This document shows positions 1 through 64,000 of a stretch of DNA of 64,000 nt, piece after piece. The stretch spans positions 1-64,000 of the forward strand of contig NZ_QOCF01000009.1 in the NCBI RefSeq assembly GCF_003318255.1, given 5' to 3'. Within the stretch, counting starts at the first letter, position 1, and each line of letters starts with the position of its first letter. The notes under the pieces are model-generated. The model was not told the origin of the DNA. It searched no databases and worked only from the letters and a program-made list of their open reading frames with translations. The position numbers were made by a program, and so were the translations under genes. Origin of the DNA: Ruegeria sp. A3M17. GTDB lineage: Bacteria; Pseudomonadota; Alphaproteobacteria; Rhodobacterales; Rhodobacteraceae.

Positions 1-147
1 CTCGGTGTGCCTATCTTCACTGGCAGTCCCCCTAATTTTCACTCTGACCGAGCGGGTGGTCGGTATTGTTTGTTAAGCAAAGGTGTATCCTGCGCAACAT
101 TATTTCGCAAGCGCAGCATTAATACGTTGTGTTATTACCACATCACC
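1..147. other. Left edge, no gene seen
   Basis: No convincing coding frame is seen. The stretch is richer in A+T than the flanking genes and lies downstream of the minus-strand methyltransferase gene, so it probably holds the 3' end of that transcript and part of an intergenic region cut by the window edge. Confidence 0.4.
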
Positions 148-597
148 TCATATCCATCGGCGGGTTTGGCGTTCATATCGGGCAAAGTCGGCGCGAAAAA
201 TTCTGCGCATTCTGTCCTCTTCTGGCACGATGAAACGACGTTCCAGAAGCCATACGAATATTGGAATCAGAACCAATGACGCTATGGCATCAAACCGCAG
301 GATCAGGCCGGACAGGATGAGCACATCGCCCACGTATATGGGGTTTCGGCTACGTTTGAAGATCCCTGACTGCACCAGCGATGTAGGCGTTTCATGCGGG
401 ATAATCGTGGTGCGATGACGGCGAAATTCGGCTGCGGCCAGAACGATCATGATAACACCGCCACCGATCAGAACACCGCTGAGCAAATCAACAAACCCGT
501 TGTCGAGCGACAGCCCCATCGGCATATGCCGCGCCTGCAGCCATGCAACCACAGCAAAGCCCAGCAGCCACACCGGTGGGATGTCGATTTTTTGCAT
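148..597 (-). CDS. Isoprenylcysteine methyltransferase-like membrane protein
   Basis: A 149-residue membrane protein of the ICMT/PEMT-like methyltransferase family. Three or four hydrophobic segments are visible (about residues 8-25, 36-56, 90-115). The C-terminal half carries the family signature: RNPIYVG near residue 85, then a conserved charged stretch with EEDRMRRIF and FARYERQTRRW. In the family these residues bind S-adenosylmethionine at the membrane interface and methylate a small or lipid substrate. The bacterial substrate is usually unknown and cannot be told here. The gene stands alone, divergent from kynureninase. No strong ribosome binding site precedes the chosen ATG. Confidence 0.75.
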   Translation of the reverse strand: MQKIDIPPVWLLGFAVVAWLQARHMPMGLSLDNGFVDLLSGVLIGGGVIMIVLAAAEFRRHRTTIIPHETPTSLVQSGIFKRSRNPIYVGDVLILSGLILRFDAIASLVLIPIFVWLLERRFIVPEEDRMRRIFRADFARYERQTRRWI

Positions 598-814
598 GTC
601 GGGCAGTCTTTCGTATTCGGGCAGGGCAAAGTGTCGCTTTTGCCCGATGACCTACCGCTTTTCGTTGGAAATAGCAAAATCACAGTTGGTCGCAGCCATG
701 CAATCGGCGCGCGCCCGGACATGGTTGCAGAGAGGGTCCTCGATGATGGACAGCCGCTTTTGGATCAGATAGCCATTTTGCATCAATAATTGTCCACATA
801 ATGATGAGAAAACG

Positions 815-2008
815 ATGACCGACTTTGCCGCGACCAAAGCCATGTTCAACCTTCCCCAAGGCGTCGTTTATCTGGACGGAAACTCGCTTGGACCGCTGCC
901 CCGCGCTGCCGGCGATCGGGTCAGTGACATGATGGTTCAGGAATGGGGGCAGATGCTGATCACCGGCTGGAACAAGGCGGGGTGGATGGCGTTGCCGATC
1001 AGCCTGGGTGACCGCATCGGACGGCTGATTGGCGCAGAACCTGGCAGTATCGTCACCGGCGACACCCTGTCGATCAAGGTCTACCAGGCCGTTGCATCAG
1101 CGCTTGAATTGTGCCCGGATCGCAAGGTCGTACTTTCGGACAGTGGTAACTTTCCCTCCGACCTCTATATGGTGGATGGCCTGCTTCGCTCACTCGGGCC
1201 GGAATATGAACTGCGCGTCGTCGCACCGGAAGACGTAGCTGACAATGTGACTGAGGATGTAGCCGTTTTGATGCTGACCGAGGTGGATTACCGCTCGGGC
1301 CGGATCCACAACATGAATGCTTTGACAGAACTTGCCCATGCAAACGGCACAGTGACAGTCTGGGACCTGGCCCATTCAGCTGGCGCGATTCCCGTCAATC
1401 TGGCGGCATGCAATGCAGATTTCGCGGTTGGGTGCAGCTATAAATACCTGAACGGCGGGCCGGGTGCGCCCGCATTCATCTATGTCGCCCCGCGCCTGAC
1501 GGAACAGGTGCGCCCCGCATTGTCCGGGTGGTTGGGCCACGAGGCGCCTTTTGCCTTTGATCTGGATTATCGCGCTGGCAACGGGATCGAAAGAATGCGT
1601 GTCGGTACGCCTCCGATCCTTCAGATGGTCGCGCTGTCTGCGGCGATGGATATCTGGGATATGGCTGACATGCAGGACGTGCGGACCAAATCCATTGAAT
1701 TGACCGAGTTGTTCATCAAACGTGTCGAAGCCGCCTGCCCCGATCTGCAACTGGCAAGCCCGCGCGATCCCGCCCAGCGCGGCAGTCAGGTGTCTTTCCG
1801 ATTTGCCGACGGCTATGCCGCCATGCAGGCCCTGATTGCCCGCGGCGTGATCGGAGACTTCCGCGCGCTTGACATCATGCGGTTTGGCTTCACGCCGCTG
1901 TACATTGATGAGCAGGATGTTGAAAATGCAGTCGAAATCTTGGCGGACATCATGCAGAACCGCCTGTGGGATGCACCAGAATTCAAGGTGCGCCAGCGCG
2001 TTACCTGA
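815..2008 (+). CDS. kynU: Kynureninase
   Basis: PLP-dependent kynureninase (397 residues, normal length), which cleaves L-kynurenine or 3-hydroxykynurenine to anthranilate or 3-hydroxyanthranilate plus alanine in tryptophan catabolism. The N-terminus has VYLDGNSLGPLP, typical of the family. The cofactor site is clear: D184-LAHS in the strand after TVW, and SYKYLNGGPGAPAF with the Schiff-base lysine at residue 210. The sequence GATGAGAAAAC precedes the ATG as a moderate ribosome binding site. No kynA or kynB lies beside it, so it is separated from the rest of the pathway. Its last 8 bases overlap the convergent TetR gene. Confidence 0.93.
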   Translation: MTDFAATKAMFNLPQGVVYLDGNSLGPLPRAAGDRVSDMMVQEWGQMLITGWNKAGWMALPISLGDRIGRLIGAEPGSIVTGDTLSIKVYQAVASALELCPDRKVVLSDSGNFPSDLYMVDGLLRSLGPEYELRVVAPEDVADNVTEDVAVLMLTEVDYRSGRIHNMNALTELAHANGTVTVWDLAHSAGAIPVNLAACNADFAVGCSYKYLNGGPGAPAFIYVAPRLTEQVRPALSGWLGHEAPFAFDLDYRAGNGIERMRVGTPPILQMVALSAAMDIWDMADMQDVRTKSIELTELFIKRVEAACPDLQLASPRDPAQRGSQVSFRFADGYAAMQALIARGVIGDFRALDIMRFGFTPLYIDEQDVENAVEILADIMQNRLWDAPEFKVRQRVT

Positions 2009-2579
2009 CTTCTAGCCCCGCTCCTACCAGAGCGGCAAACTGGGCAACACGGGTTTCATATTCTTCCGCGCCAATAGCGCTTGCCTTCAGCCCTTTCAGA
2101 GTGGCCGTTATCGTTTTGGCCGTCTCGTCTGCCTCCATCTGCAACCAGACTCGCCCAGCCTGATCTTCGCGCTTCAGCCACTCGGCATATAGGCGCGCAA
2201 GTTTAGCCTCGCCTTGCGATATGATTTCTGACGACATGGATTTGGTCGTATCCAACATTTCAAGCCCATGTGGGGATGCAAGGATGGTCGCCATCCCCTC
2301 GGTTTGGGCTTGAACCGCGCCCTTGAAAATGTCCGAAACCGAGCCCGGTTTGGTCAGCGCCGCGGCCACTGCAACGCTTTTCGCTGCATAGTAGAGCTCG
2401 GTTAGTTTAGTAACGATCGCCTCTTTATTTTTGAAATGCAGATACACTGCCGGACGGGACATCCCTGCGCCCTGCGCTATGTCATCCATCGAGGTCTTGC
2501 GGAATCCATAAGTCGCAAAGGCCCGAAACGCCGAGTCCAGGATCGCCTGTTGCCGTGTATCGTCTGCTACGTCTGCCAT
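2001..2579 (-). CDS. TetR/AcrR family transcriptional regulator
   Basis: A 192-residue TetR-type repressor. The N-terminal helix-turn-helix is clear: RQQAILDSAFRAFATYGF, then TSMDDIAQGAGMSRPAVYLHF (about residues 29-49), followed by the usual NKEAIV. The C-terminal ligand domain is not assignable. A GTG start at 2630 is possible, but the ATG used here (residue 18 of the longer frame) gives the usual TetR N-terminus and leaves the upstream operator outside the gene. It is divergent from the molybdenum hydroxylase pair, and palindromes lie between them, so it probably controls those genes and itself. The 3' end overlaps kynU by 8 bases. Confidence 0.85.
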   Translation of the reverse strand: MADVADDTRQQAILDSAFRAFATYGFRKTSMDDIAQGAGMSRPAVYLHFKNKEAIVTKLTELYYAAKSVAVAAALTKPGSVSDIFKGAVQAQTEGMATILASPHGLEMLDTTKSMSSEIISQGEAKLARLYAEWLKREDQAGRVWLQMEADETAKTITATLKGLKASAIGAEEYETRVAQFAALVGAGLEVR

Positions 2580-2591
2580 CCTTGAACTGGT

Positions 2592-2644
2592 GACAGTTTC
2601 TGTCCATTTTGTCAATTGACACACTGACACTTTTAATCAATTAT
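2592..2644. promoter_or_regulatory. Promoter and palindromic operators, tetR / Mo-hydroxylase
   Basis: On the plus strand TTGACA (2616-2621), 17 bases, then AATTAT (2639-2644) form a good sigma-70 type promoter for the oxidoreductase genes. A perfect 12-base palindrome TGTCAATTGACA (2610-2621) covers the -35 box. A second dyad GACAG-TTT-CTGTC lies at 2592-2604, and further TGACA/TGTCA half sites follow. Binding by the adjacent TetR protein is inferred from position only. Confidence 0.6.
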
Positions 2645-2678
2645 GTCAGAAACCAGCCACAGCTACGAGAGGTGCGCC

Positions 2679-3143
2679 ATGGCGACCGCCCTTAAGATCA
2701 ACGGAAAGCAACATCAGGTTGACCTGCCCGATGACGTCCCCCTGCTTTGGGTTCTACGGGATGAGGTCGGCTTGACTGGCACCAAATTCGGCTGCGGCGT
2801 GGCCGCTTGCGGGGCATGCACCGTGCACATTGACGGCGAGGCTGTGCGTTCGTGCCAAGTGGCGCTGTCGGATGTATGGGGCGATGTGACCACGATTGAA
2901 GGCATTGGCTCCCCGGACGCGATGGCCGCGATTCAGCAGGCCTGGGTCGATCATCAGGTGGCGCAATGCGGCTACTGCCAGTCGGGCCAGATCATGCAAG
3001 CCGCGGCGCTGCTGGCCGAGAACCCTGCGCCTTCGGATACCGATATCGACGATGCCATGCAGGGCAATTTATGCCGCTGTGGCACCTACCCCCGCATTCG
3101 CGCTGCAATCCACGACGCGGCATCCAAGCTGAAAGAGGCATAA
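2679..3143 (+). CDS. 2Fe-2S subunit of a xanthine oxidase-family hydroxylase (IorA-like)
   Basis: Small electron-transfer subunit (154 residues) of a molybdenum hydroxylase of the isoquinoline 1-oxidoreductase / aldehyde oxidase type. The plant-type ferredoxin cluster is at C39, C44, C47 and C59 ([14 protein letters not shown]). The second cluster is at C97, C100, C132 and C134 (CGYCQSG and [10 protein letters not shown]). It passes electrons from the molybdenum subunit to an acceptor; no FAD subunit is encoded nearby. The ATG at 2679 has GAGAGG six bases upstream. An earlier in-frame ATG at 2643 overlaps the -10 box and is rejected. The next gene starts 4 bases after the stop, so the two form an operon. 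Confidence 0.92.
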
Positions 3144-3146
3144 ACG

Positions 3147-5387
3147 ATGGCATCTGTTGGAAAAATCCTCCGCCGTACGTTCCTGATCGGCTCGGCCGCG
3201 ATTGTCGGCGGCGTGGCATTCGGCGCCTATTACGTCAGCCGCCCGGCCGCCAATCCGCTGAGACCAGCTAAGGGCGAAACCGCGCTCAGCCCTTTTGTTC
3301 TGATTGATCAGCAAGGCGTCACCCTGTTCGCCCCTCGCGCCGAGATGGGGCAAGGCGTCAGGACCACTTGGGCAGCCTTGATCGCCGAAGAACTGGATGT
3401 GGAGCTGGACCAGGTCCGCGTTCTGCACGGCCCCGCAGCAGCGGCCTATTACAACTCGGCCCTGGTTGGAGAAGGCTTGCCGAACAAGGGTTATGACATC
3501 TCGGACTTCCAGCACAATCTGGGGGAAGCGCTGGGTGTGTTAGGCCGAACACTGGGCCTGCAAGTTACCGGCGGCTCGACCTCGATGAAGGACGGGTTCG
3601 AGCGTATGCGCGAGGCGGGTGCGACCGCGCGCGAAACGCTGAAACAGGCCGCAGCTGACCGTCTGGGCGTGGATCGTACGCAACTGAAAACCGAGAACGG
3701 CACGGTGATTGCACCGGACGGGACGCGCATTCCGTATACTGAGCTTTCCGAGGCTGCCGGTCAGATTGAACCGCCGGAAGTCGAATTACGCGATCCGTCA
3801 AACTGGCGCTTGCTGGGGCGGAACCTGCCGCGTGTGGATGTGGTCGGCAAATCCACCGGAACGGCTGAGTTCGGGATCGACGTGCGCCCGGAGGGTCTTA
3901 AGTTTGCCTCTGTCCGCATCAATCCCAAGCTGGGCGGTGAGATGAAGAGCTTTGACGCCAGCGCGGCCGAACAGATGCCGGGCGTGGAAAAGGTGGTTGA
4001 TCTGGGCAACGGCGTGGCTGTGATTGCCACCAACACATGGCTGGCCATTCAGGCCGTCGAGGCGATTGATGTGGACTGGGGCGACGCCCCCTACCCGCCT
4101 GAAACTGACGCTGTATTTGCGGAAATCGCGAAATCCTTCGACACGTCCCCCAATTCGACCATGCGCGATGACGGGGATGTTGACACTCTGCCCGACGGCG
4201 CCACCGAAATCACTGCCGAATATACAGTGCCCTATCTGGCCCATTCCACGATGGAGCCGATGAACGCCACCGCGCTGTTCACAGGCTCGGCGCTGGAACT
4301 GTGGTGCGGCAATCAGGCCCCGACGCTTGTCCAAATACGCGCGGCCAACACGGCCAACCTGGATAAAGAGGCCGTTCAAATCCACACCACCTATCTGGGT
4401 GGGGGATTTGGCCGCCGGGGTGAGCTGGACTTTGGCGAGATCGCCACAAAGGTCGCGATGGCCATGCCCGGCGTTCCTGTCCAGACCACCTGGAGCCGTG
4501 AAGAGGACATGCGCCACGACTACTACCGCCCCGGTGCGATGGCCCGTATGCGCGGTGCTGTCAAAGACGGTCAAGCCGTTCTGATTGACGGCAAGGTCGC
4601 GGCGCAATCCTGCACGCAACAAGCGGTTCAGCGCTATACCGGCTTGCCGGCTGGCGGACCCGACAAAGTGCTGGTCGAAGGGTTTTTTAACCAACCCTAT
4701 GCGGTGCCCAACTATCGCATGAGCGGGCACATCGCCGATCTGGATATTCCCGTCGGCTTTTGGCGTTCAGTCGGGAACAGCCACAATGGATTCTTCCATG
4801 AGACCTTCATGGACGAGATGGCGCATGCCGCTGGCCGCGACCCGCTGGAGTTCCGATTGGAATTGGCCAAAGCCGAGCACGCGCCATCGGCAGGTTGTCT
4901 GCAGGCCGTGAAAGAGATGTCCGGCTGGACCGGAGAAACCCCGGACGGTGTCGGGCGCGGTGTGGCGATGACCTATAGCTTTGGCACGCCGGTCGCTCAG
5001 GTGATCGAGGTCGTCGATGAGGATGGCACTATCCGTATCGCCAAGGCATGGATCGCCTGTGACGTCGGTCTGGCCCTGGACCCCGGCACAGTCGAGGCGC
5101 AGATGTTCGGCGGCATGATCTATGGCCTGTCGGCGGCCGTGATGGGTGAGATCACATTCTCGGACGGTGAGGTCGAACAGTACAACTTCCCCGACTACGA
5201 CGCCCTGCGGATGCACAATGCTCCGGTGACCCAGGTGAAAATTCTGGAAACCAACCAGCACATGGGCGGCGTTGGCGAACCGGGGACTCCCCCGTCCATG
5301 CCGGCCCTTGGCAATGCCCTTTTTGACCTGACGGGTGAGCGAGCGCGCACCCTGCCTTTGATCAATCAGTTCAATCTGCTGGTTTGA
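3147..5387 (+). CDS. Molybdopterin-binding subunit of a xanthine oxidase-family hydroxylase (IorB-like)
   Basis: Large catalytic subunit (746 residues) matching the isoquinoline 1-oxidoreductase beta-subunit / aldehyde oxidase family. The N-terminus is a twin-arginine signal: RRTFLIGSAAIVGGVAFGA, so the complex is likely exported folded to the periplasm. Family motifs include GQGVRTTWAALIAEELD in the first cofactor-binding part, TTYLGGGFGRRGELDF, and VGEPGTPPSMPALGNAL near the C-terminus, where the glutamate of GEPG is the expected catalytic base. The substrate is an aromatic heterocycle or aldehyde in known relatives but cannot be deduced here. It is cotranscribed with the 2Fe-2S subunit and is probably controlled by the divergent TetR protein. 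Confidence 0.9.
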   Translation: MASVGKILRRTFLIGSAAIVGGVAFGAYYVSRPAANPLRPAKGETALSPFVLIDQQGVTLFAPRAEMGQGVRTTWAALIAEELDVELDQVRVLHGPAAAAYYNSALVGEGLPNKGYDISDFQHNLGEALGVLGRTLGLQVTGGSTSMKDGFERMREAGATARETLKQAAADRLGVDRTQLKTENGTVIAPDGTRIPYTELSEAAGQIEPPEVELRDPSNWRLLGRNLPRVDVVGKSTGTAEFGIDVRPEGLKFASVRINPKLGGEMKSFDASAAEQMPGVEKVVDLGNGVAVIATNTWLAIQAVEAIDVDWGDAPYPPETDAVFAEIAKSFDTSPNSTMRDDGDVDTLPDGATEITAEYTVPYLAHSTMEPMNATALFTGSALELWCGNQAPTLVQIRAANTANLDKEAVQIHTTYLGGGFGRRGELDFGEIATKVAMAMPGVPVQTTWSREEDMRHDYYRPGAMARMRGAVKDGQAVLIDGKVAAQSCTQQAVQRYTGLPAGGPDKVLVEGFFNQPYAVPNYRMSGHIADLDIPVGFWRSVGNSHNGFFHETFMDEMAHAAGRDPLEFRLELAKAEHAPSAGCLQAVKEMSGWTGETPDGVGRGVAMTYSFGTPVAQVIEVVDEDGTIRIAKAWIACDVGLALDPGTVEAQMFGGMIYGLSAAVMGEITFSDGEVEQYNFPDYDALRMHNAPVTQVKILETNQHMGGVGEPGTPPSMPALGNALFDLTGERARTLPLINQFNLLV

Positions 5388-5392
5388 TCGCG

Positions 5393-5430
5393 CTGCGCCG
5401 GTCCGGACCCTTCCTCCCGGATCGGCGCAG
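5393..5430. terminator. Long hairpin between convergent genes
   Basis: CTGCGCCGGTCCGG (5393-5406) pairs with CCGGATCGGCGCAG (5417-5430): 14 pairs, one of them G-T, with a 10-base loop. It begins 6 bases after the hydroxylase stop and ends 4 bases before the stop of the convergent PuuD-like gene. There is no T-run on either side, so it may act as a bidirectional 3' end barrier rather than a textbook terminator. Confidence 0.5.
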
Positions 5431-5433
5431 GAG

Positions 5434-6213
5434 TTATGCGGTTTGTTGAACTAGCGCCCTATCCGAACCGGTTGCCCATGCATGAACAGCAGCGCCGAAC
5501 GCCTTGAACAATGGGCGGGACACGGGATCATTTTCGGCGTCCCATTCCGGGTGCCATTGCACTGACAACGTAAATCCGGGCGCGTCCTGAATGAATATAG
5601 CCTCGGGCGTTCCATCGGGGGCTTGACCATCAATCACAACCCGACGCCCAACCGATTTGATCCCCTGCCCGTGCAAGGTGTTCGTCATCACTTCGGTCGC
5701 GCCCATCAGGCGGTGGAATACACCGCCCTCGTTCAGCGCAACGACATGACGCAGGGCAAATTTCTCTTCCAGGGTCCCATCAGGCGGCATGCGGTGGTTC
5801 ATCCGACCCGGCAGCTCTCGGATTTCCGGGTATAGTGTCCCGCCCATCGCCACGTTGACTTCTTGGAACCCTCGGCAGATGCCAAAGAAGGGCTGCCCGC
5901 GTTCCACACAGGCGCGCACCAGCGGCAATGTGATCGCATCGCGCGCCCTGTCAAATTCACCATGGGCCTCGGTCGCGGACTCGCCGTATTCCTCGGGGTG
6001 GACATTCGGGCGCCCGCCGGTCAGCAGAAAACCGTCGCAGACCTCAAGCAGCTCATCGACCGAGACATAGCGCGGATCGGCTGGGATCAGCAACGGCAGA
6101 CAGTCCGACACATTCGCAACCGCGTCCGAGTTCATCGTCCCACCGGCATGGGTCGGATATTGATCATTCATCAAATACGAGTTGCCGATGATACCGACGA
6201 CGGGTCGAGACAT
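5434..6213 (-). CDS. Class I glutamine amidotransferase, gamma-glutamyl-GABA hydrolase family (PuuD-like)
   Basis: A 259-residue peptidase C26 family enzyme. These hydrolyse gamma-glutamyl amide bonds, for example gamma-glutamyl-GABA in putrescine breakdown. The nucleophile elbow is FFGICRGFQEVNVAMGG with C113. The catalytic histidine and glutamate lie in VQWHPEWD near the C-terminus, and LLTGGRPNVHPEEYGE forms the glycine-rich oxyanion region. The start is set at the ATG with AGGA seven bases upstream, giving MSRPVVGIIGN, the standard N-terminus; an in-frame codon 11 residues earlier lacks this. No putrescine genes adjoin it, so the exact substrate is open. Confidence 0.85.
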   Translation of the reverse strand: MSRPVVGIIGNSYLMNDQYPTHAGGTMNSDAVANVSDCLPLLIPADPRYVSVDELLEVCDGFLLTGGRPNVHPEEYGESATEAHGEFDRARDAITLPLVRACVERGQPFFGICRGFQEVNVAMGGTLYPEIRELPGRMNHRMPPDGTLEEKFALRHVVALNEGGVFHRLMGATEVMTNTLHGQGIKSVGRRVVIDGQAPDGTPEAIFIQDAPGFTLSVQWHPEWDAENDPVSRPLFKAFGAAVHAWATGSDRALVQQTA

Positions 6214-6402
6214 GCTGCGTTCCTGCGTTTTCTGTTTGCTTTCCAAAAACTATCGACAGCAAGAACAGCGCGCAATAGCACAGGCCCTGCGTGTCAGCGC
6301 AAGCTCTTGTTCAACTGTGCACATGTTGGAAAATGATCGCGCTTTGTCTGGTACTTTGGCCATTGCTTGTTTTTGTGGCTTTGCACGAACATCGCATTGG
6401 GT

Positions 6403-6425
6403 CGGAGAGCCCAAAAGGCTCTCCG
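6403..6425 (-). terminator. Hairpin downstream of glcG-like gene
   Basis: CGGAGAGCC (6403-6411) and GGCTCTCCG (6417-6425) form a perfect 9-pair stem with a 5-base loop, 14 bases past the stop of the minus-strand GlcG-like gene. No T-run follows on that strand, so function as terminator or mRNA stabiliser is inferred. Confidence 0.5.
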
Positions 6426-6438
6426 CCAGTCATCAGGT

Positions 6439-6864
6439 TCAGATCTCGCCAGTCAGGCCGGCAGTTTCGATCCCGGCCAATGCCGCTGCGGCATCATTGT
6501 CGGACGTATCGCCGGTCACGCCGACCGCACCGATAACTACGCCCTTTTTGTCGCGAAGCAACACACCACCCGGAACTGGCACGACCTGCCCGCCATAGAC
6601 GCCATTCACAGCTGCCATGAAATAGGCCTGCGCTTCGGCCCGCTGCATCTGCGCGGTGCCAGCCATGCCCAGCATCACTGCGCCATAGGCCTTGCCATGC
6701 GCAATTGCGAACCGACCGGGGGCCGCGTCGTCTTCGCGTTCAAATGCGATCACGTGGCCGCCTGCATCAAGAACGACGACGGAAAGGGGTTTCAGCTCCA
6801 TTTCGTGCCCCTTTTCAAGGGTCTTTCGGATGATGGTGCGGGCTTTGCGGAGGGAAACTCCCAT
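6439..6864 (-). CDS. GlcG/HbpS family heme-binding-like protein
   Basis: A 141-residue protein of the GlcG/HbpS family (formerly DUF336). The family fold is recognisable: LSVVVLDAGGHVIAFEREDDA, then FAIAHGKAYGAVMLGM, then the glycine-rich end VPVPGGVLLRDKKGVVIGAVGVTGDTSDNDAAAA. Some members bind heme or cobalamin; many lie in glycolate operons with unknown role. Here it follows malate synthase G by 25 bases on the same strand, as glcG accompanies glcB in the E. coli glycolate operon. A link to glyoxylate and glycolate use is therefore likely. A hairpin follows the stop. Confidence 0.88.
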   Translation of the reverse strand: MGVSLRKARTIIRKTLEKGHEMELKPLSVVVLDAGGHVIAFEREDDAAPGRFAIAHGKAYGAVMLGMAGTAQMQRAEAQAYFMAAVNGVYGGQVVPVPGGVLLRDKKGVVIGAVGVTGDTSDNDAAAALAGIETAGLTGEI

Positions 6865-6889
6865 GTCGTGTCCTATCGTTCCTGTTGGT

Positions 6890-9022
6890 TTAAAGGCTGG
6901 CTTTCAGTTCCAACCGGCGGGCATGAAGAACCGGCTCGGTATAGCCCGAGGGTTGCACACGCCCCTTGAAGACCAGATCACAGGCCGCTTGGAAAGCAAT
7001 TCCGTCGAAACCAGGTGCCAACGGGCGATAGTCTGCGTCATTTTCGTTCTGGCGATCCACCACAGCAGCCATTTTTTTCATCGCAGCCATGACCTGCCCT
7101 TCCGAGACAACATCATGGTGCAACCAGTTGGCCAGCGCCTGAGATGAAATCCGGCAGGTCGCGCGATCCTCCATCAGACCGACATCGTTGATATCTGGCA
7201 CTTTCGAACAGCCAACGCCCTGATCAACCCAGCGCACCACGTATCCAAGAATGCCCTGCGCGTTGTTCTCGATCTCGCGGGCGATCTCGTCTTCGCTGAG
7301 GTTTCGACCGCCCAGCAGCGGAATGGTCAGCAAATCCCCCAGCGTCCCCCGCGCGCCACCGGCAGCCAGTTCATCTTGGCGTGCCAGTACGTCGATCTTG
7401 TGATAGTGCGTCGCGTGCAGTGTCGCCGCTGTCGGCGACGGCACCCAGGCGCACGTCGCGCCGGATTTCGGGTGGCCGATCTTCTGCTCCAGCATATCAC
7501 CCATCCGGTCGGGCATAGCCCACATGCCCTTACCAATCTGTGCCTTGCCTTTCAGGCCGCAGGCCAGACCGATATCTACGTTGCGATCTTCATAAGACGC
7601 AATCCAGGGTGTGTTCTTGATGTCGCCCTTGGGCAGCATTGGTCCAGCTTCGATCGAGGTGTGAAATTCATCCCCGGTCCGGTCAAGAAAACCGGTGTTG
7701 ATGAAGGCCACCCGCGATTTCGCAGCGCGGATGCATTCCTTGAGGTTGACCGACGTGCGGCGTTCTTCATCCATGATGCCCAGCTTCACGGTATTGCGCG
7801 GCAGGCCAAGGATGTCTTCGACCATGTCAAAAATCTCGACCGAGAACGCGACTTCTTTCGGTCCGTGCATCTTGGGTTTCACCACATAGACCGAGCCCTG
7901 GAGCGAATTGCCACCTTCACGCTTGAGATCGTGCATGGCGATCAGCGTCGTGCAGAGCGCATCCATCAACCCTTCGCCGATCTCATTGCCCTGTTCATCC
8001 AACACAGCAGGGTTTGTCATCAAATGCCCGACGTTGCGGATCAGCATCAGCGAACGACCCTTCAAGCTGCCTGTCTCACCGGATGCCGTCGTAAAGCTCA
8101 GGTCCTTGGCAAGTTTGCGGGTGAAAGTCGTGTTGCCCTTGTTCACCTCTTCGGTCAGGTCACCCTTCATCAGTCCAAGCCAATTGCCATATGCCACCAC
8201 CTTGTCAGCGGCATCGACGCAAGCGACCGAATCCTCGCAATCCATGATGGTCGACAAGGCCGATTCCAGACGCATATCGGCAATATGCGCCGGATCAGTG
8301 GCCCCGGTAACGCTGTGTCCGTCGACCCTGATCTGAATGTGCAGCCCGTTGTTGCAGAGCAGTACCGCATCCGGTTTGCCCGGATCTCCGTCGTAACCTA
8401 CAAATTGTTTAGGATTGGCCAGAGTCGGCATCAGCGCGCCGTCCTGTACACTCAGATCTGAGACATCAGCCCATGACCCGAAAGCCAGCGGCACAGCGTC
8501 ATCCAAAAACTTTTTGGCCCATGCAATCACTCGCGCTCCACGCGCCGCGTCGTAGTCGCCAGCCGCAGGCAAATCACCCATCGCGTCCGTTCCGTAAAGC
8601 GCGTCATACAGACTGCCCCAACGTGCATTGGCTGCGTTCAGTGCAAATCGCGCATTGGTAATCGGAACAACAAGCTGCGGTCCGGGGATCGAGGCGATCT
8701 CGGGGTCGACATTGGCGGTTTCAATCTGGAAATCTGCACCTTCCTCGACCAGATAACCGATCTCGCGCAGGAAAGCCTGATAGGCCTCGGCGTCGTGGTC
8801 CTGGCCTTGACGCTCAAGATGCCATGCATCGACCTTGCCCTGGATGTCCTGCCGCTTGGCCAGAAAGGCGCGGTTCTTGGGGCCAAGCTCGGCAACCATG
8901 CGCGCCAGACCATCCCAGAAGGCATCTGCTGTGACACCTGTACCCGGCAGGGCTTGATCTTCGATGAACTCGGCCAGAACCGTATCCACCTGCAATCCGC
9001 TGCGCGCCTGTCTGCTGCTCAT
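6890..9022 (-). CDS. glcB: Malate synthase G
   Basis: Condenses glyoxylate with acetyl-CoA to malate in the glyoxylate/glycolate pathways. At 710 residues the length fits the G isoform (about 720) rather than the A isoform (about 530). Diagnostic stretches include [43 protein letters not shown] and [20 protein letters not shown]. In the family an arginine and a Glu/Asp pair coordinate magnesium and glyoxylate. The ATG chosen ([11 protein letters not shown]) has GGGAG eight bases upstream, which favours it over an ATG eight codons earlier. It is the first gene of a two-gene unit with the GlcG-like gene. Confidence 0.95.
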
Positions 9023-9228
9023 TTTGTTTCTCCCGGGAATGTGCACGACTGTATGCCGTCAGCATTTAGGACGAAAGTTTCCGATAGGCAACGTGCGCCG
9101 CAGCGTCGCGGTCAAAAAGACTTACCAAAATCAATTATCGGGACATTCCGGCGCGCGGATCGCACCGCTTGCAGCCAACCGCCACAGCCCATACGTTCGC
9201 GCAAACACAAAATCATGCGAGGCCCCTG

Positions 9229-11781
9229 ATGCGCGACGCTGCCCCAACGACGATCTATCTGAAAGACTACACGCCCTTTGGTTATCTGGTGGACAGCGTG
9301 CACCTGACGTTCGATCTGGCCGCCCACGCAACCCGCGTCACATCACGCATCGCATTTCGTCCGAACCCGGAGGCCAGCGACAAGACATTCTTCTTGCATG
9401 GCGAAGACCTCAAGCTGATCCGCGCATCCATCGATGGTGCTGAAATCCCCTCCGAGATTACCGACAAGGGCTTGACTCTCGCAGCGCCGGATGCGCCGTT
9501 TATCTGGGAGGCCGAGGTTGAGATCGACCCGGGAAACAACACGGCGCTCGAAGGGCTATATATGTCGAACGGCATGTACTGCACCCAATGCGAGGCCGAA
9601 GGGTTCCGTAAGATCACCTTCTACCCTGACCGCCCTGATGTGATGTCCACCTTCACTGTGCGCATCAACGGTGATCTTCCTGTTTTGCTGTCCAACGGCA
9701 ACCCCTCGGGCAAAGGCGAAGGTTGGGCAGAATGGACCGACCCGTGGCCCAAACCCGCCTACCTGTTCGCGCTGGTCGCGGGCGATCTGATTACCCATCC
9801 CGGCCAATTCACCACAATGTCAGGCCGCGAGGTCGATCTGAACCTCTGGGTCCGTCCCGGTGACGAGGGCAAGTGCGCCTTCGGGATGGAAGCGTTGAAG
9901 AAGTCCATGAAGTGGGACGAACACGTCTATGGTCGGGAATACGATCTGGACGTATTCAATATCGTGGCCGTGGACGATTTCAACATGGGCGCAATGGAAA
10001 ACAAGGGGCTGAACATCTTCAACTCATCCGCTGTTCTGGCCAGCCCCGAAACCTCAACCGATGCCAATTTCGAACGGATCGAGGCGATCATCGCGCATGA
10101 GTATTTCCACAATTGGACCGGCAACCGGATCACCTGCCGCGACTGGTTCCAACTGTGCCTGAAAGAAGGGCTGACCGTTTTCCGGGATGCGCAGTTCACC
10201 TCAGACATGCGCTCGGCCCCGGTGAAGCGGATTGAGGACGCCATCGACCTTCGCGCGCGGCAATTCCCCGAAGATAACGGACCGCTGTCCCACCCAGTCC
10301 GGCCCGAGAGCTTTCAGGAAATCAACAACTTCTACACCGCGACCGTCTACGAAAAAGGTGCCGAGATCATCGGTATGCTGAAACGTCTTGTTGGTGATGA
10401 GGCCTACTCCAAGGCCTTGGATCTGTATTTCCTCCGCCATGACGGACAGGCCTGCACCATTGAAGACTGGATCAAGGTGTTCGAGGACACCACCGGCCGC
10501 GACCTGAGCCAGTTCAAGCGCTGGTACAGCCAATCTGGCACGCCGCGCGTGACAGTGAGCGAAGATTGGAATGACGGCACATATACGCTGACATTGGCGC
10601 AGCATACCGAAGAAACACCTGGGCAGTCCGAAAAGCTGCCGCAAGTGATCCCCGTCGCGGTAGGTCTGCTTGGCCAAAACGGGGACGAGGTGCGCGCAAC
10701 CGAGGTTCTGGAACTGACCGAGACTGAACAAAGCTTCCAGTTCACCGGGCTGGCGGCAAAACCTGTGGCCTCAATCCTGCGAGATTTCTCGGCCCCTGTG
10801 ATCCTTGAGCACGATCACACTGATGCCGAACGCGCCTTCCTTTTGGCCCATGACATTGATCCTTTCAATCGGTGGCAGGCGGGACGGTCATTAGCGCAGG
10901 ACACGCTGTTGCGCATGACCCTCGAAGACGCAACGCCGGGTGCGGATTACCTTGACGGGGTGCTGGCCGTTCTGCGCGACGGCAATCTGGACCCGGCGTA
11001 TCGCGCCCTGATGCTGGGTCTGCCTTCGCAATCCGAACTGGCCGCTGCGTTGTCCGACCGGGGTGAAACACCTGACCCTATGGCCATCTGGACAGCGGTA
11101 GAGACACTGCGGCAGGCAACAGCGCAGCACGTTCAGGATCTTCTACCGCGTCTGCACAGCGAAACCTTGATCGAGGCGCCATACAGTCCCGACGCAGACC
11201 AAGCCGGCAAACGTTCGCTGGGCAATGCTGCATTGGCCCTGACCTCACGGCTTGATGGTGCGGCAATGGCGGCCGAGCAATACGCGGCGGCTGGCAACAT
11301 GACGCAGCAGCTGAGCGCCCTGTCCTGCCTGCTGCGCGCAAGCAAAGGTGAGGCCGAGCTTTCCGCATTCTACGAACAATGGCAGCACGACCGCCTGGTG
11401 ATGGACAAGTGGTTTGCCCTTCAGGTCGGGATGGCCTCGCCAGAAGCTACGGCGGACATTGCCCGCACCCTGACCGAGCACGCCGATTTCAACTGGAAAA
11501 ACCCCAATCGTTTCCGGGCGGTGATGGGTGCGTTGGCCATGAACCACGCCGGTTTCCACCGCGCAGATGGTGCGGGTTATGCGTTGCTGGCCGACTGGCT
11601 GATCAAACTGGACCCGGTCAACCCACAAACCACGGCGCGGATGTGTTCGGCCTTCCAGACCTGGAAACGCTATGACGCAGACCGTCAGGACCTGATCCGC
11701 GCGCAGCTGACCCGCATCGCGGAAACGCCTGACCTGTCACGCGACACGACCGAAATGGTCTCTCGCATTCTCAACGCATGA
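9229..11781 (+). CDS. pepN: Aminopeptidase N (M1 family)
   Basis: Cytosolic zinc aminopeptidase that removes N-terminal residues from peptides. At 850 residues it matches the proteobacterial PepN length. The substrate-recognition motif GAMEN is at 254-258. The zinc site is HEYFH (H290, E291, H294) with the third ligand E313 in CLKEGLTVFRD. The catalytic tyrosine region follows in YTATVYEKGAEIIGML. A longer frame begins 20 codons earlier. The ATG used (MRDAAPTTIYLKDY) has GAGG upstream and fits the family N-terminus, so it is preferred. The 3' end overlaps the next gene by four bases, suggesting coupled translation. Confidence 0.94.
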   Translation: MRDAAPTTIYLKDYTPFGYLVDSVHLTFDLAAHATRVTSRIAFRPNPEASDKTFFLHGEDLKLIRASIDGAEIPSEITDKGLTLAAPDAPFIWEAEVEIDPGNNTALEGLYMSNGMYCTQCEAEGFRKITFYPDRPDVMSTFTVRINGDLPVLLSNGNPSGKGEGWAEWTDPWPKPAYLFALVAGDLITHPGQFTTMSGREVDLNLWVRPGDEGKCAFGMEALKKSMKWDEHVYGREYDLDVFNIVAVDDFNMGAMENKGLNIFNSSAVLASPETSTDANFERIEAIIAHEYFHNWTGNRITCRDWFQLCLKEGLTVFRDAQFTSDMRSAPVKRIEDAIDLRARQFPEDNGPLSHPVRPESFQEINNFYTATVYEKGAEIIGMLKRLVGDEAYSKALDLYFLRHDGQACTIEDWIKVFEDTTGRDLSQFKRWYSQSGTPRVTVSEDWNDGTYTLTLAQHTEETPGQSEKLPQVIPVAVGLLGQNGDEVRATEVLELTETEQSFQFTGLAAKPVASILRDFSAPVILEHDHTDAERAFLLAHDIDPFNRWQAGRSLAQDTLLRMTLEDATPGADYLDGVLAVLRDGNLDPAYRALMLGLPSQSELAAALSDRGETPDPMAIWTAVETLRQATAQHVQDLLPRLHSETLIEAPYSPDADQAGKRSLGNAALALTSRLDGAAMAAEQYAAAGNMTQQLSALSCLLRASKGEAELSAFYEQWQHDRLVMDKWFALQVGMASPEATADIARTLTEHADFNWKNPNRFRAVMGALAMNHAGFHRADGAGYALLADWLIKLDPVNPQTTARMCSAFQTWKRYDADRQDLIRAQLTRIAETPDLSRDTTEMVSRILNA

Positions 11782-12206
11782 CGGAATTTGAATTTACGCG
11801 TCAGAACCGGGCGCCGCACACTGTTGGTGTTCTGATCTGCGTCTATGCGGCCTTGTTGGCACTTGTGATCCTGTTCGACGCGGCATGGTGGCTGGTGGTG
11901 CTGTTGGCGCTGCCTACGTTACCGGCCATTTGGGATATCACACAGAACACCAGCGCAGGGCTGGTTCTTGATCAGAACAAACTGCGCTGGTTTACCGGCA
12001 CCCGTGAGGCCGAAATTGATCGTTCGGACATTGATTATATCCGCTTCGACACACGCTGGGATTTCTCGGTGCGCGTTTCACTGGTTCTGACATCCGGCAA
12101 GCGGATTCGGCTGCCTGATGAGTCGTCTCCGCACCACAGAGAATTCGAAGAGGTCCTGCAACAGGCCGGTTTCCGAGTTGAACGTCATCACTTCGTCTCA
12201 TTTTGA
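11778..12206 (+). CDS. Small two-helix membrane protein of unknown function
   Basis: A 142-residue protein with two adjacent hydrophobic segments at about residues 17-36 and 39-52, then a soluble, mostly beta-like C-terminal domain (GLVLDQNKLRWFTG, VSLVLTSGKRIRLP). The layout resembles bacterial PH-like domain membrane proteins, but the match is only by pattern and is not secure. Its ATG overlaps the pepN stop (ATGA), so it is very likely translated with pepN. It ends before an A+T-rich intergenic stretch. Function is unknown. Confidence 0.7.
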   Translation: MTEFEFTRQNRAPHTVGVLICVYAALLALVILFDAAWWLVVLLALPTLPAIWDITQNTSAGLVLDQNKLRWFTGTREAEIDRSDIDYIRFDTRWDFSVRVSLVLTSGKRIRLPDESSPHHREFEEVLQQAGFRVERHHFVSF

Positions 12207-12336
12207 AACAATAATCGAATTTGAATTCAATTAGACACAAAGATTAACCAATTACCTCCAAAGAGCTTGAATTCGAAGCCGATTGCGGCAAAGCTCTCAC
12301 CCTCAAGTTTCTGTTTTTTTTGTTTCGAGTGCCGCC

Positions 12337-13599
12337 ATGTTCTGGTTTTTTAGGGACCGTTCGTCCCGTTCCCGATCTTCTATTGTTCCTCCCGCTGCAT
12401 CCGGCGCGTATTTCGCTGACCCGGCTGTTTCGCCCGTGTTGCCAGACCAAGGGCAACTGAACATCCCATTGGCTGATGTTCAGGCCCAGGATGAGATTGG
12501 GCGCAGCTCGATAGAAAAAGGCCGTTTCCTGGCCAGACAGGATCGCTGGGCGGAATTGTCCGACCTGATGCACAAAGCAGACGACGCACGGGAAACTGCA
12601 CCCGACGGCATGCCTGTCGCGGAATTGCTGGCGTTTGGGGCGCGGGCCGATGTGGTTCTGGCGGCAGAACATGCGCTGTCTGACGCCAAAGCGCTATCAG
12701 AATTTGATGTCATGAACGGCATTTCCGAATTGGAAGACGAGATGCGCGCGCATTCGGGCGACCCGATGATCGCCTTGGTTGTCGCATTGGCCCACATTGA
12801 TATGGCATGGGCATGGCGAGGTACAACGAACGAGGCAACCCTGCCCTCGCTGCACCAATCCCGCTGTGCTGCCCATTTCGATCGGGCAGCTGCAATCCTT
12901 CCCAATTGTCGCGAGGCCGCAGCGGACAGCCCCATTGTCGCCTCGGCTGGATGCGCAATTTTGGCAGGTCAGCGTAAAGCCAACACGCGGGTGGCGGATG
13001 AATACGAGCGGTTGATTAAACTCGACCCAGTTAACCATCGGCACATGCGCGCGATGGGCACCCATCTGCTGCCGCGCTGGTTCGGAAGCTATAGCGAGCT
13101 TGAGGTCCAGGCGCTGCGTATGGCGGCCCAGACCCGGGACATCTGGGGGGCCGGAGGTTATACTTGGGTTCAGTTCGACGCAATTGCCCTGGACGAAGAG
13201 GCCTGCGCGCGTCTGGATGTCGATTTCTTCCTGGAAGGCATGCACGATATTCTGCGCCGACGCCCTGACCAGCAAACCGTCAACATGCTGTCGGCATACT
13301 GTGCCATCACAATCCAGAACGGCGCTGGCCAGTGCGGCAAGGCAGATTTTGTGCGCAGCCAGATACACCAGGCTGCAAACTGGCTGATCCGCGACCACCT
13401 GACCGAACTGCACCCGCTGATCTGGGCCCATGCAGCAAATGGGTTCAACAACAGTGTTCGGATCAATTCACCCGAACGGTTCGCGGCCCGCGGGCATCGG
13501 GATGCCCTACGTGCAATTGGCGATCTGTTCCGTGATGAGCTGCGCAGCGGATTGGATGTGACCTTTACTCCGAAGGGTTTACGCCTGTCCGGGCACTGA
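12337..13599 (+). CDS. Unknown protein with helical repeat character
   Basis: A 420-residue protein that I do not recognise. The N-terminus (MFWFFRDRSSRSRSS) is basic with a short aromatic patch and no clear signal peptide. The body is rich in alanine and looks alpha-helical, with TPR-like spacing (VADEYERLIKLDPVNHRHMRAMG). It contains the run GGYTWVQFDAIALDEEACARLDVDFF, as in roseobacter proteins annotated as hypothetical. Codon use matches its neighbours. The ATG at 12337 is preferred to one 18 codons upstream, because the earlier residues look non-coding and lie in an A+T-rich promoter region; GAG is the only weak ribosome site. It is a single gene between the pepN unit and gatB. Confidence 0.7.
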   Translation: MFWFFRDRSSRSRSSIVPPAASGAYFADPAVSPVLPDQGQLNIPLADVQAQDEIGRSSIEKGRFLARQDRWAELSDLMHKADDARETAPDGMPVAELLAFGARADVVLAAEHALSDAKALSEFDVMNGISELEDEMRAHSGDPMIALVVALAHIDMAWAWRGTTNEATLPSLHQSRCAAHFDRAAAILPNCREAAADSPIVASAGCAILAGQRKANTRVADEYERLIKLDPVNHRHMRAMGTHLLPRWFGSYSELEVQALRMAAQTRDIWGAGGYTWVQFDAIALDEEACARLDVDFFLEGMHDILRRRPDQQTVNMLSAYCAITIQNGAGQCGKADFVRSQIHQAANWLIRDHLTELHPLIWAHAANGFNNSVRINSPERFAARGHRDALRAIGDLFRDELRSGLDVTFTPKGLRLSGH

Positions 13600-13669
13600 T
13601 TCCCCCTTGCCCCTAGGCCGTGCCGGGCCTAATACGCAGGCTTAGACTTCTGCGGAAATGAGGCGCGCC

Positions 13670-15181
13670 ATGCTCGACCTGACATACGAAATGCCCAAAC
13701 CCAAAACCATTGCCGGGGCCAAGCACGATTGGGAACTGGTAATCGGGATGGAGGTGCATGCGCAGGTCTCGTCCAATGCCAAGCTGTTCTCGGGCGCATC
13801 GACCCAATTTGGGGCCGAGCCGAACTCGAACGTGGCGTTCGTGGACGCGGCGATGCCGGGAATGCTGCCGGTGATCAATGAATATTGTGTTGAACAAGCG
13901 GTGCGAACCGGTCTGGGCCTTAAGGCGGATATCAAACTAGTATCGGCCTTTGACCGCAAGAATTATTTCTATCCCGACCTGCCGCAGGGCTATCAGATTT
14001 CCCAGCTGTACCAGCCTATCGTAGGCGAAGGTGAAGTGCTGGTGGAAATGGGCGACGGCACTGCACGCATGGTGCGGATTGAACGCATCCACATGGAACA
14101 GGACGCAGGCAAATCAATCCACGACATGGACCCAAATATGTCCTTTGTCGACCTGAACCGGACCGGTGTTTGCCTGATGGAGATTGTCAGCCGCCCCGAT
14201 ATCCGCGGGCCGGAAGAAGCGGCCGCTTACATCGCCAAGATGCGCCAGATCCTACGGTATCTGGGTACCTGCGACGGCAACATGCAAAACGGCAACCTGC
14301 GCGCGGATGTCAACGTTTCGATCTGCCTACCCGGTGCCTATGAAAAGTATCAGGAAACGCAGGACTTCTCGCATCTGGGCACCCGCTGCGAGATCAAGAA
14401 CATGAACTCGATGCGCTTTATCCAGCAAGCGATCGAGGTCGAGGCCCGGCGTCAGATTGCCATCGTCGAAGGTGGCGGTACTGTCGATCAGGAAACCCGC
14501 CTGTATGATCCGGACAAGGGTGAGACGCGGTCGATGCGGTCCAAGGAAGAAGCGCATGATTACCGCTATTTCCCCGACCCCGATCTGCTGCCTTTGGAGA
14601 TTGAACAGGCGTGGGTCGACGACATCGCAGCCGGGCTTCCGGAATTACCGGATGCAAAAAAGGCGCGTTTTATCGACACCTTCGGTCTGACGGATTACGA
14701 TGCGTCGGTTCTGACGGCCGAAGTGGAATCGGCTGCTTATTTCGAAGAGGTCGCCAAAGGCCGCAGCGGTAAACTGGCCGCAAACTGGGTCATCAACGAG
14801 CTATTCGGTCGCCTGAAGAAAGAAGATCACGACATCACCGCCTCGCCCGTTTCGCCTGCGCAGTTGGGTGGGATCATCGACCTGATCGCCTCAGACGCCA
14901 TTTCTGGCAAGATCGCCAAGGATCTGTTCGAGATTGTCTACACCGAAGGCGGCGACCCGGCGCAGATCGTTGAAGAACGCGGCATGAAACAGGTCACCGA
15001 CACCGGTGCCATCGAAACTGCGCTGGACGAAATCATCGCGGCCAATCCGGCGCAGGTCGAAAAAGCCAAGGTGAACCCGAAACTGGCAGGCTGGTTTGTT
15101 GGTCAGGTCATGAAAGCAACCGGCGGCAAGGCGAACCCCAAGGCCGTCAATGAGTTGGTCAGCAAAAAGCTGAGCTCGTAA
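13670..15181 (+). CDS. gatB: Aspartyl/glutamyl-tRNA amidotransferase subunit B
   Basis: GatB of the GatCAB complex, which converts Glu-tRNA(Gln) and Asp-tRNA(Asn) to the amidated forms. At 503 residues the length is normal. Motifs include [13 protein letters not shown] at the start of the catalytic cradle, [46 protein letters not shown], and the C-terminal tRNA-binding YqeY-like tail ending in [14 protein letters not shown]. The start [12 protein letters not shown] has GAGG upstream and matches roseobacter homologues; an ATG four codons earlier lacks a ribosome site. gatA and gatC are not in the window, as is usual in this family. Confidence 0.96.
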
Positions 15182-15353
15182 GCCTTTCGGTCCAGGAAAC
15201 TGCTACGGCAGGGTCGGTGCGTCTGGCGCGGACCTTTCCGGCCCCGCGCGCGGGGCGCAACAGACAAAACAGAATTTGCCCAACGGGCGATGATGACTGT
15301 TCGAAACTCGACAACATGTTAGATTGCCAGGGATCGGCAACCAGGAAAATCTG

Positions 15354-15764
15354 ATGCAGCGCTACGAATACAAAGTTGTCCCCGCCCCGCAAAAAGGCAC
15401 CAAGGCCAAGGGCGTCAAAACTGCCGAAGGGCGGTTTGCAGTGTCGATCGAACAGATCCTGAATCAGATGGGGCAGGATGGCTGGGATTACCAGCGTGCG
15501 GAACTTCTGCCCAGCGAGGAACGGGCAGGCCTGACCAGTTCCACCGTGAACTGGCGCAATGTTCTGGTGTTTCGGCGTGAGGTTGCAGCTGAGTTTTCTT
15601 CGGCGAATGAGCCGGTTGAGGACAGCGATGATGCGCCCATGGCTCACCCGGTGCCCGGACCAGAAGAAGTGCAGGCCCCTGCACCGATTTCAGAAGAGGT
15701 CAAGGACCCTCCATTGACCCTGAAGTCCACGGACCTGTCCGAAAAGGACAAAGAGCAGACCTAA
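15354..15764 (+). CDS. DUF4177 domain protein
   Basis: A 136-residue protein. The first 75 residues match the DUF4177 pattern (MQRYEYKVVPAP ... VSIEQILNQMGQDGWDYQRAELLPSEER ... NVLVFRRE). The C-terminal 60 residues are acidic and proline-rich and look disordered. Function is unknown in the family. The ATG is preceded by AGGA at a good distance. Its stop codon sits in the loop of an intrinsic terminator, so the transcript ends here. Confidence 0.8.
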   Translation: MQRYEYKVVPAPQKGTKAKGVKTAEGRFAVSIEQILNQMGQDGWDYQRAELLPSEERAGLTSSTVNWRNVLVFRREVAAEFSSANEPVEDSDDAPMAHPVPGPEEVQAPAPISEEVKDPPLTLKSTDLSEKDKEQT

Positions 15765-15783
15765 ACGGTCTGCTCCGTGTTTT
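15753..15783 (+). terminator. Intrinsic terminator of the DUF4177 gene
   Basis: GAGCAGACC (15753-15761) and GGTCTGCTC (15767-15775) form a perfect 9-pair stem with a 5-base loop containing the TAA stop. CGTGTTTT follows. Confidence 0.75.
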
Positions 15784-15800
15784 CATAGCCTGCAGCTGAA

Positions 15801-16190
15801 TTACTCGGCAGCGCTTGCCGCTTGGCTCAGATCCTGCGCCAGCATCAGTGCATTGCCGTCCGGGTCGTAGAACGTCGCGGTGCTGACCATGCCTTCGATC
15901 GTTTCTGTCGCCCCATCGAACCTGACGCCCGAGGATTCGAGCGCCTGACGCGCCGTCGCAATATCCGACACCCCGAACACCGGCACCGTATTGCCCGGCG
16001 CAGGCTCGGCCTGCTCACCCAGACCCAAGGTCACACCGTTGGTTTTGGTCTTCATCTCGCTCCATCCGGCTTCGTCAATATGGTGGATCAGCTCAAACCC
16101 CAGCTTGGCCTGATACCATTCGGCACTGACATGCCTGTCTTGCACGGACATGGCGATCGTGATCGTATTTTCCAGTGAAACGAGTGGCAT
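15801..16190 (-). CDS. VOC (glyoxalase/bleomycin resistance) family protein
   Basis: A 129-residue vicinal-oxygen-chelate fold protein with two beta-alpha-beta-beta-beta modules: ENTITIAMSVQDRHVSAEWYQAKLGFELIHH at the start, and EGMVSTATFYDPDGNALMLAQDL at the end. The usual metal ligands (His/Glu) are only partly recognisable, so the reaction cannot be named; relatives act in detoxification or antibiotic resistance. The ATG has AAGGA seven bases upstream; longer frames reach into the neighbouring gene and are rejected. It is divergent from an HxlR-type regulator 40 bases away, which probably controls it. Confidence 0.85.
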   Translation of the reverse strand: MPLVSLENTITIAMSVQDRHVSAEWYQAKLGFELIHHIDEAGWSEMKTKTNGVTLGLGEQAEPAPGNTVPVFGVSDIATARQALESSGVRFDGATETIEGMVSTATFYDPDGNALMLAQDLSQAASAAE

Positions 16191-16213
16191 TGAACTATCC
16201 TTTTGGCGGAAAT

Positions 16214-16253
16214 TAAAGTAACTATACTTTATGGACATAACGATTCTTGTCAA
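16214..16253. promoter_or_regulatory. Divergent promoter and dyad between VOC and hxlR-type genes
   Basis: TAAAGTA (16214-16220) and TACTTTA (16225-16231) are perfect inverted arms around ACTA. They contain TATACT (16223-16228), a plausible -10 box to the right. On the minus strand, TTGACA (16253-16248) and TAAAGT (16231-16226) are spaced 16 bases apart and point toward the VOC gene. The dyad touches the regulator's first codon, so autorepression is likely but inferred. Confidence 0.5.
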
Positions 16254-16767
16254 GCTTACATCCCGCGCATGGTCCCTGAACATTCTGGCGTTAATGCATG
16301 AAGGCATGCCGGGACGGCAGGCACCGCTACTGGCTGCGACCAGCGCCGGTAGAACGGCGTTTGCCCAAAGCCTTGACCACCTGATTCAATTGGGTTTTCT
16401 GGAACGGAATCCCGGCCACGGTCATCCGCTGCGTCCCGAATTTCGATTAACCCAAGCGGGGGAATCTGCGGCCGAAATCGCCAGCCGGATCGTGAATGTC
16501 GTGCCGGATGACGCTGATTTCGCGTTGCTCAGACGCAGTTGGACGGCACCTATTCTGGCACTGACCGACAGGCCCCAACGATTCTCGACTCTCAAATCCG
16601 GGCTGATCACCATTTCCGACCGCGCACTGTCGACGTCGCTTCACCGCCTGGAAGAGCAAGAGTGGATACAGCGAGACATTGATGCGACGCACCGGCTACC
16701 TTTTCCCACCTATCGCGCGGTAAATCAGGGAATCGCGGTTAACAGGGCGATTTCTCTGGTCGCCTAG
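16231..16767 (+). CDS. HxlR-type winged-helix transcriptional regulator
   Basis: A 178-residue regulator that appears to contain two winged-helix halves: LTSRAWSLNILALMHEGMPG ... SLDHLIQLGFLERNPGHGHPLRPEFRLTQAGE, and LRRSWTAPILALTDRPQRFSTLKS ... SDRALSTSLHRLEEQEWIQRDI. HxlR-type proteins usually have a single such domain of about 110 residues, so a duplicated or fused form is unusual. No Shine-Dalgarno precedes the ATG, and a -10-like box lies just upstream, so the message may be leaderless or the start may lie elsewhere. It is divergent from the VOC gene, with a shared dyad. Confidence 0.78.
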   Translation: MDITILVKLTSRAWSLNILALMHEGMPGRQAPLLAATSAGRTAFAQSLDHLIQLGFLERNPGHGHPLRPEFRLTQAGESAAEIASRIVNVVPDDADFALLRRSWTAPILALTDRPQRFSTLKSGLITISDRALSTSLHRLEEQEWIQRDIDATHRLPFPTYRAVNQGIAVNRAISLVA

Positions 16768-16775
16768 GCACCTGT

Positions 16776-17042
16776 TCAGGTATCAATATCCAGCGCCAGC
16801 GCATGAATGCGGGGCACGATGTCGCCCAGTGCCTTATGTACGGCACGGTGGCGGGCGACGCGGGATTGACCCTGAAAAGCGCTGGCACGAATACGGACGT
16901 TGAAATGGCTTTCGCCGCCCTCTTGAAACCCGGCGTGTCCTCGGTGGCTTTCGCTGTCATCCACGACTTCCAGCTCACGCGGTTCAAAGGCTGCCATCAG
17001 GCAGGTTCGGATCTCGTCGGTAACAGTCATTTTTTTGCTCAC
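16776..17042 (-). CDS. BolA family protein
   Basis: An 88-residue BolA-like protein. The family core is seen: LEVVDDSESHRGHAG (conserved SxxHxGH histidine region), ESHFNVRIRASAFQGQSRVARHRAVHKALGDIV, and a C-terminal HALALDID. BolA proteins pair with monothiol glutaredoxins in iron-sulfur handling or stress response. The frame opens with GTG (MSKKMTV); an ATG four codons later is also possible and neither has a strong ribosome site. It is divergent from a J-domain gene, as is common in roseobacters. Confidence 0.9.
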   Translation of the reverse strand: MSKKMTVTDEIRTCLMAAFEPRELEVVDDSESHRGHAGFQEGGESHFNVRIRASAFQGQSRVARHRAVHKALGDIVPRIHALALDIDT

Positions 17043-17138
17043 GGGCGAAAATTTTACCGCCCCCCCTCTTCTACTTTCGGCTGCTTAGACTAAACTGCTG
17101 CCTCCGAGTCGAAAAGATGCGTTCTTAAGGATGAGCAC

Positions 17139-17765
17139 ATGGTGAAGTCAGACCCCTTCGGATTTGATATGTCCGTATCCACTTCCAAGAAGAAGAACCC
17201 GCGCGGGCGTCGCGGAATGTCGGGCGCGTCTGAAACCTCGACGCGTATCTGCGATCACGAAGGTTGCGAAGAACCGGGCAAGTTCCGTGCACCCAAGGCC
17301 CCTGACGTGCTGGACGACTTTTTCTGGTTCTGCCAGCAGCACGTCCGCGAATACAACAACAAGTGGAACTTCTTCGACGGCACCACCGAAGCCGAGCTAA
17401 ATGCGCAGCGATCCAAAGACAAAGTGTGGGAGCGCGAGACCAAGCCGATGGGTGATCCCGAAGCGCGCGCATGGGCGCGCCTGGGCATCGAAGACCCGCA
17501 TCAGGTGCTGGGAGCAAACAGCACGCAGAACAAAGGGCGCACCACTGGTGGTGGCGGTCGTCGCCTGCCCCCCACGGAACGCCGTGCGATCGAAATTCTG
17601 GAAGCCAATGACAGCTGGACCAAGGCCGAGGTGCGCAAGGCATACAAAAAGCTGATCAAGGTACTGCACCCCGACATGAACGGCGGCGACCGATCCCAGG
17701 AAGAGCAGCTGCAAGAGGTTGTCTGGGCGTGGGATCAGATCAAGGACAGCCGGAACTTCCGATAG
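17139..17765 (+). CDS. C-terminal J-domain protein
   Basis: A 208-residue DnaJ-like protein with the J domain at the C-terminus (about 152-208): WTKAEVRKAYKKLIKVLHPDMNGGD, with the HPD signature at 177-179 that stimulates DnaK ATPase. The N-terminal part is basic (STSKKKNPRGRRG). It has C38, C43, C65 and H68 (CDHEGCEE and FCQQH), which could form a small zinc site; this is inferred. The J domain at the end and the absence of a G/F region mark a type III J protein, probably with a specialised client. It lies between bolA and cobS. Confidence 0.88.
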   Translation: MVKSDPFGFDMSVSTSKKKNPRGRRGMSGASETSTRICDHEGCEEPGKFRAPKAPDVLDDFFWFCQQHVREYNNKWNFFDGTTEAELNAQRSKDKVWERETKPMGDPEARAWARLGIEDPHQVLGANSTQNKGRTTGGGGRRLPPTERRAIEILEANDSWTKAEVRKAYKKLIKVLHPDMNGGDRSQEEQLQEVVWAWDQIKDSRNFR

Positions 17766-17786
17766 TCGATCTATTGCTCGATCATT

Positions 17787-18692
17787 CTAATGCTCGAGCA
17801 TTTCCCGTAAAAGCTTGGCTTCGGGGCGCTTCAAGCAACGCACACGCGTTTGTTTCCAGGCGGATCCACGGCTGAAGCGTTCTGGAAAGAGCACACGAAG
17901 TTCTTCGACATCTCCGCGCCCGAAAGACAAAAGCGCCATATCACCCAGAAACAAGCTTTCCGTTGGCAACCCGTGCGACATCAAAATCGCGTGCCGGTTG
18001 CAGGCAATATGGAAGTACGTCACCGCCTCATTGGACGACACCTGTCGAATTGTGTTGTCGTTCACAAGATGTATTGCCGCTGCAAAAACCCTCGGCTCAC
18101 CGAACAACAATTCGGCGCGCCACCCTTCCAGAACAATTCTGTGTTGCGGTGACACGTACAAATCGCGGTCAGGCAAAGCATCCGCGATCGCTCCCTTTTT
18201 GATGCAAACGGGGCGCAATCGCGGGTCTTGCTGCAACGCCTCCGCGCTAAGGGTCTTCTTGCCAATCCACTGAATGGGTAGCAGTTCACCGCTGGAAACA
18301 CGAACCCTGTCCCCAACCGACAGTTCTTCGACGGGACGAGGACCTTTTTCGGTTTCTATCAAAGTGCCCTTTACAAAACACGGCACTGTTCCCGCAGGAA
18401 GGTCGACTGTCACACTGAGGAAGGCGTTGTTACCGTTTCCTGGATTGCCCGTCGTCGCGCCTATTAAGACCGAGAGTTGCGTATTCGGAGGGATGTCCGC
18501 TCCCTCAGTAAGCTCAACGGTCAAAACTCCGCTGGGTGAAATCGAAACAGTGTAGTCGGAAGGATCCAATCCACCCGAACCAGTTACGGTCACACTCCAA
18601 GTCACAGCTTTTGTCGTGGTATACTGCTGCATAACAGAGGTCGACCCACCGGGGATCGAGATAGAAGTCGGGCCTGAAATTACTAGCGACAT
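17787..18692 (-). CDS. Hint-domain (Hedgehog/intein-like) protein
   Basis: A 301-residue protein with two parts. Residues 1-110 are beta-rich and serine/threonine/glycine-rich (SLVISGPTSISIPGGSTSV), like an extracellular repeat. At about residue 116 the Hint_2 domain starts with CFVKGTLIETEKGPRPVEEL, then GDRV, ISPQH-like YVSPQHRIVLEG, and a late HIACNRHAILMSHGLPTES. In Hint domains the first Cys and the TxxH-type His allow self-cleavage; roseobacters have many such proteins of unknown role. No start-proximal ribosome site is seen, and TTAAAC-N7-GTTTAA lies directly upstream. It sits on the opposite strand between the J-domain gene and cobS, suggesting later insertion. Confidence 0.82.
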   Translation of the reverse strand: MSLVISGPTSISIPGGSTSVMQQYTTTKAVTWSVTVTGSGGLDPSDYTVSISPSGVLTVELTEGADIPPNTQLSVLIGATTGNPGNGNNAFLSVTVDLPAGTVPCFVKGTLIETEKGPRPVEELSVGDRVRVSSGELLPIQWIGKKTLSAEALQQDPRLRPVCIKKGAIADALPDRDLYVSPQHRIVLEGWRAELLFGEPRVFAAAIHLVNDNTIRQVSSNEAVTYFHIACNRHAILMSHGLPTESLFLGDMALLSFGRGDVEELRVLFPERFSRGSAWKQTRVRCLKRPEAKLLREMLEH

Positions 18693-19011
18693 TTAAACAT
18701 ACACCGTTTAACACAAATCCGGGAACTGCTTTTGTATAAGCATATTGTAGTTTTAACTTATCACATTTTTCTATTGCAATGTTAATATTCCAAAGGGCCT
18801 TATGCCCGGGCGTTTTAATTTCAAAGCTCGCGCTGCCCGAGGTTTGAAAAACCAGGACGGACATTGTGTGCAAAATCAATAAGGCCAGTTTCAAAGAAAC
18901 ATCCGCCTAAGTTCCTACCAGCACGGCTTTCCCTTGCCCTTGCCCGCAATATGTTGCACCACACACGAGTTCAAACCCGGCAACGCGGGGCAAAGGATAA
19001 GGACAAGGCGA
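18693..19011. other. A+T-rich intergenic stretch before cobS
   Basis: About 320 bases without a supported gene. The first 150 are clearly A+T-rich compared with the surroundings. They start with the inverted repeat TTAAAC (18693-18698) / GTTTAA (18706-18711), likely part of the promoter of the Hint gene. Near the right end, AAGGATAAGGACAAGG serves as the cobS ribosome binding region. Confidence 0.5.
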
Positions 19012-19998
19012 ATGGCTGACGGATCGATCGACGTAAACGCAAAACCCACCGAAGAAATTTCGGTCCGTGACGTGTTCGGTATTGAAACCGACATGGCGAT
19101 CAAAGGCTTTGCTGACCGCAGTGACCGCGTACCCGCGATCGACCCGACCTACAAGTTTGACCCGGAAACCACATTGGCCATTCTGGCGGGCTTTTCCCAC
19201 AACCGCCGCGTGATGATCCAAGGCTATCACGGCACAGGCAAATCGACCCATATCGAACAGGTTGCGGCCCGGCTGAACTGGCCCGCCGTGCGTGTGAACC
19301 TTGACAGCCACATCAGCCGGATCGACCTGATCGGCAAGGACGCGATCAAACTGCGCGACGGCAAACAGGTGACCGAGTTCCACGAAGGCATCCTGCCCTG
19401 GGCGCTGCGCAACCCCGTTGCCATCGTGTTCGACGAATACGACGCGGGCCGTGCGGACGTGATGTTCGTAATCCAGCGTGTTCTGGAACATGACGGTAAA
19501 CTGACCTTGCTGGACCAGAACGAGATCATCACACCGAACCCTAATTTCCGCCTGTTCGCCACTGCGAACACCGTTGGTCTGGGCGACACTACTGGCCTCT
19601 ACCACGGCACGCAGCAGATCAACCAGGCACAGATGGACCGCTGGTCGCTGGTCTCGACGCTGAACTACCTCAGCCACGATGCCGAGACGATGATCGTTCT
19701 GTCCAAGGCGCCGCATTACAACACCGAAAAAGGCCGCAAGACCGTCAGCCAGATGGTTACCGTCGCCGACCTGACCCGGACCGCCTTCATGAACGGCGAC
19801 CTGTCCACCGTCATGAGCCCCCGGACCGTGATCAACTGGGCGCAAAACGCCGAGATCTTCCGCGACGTCGGCTACGCCTTCCGCCTGTCCTTCCTGAACA
19901 AGTGTGATGAGCTGGAGCGCCAGACAGTCGCTGAGTTCTATCAGCGGTGCTTTGACGAGGAACTGCCGGAAAGCGCGGCGAGTGTGAGCTTGGGGTGA
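19012..19998 (+). CDS. cobS: Aerobic cobaltochelatase subunit CobS
   Basis: AAA+ ATPase subunit (328 residues) of the CobNST cobaltochelatase, which inserts cobalt into hydrogenobyrinic acid a,c-diamide in aerobic B12 synthesis. Walker A is GYHGTGKST at 71-79; Walker B is [17 protein letters not shown]; sensor-type residues follow in [15 protein letters not shown]. The N-terminus [16 protein letters not shown] is typical. The ATG has AAGG eight bases upstream; the longer frame to 18934 would include non-coding sequence. It overlaps a small ORF that fills the gap to cobT. CobN is not in the window. Confidence 0.95.
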
Positions 19999-20186
19999 TA
20001 ATCTTCTTTGTCATAGCATCTATCTGGGTAGTTCTTGATTCAGCTTGGCTTTTTGACAAAATAGATTGGAAAAATACGGCGCCTTCGGAAATGACGGCGT
20101 CGCAGTATGTCCACCTGACACGGCTGCACTGGGAGTGCTTAGTGCTCTTCTCGGCAGCAATGATCTGGAGTACGTTCATTGTCTAA
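19995..20186 (+). CDS. Small membrane protein encoded between cobS and cobT
   Basis: A 63-residue ORF that exactly bridges cobS and cobT. Its GTG start overlaps the cobS stop (GTGA), and its end overlaps the cobT start by 8 bases. Two hydrophobic segments are visible, at residues 2-20 ([18 protein letters not shown]) and 48-63 ([15 protein letters not shown]), with a polar middle ([18 protein letters not shown]). The ribosome site is weak, so translation would depend on coupling to cobS. No family is recognised. The tight overlaps and the membrane pattern favour a real gene, but it is more A+T-rich than its neighbours and could be spacer sequence. Confidence 0.55.
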
Positions 20187-22056
20187 ACCAAACGACAACC
20201 CCGCTGATCCGTTCAAGAAGGCTCTGGCCGAGGCCACGAAGGTTATGGCCGACGATCCAGAACTGTCGGTGAGCTATACCGTTGATCCCTCGGGTCTATC
20301 GGGCGAGTCGATGCGGTTGCCGCAGGTTTCTCGGCGGATGACCCGCGAAGAGGTTTTGCTGGCACGGGGTACGGCGGATGCTTTGGCGTTGCAGCGCCGA
20401 TATCATGACGATGCGACCCATAATCGCTATGCCCCTCCGGGTGATATGGCGCGGGATCTTTATGAGGCGATGGAAGTTGCCAGGTGTGAGGCGATGGGCG
20501 CGCGGGATATGCCCGGCACAGCATCCAACATCGACGTTAAGATCGGGCATGAGGCGCTGCGCCGCGGGTACGACCAGTGCAAGCAGCCCGCTGATGCACC
20601 GCTATCGGTTGCTGCAGGATATCTGATCCGCCATCTGGCGACGGGGCGGGACCTGCCGCCAGCGGCTGAGAACATCATGAACCTGTGGCGCGGCTTCATC
20701 GAAGAGCAAGCCGGCGGGACGCTGGAAAACCTGCAGGAAATCCTGTCGGATCAGGCCGAATTCGCCAAATTCGCCCGCCAGATGATCAAAGATCTGGGTT
20801 ACGGCGACCAGTTGGGTGATGACCCGGACGAGCTGGACGAAGATCAGGAAGATCAGGCCGAGGACGACGCCGAAGAACAGCCCGATCCTGACAGCACCGG
20901 TCAGGATGATCAGGACGAACAGGACGCCGACGCGACACCCGAGCAAACGCAGGAAGAGCAGCAGGACCAATCTCAGGCCCAGGTCTCGATGGACGAGATG
21001 GCCGAGGATGAGATGGGCGACGAGGCCGAGATGCCCGAGGGCGAGGCCCCGATGGAGCCGCCTACCCTGCCGCCTGCATCCGAGGCCGATCCGGATTACA
21101 AGGTCTACCTTGGCACATATGACGAAGAGATCGCAGCCGAGGATTTGGCCGAGCCTGCCGAGTTGGAGAGACTGCGCGCCTATCTGGATCAGCAGCTTGA
21201 GCCTCTGAAAGGTGCGGTCAGCCGACTGGCGAACAAGCTGCAGCGCCGTTTGCAAGCGCAACAGAACCGGTCATGGGAGTTTGACCTCGAAGAAGGTATT
21301 CTCGATGCCGGGCGACTGGCGCGCGTGGTGGCAAACCCGACGACGCCCCTTAGTTTCAAGGTCGAGAAAGACACCGAGTTCCGCGATACGGTGGTGACAC
21401 TGCTGCTGGATAACTCGGGCTCGATGCGCGGTCGCCCGATCTCGATCGCAGCTATCTGTGCCGATGTTCTGGCCCGGACGCTGGAACGTTGCAACGTGAA
21501 GGTCGAAATCCTTGGCTTTACTACGCGCGCTTGGAAAGGCGGCCAGGCACGTGAGGCATGGCTGAATGACGGTCGCCCGCAACAGCCGGGGCGTCTGAAC
21601 GACCTACGCCACATCATCTATAAAGGTGCGGATGCCCCGTGGCGTCGCGCACGACCCAACTTGGGTTTGATGATGAAAGAAGGCTTGCTGAAAGAAAACA
21701 TCGATGGTGAGGCTCTGGAATGGGCGCACCGCCGGATGCTTGCGCGGCGCGAACAGCGTAAGATCCTTATGGTGATCTCGGACGGTGCGCCGGTAGATGA
21801 TTCAACACTCAGCGTTAACCCCGCGAATTATCTGGAAAAACACCTGCGCGACGTGATCGGGATGGTCGAAAAACGCAAGTTGGTCGAGCTTTTGGCCATC
21901 GGTATCGGCCACGATGTGACCCGGTATTATGATCGCGCGGTGACGATTACGGATGTCGAACAATTGGCAGGTGCGATGACTGAACAGCTGGCGGCCTTGT
22001 TCGACAGCGATCCTCGGGCACGTGCGCGTGTGATGGGGATGAAAAGGGCCAGCTGA
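20179..22056 (+). CDS. cobT: Cobaltochelatase subunit CobT
   Basis: CobT (625 residues) forms the ring-shaped chaperone complex with CobS that drives cobalt insertion by CobN. The middle (about 215-320) is extremely acidic ([18 protein letters not shown]), as in all CobT. The C-terminal von Willebrand A domain has the MIDAS motif DNSGS at D411, S413 and S415. It starts with TTG ([15 protein letters not shown]) preceded by GGAG eight bases upstream. The stop codon lies in the loop of a hairpin that begins the terminator. Confidence 0.95.
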
Positions 22057-22087
22057 CGCTGGCCCTGCCTCCGGCAGGAGTATTTTT
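22045..22087 (+). terminator. Double hairpin terminator after cobT
   Basis: AGGGCCAGC (22045-22053) and GCTGGCCCT (22058-22066) flank the TGA stop. A second stem, CCTGCC (22064-22069) / GGCAGG (22073-22078), is followed by AGTATTTTTC. The motif GCCTCCGGCAGGAGTATTT resembles a 3'-end element I recall as frequent in Rhodobacteraceae genomes. Confidence 0.75.
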
Positions 22088-22129
22088 CAAAAGATAAAGG
22101 GGACAGCCCCCGTTTGCGAGAGGTGTCAC

Positions 22130-23920
22130 ATGTTTCAGTCCTTTGCAGTCACTGCGCGTCCGGAACAGGGTCCGCCCAGACTGGCCGCTTTGCGATCCCA
22201 GATGGCGCAGGATAGGCTGGACGGTTTTCTGATCCCCCGCGCAGATGCCCATCAGGGCGAGTATGTGGCCCCACGCGATGAACGTCTGGCATGGTTGACG
22301 GGTTTCACCGGGTCGGCCGGTTTCTGTGCAGTGCTGACCGATATTGCGGGCGTTTTCATCGATGGCCGATATCGTACGCAGGTCAAGGCACAGGTTGCGG
22401 CGGATTTCACGCCGGTTCCCTGGCCCGAAACCAGCCTGGGCGCGTGGCTCATGGAACAATTGCCCGATGGCGGCAAGGTTGGTTTTGATCCCTGGCTGCA
22501 TGCAGCCGGGCAGATTTCCAGCCTGCAGAAAGAGTTGAACGCGAGCGGTATCGATCTTGTGCAATGTGACAATCTGGTGGATCGGGTGTGGCCGGATCAG
22601 CCGGATGCTCCGTTGAACCCGGCTAAGGCGCATCCGATTGAGTTTGCCGGAGAAACAGCCGCAAGCAAAATTGCACGGCTGGCGGAGGATCTAAAACAGA
22701 ACGGGTGTGATGCGGCCATCATTACATTGCCGGATTCGATCATGTGGCTGCTTAACATTCGTGGATCAGATATCGGGTATAACCCGGTAGCACATGGATT
22801 TGCCATTTTACATGCCGATGGTCGGGTTGATCTGTTCATGGCGGCGCAAAAGCTGGCCGGGGTATTAGATCATCTGGGCGACCAAGTTCAGGTTCACGAA
22901 CCACAGATGTTTCTGGAAGCGGCTGCGGGTTTGGTCGGCAAGGTTCAAGTCGACTTAGGGACTTTGCCACAAGCAGTAGCTGACGTTCTCAGCGACAAGA
23001 TGATGGATGCAGGTGATCCCTGTGCCCTGCCGAAAGCTCGCAAGAACCCCGCTGAAATCGCAGGCAGCGCCGAGGCGCATCTTCGTGACGCGGTGGCCGT
23101 TATTGAAACCTTGTGCTGGCTGGATGCACAGGCCGCGGGCACAGTGGCGGAAACGCAAGTAGTCACGCAGCTAGAGGAAAACCGCCGCCGGGATAACGTG
23201 CTACAGGATATCTCGTTCGACACGATTGCGGGCACCGGGCCCAACGGCGCGATCATGCATTACCGGGTGACCGAAGAAACCGACAGCCGGCTGGAGAATG
23301 GGCACCTGTTGGTTTTGGATAGCGGCGGTCAGTATCTGGATGGCACAACCGACATCACCCGCACCATTGCGATCGGAGAAGTGGGCGTTGAGGAAAAAGC
23401 CTGCTTTACCCGCGTGCTCAAAGGGATGATCGATATGTCCATGCTGCGCTGGCCCTCCGGGCTGGCCGGGCGGGATATCGAATGCATCGCACGCGCCCCC
23501 TTGTGGGCAGCGGGCCAGGATTTCAATCACGGGGTCGGCCACGGGGTTGGCGCATACCTGAGCGTCCACGAAGGGCCGCAACGCTTGTCGAAAGTCAGCC
23601 TTGTTCCGCTGGAGCCGGGGATGATCCTGTCAAACGAGCCGGGATATTATCGCGAAGGTGCGTTTGGCATTCGCATCGAGAACCTTGTTGTGGTGCAAGA
23701 GGCCCCGGCGCTGCCCACCGCAGACGCCGAGCGTGCGATGCTGAATTGGCGGACGCTCACATACGTTCCAATTGACCGGCGGCTGATTGTAGTCGATATG
23801 CTATCGGCACAAGAACGCGCGTGGCTGAACGCATATCACCGCGACGTTGCGGAAAAAGTCCGCCCAAGGCTGGGCGATGACGCTCAATTGTGGTTGGATG
23901 CCGCAACTGCGCCGATCTGA
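22130..23920 (+). CDS. Xaa-Pro aminopeptidase (aminopeptidase P, M24B)
   Basis: A 596-residue three-domain aminopeptidase P, longer than E. coli PepP (441) and close to the eukaryotic-like X-prolyl aminopeptidase. It cleaves the N-terminal residue before proline. Two creatinase-like N-terminal domains (1-310) precede the pita-bread catalytic domain. Metal ligands are seen in LVLDSGGQYLDGTTDITRT (two Asp), FNHGVGHGVGAYLSVHEGP (His), MILSNEPGYY (Glu) and FGIRIENLVVV (Glu). The ATG is preceded by GAGAGG. It follows the cobT terminator and has its own transcript; an 8-pair hairpin overlaps its stop. Confidence 0.92.
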   Translation: MFQSFAVTARPEQGPPRLAALRSQMAQDRLDGFLIPRADAHQGEYVAPRDERLAWLTGFTGSAGFCAVLTDIAGVFIDGRYRTQVKAQVAADFTPVPWPETSLGAWLMEQLPDGGKVGFDPWLHAAGQISSLQKELNASGIDLVQCDNLVDRVWPDQPDAPLNPAKAHPIEFAGETAASKIARLAEDLKQNGCDAAIITLPDSIMWLLNIRGSDIGYNPVAHGFAILHADGRVDLFMAAQKLAGVLDHLGDQVQVHEPQMFLEAAAGLVGKVQVDLGTLPQAVADVLSDKMMDAGDPCALPKARKNPAEIAGSAEAHLRDAVAVIETLCWLDAQAAGTVAETQVVTQLEENRRRDNVLQDISFDTIAGTGPNGAIMHYRVTEETDSRLENGHLLVLDSGGQYLDGTTDITRTIAIGEVGVEEKACFTRVLKGMIDMSMLRWPSGLAGRDIECIARAPLWAAGQDFNHGVGHGVGAYLSVHEGPQRLSKVSLVPLEPGMILSNEPGYYREGAFGIRIENLVVVQEAPALPTADAERAMLNWRTLTYVPIDRRLIVVDMLSAQERAWLNAYHRDVAEKVRPRLGDDAQLWLDAATAPI

Positions 23921-23936
23921 CACTGGACTGTCAGAT
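23915..23936 (+). terminator. Hairpin at the 3' end of the aminopeptidase P gene
   Basis: ATCTGACA (23915-23922) and TGTCAGAT (23929-23936) are perfect arms with a 6-base loop; the TGA stop lies in the left arm. No T-run follows, so termination is uncertain. Confidence 0.4.
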
Positions 23937-23985
23937 AAACCGGGCAGAGGAGTGATCCGTACTGAAGACGAGGGAAGAAGCAGAG

Positions 23986-24327
23986 ATGACAGACATAACG
24001 ATCCGCAAAGCAGCTGGTAAATGGAGCGTTCGTTCCGGCGGCGCGGTTCTCGGAGAGAGCATGAATGCACTGGAGCTGCTGGAAGGTGATCTGGAGCCGG
24101 TGATCTATTTCCCTCGCGCCGATATCGGAATGGCGTTTTTGGACCGTACAGAAAAGGTCACACATTGCCCGCACAAAGGCGATGCAACGCATTTCTCAAT
24201 CGTCAACAAATCATCGGTGACCGAAAACGCAGCGTGGAGCTATGAGGATCCGGTCGCCGCAATGGCCGAGATCGAGGGCTATGTCGCGTTTTACCGCGTC
24301 GATTCCGTTAAAGTCGAACAGATCTGA
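23986..24327 (+). CDS. DUF427 domain protein
   Basis: A 113-residue protein of the DUF427 family (NTP_transf_9), a small beta-tent fold. It shows the usual VRSGGAVLGESMNALELLEG, VIYFPRADIGMAFL, THCPHKGDATHFSI and AAWSYEDPVAAMAEIEGYVAFY. The conserved CPHKG-WxYE pattern suggests a small-molecule or nucleotide site, but the role is not established. AAGCAGAG lies before the ATG. It is convergent with the FAD oxidoreductase gene, five bases away. Confidence 0.85.
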   Translation: MTDITIRKAAGKWSVRSGGAVLGESMNALELLEGDLEPVIYFPRADIGMAFLDRTEKVTHCPHKGDATHFSIVNKSSVTENAAWSYEDPVAAMAEIEGYVAFYRVDSVKVEQI

Positions 24328-24332
24328 ATCCC

Positions 24333-25658
24333 TTAGATGGCCTCTCTGATACGCTCGATCGAGGCCATGTCGTGACGCACACGCCCATAGGCCTGGGCCA
24401 TGGAGGTCAGGGTATGCGGCGCGCAGCCAATTTCTGCGAGGCAAGAGGCGTCAATAACACGCACGCGCCGCTGAAAGGCCTGCTCAACCACCTGATCTAC
24501 AGGTTCATCGCCCGGCCCAAAGGTCAGGTTGTGGTAGTGGAACCCCTGCCCTGGCGCAGTAATGCCCAGATTGTGACGGACGCGATGCGAGCCCAGCCAG
24601 TCAAGTAGGAACTGTAGCCCCTCGTCCTGCCCCGGGTCCGGCACATGCGTCGCCTCGATCTGACCAAGCTCAGGTTGCAGACGAAACTGTACATATGTCT
24701 TGGGCGTCCAGATCCGAACGGGTTGCACAAAATCAATGAAACGTCCCATGCGCCAACCGCGCAGACGCGGACCCAGGCCCAGGGTTGTCGTAACAAGGCT
24801 TACCGGGGCTTGCGACACGGCATAGACAGACGCAAAAAGGCTGCATCGACCATCCTGTTTCCGCTTGAGCGTCAGCGCATTGAAATTTCCACGATTCGTG
24901 TAGTTCCGCGGGGATCCCAACGCGCGTGCCAGCCTCAGACAGTTGATCGTATATGGCGCGTGGTCCAAAAAGCCGATCTGGGTGATCTGTGGCAGGCTGC
25001 GCGCAAGCAAGGTGGCTGTGCCCAATACCCCGGCAGCAAGGAACACCTGGCGGGCTTGAATGCGCGTTCCATCCGCCAATTCCAAGCTTACGCAATTCTG
25101 GTCGTTTTCGATCCGTTGCACGCGGCCTGCGCGGACTTCGACATTTGGCATTTCGCTTAGACGATTTCCTACGGCCCGCGCCATGGCTCCCAAGCCGATA
25201 TCCGGGGCGTCCTTTGTTCCCGTCAAAAGGCGCGGCGCGCTTTTTTCCAACCCATCGCCCAAATGTTCGCGCCGGATGCCGCCTATGACCTGCAGGTCAC
25301 TTTGCACGGTCTCGCAGGCGGCGGTGTAATTTGCCCAGGTTTCAAGATATCGCCCCTGACCCCAGGGATCTTCGCTATCGTAGACCTGCAGTTGTTTACC
25401 CCAATAGTTGGCAAGCCCACCCACTTCGGCGGCAACGAATAATGGGGGGGCATCCCCGGATACATCGGTACGTTCAGTCATAAAAGCCGGCTGCTGACGT
25501 TCGTACGCGACAGACACAATCTTGGCCGGGCCGTCCTCACATGGTTCGGATCCAGCACCTGTAATCACCACCACCGAGCCTGAAACCGCTCGCATGGCGG
25601 TCAAAGCGGCGTAACCAGCAGGGCCCGCGCCTATCAACGCAACATCAAAAACTCGCAT
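24333..25658 (-). CDS. FAD-dependent oxidoreductase, GMC-like
   Basis: A 441-residue flavoprotein. The Rossmann dinucleotide motif is at the N-terminus: FDVALIGAGPAGYAAL (residues 4-19). A second FAD stretch is QARQVFLAAGVLGTATLLARS. The C-terminal part (VRVIDASCLAEIGCAPHTLTSMAQAYG) matches the GMC oxidoreductase C-terminal pattern, but the usual catalytic His-His/Asn pair is not obvious. The substrate is unknown; some relatives work beside polysaccharide or sterol genes. The ATG has AAGG eleven bases upstream and gives the start of the FAD motif; a longer frame is rejected. It is monocistronic, with a long non-coding region upstream. Confidence 0.78.
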   Translation of the reverse strand: MRVFDVALIGAGPAGYAALTAMRAVSGSVVVITGAGSEPCEDGPAKIVSVAYERQQPAFMTERTDVSGDAPPLFVAAEVGGLANYWGKQLQVYDSEDPWGQGRYLETWANYTAACETVQSDLQVIGGIRREHLGDGLEKSAPRLLTGTKDAPDIGLGAMARAVGNRLSEMPNVEVRAGRVQRIENDQNCVSLELADGTRIQARQVFLAAGVLGTATLLARSLPQITQIGFLDHAPYTINCLRLARALGSPRNYTNRGNFNALTLKRKQDGRCSLFASVYAVSQAPVSLVTTTLGLGPRLRGWRMGRFIDFVQPVRIWTPKTYVQFRLQPELGQIEATHVPDPGQDEGLQFLLDWLGSHRVRHNLGITAPGQGFHYHNLTFGPGDEPVDQVVEQAFQRRVRVIDASCLAEIGCAPHTLTSMAQAYGRVRHDMASIERIREAI

Positions 25659-26410
25659 AATATGGACCTTTGCCCGGCTCCCACCCTTGTATTGACCTGA
25701 TGGTCGCAAAAAAGTGGCTGAAACAGCCCCGTGGGAGCATTGGAGAATTACTGATAAAAAAAAGGATTTCCTGGGATACTATTTTGCCTGATCCGTCACG
25801 ATCAGCAAAGCGCCTGCGTCCCAATGTGGCGAGACATGAACCGCTTTGTTCGGACAACATCGTCCTGTCCATCCGGTTTTTTCCTTGGGCGAGCCTCACA
25901 CCAGATCTCCGGACCGGACACCTGATGAATGGGTTTTGCAACATAGCCGTTGCGGCAAATGATGCGCGCAGGCAGCCTGAATCCGACAGTGCAAATCAAG
26001 ATGCAGAAATAGCATTTTCAAAGTACTCCCGTTCGCGCGAGTTTCAGTTCAAAAATAAGTCAATGCAGTTATGTCGTTCAAGATTTTGAAATTTCCTGGC
26101 TCCCGACACGCGCTTTGGGAGTAAATTTCCTTTGGTCACGTAGGGATATCGCTGCAATCGTCACCAATATTAACGATTTTTTGGCCTTTTTATCAAGAAA
26201 CCCGAAAAAACAGTGAAATATTTAGCTGTTTTGCAGGTGCGGCTTACCAGCAAAAACCCGCCAAGACATGCAGCCAGAAGGGTTTCGTCAGAGGTCCAAC
26301 CCTGGTCACACCCCCAAAAACATTGGATTCACGATCCAATCACGGGGCTGTTGCATGCATGTGAGGCATCAAGAGTGCACAATGCCACCAAACACCGCCC
26401 AGAGGATGCT
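25659..26410. other. Long intergenic region between divergent genes
   Basis: About 750 bases with no supported gene. Seen here: an inverted repeat GCTCCCAC (25677-25684) / GTGGGAGC (25731-25738) enclosing a smaller GGCTG-AAA-CAGCC stem, in the promoter region of the oxidoreductase; a run of eight A near 25757; and a short stem AATCGT (26156-26161) / ACGATT (26173-26178) followed by TTTT. Open frames here lack ribosome sites, normal codon use and family resemblance. The region could contain an unrecognised small RNA or a decayed gene. Confidence 0.5.
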
Positions 26411-27778
26411 ATGTCACTTACACGTCGCCGTTTCGCAGGATCATTGGGGACCGCGCTCTTGTTGCCTGGCGCGTTGTCTGCACAGCAAGACCCCGTGCTT
26501 GATGCCGTGCGTTCCACCTTGTACGGAAGCAACGCAGAGTTTGAGCAAGGCATGGCCTTTCTCGTACAACGCGGCAACCCGGATGTGGTGCCTGCTTTGC
26601 TGACCGGTATGAGATACGCCAGACGTCGCAGCAGCGACATCGTGAATGTTATGCAGACCCTGACTGGTGAGAGTATCGGCCAAGACTGGTTTGAGTGGAT
26701 GCTCTGGCAGGAAAAGAACCCGCAAATCGTACCGCACCCCTCGCTCATCCCGTTCAAACGCGAAGTTCTACTGGGGATTGATACGAATTTCGACGTCTTC
26801 CTGAAACCAAAGTATTTGCAGCGCGACAAGATGAAGATCCGGCTTGAAGAGATCGCGTGGGGTGGTGTGAACAAGGACGGTATCCCATCGCTGGACAATC
26901 CGGCGCTGATCCCTGCCGCGCGCGCAGATTACCTTAAGGACGATGACCTGGTCTTTGGCGTTTCGATCAACGGGGACGAACGAGCCTACCCGCTGCGGAT
27001 CATGGGCTGGCATGAAATGTTTAACGAGGTGATTGGCGGGGTTCCGGTGGCCTTGGCCTACTGCACACTGTGTGGTTCAGGCATTTTGTTTGAAACGCAA
27101 GTGCCGGGTCGCAGCAAACCGCTGATCTTCGGCTCGTCCGGGTTTCTGTACAGATCCAACAAACTGATGTTCGATCGTCAGACGCATTCCCTGTGGAACC
27201 AATATACCGGCAAGCCGGTTGTTGGCGCGCTTGTCGGCAGCGGTATCGAGTTGAAACAACGCCCTGTGGTCATCACCACATGGCAAAGCTGGAAAACATC
27301 GCACCCCAAGACGAAAGTCCTTTCAATGAACACCGGTCACCGGCGGAATTATGGGTCGGGTGTCGTGTATCGGGAGAATTTTGCTTCGTCCGAATTGATG
27401 TTCCCGGCGCTGGTCGATCAGTCCAGTCACAGACAGAAAGATTATGTTTTCGCCATCCGGCAATTTGGCGCGGCGCGAGCATGGCCCCTGGATGCGTTCG
27501 GCAGGAGCCGGGTAATCAACGACGCCATCGCCAACCGGCCTCTGGTGCTTATCGGAAACGACGAAAAGCGCGCAGTGCGCGCCTATGAACGCGCATCTCA
27601 CAAGTTCGCTGCGTCGGGCAACCAATTGGTGGATGAAACGGGTCAGAAGTGGACCATGACCGAAGAGGCGTTGGTTGGACCAGGAGGTGCGGAATTGCCC
27701 CGGGTCGCAGGCCATAATTCATACTGGTTTGCTTGGGACAACTATCTGGGCGATACCGCGACCGTGTATGATCGCTAA
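26411..27778 (+). CDS. Tat-exported DUF3179 domain protein
   Basis: A 455-residue protein. The N-terminus is a twin-arginine signal (SLTRRRFAGSLGTALLLPGALSAQ), so a folded, periplasmic product is expected. DUF3179 features follow: DDLVFGVSINGDERAYPLRIMGWHEMFNEVIGGVPVALAYCTLCGSG, then SSGFLYRSNKLMFDRQTHSLWNQYTGKPVVG. The CxxC-like YCTLCGS is conserved in the family, possibly redox or metal related, but the function is unknown. The ATG used has GAGG nine bases upstream; the open frame continues 66 codons upstream without support. Its end overlaps the convergent ClC gene by four bases. Confidence 0.88.
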   Translation: MSLTRRRFAGSLGTALLLPGALSAQQDPVLDAVRSTLYGSNAEFEQGMAFLVQRGNPDVVPALLTGMRYARRRSSDIVNVMQTLTGESIGQDWFEWMLWQEKNPQIVPHPSLIPFKREVLLGIDTNFDVFLKPKYLQRDKMKIRLEEIAWGGVNKDGIPSLDNPALIPAARADYLKDDDLVFGVSINGDERAYPLRIMGWHEMFNEVIGGVPVALAYCTLCGSGILFETQVPGRSKPLIFGSSGFLYRSNKLMFDRQTHSLWNQYTGKPVVGALVGSGIELKQRPVVITTWQSWKTSHPKTKVLSMNTGHRRNYGSGVVYRENFASSELMFPALVDQSSHRQKDYVFAIRQFGAARAWPLDAFGRSRVINDAIANRPLVLIGNDEKRAVRAYERASHKFAASGNQLVDETGQKWTMTEEALVGPGGAELPRVAGHNSYWFAWDNYLGDTATVYDR

Positions 27779-29460
27779 GAGTGCTCTTCAGCCGCCGTGG
27801 CAGCCAAGGCGCGGTTATACGCCTTCAGTGCATCGACGTGGTAAAGCGCTCCGACCGGGTTTTCACTACCGTCCTCTTCGACAATCACCACCGGAATACA
27901 GGGGATGTCATCCCTGTCGAAATAGGGCATCGCGGCCTCTAGCGTCGCGCTAGCCTGAACACAAAGCCCTTGTTCGATCAATTCGACCGCCTGTTCTTTC
28001 GTGATCGAGCGCGAGTCGCCCAAGGGGCGCATGACCGCCCCGGTTCGCAGCATCGCCAGCAGATATGCTTGCGGCCCGGCGGCCAGATGCACGTTACGAC
28101 GTTCCAGCTGGGTCAAGAAGAAGGACCGATCCACAAGACGCGAGGCCAGCGCTGTCGACATCGACACCGAAACCATCACGGCCAGACCGATCTGCCAGTC
28201 TCCGGTCAGTTCAAAGACGATCATCGTGGTCGAAATCGGTGCGCCTAGAACAGCGGCAGCAACGGCCCCCATTCCGGCAAAGGCATAAAGCGTATGGGTG
28301 CCAGACACATCCGGCAACAGCCCCGTCGCGATCAGACCGAAGGCCAGCCCGGTCAACGCCCCAATCATCAGCGAAGGAGAAAATACCCCGCCGCCCATAC
28401 GCCCGCCCATGGTGATCGCCACGGCAACTGTCTTGATCACGGCAAACAAGATGGCAAAACTCAGGGTCAGGTCACCTGCCAAAGCGCGGATCGTCGTTTC
28501 ATACCCGACGCCGATGATGTGCGGGAACCAGATCGCCAGCAGTCCCAACATCGCTCCTGAGACGGCCGGGCGCAGCCAGCCAGGCAAGGCAAGCCGGTTC
28601 TGGATATGGTTGCCGATATCTTCGGCAAAAAAGATCGACCGCATGAGCAGAAGCGAAACCAGCCCGCAGATCAGGCCAAGTAGCAGAAAGGCGGGCAATT
28701 CCACGTAGAATTGCAGGGAACCGGGCGTATCCAGAACAAACTCGGTCACGTCGCCATATTCCAGCCGGTTGATCACCGTCCCCGCAACCGAAGCGATCAC
28801 GATGGGTGCAAAGGCATGCACTGCAAAGTGGCGCAGCACGACCTCAAGCGCGAACAGCGCACCTGCGATCGGTGAGTTGAAGCTGGCCGAGACGGCTGCG
28901 GCAACGGCGCACCCCAACAGATCGCGCCCGGTAATGCCATCAGCATGGATGCGGTTGCTGACCCAGGTCGAGATAACGCCAGCCATGTGCACGACCGGTC
29001 CCTCTCGGCCCGTGGACCCGCCTGTACTGAGCGTGACCAACGAGGCAAAGAACGACGCGATACCCGCTTTGCCTTCTACACGACCATCGGTTACCGCGGC
29101 CCCTTCGATGACGTCAGCGACGGATCGCACGCGCCCGTCATCAGTGAATTTGTTCAGGATCACGCCTACGATTAGCCCACCGATGATGGGAATGATCAGG
29201 ATTAGAAACCAAGGTAGTTTTTCCGCATGGCTGTGCAGCAGCAAAATGTCATCCGTATCATAGACATAAGCCTGCAGCGACCGGATCGCCTTGCGGAACC
29301 CCAGCGCCATGAAACCTGCCGCAATCCCAATCGCCAGTGCGATGAACCAGAACTGAATCTGGCTGGGCCCACGCCGCCGCATCACCCGCCAAGCGTCCTT
29401 AATCGCGGCCAAAGCCTGATTGAGCTGGTTGCGCAGAACAGTGCGGGTTGATTGGGTCAT
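27775..29460 (-). CDS. ClC family chloride channel/antiporter with CBS domains
   Basis: A 561-residue ClC protein. The selectivity motif GSTGREGP is at 148-155 (the family form GxxGREGP). About ten hydrophobic helices run from residue 38 to 435, including MGGRMGGGVFSPSLMIGALTG, the second conserved anion motif. The C-terminus (about 450-555) looks like paired CBS regulatory modules (MRPLGDSRSITKEQAVELIEQG; MPYFDRDDIPCIPVVIVEEDG). Transport of chloride, possibly coupled to protons, is expected; which mode cannot be told here. It lies 100 bases downstream of recN on the same strand. Confidence 0.93.
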   Translation of the reverse strand: MTQSTRTVLRNQLNQALAAIKDAWRVMRRRGPSQIQFWFIALAIGIAAGFMALGFRKAIRSLQAYVYDTDDILLLHSHAEKLPWFLILIIPIIGGLIVGVILNKFTDDGRVRSVADVIEGAAVTDGRVEGKAGIASFFASLVTLSTGGSTGREGPVVHMAGVISTWVSNRIHADGITGRDLLGCAVAAAVSASFNSPIAGALFALEVVLRHFAVHAFAPIVIASVAGTVINRLEYGDVTEFVLDTPGSLQFYVELPAFLLLGLICGLVSLLLMRSIFFAEDIGNHIQNRLALPGWLRPAVSGAMLGLLAIWFPHIIGVGYETTIRALAGDLTLSFAILFAVIKTVAVAITMGGRMGGGVFSPSLMIGALTGLAFGLIATGLLPDVSGTHTLYAFAGMGAVAAAVLGAPISTTMIVFELTGDWQIGLAVMVSVSMSTALASRLVDRSFFLTQLERRNVHLAAGPQAYLLAMLRTGAVMRPLGDSRSITKEQAVELIEQGLCVQASATLEAAMPYFDRDDIPCIPVVIVEEDGSENPVGALYHVDALKAYNRALAATAAEEHS

Positions 29461-29560
29461 TGGCCCTCGGGGATCACGTCTTTCCCTTTAGTAAGCCACG
29501 GAGCGCCCTTATAAAAGTGGGATCGCGACGGATTGAACACGCGAAAGCGGCAGAATTGCC

Positions 29561-31210
29561 TCAGGCCTGCAAAAGGGCTCGGGCTGCAGCGCGCGCCTCG
29601 TCCGTGATGGTGTCACCTGCGACCATACGGGCAATTTCATCCACGCGGTCGGGTTCGGCCAGTGGCACAACGGTAGACAGGGTCTTCCCGTCGGTGACGT
29701 GTTTTTGCACCCGCCAGTGATGCGCCGCACGGGCCGCCACTTGCGGTGAGTGCGTCACGACCAGCACCTGCCCACCCTGCGCCAGCGACGCCAGACGCCG
29801 CCCGACCGCATCGGCAGTTGCACCACCAACGCCCCGGTCGATCTCATCGAAAATCATCGTGCGCGCGCTGTCATCCCCGGTCAGGCAGACCTTGAGCGCC
29901 AGAAGAAACCGACTGAGTTCCCCGCCCGAAGCGATTTTGTTCAGCGGACCAGAAGGTGCGCCAGGGTTGGTGGCAACTGTGAACGCAACAGCGTCGATGC
30001 CTTCCGGACCGGGGTCTGACGCCGTGATTTCCGTTTGGAACACAGCGCGCTCCATCTTCAACGGGGCGAGTTCGGTCATCACGGCGACATCCAGCTGCCC
30101 GGCTGCCTTCTGTCGCACAGCACTAAGCTTGGCCGCTGCGTCGTCATATGCGGTCTGAGCGGCGTCTACCGCTGCCCGCTGATCGGCCAGATCCGCGTCG
30201 CCTGCGTCAAGTCGGTTCAAACGGTCACGCAAAGTTTCGGCAAAGGTGCCCAAATCATCAGGTACGACATCATGTTTACGAGCCAGTGCGCGGATGGCGA
30301 ACAGGCGTTCTTCGGCCTGCTCCAATTCCGTCGGATTGAAATCCAATTTCTGCAGACAAGCATCGACACCGTCCTGCGCCTCACCCAGTTCGATCAGGGC
30401 GCGCCCCAGGGCCGCGATTGGTGCCTCCAATTGGCCGCCGGCATTGTCCGAGACGCCTTCGAGCCAACGCACAGCGTCCGCCATTTCGCTTTCGGCCCCG
30501 TCCCCGCCAAGCAGAGAGAAAGCCCGAGCGACATCATCCCGGATACGCTCGGCCCCTTGCATCATGCGACGGCGGGCGTCGAGCTCGGCGTCCTCACCGG
30601 GTTGCGGGTCCAGCTGATCAAGCTCGGATACCGAATGCCTCAGAAATTCCTCTTCCGCGCGCATCGCCGCAAGGGTCGATTCCGTTTGGGCCAGAGCCTT
30701 TCGTGCGCGCGACATCCCGGACCAGGCCAATCGCACCTTTGCCAGTTGGGATTCTGCGCCGGCGTAGTCATCCAGCATTGCCCGGTGACCGCGCGGGTTC
30801 AACAGGCCGCGATCATCGTGTTGACCATGCAGTTCGATCAGGGTCTCGGACAATGCGCGCAGCACCTCGCCCGAACAACGGCGATCATTGACCCACGCGG
30901 TCTTGCGCCCCTCGGCCGTATTCACCCGCCGCAGGATCAGTTCCTCTCCGCCGGGCAGGCCCGCCTCGGCGAGAATTGCATGTGCAGGATGGTCTTCGTT
31001 TAATTCGAACTCGGCCACGACTTCACCCTGGGCGGAGCCCTGACGGACCAGTTCAGCCCGACCACGCCAGCCCAGAACAAACCCCAGCGAATCCAGGAGA
31101 ATCGACTTGCCCGCGCCGGTTTCACCGGTCAACGCATTCAGGCCCGGCTGAAACGTCAGTTCCAGCCGGTCGATGATCAGCATGTCACGGATATCGAGGG
31201 CGCGCAGCAT
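29561..31210 (-). CDS. recN: DNA repair protein RecN
   Basis: SMC-like ATPase acting in double-strand break repair; 549 residues, normal length. Walker A is GETGAGKS at 29-36. The middle is a long coiled-coil arm (about 155-370, rich in Ala, Arg, Glu). The C-terminal ABC signature and Walker B are in ASGGELSRFLLALKVCL and ARTMIFDEIDRGVGGATADAVGRRL, then VLVVTHSPQVAARA. No LexA box (GTTC-N7-GTTC) is visible in the short gap to bamD, so it may be read from the bamD transcript. It starts 35 bases after bamD ends. Confidence 0.95.
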   Translation of the reverse strand: MLRALDIRDMLIIDRLELTFQPGLNALTGETGAGKSILLDSLGFVLGWRGRAELVRQGSAQGEVVAEFELNEDHPAHAILAEAGLPGGEELILRRVNTAEGRKTAWVNDRRCSGEVLRALSETLIELHGQHDDRGLLNPRGHRAMLDDYAGAESQLAKVRLAWSGMSRARKALAQTESTLAAMRAEEEFLRHSVSELDQLDPQPGEDAELDARRRMMQGAERIRDDVARAFSLLGGDGAESEMADAVRWLEGVSDNAGGQLEAPIAALGRALIELGEAQDGVDACLQKLDFNPTELEQAEERLFAIRALARKHDVVPDDLGTFAETLRDRLNRLDAGDADLADQRAAVDAAQTAYDDAAAKLSAVRQKAAGQLDVAVMTELAPLKMERAVFQTEITASDPGPEGIDAVAFTVATNPGAPSGPLNKIASGGELSRFLLALKVCLTGDDSARTMIFDEIDRGVGGATADAVGRRLASLAQGGQVLVVTHSPQVAARAAHHWRVQKHVTDGKTLSTVVPLAEPDRVDEIARMVAGDTITDEARAAARALLQA

Positions 31211-31245
31211 CGGGTCTTAGCGTCCCACCCCATTGCCCATGGCGA

Positions 31246-32088
31246 TTACAACCACTCACCTTTGACGGTCTGACGGTAGATCGTGCTGAGCCAGTTGTTG
31301 CCACGGCTCTTGAGATCCAACCCGCGTGACGTCAGCAGCGAATAGCCTGCATCATACCATTCGGACGATTGATAGTTGTACCCAAGAATGGCCCCTGCCG
31401 ACTGTGCCTCATCCACAAGACCCAGTGCCAGATAGGCTTCAATCAAGCGGTACAGAGCTTCGGCGGTGTGAGATGTGGTCTGGAAATCCTCAACCACCAC
31501 ACGGAACCGATTAATGGCCGCAGTATAATGGTCCTGGCGCAGATAGTAGCGCCCAATTTCCATCTCTTTGCCAGCCAAATGGTCAAAGGCCAGATCGAAT
31601 TTCAGAACCGCAGAGGTCGCGTATTCGCTATCCGGGTAGACCTCGATCACGGTGCGCAGCGATTGCAACGCCTGAAAAGTCAGGCCCTGATCGCGCCCGA
31701 CCTCGTCAATCTGGTCATAATAGCTGAGCGCCAGAAGATATTGGGCATAAGCCGCATCTTCGTCTGTTGGGTAGAAGTCGATGTACCGCTGCGCGGCACC
31801 TCGACTTTCTTCGTAGTTTTTGTCCGAGTGGTATGAGAACGCCTGCATGATCAGCGCGCGCTTGGCCCAATCGGAATACGGATACAGACGTTCAACTTCT
31901 GAAAAATACCACGCCGCATCGTCCGAACGATTCTGCGACAGCTCATATTCGCCGCGCGTGAAAATCTGTTCAGGAGTGAACCCTTCCAGGTTCTGATTGC
32001 GGTCTGCGCCTTTTCCAGCGCACGCCGTCAAAACTGCTGTCAGAAGAATCGCGCCTGCGAACCTGACTGCCGCTTTGGTGCCAACCAT
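31246..32088 (-). CDS. bamD: Outer membrane protein assembly factor BamD
   Basis: Lipoprotein of the BAM complex that folds beta-barrel proteins into the outer membrane; 280 residues. The signal peptide ends in the lipobox LTAC (MVGTKAAVRFAGAILLTAVLTAC), with cysteine 22 as the lipidated residue. TPR-type repeats follow: FTRGEYELSQNRSDDAAWYFSEVERLYPYSDWAKRALIMQAFSYH, and others at regular spacing. The ATG is preceded by AAGGATAGGCGG. A much longer frame upstream is rejected because it would bury the signal peptide. Gene order lpxC-bamD-recN is typical of alphaproteobacteria. Confidence 0.94.
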   Translation of the reverse strand: MVGTKAAVRFAGAILLTAVLTACAGKGADRNQNLEGFTPEQIFTRGEYELSQNRSDDAAWYFSEVERLYPYSDWAKRALIMQAFSYHSDKNYEESRGAAQRYIDFYPTDEDAAYAQYLLALSYYDQIDEVGRDQGLTFQALQSLRTVIEVYPDSEYATSAVLKFDLAFDHLAGKEMEIGRYYLRQDHYTAAINRFRVVVEDFQTTSHTAEALYRLIEAYLALGLVDEAQSAGAILGYNYQSSEWYDAGYSLLTSRGLDLKSRGNNWLSTIYRQTVKGEWL

Positions 32089-32215
32089 TCCGCCTATCCT
32101 TGTCGTATTACTTGACGGGGTTAAGCCCCGATTTAGGCCAAGGTCTAGCACATAAAATTCCGGTGCAAAACGTCTTATGCGCCCGTTCGCGGAATTGTCG
32201 ACGGAGTTGATCCAA

Positions 32216-33136
32216 TCAGGCGACTTCGGGGATTTCGTCCCGGACCAGGCCCTGCCCCGGAAGACGGGCTGCCTGTTCAGGTGTACACAGGATCGGACGG
32301 ACGGCACCCGGTGTTTCGAACAGCTTGCGCAGCAGAGTATTGGTCATTGCATGGCCAGATTTGTCACCGGTAAAGTGACCAAAGATCGGACCGCCTGCCA
32401 AATACAGGTCACCAAGGGCGTCCAGCATCTTGTGACGCACAGCCTCATCCGCGTGGCGAAAACCACCCGGGGTAAGGACTTCATCACCCTGAACAACGAC
32501 GGCATTTTCCAGCGTACCGCCCAAAGCCAGCCCGTTTTCGCGCATCGCCTCAACATCAGTACGGCGACAGAACGTCCGGCAGTCACACAGCTCACGTGCG
32601 AACGAGCCGTTGCGCATATCCAACGTCTTGGTCTGGCTGCCGATGGCACCATCTTCGAAGTCGATATGGAAATCGATGATCAGACCATTTGCAGGCGCAA
32701 TCGATGCGCTTGCACCTTCGCGCACAGCGGTCACCGGCTTAAGAACCTCATAGGCCAGAACCGGGCTGGCCTGGCGACGCACGCCCTTCGCCATGATACC
32801 GCGAACGAAATCAATCGAAGACCCGTCCATGATCGGAACTTCGGGACCATCAATCTCGATCAGCGCGTTGTGTATTCCGCAACCGGCCAGCGCGGCCATG
32901 ATGTGCTCGACCGTGGACACAGACACACCCGCGTCGTTGATCAGGCGGGTGCACAGCGGGGTGCGCTCGACCACGTCATAGATCGCGGGGACAAGGGCAT
33001 TGCCCAGCTCAATATCCGTCCGCTTGAACCAGATGCCGTGACCGGCAGCCGCCGGTTTCAGGACCATCGTCGCAGGCTTACCGCTATGCAGTCCGACGCC
33101 TGTAAACGTGACCGGAGATTTGAGCGTATGTTGCAA
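32216..33136 (-). CDS. lpxC: UDP-3-O-acyl-N-acetylglucosamine deacetylase LpxC
   Basis: Zinc deacetylase that commits UDP-3-O-acyl-GlcNAc to lipid A synthesis. A length of 306 residues fits the family (E. coli 305). Signature parts: LQHTLKSPVTFTGVGLHSGKPA, VSTVEHIMAALAGCGIHNALIEIDGPEVPIMDGSS, and near the end FRHADEAVRHKMLDALGDLYLAG, whose histidine and aspartate are zinc ligands in the family. The start is a TTG with GAGG six bases upstream. The TTG that opens the longer frame at 33208 adds 24 unrelated residues. It lies just downstream of the ftsZ terminator. Confidence 0.95.
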   Translation of the reverse strand: MQHTLKSPVTFTGVGLHSGKPATMVLKPAAAGHGIWFKRTDIELGNALVPAIYDVVERTPLCTRLINDAGVSVSTVEHIMAALAGCGIHNALIEIDGPEVPIMDGSSIDFVRGIMAKGVRRQASPVLAYEVLKPVTAVREGASASIAPANGLIIDFHIDFEDGAIGSQTKTLDMRNGSFARELCDCRTFCRRTDVEAMRENGLALGGTLENAVVVQGDEVLTPGGFRHADEAVRHKMLDALGDLYLAGGPIFGHFTGDKSGHAMTNTLLRKLFETPGAVRPILCTPEQAARLPGQGLVRDEIPEVA

Positions 33137-33289
33137 GGTGAACCTCGAAGAGTGGTGTCCGGCCTCGTTTGGCCGTGTTGGACACTCAGTTAAGGAAGGC
33201 GGCGTCAAGGCTCAACTCACTCTTTGCAACCGAATGAAACATGTATGTGACAGATCGGCAAATCCCTGCTTACACCCCATTAAGCATCT

Positions 33290-33326
33290 GTAAAACAAAA
33301 GAAAAGGGCCGCCATTTGGCGACCCT
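33290..33326 (-). terminator. Intrinsic terminator of ftsZ
   Basis: On the minus strand AGGGTCGCCA-AA-TGGCGGCCCT (33326-33305, one G-T pair) is followed by TTTCTTTTGTTTT. It separates ftsZ from lpxC. Confidence 0.8.
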
Positions 33327-33349
33327 CTGCATTCATTTTGTTACCGCGA

Positions 33350-34969
33350 TCAGTTGGCCTGGCGCCGCAAAAAGGCGGGAATTTCGATCCGGTCCTGTTC
33401 GGGGTCGACCTCATCCCTTGCAGGTGCCGTAGCGTCAGATTGGCGCATCACGGGCTGCTGACGCGGTGGTTGCGCCGGAGTATCTGCTGCGTGGCCGGTC
33501 ATCCGGTCGATCAGGCGGTTAAAGCCAAACCGGGGACGATCATGCGCTTCTTCCTGCGATACAGGGGTTGGCTGCGGGGTCGCGGGGCGGACCATCGAAG
33601 GGCTCCGCTCGGACGGCGGAACGTTCTGGACTGCGGCCTGCAAGCGCTGCAGCGCCTCGGGCGACGGTGTTCCCGCTGCCGGTTGAGGCTGCGGCGCGAC
33701 ATAGTTTTCGGACGCAGGCTCAACCGGTTCGGGGGTCGGTTCGAATTCGGCAACGCGCGGCTGATAGGCCGGCGGAGGCAGACCATCATCATCCTGCCGG
33801 GCACGCGACTGGAACTGCGGCTGTGCAGGCTCTTCCGGCGCTTCAAACAGCGAGGGTTCGCGGATCATATCTTGCTGCGGCGCTTGCTCAGCGACTTCCG
33901 CAGCAACCGGAGCCTCTTCCTGCACCGGCTCTTCTGCTGAAACGGTGCGGGTCAGCGGTGCCGACATTGAACGACGCGCGACAGGGACATCTTCCTGCTT
34001 TTCATTGGCATCGATACCGGTCGCGACAACCGATACGCGCATGCCGCCTTCCATCACGGTATCCAGAGTCGAGCCAACGATGATGTTGGCCTCGGGATCC
34101 ACTTCTTCGCGGATGCGGTTGGCGGCTTCGTCCAGTTCGAACAGGGTCAGGTCGTGCGAGCCGGTGATGTTGATCAGAACGCCCTTGGCACCCTTGAGGC
34201 TGATTTCGTCCAGCAGCGGGTTGGCAATCGCCTTCTCGGCGGCCTGAACCGCGCGATCTTCGCCGGTGGCCTCGCCTGTTCCCATCATCGCTTTGCCCAT
34301 CTCGTCCATCACGGCGCGAACATCTGCAAAGTCGAGGTTGATCAGGCCCGGACGGACCATCAGATCGGTCACCCCTTTAACGCCCTGATAGAGAACATCG
34401 TCCGCCATCGAGAACGCCTCGGTAAAGGTGGTCTTTTCGTTGGCCAGACGGAACAGGTTCTGGTTCGGGATGATGATCAGAGTGTCGACGACCTTTTGCA
34501 GCATCTCAACGCCGTCTTCGGCCTGACGCATCCGCTTGGCACCCTCAAACTGGAAGGGCTTGGTCACAACACCGACGGTCAGAACGCCCAATTCCCGCGC
34601 GGCCTGCGCGATGATCGGGGCGGCCCCTGTACCTGTACCACCGCCCATACCAGCGGTGATAAAGCACATATGCGCGCCGGCCAAGTGGTCAACGATCTGT
34701 TCAATGCTTTCTTCGGCTGCTGCCGCACCCACGGTCGGACGGGCCCCTGCCCCCAGACCTTCAGTGACTTTCACGCCCAGTTGAACCCGTGCCGAGGACT
34801 GGCTTTGTTGCAGTGCCTGCGCATCGGTGTTGGCGACCACAAATTCGACGCCATCCAGCTGTTTCTCAATCATGTTGTTGACAGCGTTACCGCCTGCACC
34901 ACCAACGCCAAATACTGTGATCCGAGGCTTCAGTTCGTCGTGCCCGGGCATCGAAAGATTCAATGTCAT
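33350..34969 (-). CDS. ftsZ: Cell division protein FtsZ
   Basis: Tubulin-like GTPase that forms the division ring. The GTP-binding core occupies about residues 1-320: [13 protein letters not shown], the tubulin signature [12 protein letters not shown], and the T7 loop [11 protein letters not shown]. At 539 residues it is much longer than E. coli FtsZ (383). The extra length is a roughly 200-residue linker rich in Pro, Glu, Gln and Ala. It ends in [13 protein letters not shown], the C-terminal conserved peptide that docks FtsA. A long non-coding region upstream probably holds its own promoter. A strong terminator follows. Confidence 0.97.
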
Positions 34970-35318
34970 GCTCTGTCCGCCTGTTTTTTTGTTCCCGCCA
35001 AAGCGGTGTTTTTCTTACCTATCCACTAACAATCCTACCGTTTGAAACGGCAAACGTCACGCCAAAAATCGCGCAATTCCACAAAATATGGAGGAAATAA
35101 GGCGCTGACCGGCAGTATTTCGCAAATACCGCCAGATGTTGCGTAAAGAACTCAATGCAGCACAAAACAGGCGATTTGCGCGCGGCACTTAACCGACGCA
35201 TCACCAAAGGGACTCATAAACTGTCAAACTGCGGAAAACTGCTCAGGTCCTGCCGCGGGCCTCTGTCGGGCCTTGTGGATATCTTGCGGGATAAACGAGT
35301 CAGCTGCAACCCATTTCT
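34970..35318 (-). promoter_or_regulatory. ftsZ upstream region
   Basis: 349 bases between ftsZ and the preceding small gene, without coding potential. It probably holds a dedicated ftsZ promoter. Two GANTC methylation sites are present (35211-35215 and 35297-35301); in Caulobacter such sites link CcrM methylation to ftsZ transcription. No confident -35/-10 pair was found by eye. Confidence 0.45.
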
Positions 35319-35732
35319 TTAGCTGATCGGGGCACTTGGACAATTCAAACCGTCCTCGGTGATGCTGCGCACCTCCTGGATTTCGCTGTCCGCAAAAGTG
35401 GCCAGTCTAACCACCAACTTGCCCTTATATTCGAAAGGCCACCAACACACCGGGATACCATCCTGGTCATCATCGTAGAGAAAGCAGATTTGACCATCAG
35501 GCGTGGTGATCTGACCATAAACGCAACCGCGCCCCACCATGCGCCAGACCGACAGCACGGGGCTGAGGAACTCTTCAGTTCCTACAAGCTCGCCCGTTGA
35601 AAAGTCGTGAAACGTGACAGTCTTGCCCTTTACTGCATCCAGAAACGCCTCAGGCGTGATCCGGGTTTGCGCCTGAGTGGTCAGCGGTGCCAGGGCCAGC
35701 AGCGCTGCGGCCCCCAGCTTACCAATTGTCAC
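35319..35732 (-). CDS. Small exported protein between ftsA and ftsZ
   Basis: A 137-residue protein with a cleavable signal peptide (VTIGKLGAAALLALAPLTTQAQ; cleavage likely after AQA or nearby). The mature part of about 115 residues has four cysteines (GRGCVYG, GQICFLYDDDQDGIPVCWW, GLNCPS), suggesting disulfides. It also has a DDDQDG acidic loop that might bind calcium. The start is GTG, 14 bases inside the ftsA 3' end; no good ribosome site is seen, so coupling to ftsA is likely. A longer frame to 35924 lies wholly inside ftsA and is rejected. I recognise no family, and the placement next to ftsA and ftsZ hints at a cell-envelope role. Confidence 0.72.
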   Translation of the reverse strand: MTIGKLGAAALLALAPLTTQAQTRITPEAFLDAVKGKTVTFHDFSTGELVGTEEFLSPVLSVWRMVGRGCVYGQITTPDGQICFLYDDDQDGIPVCWWPFEYKGKLVVRLATFADSEIQEVRSITEDGLNCPSAPIS

Positions 35733-37056
35733 GGAACCAACGCACGGCCCGCTTGAACGGGCGCGCGGCATAGGTGTCGACCGGGATTTCAAAGTCCCAC
35801 CATTCGTCCTGCGGGTGCGCTGCAAACAGGCTAAGCCCCACTGCGGACGAGAACCCCGGCCCAGTCGCCGATTGCGGTAGACCATGAACACGCAGCGGCC
35901 GGCCAAGGCGGACACGCTGCCCAAGGATGCGGGTGGCTAGCCCGTCCAGGCCCATGATCTGGCTGCCACCACCGGTCAGGACGATCTGCTGGCTGGGCAT
36001 ATGCTCGAACCCTGCCGCATCCAGACGGACGCGCACTTCTTCAAGGATTTCCTCGACGCGGGGGCGCATGATCCCGATCAGTTCAGCACGGCTGACGGTG
36101 CGGCGATCATGTTCCCAATCGCCGGTATCCCCGCCAATGTCGATCAGGTCCCGATCATCCGCGCCAGTTGCGTGAACGCCGCCGTTGAAGGTTTTTATCC
36201 GCTCCGCCACCGAGGCCGGGATACCCAGCCCCATCGAAATGTCCGAGGTCACATGATCGCCGCCCATGCGCACGCAGTCGGCGTAAATCATGTGCTTTTT
36301 CATGAAGATCGACACGCTGGTCGTTCCGCCACCCATGTCGATACAAGCCGCGCCCAGTTCCTGCTCATCCTCGACCAGGGCGGAAACACCAGACACATAG
36401 GCCGAGTTTGCAATTCCTGCCAATTCCAGATCGCAGCGTTTGATGCAGCGCACAATGTTCTGGATCGCGGTCGCGTCGACCGTCAGCATGTGCATGTCGA
36501 CGGCTAGGCTCTGCCCCATTTGGCCGCGCGGGTCGATCAAACCTGAACGATTGTCCAAAGCGAAGTTGACCGGCTGGGCATGCAATACCTCGCGCCCTGC
36601 CCCGTAATCCGGCACATCACAGGCGTTCAGGACACGGCCAACCTCGGCCTCGGTCACGACCTGCCCCTCAAGATCGACCTGTGCATCCAACCCGTAAGAG
36701 CGCGGGTTCGCACCCGAGAAGCTGGCAATCACATGATCGACCCGGAGATCGGCCATCTTTTGCGCCGCCTGCAGGGCGGTTCGGATGGCCCGTTCGGTTT
36801 CCTGCATGGCGGTGACTTCGCCGAACTGTACGCCCCGCGACCGTGTGGTCGCAGCACCAATCACTCGAAAGCCGGTCTGCCCGGCCATCGACCCGATGGT
36901 GTTATCCTCGCTCAGGCGGCCGGTCCCGTCAAAGCGCAGTACAAGACAGGCGATTTTGGAACTGCCAACATCGAGAATGGCGACAACACCGCGTTGCATG
37001 GCTTGTCTGCGCATCTGCCGCATGGCGCGCTGGGACTGATAAAGATCGGTCATCAT
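35719..37056 (-). CDS. ftsA: Cell division protein FtsA
   Basis: Actin-like membrane tether of the Z ring (445 residues). The phosphate-1 loop is VAILDVGSSKIACLVLRF. The actin-fold motifs AACIDMGGGTTSVSIF (phosphate 2) and MPSQQIVLTGGGSQIMGLDGLATRIL (adenosine) are clear. The C-terminus ends PFKRAVRWFRDNW, a short amphipathic helix fitting the membrane-targeting sequence. It starts five bases after ftsQ ends; two ATG codons in a row are possible starts. The 3' end overlaps the small exported protein gene. Confidence 0.96.
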   Translation of the reverse strand: MMTDLYQSQRAMRQMRRQAMQRGVVAILDVGSSKIACLVLRFDGTGRLSEDNTIGSMAGQTGFRVIGAATTRSRGVQFGEVTAMQETERAIRTALQAAQKMADLRVDHVIASFSGANPRSYGLDAQVDLEGQVVTEAEVGRVLNACDVPDYGAGREVLHAQPVNFALDNRSGLIDPRGQMGQSLAVDMHMLTVDATAIQNIVRCIKRCDLELAGIANSAYVSGVSALVEDEQELGAACIDMGGGTTSVSIFMKKHMIYADCVRMGGDHVTSDISMGLGIPASVAERIKTFNGGVHATGADDRDLIDIGGDTGDWEHDRRTVSRAELIGIMRPRVEEILEEVRVRLDAAGFEHMPSQQIVLTGGGSQIMGLDGLATRILGQRVRLGRPLRVHGLPQSATGPGFSSAVGLSLFAAHPQDEWWDFEIPVDTYAARPFKRAVRWFRDNW

Positions 37057-37061
37057 GGTCG

Positions 37062-38057
37062 TTACTGCTCGCTACCCACTGTCACTTTTGTATTCCACCA
37101 GTCTTCGCTGGCAGCTTTGGTCATTCTTATTGTCGGACGTTGCCCAAGGCGCATGTCGACCACCGCCACGTCACGTTCCAAAAGGTCCTGCACCTCATTC
37201 ACGGCCAGAACGCGTTCCAACGCGCGTACGGGGCGTTCGGTCGGCAACATGATGCGCTGGCCGCGGTCCATAACCAGGTCCCAGCGACGCTCGCCAATCC
37301 GAACCAAGCCACGTACACGACCGCCGAGGCTGCGGGCGGTTGTCAGCAATTCAAGCGCCTCACCCACGTGACCGTCTGCACCTTTGCCCGCGATCAGAGG
37401 TAAATTAGAGTGATCCTTGCGGGACGCGATGCGCTCCACATGCGCGCCGGTCTCATCCAGCAATTCGATCCCATGGCGCGTACGCCAGACGATGACGGGC
37501 TGACGCTCGACCACATCCACCTGCAGAATGCCGCCGGGGCGTACCCGCACGGTGGCGGACCTGACCGGATTCAGCCCTGTGATCGTGTCGCGGATCTGTT
37601 CAACGTCCAGGTCCCATGAACTGACGGGGAAATCCAGCGGTACGACCTCACGAATATCCTCGGACAGGTTGGTCCCTGCCCCGTCAATGGCCATCAGATT
37701 GACCATGAACTCCGGTCGTTGCTGGATCGAAGTCTTGATGTCGATGACATAGGCCACCACCGCATCACGGCGTTCCTGCGAGCCGAAATAGATGCCAATT
37801 GCGGCGCAAACCGCAAGCACCGGCAGGCCAAACTTCAGGCTGCGCCGAACGCCCCGCGTCAGCATCCAGCGTTGCAGGCGGTAGCTGAGACGAGACGGGG
37901 CCGGGTCAAGCCGATCGCCCTTGCCACCAAACATGCCACGCAGCCGCAATTTGGGTTCGGCGCCGGTATGTGCGCCGGATTCGAAATCAGCATCGGGACC
38001 GGCCAGTTGCTTGGGCCGGTGAACCACAGGCGCGCGGGTGGCTCTTAGCGGTCGCAT
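37062..38057 (-). CDS. ftsQ: Cell division protein FtsQ
   Basis: Divisome scaffold of the inner membrane (331 residues). A basic cytoplasmic N-terminus of about 75 residues is followed by one membrane segment ([19 protein letters not shown]). Then comes the POTRA domain ([45 protein letters not shown]) and the FtsQ domain, with [20 protein letters not shown]. The chosen ATG has GGAGG seven bases upstream and overlaps the ddl 3' end by 13 bases. The longer frame is not favoured. Confidence 0.94.
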
Positions 38058-38962
38058 GATGCGTCCTCCACCATCCAGGCACAAAGCTGCCCGAAACTCA
38101 TACCCATATGCGCGGCCTGTTCAGGCACCAGCGACGTCGGCGTCATGCCGGGCTGAGTGTTGGTTTCCAGCAAGAACAACCCATCGGCACCCATACTGTC
38201 ATCCCAGCGGAAATCCGTACGGCTTACGCCCTTGCATCCTAGCGCGGAATGAGCGCGTAACGCGTAGTCCATGCACAGGTCAAAAATCTCGGTCGGCACG
38301 TCAGCGGGCAGAACATGCCACGAACCGCCGGGCTTATACTTGGCGTCATAATCGTACCAACCACCATCGGTCATGATCTCGGTAACCGTTACGGCCTTGT
38401 CGTTCATCACCGTTACGGTCAGCTCGCGACCGGCAATGTATTTCTCGACCATCACCAGATCGGGCATTTCATCCGACAGTTGCGGAGGGCCATTGGACCC
38501 TTCACGCACGATGTAGATCCCAACACTGGAGCCTTCGTTGTTGGGCTTGGCCACGTAAGGGGGCTCCATCACATGAGCCTTAACCACCTCGACCTTGGGT
38601 ACGATCACACTGGCAACAACGGGCAGGCCCTCGGCCTCAAACACCTCTTTGCTGCGCTGCTTATCCATCGCCAGGGCCGAGGCCAGAACACCAGAGTGCG
38701 TGTACGGAATGCGCATCCATTCCAGCAGGCCCTGAACGCAACCATCTTCGCCCCAGCGGCCATGCAGGGCGTTAAACACAACGTCTGGTTTGATTGCTAA
38801 AAGGCGCGCATAGAGGTCAGGACCAGCGTCCAGCTCAACTACTTCAAAGCCTTCTCCCACAAGGGCGGCCGCGCATTCGCGCCCAGAGCTGAGAGACACC
38901 TCGCGTTCCTTCGAGGGTCCACCCATCAATACCGCCACTTTGGGGTTTGTCCTGCTCGACAT
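38045..38962 (-). CDS. ddl: D-alanine--D-alanine ligase
   Basis: ATP-grasp ligase (305 residues) that makes the D-Ala-D-Ala dipeptide for peptidoglycan. Signatures: [20 protein letters not shown] at the N-terminus, [50 protein letters not shown], and [18 protein letters not shown] near the end. The ATG at [11 protein letters not shown] is taken as the start; a TTG six codons earlier is an alternative, and neither has an ideal ribosome site. It lies about 110 bases after murB and overlaps ftsQ. Confidence 0.95.
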
Positions 38963-39070
38963 ACCCAACGTGCGCCTCAATGTCCCCGGACCTTACGTGG
39001 TGGTCCGTACTGCGTTTATCTCCTTGATCCGTCGCCTTAATTTGCCTGTTATGGTCTGACGGTCAGGGCT

Positions 39071-39997
39071 TTATTCTGTCAACGGATCACCGATCCGCAT
39101 GATTTCCCACTCTAGCGTGATGCCGCTTGTTTCGTAAACCTTTTTTCGCACTTCTTCGCCCAGACCTTCGAGGTCAGCGGCAGAGGCATCACCGGTATTG
39201 ATCAGGAAGTTCGAGTGCTTTTCGCTCATCTGTGCGCCACCTAGTGTCGCACCGCGCATGCCCGCATCGTCAATGACCTTCCACGCCTTGAGGTCGTGCA
39301 CATCATCCGCCCGCCCGGTCGAGGAAAACCCCGCCGGGTTGCGGAAGGTTGACCCGGCGCTGCGATCTTTGGTCGGCTGGGTTTCGTCACGTTTTTGCAA
39401 CTGCGCCGACATTCGGGCGTGCAGCTCTTCCGGATCACCAGATGGGCCTTCGAATGTGGCCGAAACCAGAACCGCGCCTTCGGGCAGATCGGACTGACGA
39501 TAACGGAAGTTCAGGTCTTCGGGCGACAGGTCCACCACTTCGCCTTGGCGAGTGACAATTGTCGCCTTGCGCAGCACGTCCGCCGTGTAGCTGCCGTAAC
39601 ACCCTGCGTTCATCCGCACCGCACCGCCGATTGAGCCCGGGATGGTACGCAAAAAGGTCAGGTCCACACCCTCATCCGCCGCCTTGCGCGCCACATGCGC
39701 ATCCAACGCGGCTGCTCCGGCGGTGACGATGTTTCCCTCAACCGAGATAGCATTGAACCCGCGCCCCAATCGGATCACAACTGCGCGCAAACCGCCATCG
39801 CGAACGATCAGGTTTGACCCGACGCCCATGGGAAAGATTGGAGCCCCTGCAGGCAGATGACGGAGGAAATCCTGCAAGTCTTCAATATCGGCAGGCTGGA
39901 AAAGAAAGTCTGCAGGGCCGCCTACCCGAAGCCAGGTCAGATCGTTCAAATTGCGGCACTCGGTGAGTTTACCGCGCGGTGTCGGAAGCGCTGTCAT
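39071..39997 (-). CDS. murB: UDP-N-acetylenolpyruvoylglucosamine reductase
   Basis: FAD enzyme (308 residues) that reduces UDP-GlcNAc-enolpyruvate to UDP-MurNAc. It shows [30 protein letters not shown] (FAD site), [29 protein letters not shown] and [10 protein letters not shown], whose serine is the proton donor in the family, and ending [17 protein letters not shown]. The size and the missing extra domain indicate a type II MurB. It is 45 bases downstream of the DUF2484 pair. Confidence 0.96.
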
Positions 39998-40042
39998 GTC
40001 GGCTAGATCGCGGATTCTGACGCATAACGCAAGACGCTTCCA

Positions 40043-40297
40043 TTACGGAGCAGATCCAATTAACCGACGTACCCACCGCCCCAGATAGATCATCGGCCAA
40101 CGCAACACAGACATACCTGCGGCCAGAACGATCAGCCCAATCCATGGGCCGTTTTGCAGGGTGACGTAACCCAGTATCGGAATCCCCACAGCGATCAAAG
40201 CATAAGCGCGCGTCCAGTGGTTGTCCTTGCTGGGGATCATCGCCAGCACATTCGCAGAAATCCCCCAAAGCGCGGCAAGAGCGATCGACCAGTTCAT
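40043..40297 (-). CDS. DUF2484 family membrane protein (first copy next to murB)
   Basis: An 84-residue inner-membrane protein with three hydrophobic segments (residues 3-19, 30-44, 49-64) and a basic tail (YLGRWVRRLIG). It matches the DUF2484 family, small proteins seen in Rhodobacterales next to mur genes; the function is not known. The ATG has GGAGG with GTCGAGGA before it. It overlaps the stop of the following paralogue by four bases, so both are translated together. It shares with that paralogue the pattern LW-(6)-AMIP, a GW/GP-start third helix, and a W/R-rich end. Confidence 0.82.
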   Translation of the reverse strand: MNWSIALAALWGISANVLAMIPSKDNHWTRAYALIAVGIPILGYVTLQNGPWIGLIVLAAGMSVLRWPMIYLGRWVRRLIGSAP

Positions 40298-40542
40298 TCC
40301 TCGACCTCCTGCCCGGTCCAGCGGCGCCAATAAAAACGAATGGGATTTCGGAACATGGATGCAAAGGCCGCAAAGGCCAGCACCGAGAAGAACCAGCCAA
40401 TGTCGTGTCCCAGCCAGACGATCAGCGCAGGTGCAGAAATGAACAGCACAACGCCCGGCGGAAATTGAAGGCGCATCGGCAGCATGGCCACGACCGTTGA
40501 GGCCAAAACCCACAAGCCAGCAAAAAGCACTGAATATACCAA
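40294..40542 (-). CDS. DUF2484 family membrane protein (second copy, next to murC)
   Basis: An 82-residue paralogue of the neighbouring gene: AGLWVLASTVVAMLP at the N-terminus, FFSVLAFAAFASMFRNPIRFYWRRWTG at the C-terminus, three hydrophobic segments. The two form a tandem pair between murC and murB. They are read in the dcw direction, so a role in envelope synthesis or divisome assembly can be proposed but not shown. A palindrome ACTTTAAAGT lies upstream, in the gap to murC. Confidence 0.82.
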   Translation of the reverse strand: MVYSVLFAGLWVLASTVVAMLPMRLQFPPGVVLFISAPALIVWLGHDIGWFFSVLAFAAFASMFRNPIRFYWRRWTGQEVEE

Positions 40543-40618
40543 CTGCCCCTCCGAGGACGATCATTGCTGCAACTGCAACATCACACTTTAAAGTTGCAAT
40601 GCTAGAGAGTCCATTCCA

Positions 40619-42028
40619 TCAAACGGCTTGTTTTTGTCGCAGCCTTTCTGGCAGCCCGTTGGCCCAAGTACTGATCGTACCAGCGCCGAGACAGACGACC
40701 ATGTCGCCGGGGCGGGCCTGTTCGCGCACTAGACGCTCCAGATCGTTTTCGTTCAGCAATGCACGCGCGTGGCGGTGACCGTGGCGGATCAGGCCTTGCA
40801 CCAGATCATCTCGGCTAGCTCCTTCGATCGGATCTTCTCCAGCAGAGAAAACATCGGCAATGGCCACAACGTCCGCATCATTGAAACAGGTACAGAAATC
40901 ATCAAACAGATTGGACAGACGCGAGTACCGGTGCGGTTGGTGCACGGCGATGACCCTGCCTTCGCTTGCCTGGCGCGCAGCTTTGAGGACAGCTGCAATC
41001 TCTACCGGATGGTGGCCGTAATCGTCGATAATGGTGACGCCATCGACCTCTCCGACCTTGGTGAAGCGGCGGTTGACGCCCCCGAAATTGGCCAGCGCCT
41101 CGCGGATTTCAGAGGCCTTCATACCCAGATGGCGGGCGACGGCCACGGCGGATAACGCATTCGAGACGTTATGGTCCCCGGGCATCGGCAATGTGCAGCC
41201 CTCGATCATCTTGTCTTCGTACTGAAGGTGGATGTCGAAATGCGCCACGCCGCCCTTGTAGGTCAGGTTCAAGGCGCGCACATCGGCCTGCGCGTTGAAC
41301 CCATAGGTCCGCACCCGGCGGTCGGTGATGCGACCTACCAGCGTTTGCACTTCGGCGTGATCCGTGCAGCACACAGCCAGACCGTAGAATGGCAGGTTCG
41401 AGACGAACTCGTAAAAGCCGTCACGCAATTGGTCGAAGTCACCCCAGTGCTCCATATGCTCGGGGTCGATATTCGTAACAATGGCAATGGTCGCGGGCAG
41501 TCGGTTGAACGAGCCGTCGGATTCGTCGGCCTCGACCACCATCCATTCACCCTGCCCCATCCGTGCATTCGAGCCATAGGCGTGGATGATGCCGCCATTG
41601 ATGACGGTCGGATCGAAATCGCCGGCCACCATCAGCTCGGCCATCATTGTGGTTGTGGTGGTCTTGCCGTGGGTTCCGGCAATGGCAATATTCGACTTCA
41701 GGCGCATCAACTCGGCCAGCATGTCGGCGCGGCGAACGACGGGCAGACCTTGCGCCCGGGCGCCGTCCAGTTCGGGGTTACCCGGCTTGATCGCGGTCGA
41801 CACCACAACAACGGCCGCGTTTTCCAGGTTTTCGGCACGCTGACCGACAAATATCTCAGCCCCAAGGCTCGCCAGACGATCAGTGATTTTGGACGCTTTC
41901 AGGTCTGACCCCTGCACGCGGTAGCCCAGGTTCAGCAGAACCTCGGCAATGCCCGACATCCCGATCCCGCCGATCCCCACAAAGTGAATCGACCCTACGT
42001 CTTGCGGCAGTTTGGTTGCTGGATTCAT
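40619..42028 (-). CDS. murC: UDP-N-acetylmuramate--L-alanine ligase
   Basis: First Mur ligase (469 residues), adds L-Ala to UDP-MurNAc. The nucleotide fold at the N-terminus is [29 protein letters not shown]. The ATP loop is GTHGKTTTT at 118-126. Further conserved parts are [24 protein letters not shown], and [21 protein letters not shown]. It starts with a four-base overlap with murG, so the two are coupled. Confidence 0.97.
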
Positions 42029-43122
42029 GTGGTCTCCTTCTGCGCCAGTTGTTCGACAAGGGCCGTCAGACGTTCAGTTGCGTCGGGGGCACCGGTCGAG
42101 AGGGCGGCATGGGCCATCTTTTGCGCGGCTTCGGGGTTGGTCAGAACGGCGGTGATTTGCTCTGTCAGCGCGGGAACGTCAAGTGCGTTTTCCGGAATCA
42201 TGATCGCGCCGCCTGCCTGAACCAATCCTCGCGCATTGGCGGTCTGATGGTCGCCTGCGGCTGCGGCAAACGGGATCAGGATCGATGGACGTCCGATGAC
42301 CGAGATATCGGCCACGCTGGATGCGCCGGATCGGCTGATGACAAGTTGTGCATCCGACATGCGACGCGGAACGTCGTCAAAGAAAGGTTTGACCTCGGCC
42401 CGGATACCATGTTCGGCATAGAACGCCGTGACACGTTCCCCGTCTTCGTCGCGGGCCTGATGTGCGACACGGATATGGCTGCGCAGGTCGTCAGGCAGGG
42501 CAGCAATCGCGCCAGGGACAATATCGCTGAGAATGCGCGCGCCCTGACTGCCGCCCATAACCAGAATAGACATAGGATAGTCGCCCGGTGGGATGTAACC
42601 TGCGGCCTCGCGCTCAAGCACGGCGGCGCGGACCGGATTTCCGGTGTGGATGCCATTGGCCCCTTCGGGCAGATCGGTCGGCCAGACACCACAGGCGACG
42701 TTGGCAACACGCGTGGCAAACAATTGGTTCACGCGCCCCAGAACCCCATTCTGTTCGTGGATCATGCGCGGAATCTTGAGCATCGTCGCGGCCCCCAATG
42801 CCGGGATCGACGGATATCCGCCAAAGCCAACGACCGCGTCCGGTTTGTCCCGCATCATCTGGAACGCCATGCTGGCGACACCACCCGCAATCCTTGGTCC
42901 GACCAGCGCCTTAGCGGCCAGTCCGCCGCGCGCGAAGGTGGCCGAGGCCACCTCGACAATCTCGACCGTTTGCGGAAAGGCGCCTGTGTAGCGCGCGCCA
43001 CGCTCGTCCGTGGAAAGGCGCACGCGCCAGCCTTTATTCAGCATCGCTTCGGCCAACGCCTGCGCCGGGAACATGTGGCCCCCGGTGCCGCCAGCCGCAA
43101 TCAACAGGTAAGGTTTCCCCAT
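42025..43122 (-). CDS. murG: Lipid II synthase MurG
   Basis: Membrane-associated glycosyltransferase (365 residues) that adds GlcNAc to lipid I. It shows the N-terminal glycine loop [20 protein letters not shown], the second loop [19 protein letters not shown]-type [13 protein letters not shown], and the UDP-GlcNAc site [16 protein letters not shown] and [35 protein letters not shown]. It shares one base with the ftsW end and four with murC. Confidence 0.97.
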
Positions 43123-44285
43123 TATCCTCTTCCGCGCAGAATATCGCCAAGTTCGCCCTGTGGGCGGCTTCTGGTGAAGGCCAGCAACATGCCAACAGCG
43201 ATGCCGCCCGCAATCAGCGACGAACCACCGTAGCTGACAAAGGGCAGCGTCATGCCCTTGGCGGGCAGCAGGCGCACGGCCACACCCATGTTAATCATGG
43301 CCTGAACGCCAAACATGCAGGCCAGACCGGTCCCGGCCAGACGGATGAACATGTCACGCTCCCGCATCAGCCGCAGCAGTGAGCGTACAACGATCAGTGA
43401 ATACAGCGCGATGATGATCAGCACCAGGATCAGCCCGTATTCTTCGGCCGCAACCGCGATGATGAAATCCGTATGGGCATCGGGCAAGGACCATTTCACC
43501 TGCCCCTCACCCACGCCGACACCGAACAGACCACCTTCGCGGATGGCGTTCGTGGCATAGCCCAATTGCGTGGTCGGGTCGACCTCCTGGTTCAAAAAGC
43601 CATCAATACGGCGGGCAAAGTGTTCCGAATTCGAATAGGCGAACATCCCACCCAAAACTACGACCCCGGCCATGCCAACCAGCAGCAGCATCGGCGCGCC
43701 GGCCACAAAGTACATCACACCCCATCCAAACAGGATCAGGCAGGCCTGACCGAAGTCAGGTTGCAAAACCAGCATCGCCACAATCGCAATACACAGCGCA
43801 AATGACCACAACCGACCCGGAGGGCCGTTGATCTGTTGCGACGCAGCCAGCAGCCACGCGGCCACGACAACAAATCCGGGCTTCAGAAATTCCGACGGCT
43901 GCAAAGATGCAAAGCCCAGCGAGTACCAGCGCACTGCCCCTTTCCCGAAGTCCGTCCCGAAGACGGGCAAGAAGGCCAGCGCCACAAACGAGGCAAGGAA
44001 ACCAAGTACTGCCAAACGGCGCACCAGTGTCGGCGACATCATCGACGTCAGCAGCATCGCAATCAGCGCCAGCCCGCCGAACACCGCCTGCCGTTCGACA
44101 TAGTGGAACGGATCAAACCCGTTACGCCCTGCCAGCGGTGGTGATGAGGCCAGCCCCAGCAACAATCCGATGACAAACAGGATCAGAACGCAGGACATCG
44201 TCCAGCGATCAATCGTCCGCCACCATTTCGGAAGAATCGGTTCTCCGCGCTGGTCCTGGACCGCACCATACACCATCTCAGTCAT
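43122..44285 (-). CDS. ftsW: SEDS peptidoglycan glycosyltransferase FtsW
   Basis: Septal SEDS-family polymerase (387 residues) with about ten membrane helices, working with the transpeptidase FtsI. Visible landmarks: [70 protein letters not shown], the long loop [28 protein letters not shown] (catalytic aspartate region) and [24 protein letters not shown]. It opens the second half of the dcw cluster and is separated from murD by three unrelated genes. Confidence 0.96.
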
Positions 44286-44411
44286 GAGATACCGCCACTA
44301 TCTGCCTCGTTAATGTCCCGTTTTTCAGGATCTGATTGAGAGTCTACAGGCATTTTTGCGTTTGGGCTAGCGGAATGACACGGCAACAGGGGAAATTGAC
44401 ACCTTCAAGTC

Positions 44412-44455
44412 GGTGATCCGACCCGGGCTTTCCCTTCCTGGATGTACGGATCACC
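44412..44455. repeat. Inverted repeat at the ABM gene stop
   Basis: GGTGATCCG (44412-44420) and CGGATCACC (44447-44455) are perfect arms 26 bases apart. The right arm touches the stop of the ABM gene. No T-run follows on either strand; it may be a 3' end structure upstream of ftsW. Confidence 0.45.
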
Positions 44456-44748
44456 TAGGTGACAAGATCGTAGTGCTTTATCGTTCTGGATTCGACCAAC
44501 TCGGCCTCTGCCGGATCGATATGTGGACTTTGGTAATCTTCACCAACAAAAGCCATTAATGCGTCCAGGCTGCTCCAAATCATAACAAAACTGAACTCAC
44601 GCGGTGTATCCGAACGCGGAGCACCCGGCATGACCTGAACGATGCCTTCGGTGCTTTGCATCAATGGGATCGCAGTCTCGTGGAAGAACTTTGAAAATTC
44701 CGCCTCTTTGCCCGGCCGAACTGTGACTTGGAAAATGCGCATGATCAT
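44455..44748 (-). CDS. Antibiotic biosynthesis monooxygenase (ABM) domain protein
   Basis: A 97-residue protein with the dimeric alpha/beta-barrel pattern: MRIFQVTVRPGKEAEFSKFFHETAIPLMQSTEGIVQVMPGAP, then EFSFVMIWSSLDALMAFVGEDYQSP. Such proteins can be cofactor-free monooxygenases, heme-degrading enzymes or stress proteins; no catalytic site can be identified here. GGAGG lies eight bases before the first of two close ATG codons. It is divergent from the BaiN-type flavoprotein gene and precedes ftsW. Confidence 0.8.
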   Translation of the reverse strand: MIMRIFQVTVRPGKEAEFSKFFHETAIPLMQSTEGIVQVMPGAPRSDTPREFSFVMIWSSLDALMAFVGEDYQSPHIDPAEAELVESRTIKHYDLVT

Positions 44749-44967
44749 TGAACCGCCCTCCTGTTCTGTGCATCAAGATGAGTTTTCTTTTCGCGAGCAT
44801 TCTAACACATGATATCGCGACCAAATTCGCAAAGGCCTCAGCGACCGCTTTAATTCCCTTTCCCAGAACTGGCAAAAAGGACAAGGACTCACCACCAAAC
44901 AGACTTACACGACGTGTGTTTTCGTCTAGCCCTTGCCTTCCCTATTAATCCAAGCCATGCGCAGCAC

Positions 44968-46149
44968 ATGACTTATGACACGATCATCCTTGGTGCCGGT
45001 GCAGCCGGTATGATGTGCGCCGCCCATTGCGGCGGGCGCGTTTTGGTGATCGACCACGCCAAAGCTGCCGGAGAGAAAATTCGTATCTCGGGTGGTGGGC
45101 GCTGCAATTTCACCAATATGTACGCGGGACCGGGTAACTTCCTGTCGCAGAATCCGCATTTCTGCAAATCCGCGCTTACGCGGTACACACAGTGGGATTT
45201 CGTTGACCTGGTCGGCCGACACGGCATCGCATGGCATGAGAAAACGCTGGGGCAACTGTTCTGCGACGGATCGTCAAAACAGATCATCCAGATGTTGCTT
45301 GATGAGATGGAGCGGGCCGGGGCCGAATTGTGGGTTCGAACTGAACTGAAAGACCTGCGTAAGACCGATGGCGGATTTGCTGTGGACCTCGAACGTGAAG
45401 GGCAGCGGCATAGCCTGAACTGCACCAACCTCGTGCTGGCCACTGGCGGCAAGTCGATCCCAAAGATGGGCGCGACCGGGCTGGCCTATGACATTGCGCG
45501 CCAGTTCGGACTGACGATAACTGAAACGCGGGCGGCACTCGTGCCGTTTACGTTTTCGGATGGCAAGTTCAAGGACCTGTCTGGCGTATCCCTACCTGCG
45601 CGACTGTCGAATGACCGGACCAGCTTTGACGAAGCCCTTCTGTTCACCCATCGCGGGCTTAGCGGACCATCGGTTCTGCAATTGTCTTCCTATTGGCGCG
45701 AAGGCGAGGCGATCCGCGTAAACCTGATCCCGGATCTGCCGCTGTTTGATTTGCTGCGAGATCAGCGGCAAAGCGGCGGACGCAAGGCGCTGACCACGGA
45801 ACTGGCGCGCCACCTGCCTGGGCGTCTGGTCGAGTACCTGAGCCATCATATCCCCATGCCAGGCAATCTGGCCGATCAGTCGGACGCCGCGCTGTCCGAA
45901 CTGATCGCAGCACTGTCCGACTGGCGGCTTACGCCCTCGGGCACCGAAGGGTATCGTACAGCCGAGGTGACGCTGGGCGGGATTGACACTGATAACCTGT
46001 CGTCAAAAACGATGGAGGCCAGGGATGTCCCCGGCCTCTATGCGATTGGCGAAGCGGTGGATGTCACCGGCTGGCTGGGCGGTTACAATTTCCAATGGGC
46101 GTGGTCCTCGGGCCACGCCGCTGGAACTGCAATCGCCGGGCAGAGTTAG
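44968..46149 (+). CDS. BaiN/HI0933-family NAD(P)/FAD-dependent oxidoreductase
   Basis: A 393-residue flavoprotein of the BaiN/YhiN/HI0933 family. The FAD loop is TYDTIILGAGAAGMMCAAH at the N-terminus. The family hallmark GEKIRISGGGRCNFTN follows at about 34-49, then ATGGKSIPKMGATGLAYDIA and, at the end, EAVDVTGWLGGYNFQWAWSSGHAAG. BaiN is linked to bile acid dehydroxylation in gut bacteria, but most members have no known substrate. This is the only plus-strand gene inside the dcw region. Its end overlaps the convergent lipoprotein gene by four bases. Confidence 0.9.
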   Translation: MTYDTIILGAGAAGMMCAAHCGGRVLVIDHAKAAGEKIRISGGGRCNFTNMYAGPGNFLSQNPHFCKSALTRYTQWDFVDLVGRHGIAWHEKTLGQLFCDGSSKQIIQMLLDEMERAGAELWVRTELKDLRKTDGGFAVDLEREGQRHSLNCTNLVLATGGKSIPKMGATGLAYDIARQFGLTITETRAALVPFTFSDGKFKDLSGVSLPARLSNDRTSFDEALLFTHRGLSGPSVLQLSSYWREGEAIRVNLIPDLPLFDLLRDQRQSGGRKALTTELARHLPGRLVEYLSHHIPMPGNLADQSDAALSELIAALSDWRLTPSGTEGYRTAEVTLGGIDTDNLSSKTMEARDVPGLYAIGEAVDVTGWLGGYNFQWAWSSGHAAGTAIAGQS

Positions 46150-46520
46150 CCGACGACGTTGTAACCACGTCCGCGCATGCAGTTGCGCACCAGGACTTCT
46201 TTGTTCTGGTTTTTGTTGATGACGTCAGCGCCGGCGCCAACCAGGGCACCTGCCACAGCCGCGCGACCCAGATTGTCGCTGCTGTCCTGAACGATCCCTG
46301 TAACAGCGGCGGCACCCACCGCGCCAATAGCTGCGTTTCCTGCGGTAGAGCCATCAACGCTGGCCTGAGATGCAGCCAGTTGTTGGCACTGCTGAAGGTC
46401 TACGTTGTAGTTCGGGCCGATCGGACCGTCGACGATTGGTTGATAATTGGCACCTGTGTTGGTGCAGGCACCGGCAACGAGAATGGCAGGCAGGATCAGA
46501 GAGAACTTACGAAATGGCAT
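46146..46520 (-). CDS. Glycine-zipper lipoprotein
   Basis: A 124-residue lipoprotein. The signal peptide ends in LVAGAC (MPFRKFSLILPAILVAGAC), with cysteine 19 as the lipid anchor. The middle has a glycine-zipper pattern (GNAAIGAVGAAAVTGIVQDSSDNLGRAAVAGALVGAGADVI), able to form paired helices in membranes. It ends in VRNCMRGRGYNVVG, a tail common in small surface antigens. It is convergent with the BaiN gene and lies 105 bases downstream of murD. Its role is unknown. Confidence 0.85.
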   Translation of the reverse strand: MPFRKFSLILPAILVAGACTNTGANYQPIVDGPIGPNYNVDLQQCQQLAASQASVDGSTAGNAAIGAVGAAAVTGIVQDSSDNLGRAAVAGALVGAGADVINKNQNKEVLVRNCMRGRGYNVVG

Positions 46521-46625
46521 AGTTATAACCTCGTGTTGAATTTGCAGGCAAGCAAAACCAATAATGATGGCGCGTCAAGCTGATAGCATCGCAGCTTGGC
46601 CCAACCGGCGGTCTATTGCAAATGG

Positions 46626-48026
46626 CTATTCGGGAAGCCTTTGCCTGACTTCCGCCGCGAAGTCCTCTCCGCGCTGCTCGAAATTGTCATATTGGTCGAA
46701 ACTGGCCGCGGCTGGTGCAAGCAGGACTGTCTCGCCGGGTTGGGCATCCTTCATGGCTTGCTCAACAGCCTCGGACATGGTGGTGCAGACCAGCGCATCG
46801 GCCTTTAGTTGCATGGCGAAATTCGCGGCCTCGCGACCAATGACATAAGCTTTGACCACCTGGTCTGCGGCTGCGTTCAGAGCGGCGACACCGCCTTCCT
46901 TCTCAAGCCCCCCACAGACCCAGCGGACCTTCCTGAAGGCGCTCAACGCCTTGAGAGCGCTGTCCACATTGGTGGCTTTTGAGTCATTCACATAAGTAAC
47001 ACCGCCCACTTCGGCGATGATCTGGCTGCGATGCGGCAGGCCCGGATAGCTGTGCAGTGCGTCTTCGATCACGCGCGGTGCCAGCCCCAGCGCGCGACAG
47101 GCGGCATAAGCCGAACAGGCGTTTTGGTGGTTATGCGCGCCGGGAAGGCCCGTGATTCCGCGCAGGTCAATCGAACCCGCTTGCCGTCCCTTGCGGTATT
47201 CCGACAGAAACCCTTTACGGGCAAAAACTTGCCATCCGGATCCCGCCAGTTTGCGCGCAACCGATACGCGGATGACCCGATCATCGGCGCGGCCTTCGGC
47301 CAGCTGACCGGCCAGAAACGCGCCCTCTTTCTCGTCAATGCCAATCACGGCGCGATCCGGGCCACCTTCAGCGAACAACCGTCGCTTGGCCGCGAAATAG
47401 CCCCCCATCCCGCCGTGGCGGTCAAGATGGTCGGGCGACAGGTTGGTGAAAACGGCCACGTCCGGGGTCAAGGCGCGGGCCAGTTCTGTCTGATAGCTGG
47501 ACAGTTCCAGCACAACGACCGAACCGTCGCCGCCCGGATCAATATCCAGCACCCCACGCCCGATATTACCCGCCAGCTGCGCCTCGCGCCCGGCTTCGGT
47601 CAGGATATGGTGAATCAAAGCCGCGGTGGTCGACTTCCCGTTCGACCCGGTCACTGCGATCACACGCGGCGGAGTGTCGTAATTGTTCCACTCAGGCCCT
47701 GCAAAGGATCGGAAAAACAGCCCAATGTCGTTATCGACCGGGACACCGGCCTCAAGCGCCGCAGCCACAATTGGATTGGGGTCAGGATAGAGATGAGGAA
47801 TACCGGGCGAAACGATCAGGGTGGCGATATCGTCAAACACCCCATGACGGCGCAGATCGGTACAGACGAACCCTTCAGCCTCGGCCACTTCCCGGGCGGC
47901 AGGATTGTCATCCCAACAGACAGGCTCAGCTTTACCTGCCTGCAGGGCACGCGCCGTGGCCAGCCCCGACCGGCCAAGCCCCAGAACCGCAACCTTCTGC
48001 CCTGAAAACCCTTTGACCGGGATCAT
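46626..48026 (-). CDS. murD: UDP-N-acetylmuramoylalanine--D-glutamate ligase
   Basis: Second Mur ligase (466 residues), adds D-Glu. Conserved parts: [17 protein letters not shown] at the N-terminus, ATP loop GSNGKST at 127-133, [39 protein letters not shown], and [11 protein letters not shown]. The ATG chosen has AAGGTGGG before it and gives the usual [14 protein letters not shown]; a start 13 codons earlier is less likely. It lies 150 bases after mraY, with a hairpin terminator in the gap, so it may be partly uncoupled from the first half of the cluster. Confidence 0.95.
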
Positions 48027-48098
48027 ACTGCCCACCTTCGTATAGCTTTGAATTGGCTGCCACACTGCACCGAAGAAATCACCGATGGCAAGGGTGGC

Positions 48099-48124
48099 AA
48101 AAGGCTCGCGCGTCAGTGCGAGCC
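48099..48124 (-). terminator. Hairpin terminator between mraY and murD
   Basis: On the minus strand GGCTCGC (48124-48118), an 8-base loop, GCGAGCC (48109-48103), then TTTT. The T-run is short, so partial termination is likely. Confidence 0.5.
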
Positions 48125-48176
48125 GGGCCCAACAGGTGACAGGTGGACCGCAGGTCCGCCGAACCCGACGGGAGCG

Positions 48177-49259
48177 TTACCGGACTTTCAGCGTTGCCAG
48201 ACCGATCATTGCCAGGATTAGCGAGATGATCCAAAACCGGATCACGATCGTCGGCTCAGCCCAGCCCTTCTTCTCATAGTGGTGATGGATCGGCGCCATC
48301 AGGAACACACGCCGCCCGGTGCGCTTGAAATACAGCACCTGGATGATCACGCTCAGCGCTTCGACCACGAACAAACCACCTACGATCGCCAGAACCAGTT
48401 CGTGCTTGGTGGCTACCGCGATGGCACCCAATGCACCGCCCAGCGCCAGCGATCCGGTGTCGCCCATGAACACCGCAGCTGGTGGCGCGTTGTACCAAAG
48501 GAAGCCAAGACCTGCGCCAAACAGAGCCGAGGTAAAGATGAAAATCTCACCTGTTCCAGGCACGTAATGCACGTCCAGATATTCGGTAAAGTCGACCCGT
48601 CCGACAGCATAGGCAATTACCCCCAGCGTCGAAGCTGCGATCATCGCCGGCATGATGGCCAGACCATCCAGACCATCGGTCAGGTTCACAGCGTTGGCCG
48701 CCCCTACGATCACGACGATCGAGAAGGGTATGTAGAACATGCCCAGATTGATCAGTGTATCCTTGAAAATGGGCAGCGCCAGCTGGTTCTGAAGGGCCTC
48801 GGGATGGTGCAGCGTGGCCCAGGCCGAGGCCAGAACTGCGATGATAACCCCCAGTGCCATACGCATTTTCCCCGAAACGCCTTTGGTGTTCTGTTTCGAC
48901 ACCTTCGCGTAGTCATCAGCAAACCCGATCGCCGCATAGGCCAGCGTTACAAACAGAACCATCCAGACATAGGGATTGTCCCACCGCGCCCAGATCAATG
49001 TCGATGTCATCAGCGCGCCCACGATCAGCAGCCCGCCCATCGTCGGTGTGCCCGCCTTCGAAAAATGCCCTTCGGGCCCATCATCCCGGATCGGCTGGCC
49101 CTTGCCCTGCTTTTTGCGCAGCACATTGATCAGCGGTTTGCCAAAGAGAAACCCGAAAATCAGCGCAGTCAAAAAGGCGCCGCCAGCGCGGAACGTAATA
49201 TAGCGGAAGAGGTTGAAAAAATCCCCTCCGTCCGACAGGGCGGTCAACCAATAGAGCAT
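48177..49259 (-). CDS. mraY: Phospho-N-acetylmuramoyl-pentapeptide transferase
   Basis: Integral membrane enzyme (360 residues, ten helices) that makes lipid I. It shows [30 protein letters not shown], the catalytic [22 protein letters not shown] (Asp-Asp-Tyr), [32 protein letters not shown], and [16 protein letters not shown], all family motifs. It follows murF by 39 bases in the cluster. Confidence 0.97.
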
Positions 49260-49298
49260 TACAAAACCTTTCTCACACTGAGGTGGCGGGCGCGATCA

Positions 49299-50690
49299 TC
49301 AATCAAGCGCGCCCCCTTGCCCCATTTTACGCAAACCGTCAACAATCTGCGCCAATGCCATGCTCAGCGATCCCTTGGCCAACACAGTGTCACCGGCCTG
49401 AACAAGCTCTGGTAGATGGACGGCCATCTCGGTGCTGGTCTCAAACCAAAGCCCGCGTTTGCCCGTCGGAAGCGCATCGTGCAGCGCCTTCATCAGCGGA
49501 CCAACGCAATGCACTTTGTCCACGCGCTGCACGGCCGAAACATCCGCTATCGCCGCATGCATGGCAGTTTCCTCCGGCCCCAACTCCTTCATATCCCCAA
49601 GAAAAGCGATACGACGCTGCCCTTGCGCCGCGGCCAAAACATCCAGTGCGGCCTCCATCGACGTGGGGTTAGCGTTGTAGCTGTCATCCAGCAGTTCGAT
49701 CCGGCCACCGTCGGTCAACGCGATCTGTTCGCGCACCCCGCGACCCTTGACCGGCGACCATCCGCCGAGACCTGCAATTGCCTGATCCAGATCGACGCCC
49801 ATTTCAACACAAGCAGCCAATGCCCCCAGCGCGTTCATGGCGAAATGTGTGCCCGCTGACTGAACGTCAAACGCAAACGGGTGCCCTGCGACTGTTGCCT
49901 TTGCATGAACCGAGTCAGCCTCTTGGGTTACATTGGTCAATGTGTAGTCGGAGCCATTGCGGCCGAAATCGACCGTTTTCGCGCCCAAATCCCGCGCACA
50001 ATCGCGCAGGATGTCCGCATGCTCGATATCTGCGTTCAGGATGGCCGCGCCGCCCTCGATCAGGCCGTCAAAAATCGCCGCCTTTTCATGCGCAATACCG
50101 GCCACCGACTCGAACGCTTCTAGGTGCACTGCCGCCACGGTCGTGACCAGCGCCACATGCGGGCGGGCTTGCTGCGCCAGAGGCGAGATCTCACCGGGAT
50201 GGTTCATACCAATCTCGATCACAGCGAATTCTGTGTTGCGCGGCATCCGGGCCAAGGTCAGCGGCACGCCCCAATGGTTGTTGTAGCTGGCAACGCTGGC
50301 ATGAGTTTTTCCCTGCGCGTCCAAAATGGTGGCCAGCATTTCCTTCGTCGATGTCTTGCCGACGCTTCCGGTCACCCCGAGCACCCGCGCATTGCAACGG
50401 TCACGACCCGCGCACCCCAGCGCCTCAAGCCCCAACTGCACGTCTTCGACGATCAGCAAGGGCGCATCCTCTGGCACGCCCTCGGGAATACGCGACACCA
50501 AGGCCGCCCCAGCGCCTTTTTCCAAAGCCTGCGCTACGAATTCATGCCCGTCCCGCGCGGCTGTGAGTGCGACGAAAAGATCGCCGGGCTGGATAGTGCG
50601 CGTGTCGATCGACACACCATTGACCGCCCAATCCGAAGTGACGCGTCCACCGGTTGCCTCGGCGGCCTCGGCTGCTGTCCACAATGTCAT
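49299..50690 (-). CDS. murF: UDP-N-acetylmuramoyl-tripeptide--D-alanyl-D-alanine ligase
   Basis: Fourth Mur ligase (463 residues), joins D-Ala-D-Ala to the tripeptide. It shows SIDTRTIQPGDLFVAL, ATP loop GSVGKTSTKEML, ASYNNHWGVPLTLARMP, EIGMNHPGEI, and DDSYNANPTSMEAALDVL, all typical. The start overlaps the murE stop by four bases, so the two are coupled. Confidence 0.97.
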   Translation of the reverse strand: MTLWTAAEAAEATGGRVTSDWAVNGVSIDTRTIQPGDLFVALTAARDGHEFVAQALEKGAGAALVSRIPEGVPEDAPLLIVEDVQLGLEALGCAGRDRCNARVLGVTGSVGKTSTKEMLATILDAQGKTHASVASYNNHWGVPLTLARMPRNTEFAVIEIGMNHPGEISPLAQQARPHVALVTTVAAVHLEAFESVAGIAHEKAAIFDGLIEGGAAILNADIEHADILRDCARDLGAKTVDFGRNGSDYTLTNVTQEADSVHAKATVAGHPFAFDVQSAGTHFAMNALGALAACVEMGVDLDQAIAGLGGWSPVKGRGVREQIALTDGGRIELLDDSYNANPTSMEAALDVLAAAQGQRRIAFLGDMKELGPEETAMHAAIADVSAVQRVDKVHCVGPLMKALHDALPTGKRGLWFETSTEMAVHLPELVQAGDTVLAKGSLSMALAQIVDGLRKMGQGGALD

Positions 50691-52168
50691 GCCACCCTCC
50701 CGTCCAGTGCGGCCACACTGATGCTGGCCTGTTCGACATCATCAAATGGCAGAACCTGATCGCCAACGATCTGGCCGGTTTCATGCCCCTTGCCCGCAAT
50801 CAAAAGCGCGTCGCCCGGTTGCAGCGCGTCTATCCCGCGCAAGATGGCCTCGGCCCGATCACCGACCTCAGTTGCCTCTGGTGCCCCACCCATCACGGCG
50901 GCGCGTATGGTGGCCGGATCTTCGCTGCGCGGGTTGTCGTCGGAAACGAAAACCACATCTGCGTGGTTGGCGGCAGCTTGGCCCATAAGCGGGCGCTTGG
51001 TCGCGTCGCGATCACCGCCTGCACCGACAATCGCTATCAGGCGGCCCATCACATGCGGGCGCAATGCCTTGAGTGCAGTCGCCACTGCGTCAGGTGTATG
51101 AGCGTAATCCACAAAAACCGCTGCCCCATTCTCTCGCGTCGCCGCCAACTGCATGCGTCCGCGAACCGTCGTCAGATGCGGCAGGGTTTCGAACACGTGT
51201 TCAGGCTCTTCCCCTGCAGCAATAACCAAACCGCAGGCCAACAAGATGTTTTCGGCCTGAAAACCACCGATCAGATTCAAACGGGTTTGGAAAATCTTAC
51301 CCTGCCAAGAAAACCGCAGGTCCTGACCTGTTGCATCAAATCGCTGATTCATCAGGCACAGGTCTGCTTCCCCAAGCCCAACGGTCAGAATCTTCTGCCC
51401 CCGATTTTTGGCAATTCGGAGGATCTGAGCGCCCTTGGGATCGCTCATGTTGACGACAACAGTGCCGTCTTGCGGCAGGACCCGATCAAACAGACCTGCC
51501 TTGGCGTTGAAATACGCCTCGAACGTTTCGTGGTAGTCCAGATGGTCCTGAGTGAAGTTCGAAAACCCCGCCGCAGCCAGCTGTACCCCGTCCAAGCGGC
51601 GCTGTTCCAACCCGTGCGAGGATGCCTCCATCGCCGCATGAGTCACTCCATTCTCTGCAGCCTGATACAGGCACCGATGCAAAGTGATTGGTTCGGGTGT
51701 TGTATGGGCTAATGGTGCGGTCCACGCCCCCTCGACCCCTGTGGTCCCGAGGTTCACCGCGGCGTGACCAAGTTCGGTCCAGATCTGGCGTACAAAAGTT
51801 GCGACCGAAGTTTTGCCATTGGTGCCAGTAACCGCAACAATGGTCTTAGGCTGTGCTCCGAACCACAGCGCAGCACACCCGGCCAGCGCTTGACGCGGGT
51901 CCTCGAGCACCATCAGCGCCGCATCTGATGCGGCCAGTTCCTCGGCTGCGATCTCTGCCCCTTCAGCATCCGTCAGGATGGCTGCGGCCCCCATACGCAA
52001 AGCGTATCGAATGAACTCACCGCCATGAACACGTGTACCGGGAAGTGCCGCAAAGAGGAAACCGTCTTTGACTTCGCGACTGTCGACCGCCAGCCCTGTG
52101 ATATCAGGATTGGTGCCACCTCGGGCGGTCAGGGCCAGTTGGCTGAGTTTCTTTGTCCTTGCGCCCAT
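50687..52168 (-). CDS. murE: UDP-N-acetylmuramoyl-tripeptide synthetase, meso-DAP adding
   Basis: Third Mur ligase (493 residues). ATP loop GTNGKT at 115-120; NLGTTGVEG; TTPEPITLHR; carbamylated-lysine region; VDYAHTPDAVATALKAL; and DDNPRSEDPATIRA, whose DNPR marks specificity for meso-diaminopimelate, as expected in a Gram-negative. It lies 21 bases after ftsI and overlaps murF. Confidence 0.97.
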   Translation of the reverse strand: MGARTKKLSQLALTARGGTNPDITGLAVDSREVKDGFLFAALPGTRVHGGEFIRYALRMGAAAILTDAEGAEIAAEELAASDAALMVLEDPRQALAGCAALWFGAQPKTIVAVTGTNGKTSVATFVRQIWTELGHAAVNLGTTGVEGAWTAPLAHTTPEPITLHRCLYQAAENGVTHAAMEASSHGLEQRRLDGVQLAAAGFSNFTQDHLDYHETFEAYFNAKAGLFDRVLPQDGTVVVNMSDPKGAQILRIAKNRGQKILTVGLGEADLCLMNQRFDATGQDLRFSWQGKIFQTRLNLIGGFQAENILLACGLVIAAGEEPEHVFETLPHLTTVRGRMQLAATRENGAAVFVDYAHTPDAVATALKALRPHVMGRLIAIVGAGGDRDATKRPLMGQAAANHADVVFVSDDNPRSEDPATIRAAVMGGAPEATEVGDRAEAILRGIDALQPGDALLIAGKGHETGQIVGDQVLPFDDVEQASISVAALDGRVA

Positions 52169-52189
52169 GACCCACCTCGTTTGGACAGC

Positions 52190-53977
52190 CTAATTTGAGG
52201 TCAGCGTTATAGCAGCGCCGGCCTCAGGCTCAACCCGAGGACGCAGGCCCAGCAAAGGTGCGATGCGCCCGATCAATTCTGCGGCCACAGGAACCGCTGT
52301 CCAACCTGCCGTACGCCGCTTTTCGCCATAAGCAAGGATGGATGGTTCGTCCAACGTTACGATCAGGACGTATTTTGGGTCATAGGCGGGAAAGAACGTC
52401 GCGAAGGTCGCAATCACCTTGTCGTCGTAATAACCACCACGCGGCTTGGGCTTATCCGCAGTGCCGGTCTTACCGGCCACATCATAGCCTGCCACATCGC
52501 CAAAACTGGCGGTGCCATCGGTCACCACCCGGCGCAACATGTTCTGCGCCTGGTTTGCCGCGTTATCAGACATCACCCGAGGACCGTATTGCGGCCCATT
52601 TTTGCGCAGAATCGTCGGGCTTACATAATGCCCGCCATTGGCAATCGCCGCGTACCCTGCCGCCAGATGCATGGGGCTGGTCGACAGGCCATGACCATAA
52701 GAGATGGTCACCGTGCTCAGTTCGCCCCATTTCTTTGGCTTCAACGGCTCACCGCCCTTGGCCTCGACGATTTCGAACGGGGTGGGATCGAACATACCAA
52801 GCGATTCCAGAAAATCCTGCTGCCGCTGCGCGCCGATCTGCAGCGCTAGTCGCCCGGTGCCCCGGTTCGAGCTGTGGACGATCACATCCGCGACGCTGAT
52901 CTTGCCGTAATTCTTGCCGTTGAACTCACCAATCGGGAAACGACCAATCCTCATCGGCCCTGAGGTATCGATGATCGTATTCGAGTTCACCAATCCCAAC
53001 TGAACCGCCTGCGCGGCAGTGAAAATCTTAAACACGGACCCCAGTTCGTAAACGCCCTGAACATAGCGATTGAACAGCGGGCTATCTGAGGGATCGAACC
53101 CCGAGGTCGGCGGGCGCGGGCGATCATTGGGGTCAAATGACGGCAAAGAGGCCGCCGAGATCACCTCGCCCGTATGCGCGTTCATCAGAACCGCTGACGC
53201 CCCCTTGGCGTTCATAATCTTCATGCCGCCAAACAGCACCTGCTCAACGGCGGCTTGAACCGTCAGGTCCAGCGAGAGCTGCAGCGGCTTAGTCCCATTC
53301 GCGGGATCACGCAGGTAGTCGTCAAATTGCTTTTCAACGCCGGCCACACCGATCACTTCGGCAGCACTGACACCTTCGCGCCCAAAGCTTGACCCACCTA
53401 GGATATGCGCCGCCAGACGGCCATTCGGGTACAACCGCATCTCACGCGGGCCGAACAGAATGCCAGGATCACCGATATCGTGCACGGCTTGTTTCTGCTC
53501 GGGCGAGATACGCTTTTTGATCCACAGGAATTTGCGATTACCAGTGAAATCCTTGACCAGGCGTTCTTTTTCCAGATCGGGGAAGATCGCCACAAGCTGA
53601 TCAGCGGCAGCAATCGGGTCGATCATCAGCGGCGGCTGCGCATATACCGAGTAAGTGTCCAGATTGGTCGCAAGAATGCGCCCTTCCCGGTCTACGATGT
53701 TGGCCCGCTGCATCGCAATGGCTGCACCCGGGGCCGAGGCCACGGGTTCTTGCGCTTCGGACGTGGCCAACATGCCCATCCGGACGCCCACGACTGAAAA
53801 GGCGCAGAAAAAGAACAGACCCAGCACCAGCAAGCGGCCCTCAGCACGGGTGCGGCTGCGGTCTTTCATGTCTTCGTGACGCTTGCGGATATTTTCGCGC
53901 TCGATGGCTTTGGGATTCTCGCCCCGCGAGCGCGCGTCAAGGATTCGGGCCAGAGGGCGCAGCGGCGTTCGGGTCAT
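52190..53977 (-). CDS. ftsI: Septal transpeptidase FtsI (PBP3)
   Basis: Class B penicillin-binding protein (595 residues) that crosslinks septal peptidoglycan with FtsW. One membrane segment is at about 48-70 (LLVLGLFFFCAFSVVGVRMGML). The N-terminal dimerisation part includes REGRILATNLDTYSVYAQP. The transpeptidase site is complete: S314-VF-K317, S369-S-N371, K503-TGT. It starts four bases inside the ftsL end. Confidence 0.97.
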   Translation of the reverse strand: MTRTPLRPLARILDARSRGENPKAIERENIRKRHEDMKDRSRTRAEGRLLVLGLFFFCAFSVVGVRMGMLATSEAQEPVASAPGAAIAMQRANIVDREGRILATNLDTYSVYAQPPLMIDPIAAADQLVAIFPDLEKERLVKDFTGNRKFLWIKKRISPEQKQAVHDIGDPGILFGPREMRLYPNGRLAAHILGGSSFGREGVSAAEVIGVAGVEKQFDDYLRDPANGTKPLQLSLDLTVQAAVEQVLFGGMKIMNAKGASAVLMNAHTGEVISAASLPSFDPNDRPRPPTSGFDPSDSPLFNRYVQGVYELGSVFKIFTAAQAVQLGLVNSNTIIDTSGPMRIGRFPIGEFNGKNYGKISVADVIVHSSNRGTGRLALQIGAQRQQDFLESLGMFDPTPFEIVEAKGGEPLKPKKWGELSTVTISYGHGLSTSPMHLAAGYAAIANGGHYVSPTILRKNGPQYGPRVMSDNAANQAQNMLRRVVTDGTASFGDVAGYDVAGKTGTADKPKPRGGYYDDKVIATFATFFPAYDPKYVLIVTLDEPSILAYGEKRRTAGWTAVPVAAELIGRIAPLLGLRPRVEPEAGAAITLTSN

Positions 53978-54342
53978 GGGATTTGCACCTCACCCAGCGC
54001 CTGAATGTTCGTGATGGCCTGCAGCTCGATCGGGTCGACGATCGGCAGGTCAGGATCTTCCGCATAGGCAATCTGATCGCCGCGACCAAATTGCTCGGCC
54101 CGCAGGGGCAAAAGGCCCAACCGTTCAAAGTTCAGATCAGCAAGCTCTCGCAACCTGTCGGGGCGATTCAGATAGGCCCATTCGGCGTTCAAAACCGCCA
54201 GCTTCACCTGCGCCATACCAATTTCGCGCTGCAGCTTCTGCGTTTCCTTCACCACCTGCTGCGTGCGATAGTTTTCCTGATACGCCCACAGCGCCAGTCC
54301 AAACACGGACAGAGCAGTCAACACATACAAAACACTCTTCAT
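53974..54342 (-). CDS. ftsL: Cell division protein FtsL
   Basis: Short bitopic divisome protein (122 residues). One membrane helix at the N-terminus ([19 protein letters not shown]) is followed by a coiled-coil stretch ([45 protein letters not shown]), as expected for partners of FtsB and FtsQ. It overlaps rsmH and ftsI by four bases on either side. Confidence 0.92.
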
Positions 54343-55331
54343 TTTGCTCTTCCCCCTAGTTGCGGCATACCAACAGCGCGGGCATCAATTTCCCCCGACG
54401 GCGCATCCGTTCGAATTGCAACACGTAGCTTTGCCGAGCGCGAACGCGGATTTTCCTGCAGCTCCTGATCATCCGGTCCCACGGCTTTACGAGTCTTAAG
54501 CGTGAACTGCGGCAGCTCCTGCTCAATCTCGGGCGCATACCGATTGGCCCGGCCCGTCTTGCCCGCACGGGACTGAAAGAACCGTTTGACCATCCGGTCT
54601 TCGATGGAATGAAACGTTACGACTGCCAGTTGACCGCCCGGTCTCAACGCACGTTCCGCAGCCATAAGACCTTGATACAGCTCTTCATATTCAGCATTCA
54701 CTGCGATCCGCAGACCCTGAAAACTGCGGGTTGCTGGGTGGGACTGCCCCGGCTTGGGTCGCGGCAAACAGGATTCTATGATCTTAACCAGGCGCAGCGT
54801 CGTCGTAAGGGGTTCGTCGGCGCGCGCCTTTACAATGGCCTTGGCAATGCGACGGCTGGCTCGCTCCTCGCCATAATGAAACAGGATATCGGCCAGTTGT
54901 TCCTCGGTCGCAGTGTTGACCAAATCAGCCGCGCTTTCACCTTCTTGGCTCATACGCATGTCGAGCGGGCCGTCTTTCATGAAGGAAAACCCGCGTTCCG
55001 CCAGATCCAGCTGCATAGACGACACGCCCAAATCCAGAACGATACCATCCAGATCCTGTGCATATTCGTCCATGCGCGAGAATACACCCTGCTGCATCAC
55101 CAGCCGGTCGCCATAATCTCCGACCCAATCCGCCGCCATTTCAAAGGCCAACGGATCACGGTCCACGCCGATGACCTTATCTGCACCAGCGTCCAGCAGG
55201 CCTCGCGTATATCCGCCCGCACCAAACGTTCCATCCAGCCAGACACCCGACACAGGCGCAACAGCAGCCAGCAATGGACGCAGCAGAACGGGGATATGAG
55301 GTTTTTCGGAAGGGGTTTTAGCGCCGGCCAT
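54339..55331 (-). CDS. rsmH: 16S rRNA (cytosine1402-N4)-methyltransferase RsmH
   Basis: SAM-dependent methyltransferase (330 residues; also MraW) acting on C1402 of 16S rRNA. SAM motif: [30 protein letters not shown]. Further: [32 protein letters not shown], and [15 protein letters not shown]. The ATG at 55331 comes four bases after the mraZ stop. An ATG four codons earlier overlaps that stop and is a fair alternative. The open frame continues far upstream through mraZ without meaning. Confidence 0.96.
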
Positions 55332-55335
55332 GCCG

Positions 55336-55839
55336 TTACGCATCCCCGGTGCCGTCAAGGAACTCCAAAGGATCAAAGTCCTCGGGCTGTTCGTCCAACC
55401 ACTCTTCGGCCGCAGCGAGTTCTTCGGATTCGTAAGTTTCCGGCTTCCAAATCTGGAACGTGTCACCCGCGGCGATAAAGAATGCCTCACCTTCAAGGCT
55501 GATCTTGTTGCGCAGCTTTGCCGGCAGCACCAGACGGCCGGTTTCATCCACTGTGGTCGGGAAGGATTGCCCATGGAACATACGCTGCAACATCTTCCGT
55601 TGCATCGACCCGCGCGGCAACGCCTCGATCTTGGCATCAACCTCTTCGATCGCCTGCATAGTATAGCATTCCAGAAATTTGCGACGGTGATCGCCGTAGA
55701 CAATTACAAGCTCAGGTGTGTCACCGGGCTGCCAGTTCGGGTCAGAGGATTCAAGCACACGGCGAAACGAGGCCGGGATCGACACCCTGCCCTTCGTATC
55801 CACCTTGTGGTGGCTTTCACCTCTAAACCTGCGCGCCAA
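55336..55839 (-). CDS. mraZ: Transcriptional regulator MraZ
   Basis: DNA-binding protein (167 residues) with two AbrB-like SpoVT repeats: [26 protein letters not shown] at the N-terminus, and [21 protein letters not shown] in the second half, each with the DxxGR pattern. It forms rings, binds TGGGN repeats and controls the dcw operon in E. coli. The start is TTG with GGAAGGGA ten bases upstream. It is the first gene of the cluster and is preceded by an intrinsic terminator in the leader. Confidence 0.95.
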
Positions 55840-55890
55840 GACGACTGTCCCTTCCGCTTGCGCCCCACTTAAAATTTACTTCCCCAGATG

Positions 55891-55931
55891 AAAAACGGCG
55901 GGTTGATCTGCTGCCACTGATCAACCCGCCG
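55891..55931 (-). terminator. Strong intrinsic terminator in the mraZ leader
   Basis: Arms CGGCGGGTTGATC (55896-55908) and GATCAACCCGCCG (55919-55931) are perfect over 13 pairs, with a 10-base loop, and TTTTT follows on the minus strand (55895-55891). It lies about 50 bases before the mraZ start, so transcription of the dcw genes must read through it. Confidence 0.85.
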
Positions 55932-56100
55932 CATTGACCCGCTGTGCGGGATGTCCAGCTGCGCGCGCCACCTGGGGGGATGTCTGCTCGCCCGCGCGCC
56001 GGATCTCTTGATTGATGAAAGCGAGATGCCTGTATGAAACCTGATTTTTGTTGTTTCGGGGTCGTTTGGTGCCCCATGTGCCTCGTCCTCATCGGATGAA
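55891..56100 (-). ncRNA. UpsM-like small RNA from the mraZ leader
   Basis: The minus-strand region directly upstream of mraZ looks like a structured transcript: a GCGCGCG/CGCGCGC stem (55961-55967 with 55993-55999), CCCGC-TGT-GCGGG (55938-55950), and the terminator hairpin ending near 55891. In Rhodobacter sphaeroides the sRNA UpsM, about 200 nt long, arises from the mraZ leader by termination at this place and is described as conserved in the family. Identity here rests on position and architecture. The 5' end (near 56100) is inferred from the R. sphaeroides length, not from a promoter seen here. Confidence 0.65.
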
Positions 56101-56744
56101 TTAGGGATGACATGGGAATTCATGGAAATCAATAAGAAATTTTCTAGCTCCATGTTCAGAATCGCAGTTTAGCCAACGCGATTGAGAAAGAAAACCACCC
56201 CACGGACACCAATTGTAGGCGATAAGAGTAACTGATACACCAAATAGGCTAACTATCGCCTCACCCCAAGTATTCCCATAATTTCCCAAAAAATTCTCAT
56301 AAGAGCGTTATTTCGTGGCTGACGTAGTGAAAATGAGCCACTTGGGTGACGAATCACCCCAATATCAAACCCCAACCACATGTGGATTCTGCCAATACCA
56401 GCAAACGCCCATGAATTCCCATGAACCGGAATCTTCATGTTATCCGCCGCGCCTGGCCCACCAGATACGCAAGGCGCACAAGATCTGACCGACTCCGCAC
56501 AAGAGACGCGCAAACACGAAATTCCAGAAAAATTTTCTGAAACCTTCCCTTGGGGAAGCACCCGCTGCAGGCCTTATTTTATTGACCCTTCCAAACTCCC
56601 ATCGACAACCAGTTGATATCTATGCATTTGCTGCATAGCAGCATTGACGTTGTCAGGTATTGTGCAATCGCAGCATTTGATTATTTTCAGTCTCAAGCAA
56701 GCGCCGGACAACACCGGCAACACTGAATACATCGAGTAAAGTAA
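56101..56744. promoter_or_regulatory. Regulatory region upstream of dcw and DUF1127 genes
   Basis: No gene is supported. Seen: five GANTC sites (56159, 56351, 56385, 56429, 56491); CATGGGAATTCATGG at 56111-56125 and again inverted at 56410-56424; dyad GGGTGA-CGAA-TCACCC at 56344-56359; GTGGCT (56315-56320) / AGCCAC (56336-56341); CTTCCC-TTG-GGGAAG near 56546-56560; and, before the DUF1127 gene, nested arms GACAAC (56604-56609), CTATGCA (56620-56626), TGCATAG (56632-56638), GTTGTC (56649-56654). No confident -35/-10 pair was found by eye. Confidence 0.55.
56264..56288 (-). promoter_or_regulatory. Triple TGGGN direct repeat, candidate MraZ box
   Basis: Read on the minus strand: TGGGA-AATTA-TGGGA-ATACT-TGGGG, three 5-base boxes at 56288-56284, 56278-56274 and 56268-56264 with exact 10-base period. 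This is the arrangement bound by MraZ in E. coli. Two more pairs with the same period are at 56421-56407 (minus strand) and 56113-56127 (plus strand, second box TGGAA). Confidence 0.6.
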
Positions 56745-56969
56745 ATGGCTGTAGCAACACATAACACCACGCTCAAAGGCGCACCGGCAACTAGCCTGGC
56801 TTCGCTGATCCAGGCGACAAAGACCCGGTTCGCGCAGTATCGCATCTATCGCCAGACAGTTAACGAGCTGTCTGAACTGTCGAACCGTGAACTGGCTGAT
56901 CTGGGGCTTCAACGCTCGATGATCCGCCGTCTGGCCCAGCAAGCGGCCGAAGAGCACGTCGCACGTTAA
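56745..56969 (+). CDS. DUF1127 protein (CcaF1-like)
   Basis: A 74-residue basic protein. The C-terminal 45 residues are the DUF1127 domain (RFAQYRIYRQTVNELSELSNRELADLGLQRSMIRRLAQQAAEE), an arginine-rich helical element. In R. sphaeroides the homologous gene upstream of the CcsR sRNAs (RSP_6037) encodes CcaF1, an RNA-binding protein that affects sRNA maturation. The same arrangement is seen here, with hairpin RNAs starting about 20 bases after the stop. Cotranscription and processing are therefore likely. GAGTAAAG precedes the ATG as a moderate ribosome site. Confidence 0.85.
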   Translation: MAVATHNTTLKGAPATSLASLIQATKTRFAQYRIYRQTVNELSELSNRELADLGLQRSMIRRLAQQAAEEHVAR

Positions 56970-56984
56970 GCGACACCGAAACAT

Positions 56985-57290
56985 CCAGATCAGGTCCTTC
57001 CTCCTCCCTTTTGGACCTGTACTTCTGCGGCGACATCTCCTCCTCCCTGATGTCGCCGCCCTTTATACCGGCCTTGAACGCCGGAACGTGACACACCGGG
57101 CACTCCTCCCTTTCCCGGTGTTGAAAGCGCGCGGCGACGTCTCTCCTCCTCCCTGACGTCGCCGCGTCTTCTTCATACCGGGATCAAACCCGGGTTCGGA
57201 TACATCGGGGCTCTCCTCCTCCCTGCCCGGATGTTGAAAAGAACGGCGGTTCCCTCTCCTCCTCCCTGGGAACCGCCGTTTTTGTTTTTC
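56985..57290 (+). ncRNA. CcsR / 'cuckoo' sRNA array, six CTCCTCCCT hairpins
   Basis: Six stem-loops in 300 bases, each with CTCCTCCCT in the loop. Stems: 56991-56997/57013-57019 (7 pairs); 57027-57037/57049-57059 (11); 57093-57100/57114-57121 (8); 57130-57141/57155-57166 (12); 57202-57211/57225-57234 (10, one mismatch); 57242-57254/57268-57280 (13, with terminator tail). Small stems CCGGC/GCCGG (57068-57084) and CCGGG/CCCGG (57178-57193) lie between. In R. sphaeroides, CcsR1-4 with this loop motif are processed from a transcript with a DUF1127 gene under oxidative stress. The loops are complementary to Shine-Dalgarno sequences. Ends of single RNAs cannot be placed. Confidence 0.85.
57242..57290 (+). 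terminator. Terminator of the DUF1127-sRNA transcript
   Basis: AACGGCGGTTCCC / GGGAACCGCCGTT, a 13-pair perfect stem with a 13-base loop, followed by TTTGTTTTT. Confidence 0.85.
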
Positions 57291-57338
57291 GCACCGAGAT
57301 GTAAACTGAAGCCCTGACCAGAATTTCAGGAGCTTCCG

Positions 57339-57629
57339 ATGGCCGCATATTTCATCGCCCAGATTTCCATTCACGACCCTGACGGGTACCAGAAATACCT
57401 TGAAGGCTTCATGCCGATCTTTGACCGGCACGGAGGTCGCCTGTTGACGATATCCTCCAAACCCGTGGAATTGGTCGAGGGCGTATGGCCCGAAGACGGA
57501 ATTGTGTTAATGGAGTTCCCATCTCTTGCCACGGCCAAGGCGTGGATAGACGACCCAGACTATATCAAGCTGGCGGAAATCCGGCGCAAAACCGCGACGG
57601 CGAACATGGTACTGGTTGAAGGGCTATAG
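57339..57629 (+). CDS. DUF1330 domain protein
   Basis: A 96-residue protein with the DUF1330 dimeric alpha/beta-barrel pattern: AAYFIAQISIHDPDGYQKYLEGFMPIFDRHGGRLL, then VEGVWPEDGIVLMEFPSLATAKAWIDDPDYIKLAEIRR. The role is unknown in the family. AGGAGC lies just before the ATG. It is convergent with uvrD, three bases apart, and its start lies 49 bases after the sRNA terminator. Confidence 0.88.
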   Translation: MAAYFIAQISIHDPDGYQKYLEGFMPIFDRHGGRLLTISSKPVELVEGVWPEDGIVLMEFPSLATAKAWIDDPDYIKLAEIRRKTATANMVLVEGL

Positions 57630-57632
57630 CGT

Positions 57633-60029
57633 TTAGAACGGCACGTCATCCTTGGCGGACAGAAAGCGGGAAACCACTTTTTTTAGTCCAGCTTTTTCGA
57701 AATCGACCTCGACCTTGTCGCCTTCGATGCCGATCACCGCGCCATAGCCGAATTTCTGATGAAACACACGCTCGCCAAGGGTGAAACTGGCGACAGCAGT
57801 CGCGTCAATCACCGTATTGCGGCTTTCGCGGGGTTGGGACGTTCCATACTGCCCCTGCCGGGCCTGCAATCGCCGCCAACCGGGAGAGTTATAGACATTG
57901 GCCTCGGCCGCACGGGTTTCGATACCGGTAGTCGGCTGACCACCCCCGTACAGCCCCGGCGGTGTCAGAACTTCGACATGATCTTCGGGCAACTCGTCAA
58001 TGAACCGCGAAGGCATCGCATTCTGCCATTGACCAAACACCCGACGATTGGCCGCAAAGGAAATCGTGCAGATCTCTTCCGCCCGTGTGATGCCCACATA
58101 GGCCAGTCGCCGTTCCTCCTCGAGTCCCTTGATCCCGGATTCGTCCATCGACCTTTGTGACGGGAACAACCCGTCCTCCCACCCCGGCAGGAACACGGCC
58201 GGGAACTCCAGTCCCTTTGCCGCGTGCAGGGTCATGATCGAGACTTTTGCCCCGTCCGATTCCTTCTCGTTATCCATCACCAGGCTGACATGTTCCAAAA
58301 ACCCTTGCAGATTCTCGAAATTATCCAGTTGGTTGACCAATTCCTTGAGGTTTTCCAACCGCCCCGGAGCTTCGGGCGTCTTCTCGTTCTGCCAATGGGC
58401 CGTATAACCGGATTCGTCCAGGATGATCTGCGCCAGCTCGATATGTGACACCTCGGGCTCACCAAACCGCATCGGAGCTGTGCCGTCATCAATCACAGAA
58501 TCATCGTCGACTTCGATCCGGGGCCCGCGCGTCATCGCATTCCAACGCGCCAACCCGTCGATCAACTCGCGCAGTGCTTTGCCGCCTTTGCCTTTGATCA
58601 GCCCATTGTCGACAGCAATCCGCGCCCCATCGACCAGCGACACGCCATTTTCCCGCGCTGTCATCTGAATCGTCTGCTGCGCCTTGTCACCAAGCCCGCG
58701 TTTCGGAGTATTCACGATCCGCTCGAACGCCAGATCGTCGCCGGGGCTGACCACCAGTCGGAAATAAGCCATCGCGTCGCGGATCTCCATCCGCTCATAG
58801 AATCGCGGGCCGCCAATAACCTTGTAGGGCAGACCGATGGTCAGAAAACGGTCCTCAAACGCGCGCATCTGATGGCTGGCCCGCACGAGAATCGCAATTT
58901 CATCTAGATTAAAGGGCCGCGCACCACGCGTTCCCCCCTGCATCGCGTCGATCTCTTCACCGATCCAGCGGGCCTCTTCCTCGCCATCCCAATGACCGAT
59001 CAGACGGACCTTTTCACCGTCCTGCGCATCGGTCCACAGTTCCTTACCCAGCCGACTTTCATTGCCACGAATGACATTGGACGCGGCAGCTAGAATATGA
59101 GGGGTCGAGCGATAGTTCTGCTCTAACCGCACGACATAAGCGCCAGGGAAATCTTTTTCAAACCGCAGGATGTTGCCCACTTCGGCCCCGCGCCAGCCAT
59201 AAATTGACTGATCGTCGTCCCCCACGCAACAAATGTTCTTGTGCGCTCCGGCCAGCAGCCGCAACCACAGATATTGTGCGACGTTGGTATCCTGGTATTC
59301 GTCCACGAGAATGTAGCGGAACCAGCGTTGGTATTGCTCCAACACATCCTGATGGGCCTGGAAGATCGTGACCATGTGCAACAGCAGGTCGCCAAAATCC
59401 ACCGCGTTCAGCTCTCGCAGACGGATTTGGTACTGCGCGTAGATCTCGAGACCTTTGTGGTTATAAGCCCCCGCATCGGCTGCGGGCACTTTGTCGGGCG
59501 TCAGGGCGCGGTTTTTCCAGTCGTCAATGATGCCGGCCAACATGCGTGCAGGCCAACGCTTATCATCGATATTTGCCGCTTGAATCAGCTGTTTGAGCAG
59601 CCGCAACTGATCATCCGTATCCAGAATGGTGAAGTTCGATTTCAGATCGGCCAGTTCCGCGTGACGCCGCAGCAGCTTGACGCAGATCGAGTGGAACGTG
59701 CCGAGCCACGGCATCCCCTCAGCAGGCTGCCCCAACAAACGGCCCACGCGGTTCTTCATCTCGCGCGCGGCCTTGTTGGTAAAGGTCACGGACAAAATCT
59801 CATTCGGACGCGCCCGCCCGGTGCTGAGCAGATGCGCGATTCGCGCAGTCAGTGCCTTGGTTTTACCCGTGCCCGCACCGGCCAGCATCAGGACAGGACC
59901 GTCCAACCGCTCGACCGCGTCCCGCTGCGCCGGGTTCAGCTCGTCCAGATAAGGTATGGCGCGCGCGGCCATGGCGCGCGCGGACAGGGATGCGCCCTCA
60001 AAGGCGTCCATTTCGTCGAAACTGCTCAT
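57633..60029 (-). CDS. uvrD: ATP-dependent DNA helicase UvrD/PcrA
   Basis: Superfamily 1A 3'-5' helicase (798 residues) for nucleotide excision and mismatch repair. Motif I AGAGTGKT at 50-57; Ia SVTFTNKAAREMK; motif II ILVDEYQDTN; motif III VGDDDQSIYGWRGAEV; motif IV VRLEQNYRST; motif V VSIMTLHAAKGLEF; motif VI EERRLAYVGITRAEE. The C-terminus ends in a Tudor-like stretch (GERVFHQKFGYGAVIGIEGDKVEVDFEKAG) that binds RNA polymerase in PcrA/UvrD. A LexA box 42 bases upstream indicates SOS control. Confidence 0.95.
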   Translation of the reverse strand: MSSFDEMDAFEGASLSARAMAARAIPYLDELNPAQRDAVERLDGPVLMLAGAGTGKTKALTARIAHLLSTGRARPNEILSVTFTNKAAREMKNRVGRLLGQPAEGMPWLGTFHSICVKLLRRHAELADLKSNFTILDTDDQLRLLKQLIQAANIDDKRWPARMLAGIIDDWKNRALTPDKVPAADAGAYNHKGLEIYAQYQIRLRELNAVDFGDLLLHMVTIFQAHQDVLEQYQRWFRYILVDEYQDTNVAQYLWLRLLAGAHKNICCVGDDDQSIYGWRGAEVGNILRFEKDFPGAYVVRLEQNYRSTPHILAAASNVIRGNESRLGKELWTDAQDGEKVRLIGHWDGEEEARWIGEEIDAMQGGTRGARPFNLDEIAILVRASHQMRAFEDRFLTIGLPYKVIGGPRFYERMEIRDAMAYFRLVVSPGDDLAFERIVNTPKRGLGDKAQQTIQMTARENGVSLVDGARIAVDNGLIKGKGGKALRELIDGLARWNAMTRGPRIEVDDDSVIDDGTAPMRFGEPEVSHIELAQIILDESGYTAHWQNEKTPEAPGRLENLKELVNQLDNFENLQGFLEHVSLVMDNEKESDGAKVSIMTLHAAKGLEFPAVFLPGWEDGLFPSQRSMDESGIKGLEEERRLAYVGITRAEEICTISFAANRRVFGQWQNAMPSRFIDELPEDHVEVLTPPGLYGGGQPTTGIETRAAEANVYNSPGWRRLQARQGQYGTSQPRESRNTVIDATAVASFTLGERVFHQKFGYGAVIGIEGDKVEVDFEKAGLKKVVSRFLSAKDDVPF

Positions 60030-60070
60030 CTTGCCAAACTACGCTGGATATTGGCCGAGGGAAAGAGTTT

Positions 60071-60085
60071 GTTCACGCCTTGTTC
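60071..60085. promoter_or_regulatory. LexA box of uvrD
   Basis: GTTC-ACGCCTT-GTTC matches the alphaproteobacterial SOS box GTTC-N7-GTTC exactly. It lies 42 bases upstream of the uvrD start, on the divergent intergenic side. Confidence 0.75.
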
Positions 60086-60210
60086 GCACAGATTTTGTTG
60101 CACCTTTACGATCAATTCTAATCAAGCGCCTTGGCCTCAGGGCGGATTCATTAACCATCTGTAAAACACCTGCCGCGATGATCAGTAAATTGCTGTGGGA
60201 GCGCGAAGTC

Positions 60211-61994
60211 ATGACTCAGGATAATCGGGGGGCCGTAAATCACAGGCTGAAATGGATCGGCATCAGCATGTTGCTGATTTCTCTGGCAATTGGAAGCGGC
60301 TGGGGAATTTACAAATTGCCTGCGCCGCTGGTCGACAGGATGCTAAAGGTCGACATTCTTAAGCAGGCCGAGCTGTGGAAGCGCCGCGTCGTCTTGCATC
60401 TGGAGGACCCCGAGACCGCACTTAAGACCGGCGTGATTGATGCGCATGACGCCGAATTTCTGGCTGCCATGCCCGAAGCTTCTGATGTTTACCGCTTCAA
60501 ATTGCTCGACTCGAATGGGCGTGTCACCTGGTCGACTCGTCCGACAGAGGTGGGCAGTGTTGAAAACCGTGATTTCTTTCGCAGCGACGTTGCCAGAGGA
60601 ATGATTCACTACATTCAGGAAGTTGTTCCACTGTCCGAGATCGACGGGCTTGATCTGCATACCGACAATATCCTGAACGCAACGCAACATCATGTCGCCG
60701 AAGTCTTTATGCCGGTGGCCAAGAATGGGCGTTTCATCGGCGCCATTGAATTCTTTACTGATATCTCCGACTTGCGCACCACATTCATCTCGCGGCTTAG
60801 GATTTCTTTGACCGTTCTAAGCGGCATCGCCCTGCTTGCCCTTGTTGCCGTGTCCTTTGCCAGCTACAGGGCGAACCGCTTGCAATTGCGGGCCCTGCAA
60901 AAACAGTCCGCCAAAGAACGTGATCTGATGGAAGATCAGCTGCGCCTGGCCCGCGAAGTCCGATTGCTGGGCGAATTGAACGAGTGGTTGCAGTCCAGCC
61001 GGTCCTTGGACGAGCTGTTCGATATGGTCTCGCGCTTCATGACCCATATCCTTCCCGAGGCCGAGGGCAGCGTTTACGTGTATTCCAACTCGCGAGACGT
61101 CCTGGATGGCTGCGCCAGCTGGAATGGCGGGACCCATAAGGCGCACATCCATCCCGAAGGGTGTTGGGGCCTTCGGCGTGGCCGAACCTATGAATACGGC
61201 GCGTCCGAGATCGACTTTGTCTGTGAACACGCCGAACCACATGACGGGCGGCCCTATTTCTGCTTTCCAATTCTGGCGCATGGGGAGACGGTCGGCCTTC
61301 TGCACCTCCGCGCTCTTGAAGGGAATGATGAGGCGTTTCACACGAGTAAAAAGCTGGCACAGCTCAGCGCCGAACAGATCAGCATGCGATTGCCAATGTA
61401 CGGATGCGCGATCAGTTGCATGACCAGTCCGTCCGGGACCCGTTGACCGGGCTGTTCAACCGGCGGCATATGCTTGAAACCCTGCGCAAATCAATCAACC
61501 GCAGTCAGCAAACCGGCGCACCGCTCAGCCTGATTGCCGTGGATGTGGATCACTTTAAAAAGTTCAACCACACCCATGGGCATGATGCCGGTGACATGGT
61601 TTTGCGCGCGGTTGGTGCTGCTTTGGAACAGGGCTGCGACCGGGATGAGGTTGCCTGTCGCATTGGTGGCGAAGAATTCATGCTGATCCTGCCCGACAAT
61701 ACGTCGGACGACGCGATCACCCGGGCTGAGCAATTGCGGCAAGCGGTCGAGGCTGTTTCGGTTCGCTATGGCGAGAAATCCCTGCCCCGCATCACGATTT
61801 CGGTTGGTGTTTCGCATTATCCGGCACATGGCACCATGCCGCAGGATCTGATGCGCGCCGCTGATGATGCGCTGTACGCGGCCAAGGACAAAGGCCGTAA
61901 TCAAGTGCAGGTCGCCGGCAGTGGAGTTGACGCGCAGCAGATTTCCCAACTCAAAAAGCCGGTAAAAGCCGTTAGTGGGAAATCAACGGCTTAA
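60211..61994 (+). pseudogene. Frameshifted membrane diguanylate cyclase (sensor-GAF-GGDEF)
   Basis: One gene in two frames. The first part (60211-61446) has a membrane helix (GISMLLISLAIGSGWGIYK), a periplasmic sensor domain of about 230 residues, a second helix (LTVLSGIALLALVAVSFASY), and a GAF domain ending EQIS. The second (coding from about 61386) continues AIANVRMRDQLHDQSVRDPLTGLFNRRHM and the cyclase domain with GGEEF. Restoring one G in ATGCGATT at 61386 joins them into about 594 residues. The inhibitory RxxD site before GGEEF is absent (DRDE there). It could be a real mutation or a sequence error. The start has GGAG nine bases upstream. Confidence 0.8.
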
Positions 61995-62033
61995 AATCCT
62001 TGCCGAATCGCGCCTTAGGTCGGATCAATCCCC

Positions 62034-63191
62034 ATGGACCTTCATAGTCGTTTTCCCGGCATTGCCGATCTGAAACACCGCGCCCAGCGCAGGATACCTC
62101 ATTTTGTATGGGAGTATCTGGACAGCGGAACCGGAGTTGAAGCCACGCTGCGCCGCAATCGCAATGGATTGGACCGCGTCGGTTTCCTGCCGTCTATCCT
62201 GCACGGGCCATTGGAATTTGACACTTCGACCGAGTTCCTGGGTCAGACCTACCCTTTACCGTTCGGCGTTGCCCCGATCGGTATGGCCGGCCTGATTTGG
62301 CCTGACGCCGAAGCTCATCTTGCTCGCGCTGCCGCAAGCGCCGGTCTGCCATTTACCCTATCCAACGTTGCCTGCCAAAGCCCCGAGGACGTCGCGCCGC
62401 ATCTGGGTGACAACGCATGGTTTCAGCTTTATCCGCCAAAGGACCCGGACATTCGTAAGGATCTTCTGAATCGGGTCCGGGATGCTGGCTTTACGACGCT
62501 TGTGATGACCGCAGACGTTCCGGTTGCATCCCGACGCGAACGGCAAACACGCTCGGGCCTGACCAATCCACCAAGATTGACGCCGCGCCTGCTAGCCCAA
62601 ATCGCGATGCGGCCGGAATGGGCGCTTGGAATAGCGCGCAGCGGGCCGCCGCGGATGCGGACACTGGACAAGTATACGGACAACTCCAGCAACTTGCCCC
62701 CGACGGCCCATGTTGGGTATCTGCTCCGCACGTCTCCGGACATGGACTATGTTCACTGGCTGCGCGATGCCTGGGATGGCCCGCTGATTGTGAAAGGCGT
62801 GCAGCGCCCTGAAGATGCCGAGCCATTGCAGCGGGCTGGCGTCGACGCCATCTGGATATCGAATCACGGCGGACGACAATTCGATGGTGCCCCCGCCGGA
62901 ATCGACGCCTTGCCTGCAATCCGCGCGGCCACCGACCTGCCCCTGATCTTCGACAGTGGGATCGAAGGTGGTCTGGACATCTTGCGTGCCAAGGCCCTTG
63001 GGGCCGATTTCGTGATGCTGGGCCGTGGCTTCATGTATGGGCTGGCCGCCCTGGGTGCCAAAGGCCCTGCCCATGTCATCGACATTTTGCGGCAGGATAT
63101 GCACGCAAATATGGGCCAAATGGGGGCCGAGTCGCTGAATCACCTACCGCCCATCACGCCACTTGTTCATGCCGCAATGCAGCGTTATTAA
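62034..63191 (+). CDS. FMN-dependent alpha-hydroxy-acid dehydrogenase (LldD-like)
   Basis: A 385-residue TIM-barrel flavoenzyme, probably L-lactate dehydrogenase. Order of motifs: FPGIADLKHRAQRRIPHFVWEYLDSGTG, FGVAPIGMAGLIWPDAE, TLSNVACQSPEDVA, FQLYPPKDPDI, MTADVPVASRRERQTRSG, IVKGVQRPEDAEPLQRAGVDAIWISNHGGRQFDGAPAG with catalytic H278, then DSGIEGGLDILRAKALGADFVMLGRGFMYG. It oxidises lactate or a related acid and passes electrons to quinone. It precedes pyruvate carboxylase, so a lactate-to-oxaloacetate route is conceivable. The start is 40 bases after the cyclase remnant. Confidence 0.9.
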   Translation: MDLHSRFPGIADLKHRAQRRIPHFVWEYLDSGTGVEATLRRNRNGLDRVGFLPSILHGPLEFDTSTEFLGQTYPLPFGVAPIGMAGLIWPDAEAHLARAAASAGLPFTLSNVACQSPEDVAPHLGDNAWFQLYPPKDPDIRKDLLNRVRDAGFTTLVMTADVPVASRRERQTRSGLTNPPRLTPRLLAQIAMRPEWALGIARSGPPRMRTLDKYTDNSSNLPPTAHVGYLLRTSPDMDYVHWLRDAWDGPLIVKGVQRPEDAEPLQRAGVDAIWISNHGGRQFDGAPAGIDALPAIRAATDLPLIFDSGIEGGLDILRAKALGADFVMLGRGFMYGLAALGAKGPAHVIDILRQDMHANMGQMGAESLNHLPPITPLVHAAMQRY

Positions 63192-63195
63192 AAAG

Positions 63196-63230
63196 ATAGC
63201 GCTAACAGGGGGCGTTTGCGAGCGTTAACA
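63196..63230 (+). promoter_or_regulatory. Candidate LacI-type operators upstream of pyruvate carboxylase
   Basis: TAGCGCTAACA (63197-63207) and AGCGTTAACA (63221-63230) are similar and lie 24 bases apart. They resemble the TGTTAGCGCTAACA motif that I recall for CceR/PckR carbon regulators of alphaproteobacteria. The match is by eye only. Confidence 0.35.
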
Positions 63231-63315
63231 TGCCGGTTCTACCCAGAACGACTGATATACGTGCGCGTATTGTCCGCCTATCAACACGGCCAAACAAGTA
63301 GGACCGGGACTCGAC

Positions 63316-64000
63316 ATGACTGAATTCACCAAGATCCTGATCGCCAACCGCGGCGAGATTGCCATTCGCGTGATGCGCGCCGCCAATGAGATGGGCAAAC
63401 GCACCGTTGCCGTCTTTGCCGAAGAGGACAAGCTGGGCCTCCATCGGTTCAAAGCGGACGAAGCCTATCGCATTGGCGAAGGGATGGGGCCTGTTGCCGC
63501 CTACCTGAGCATCGATGAGATCATCCGCGTCGCTAAAGAATGTGGGGCAGATGCGATCCATCCCGGCTATGGCCTGCTGTCCGAGAACCCGGACTTTGTC
63601 GATGCCTGCGTGCAGAACGGCATCACATTTATCGGCCCAAAAGCGGAAACCATGCGCGCCTTGGGCGACAAGGCCAGCGCGCGCCGCGTTGCCGTCGCGG
63701 CGGGTGTACCTGTGATCCCGGCGACCGAGGTTCTGGGCGACGACATGGACGCGATCCGGACCGAGGCGAAAGAAATCGGTTATCCCCTGATGCTCAAGGC
63801 GTCCTGGGGCGGCGGCGGGCGCGGGATGCGCCCGATCCTGTCCGAGGATGAATTGGAAGAGATGGTATTGGAAGGTCGCCGCGAGGCCGAGGCCGCGTTC
63901 GGCAATGGCGAAGGTTATCTGGAAAAGATGATCATCCGCGCGCGTCACGTCGAGGTTCAGATCCTGGGCGACAAGCATGGTGAGATCTATCACCTCTATG
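63316..64000 (+). CDS. pyc: Pyruvate carboxylase, N-terminal part (cut by window end)
   Basis: The first 228 codons of the gene, all within the biotin carboxylase half. Family residues: FTKILIANRGEIAIRVMRAA, EDKLGLHRFKADEAY (the RFKADEAY form typical of pyruvate carboxylase rather than acyl-CoA carboxylases), HPGYGLLSENPDF, GDKASARRVAVAAGVPV and the ATP loop KASWGGGGRGM. It supplies oxaloacetate from pyruvate; the carboxyltransferase and biotin domains lie outside. The ATG is supported by the family N-terminus. A tandem motif upstream suggests control by carbon supply. Confidence 0.9.
   Translation, partial: MTEFTKILIANRGEIAIRVMRAANEMGKRTVAVFAEEDKLGLHRFKADEAYRIGEGMGPVAAYLSIDEIIRVAKECGADAIHPGYGLLSENPDFVDACVQNGITFIGPKAETMRALGDKASARRVAVAAGVPVIPATEVLGDDMDAIRTEAKEIGYPLMLKASWGGGGRGMRPILSEDELEEMVLEGRREAEAAFGNGEGYLEKMIIRARHVEVQILGDKHGEIYHLY

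Follow-up and report, generated by a model that had tools for sequence, protein, structure and literature searches.

The DUF1127 Gene and the Hairpin Array

The window analyzed here, i.e., the whole stretch of 64,000 nucleotides from Ruegeria sp. A3M17, carries on its plus strand a gene (56745..56969) coding for a CcaF1-type DUF1127 protein of 74 amino acyl residues (Pfam PF06568, E 9.4e-15), which ends 21 bases before the first stem of an array of hairpins on the same strand. Six copies of CTCCTCCCT occur in the window, all of them on the plus strand and within 267 bases (positions 57001, 57040, 57103, 57146, 57216, and 57259), compared with a mean of 0.34 and a maximum of two copies in 100 dinucleotide shuffles. 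The full motif TCCTCCTCCCT is present five times and is absent from the shuffles, the loop at 57103 being the short one. The first-pass annotation was therefore right in assigning the motif to six loops but had counted the full form only four times. The loop 9-mer is found 19 times in the genome as a whole (4.44 Mb in 40 contigs), and six of these copies belong to the array.

The array folds with a minimum free energy of -147.5 kcal/mol (shuffles -98.2, standard deviation 5.0, z -9.82), a value that none of 100 shuffles attains. The predicted fold consists of six loop hairpins (56991-57283, plus strand) and two small spacer stems, and every copy of the motif is situated in a hairpin loop. Hairpins 1 (56991..57019; 7-pair stem, loop TTCCTCCTCCCTTTT) and 2 (57027..57059; 11-pair stem) make up unit 1 and are followed by spacer stem 1 (57068..57084; CCGGC/GCCGG), which is devoid of an anti-Shine-Dalgarno (anti-SD) loop. 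Unit 2 comprises hairpins 3 (57093..57121; 8-pair stem, short loop CACTCCTCCCTTT) and 4 (57129..57167; 13-pair stem), and after spacer stem 2 (57178..57193; CCGGG/CCCGG) unit 3 is formed by hairpin 5 (57202..57234), in which nine of ten positions are paired and one is a mismatch in the A3M17 genome, and by hairpin 6 (57239..57283; 16-pair stem, loop of 13). From its sequence, hairpin 6 looks like it doubles as the intrinsic terminator of the operon, its stem being followed by the T-run TTTTTGTTTTT at 57279-57289. This 3' end (57239-57289) was read directly; the terminator scan, which permits loops of at most 8 bases, has no entry there.

The minus-strand frames at 53974-56600, which look like mraZ, mraW/rsmH, and ftsL, point away from the array and leave a leader of about 0.8 kb. 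A match to the RpoHI/RpoHII-type promoter TTG-N18-YYANNT is located at 56660..56686 on the plus strand, and in all 37 Ruegeria genomes such a match starts 82-88 bases ahead of the DUF1127 start codon. This match fits the description of RpoHI/RpoHII promoters (TTG at -36 to -34, C-14, T-13, A-12, and T-9; PMC3441632), and a promoter of the kind known from the CcsR/CIN1 locus is predicted from it. Between 56500 and 57400 no sigma-70-type promoter match was encountered. The upstream alignment of the 37 Ruegeria also reveals a conserved imperfect palindrome, TGCTGC-ATA-GCAGCA (TGCTGCATAGCAGCA; 56629..56643, plus strand), which looks like a candidate regulator site. A strict pattern of this palindrome plus TTGTGCA is found in 32 of the 37 genomes, and the five misses are due to small differences. 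When compared by eye, the palindrome contains no exact match to the VtlR box GCAT-N3-TG-N3-T (PMC7486931).

Downstream, and outside of the RNA, a gene for a DUF1330 protein follows (57339..57629, plus strand; Pfam PF07045, E 6.8e-27). Close homologs of it (67-95% identical) are encoded in only 17 of the 36 other same-genus genomes searched, so that the downstream border of the array seems to be variable, whereas upstream the DUF1127 gene is constant, with an ortholog in 36 of these 36 genomes. A search with the DUF1127 protein gave 22 loci, of which 17 carry the names Ruegeria or Silicibacter lacuscaerulensis; the closest ones, which are 89% identical, are from Ruegeria.

Assignment to the CcsR/Cuckoo RNAs

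As no Rfam family matches the window at gathering thresholds, the threshold was lowered. The CcsR1 model (RF02791) then yields three end-to-end alignments (positions 1-83 of 83 in every case), all of which cover two neighboring hairpins, at 56982-57064 for unit 1, 57090-57170 for unit 2, and 57199-57283 for unit 3 (plus strand), with scores of 45.6, 43.6, and 30.5 bits and E values of 1e-9, 4e-9, and 3e-5, all of them below the gathering score of 65.3. A search of the whole genome returns the same three matches, and the next one has an E value of 0.09. Since the model aligns three times over two hairpins each, the six loops form, on this alignment, three CcsR units of two loops each that are separated by spacer stems, and each unit displays the pair of neighboring hairpins with CCUCCUCCC-type loops of a full-length CcsR RNA. 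The covariance search that had been suggested in the first-pass annotation thus yields three full-length CcsR1 matches on the one hand and sub-gathering scores on the other: by the gathering-score rule, the array belongs neither to Rfam CcsR1 (best score 45.6 versus 65.3) nor to ar14 (RF02344; 50.3 bits for the best match, at 57168-57284, versus 58.8). The traits of the broad cuckoo class, i.e., a variable number of hairpins, a fixed anti-SD loop, and variable stems as described in PMC3927594, are all displayed by the array.

Judged from sequence, the ccaF1-CcsR layout appears to be complete, with the DUF1127 gene upstream, the RpoH-type promoter match, and a terminal hairpin with its T-run. 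The earlier identification of a CcsR/cuckoo-type array downstream of a DUF1127 gene is borne out by the Pfam match and by the three CcsR1 matches, sub-gathering as these are. In contrast, the suggestion that number and grouping of the loops differ in kind is not supported, as three two-loop units face four such units in CcsR1-4 of Rhodobacter sphaeroides. The anatomy is that of the CcsR/cuckoo RNAs, and the working mode is probably theirs as well. A six-loop RNA of a novel kind, separate from CcsR and cuckoo RNAs, might be invoked on the grounds that the scores stay below the Rfam cut-offs and that the spacer stems lie outside of the CcsR1 model. However, each loop pair aligns to that model from the first to the last position, the ar14 model already places a spacer hairpin ahead of its two anti-SD hairpins, and the copy number varies even between Ruegeria species. 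We regard such a new kind as largely refuted and extremely improbable.

Conservation and Covariation in Ruegeria

All 37 Ruegeria genomes possess the array directly behind the DUF1127 gene, with six loops in 30 of them and eight in the other seven, and the outcome that would have spoken against the first-pass annotation, i.e., close relatives without the conserved loops, is not encountered in this set. Six loops, i.e., three CcsR units, are thus the usual state in Ruegeria, and this settles the nature of the six-loop array; the count is not distinctive of A3M17, and a variable number of modules had already been described (PMC3927594). On a tree made from the DUF1127 gene together with the DNA upstream of it, i.e., from only about 400 columns, the arrays with eight loops are dispersed. 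This tree needs five changes in loop number, at least two of them forced by well-supported branches, and a single origin of the eight-loop arrays was therefore discarded.

The exact CTCCTCCC is present in 234 of the 236 loops of these 37 genomes, and the two exceptions, one loop each in G002 and G007, both of them genomes with six loops, are one base off. Mean minor-allele frequencies range from 0.000 to 0.021 in loops 2-6, compared with 0.016-0.131 in their arms. For loop 1 the value is 0.158, compared with 0.110 in its arms, an excess that we attribute to the alignment program having displaced a loop whose length varies, as 36 of the 37 genomes have the exact motif at this place.

Among the 30 six-loop arrays, 99.4% of the cells of 73 base pairs can pair. 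In 16 of the 73 pairs both partners have changed without loss of pairing (shuffle mean 7.3, none of 500 shuffles as high; 0-4 in slid versions of the structure), although the structure was derived from the same sequences and is somewhat favored in this test. The number of further pair types, one of five covariation measures, does not exceed that of the shuffles (49 versus 47.9, with 170 of 500 as high). Compensatory pairs exist in all six loop helices, for example three in hairpin 2 and five in hairpin 4, and hairpins 1, 3, and 5 are likewise backed by both fold and covariation. The spacer stems are paired in 30 of 30 arrays and hardly vary, spacer stem 2 being invariant; as no compensatory changes occur in them, covariation neither supports nor denies these two stems. 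The claim that the arms differ while the loops are conserved consequently holds across species.

Distribution Across the Family

In a sample of 295 genomes of the family, about one per genus, 246 contain one or more loop pairs with the proper spacing, the reversed-pattern control giving zero in most, but not all, of the rows listed. At E<=0.001 the CcsR1 model matches 243 of the 295 family genomes and one of 14 control genomes. At E<=10 it matches 12 of the 14 controls, and for this reason only matches at E<=0.001 were used. The gathering cut-off is passed by only 10 of the 295 genomes while 243 match at E<=0.001, so the Rfam cut-off for CcsR1 is narrow and excludes 233 of the family genomes that match. 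One genome above the cut-off, G171, has four CcsR1 matches and eight loops, i.e., the published CcsR1-4 layout.

In 34 loci from other genera, the largest loop cluster comprises between 1 and 26 loops, and these numbers are lower bounds as the loci are short. In nine of ten other-genus arrays inspected, the first loop is preceded at a distance of 19-30 bases by the end of a DUF1127-like ORF, such ORFs being judged by eye and not by Pfam, and in L181 the ORF there lies in another frame. In 18 of the 34 other-genus loci the palindrome core GCTGCANNGCNGC is situated no more than 700 bases upstream of the array, and among ten arrays picked from those with this core, eight have the N18 or an N19 form of the promoter pattern.

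The 26 loops of the largest cluster are encoded on the minus strand of L177 (genome G225, same family; about 1950-3125), where they occupy 1.17 kb behind a DUF1127-like ORF. Most of this array is built from nearly identical modules of 140 bases that contain three loops apiece (gaps of 42, 47, and 51), unlike the grouping into two-loop units, and a GGGAGGAG site is situated about 100 bases past it.

Candidate Target Leaders

The loop contains the anti-SD core of 16S rRNA, and it can pair over nine bases with its exact complement AGGGAGGAG. Leaders with matching G-rich runs, for which the first-pass annotation had proposed to search, do exist: in a sequence-pattern search, 13 places of the genome outside the array hold the 9-mer, 10 of them have AGGGAGGAG 2-12 bases before an ATG, and nine of these 10 open long frames. 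For GGGAGGAG at the same distance from an ATG, 22 places (two in the array antisense, 20 outside) were obtained, compared with five for the reversed pattern. Frames of at least 87 codons are opened by 18 of the 20 outside sites, the other two frames having 27 and 22 codons. According to Pfam, seven of these 18 ORFs encode transport functions (Peripla_BP_4, Peripla_BP_6 twice, SBP_bac_1, DctP, DctQ, and BPD_transp_1), three encode AMP-binding enzymes including acetyl-CoA synthetase, and eight encode others; the candidate with a partial GGDEF domain probably represents an internal ATG. Transport is not significantly enriched, since control genes with AAGGAGG-type sites also give four transport ORFs among 23 (Fisher p 0.16); two short ORFs had been dropped from the candidates, and from the first 30 of 82 control places two duplicates and five short ORFs.

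Conservation of individual leaders, as far as can be judged from sequence, is better evidence for targets than transport counts. The acs leader AGGGAGGAGCCTCA is found in at least 12 of 13 Ruegeria genomes, the thirteenth being G006, and the leader of a periplasmic binding protein, AGGGAGGAGACACCCG, in at least 11 of 13. These assignments rest on the letters of the leaders, and protein identity agrees in the five acs-type and two binding-protein-type loci that were checked (L204-L233). Duplexes calculated with free ends and without a loop penalty have energies of -18.3 kcal/mol with the loop versus -12.3 with the 16S tail for the acs leader, -19.0 versus -12.5 for the binding-protein leader, and -11.9 versus -15.1 for a canonical SD. 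The predicted pairing would thus favor the loop by about 6 kcal/mol at the acs and binding-protein leaders and the 16S tail by about 3 kcal/mol at a canonical SD. Overall, the target evidence is soft, because AGGGAGGAG is itself a good Shine-Dalgarno sequence.

These leaders also bear on a reading in which the hairpins act mainly in cis, stabilizing or processing the 3' untranslated region of the DUF1127 mRNA, or in which they form a binding array for the DUF1127 protein, with the loops as protein sites rather than antisense sequences. DUF1127 genes and loops travel together, CcaF1 is described as an RNA-binding protein involved in the maturation of CcsR (PMC10253847), and near-invariant loops would be expected of a protein site as well. 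However, the loop corresponds to an anti-SD sequence extended to 9-11 bases, published CcsR RNAs are described as acting on flhR mRNA (PMC8307010), and conserved, perfectly complementary leaders exist, and we consider action mainly in cis or as protein sites to be very unlikely.

Across the family, GGGAGGAG is kept in only 19 of 88 acs leaders and is thus a trait of part of the family. The 88 leaders derive from 90 of the 257 genomes with an acs match. Most of these 90 are the best-scoring ones, and three were included for their lack of an array; two leaders without a start codon were discarded, and several start codons look doubtful. At least eight complementary bases are found in the acs leaders of 31 of 81 genomes with an array versus one of seven without (p 0.41), and at least seven in 51 of 81 versus one of seven (p 0.017), with statistics that ignore kinship. 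"Without an array" means without a loop pair, and of these seven genomes G155 has a weak CcsR1 match, while the genome of the sole positive, G280, is 75% complete. Given the kinship-blind statistics, the selected genomes, and the doubtful start codons, we do not rely on a link between the array and the acs site across the family.

Some of the acs leaders (L264-L293, L294-L353) read AGAGGGAGGAGCCTCA or close to it; as GAGG and CCTC could pair and leave GAGGAG in a small loop, the acs leader itself may be structured. Another site, L187 (C12:84008-84021), consists of AGGGAGGAGTGATG behind the inverted repeat CCTGATC...GATCAGG, and its 14 letters recur in at least 8 of 13 Ruegeria genomes. The frame ahead of it looks like the end of sdhB. 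As L187 opens only a 27-codon frame, it might encode a leader peptide or give rise to a partner RNA rich in G.

Proposed Mode of Action and Comparison With Known Systems

We infer the following account of transcription, processing, stress induction, repression, and the dosage role of the array. The putative RpoH-type promoter (about 56660-56686) would drive a single transcript that encodes the DUF1127 protein, carries three tandem two-hairpin RNAs in its 3' untranslated region, and ends at hairpin 6. Under stress, RNase E, aided by the DUF1127 protein, may cut this transcript into the two-hairpin RNAs, by analogy to R. sphaeroides. The loops that would then be exposed (UCCUCCUCCCU in five of six) appear to copy and extend the 16S anti-SD core and might pair with AGGGAGGAG-type leaders, thereby blocking ribosome binding, while copy number would mainly set dosage. 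The likeliest direct targets would be mRNAs whose SD fits the loop better than 16S rRNA, the acs and periplasmic-binding-protein mRNAs first. For a ccaF1-CcsR-type operon of Ruegeria as set out in this account, we estimate a probability of about 90%. A more far-reaching version, which we think rather unlikely, would see the array as a dosage-tunable brake on conserved mRNAs for carbon uptake and acetyl-CoA formation (acs, periplasmic binding, TRAP, and ABC), the SDs of which would have evolved to fit the loop (AGGGAGGAG) over the ribosome, with the number of units (three or four in Ruegeria, up to 26 loops elsewhere in the family) having been changed repeatedly by selection.

SisA-D and CrfA of Caulobacter crescentus resemble the array in that sibling RNAs share one anti-SD motif, and their worked target is the mRNA of a TonB-dependent receptor (PMC12559287). 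The Caulobacter system differs in consisting of four sRNAs with their own promoters; these sRNAs are countered by a sponge, and DUF1127 is not mentioned in the text of that report. The existence of a sponge that acts on four sibling anti-SD sRNAs (PMC12559287), together with the high copy number of a single loop (6 here, 26 in L177), could suggest that the array itself serves as a sponge or decoy that titrates either mRNA leaders en masse or some other small RNA rich in G, instead of regulating named targets. In Caulobacter, however, the roles are reversed, with the anti-SD RNAs acting as regulators and a different RNA as their sponge, and a sponge or decoy function of the array seems very unlikely to us. 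As to Ruegeria itself, the terms DUF1127, RSs0680, Shine-Dalgarno, CCUCC, and UTR are absent from the main text of an sRNA study on Ruegeria pomeroyi (PMC4809877).

Direct regulation of mRNA leaders by a CcsR-type array, the reading that we favor, has further counterparts. The cuckoo/ar14 RNAs of the Rhizobiales (SmelA075 and SmelA099; RF02344) share with it variable stems, fixed CCUCCUCCC loops, and a variable loop number (PMC3927594), and differ in that the described members have three or four loops whereas the A3M17 array has six. A variable number of hairpin modules, an anti-SD loop, and a role in stress were thus already in print (PMC3927594, section 2.7). The locus of R. sphaeroides is arranged in the order RpoHI/RpoHII promoter, ccaF1 (RSP_6037; DUF1127, 71 amino acyl residues), CcsR1-4, and terminator (PMC10253847). 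Maturation of the CcsR RNAs by RNase E and CcaF1 has been described, and co-transcription, Hfq binding, and induction by stress are further traits of these RNAs. Both loci have in common a DUF1127 gene followed by tandem RNAs, an RpoH-type promoter, which in Ruegeria is predicted from sequence, and two CCUCCUCCC-loop hairpins per RNA; hairpin 6 with its T-run would correspond to the 3' terminator of R. sphaeroides. In contrast to R. sphaeroides, Ruegeria sp. A3M17 possesses three units and not four, spacer stems between the units, scores below gathering, and conserved candidate leaders of its own (acs and the binding protein). The array represents a known regulator in an ordinary local form, some candidate targets of which are new, and for a marine genus that can be cultured it provides target leaders that are named and open to testing, with acs as the first choice.
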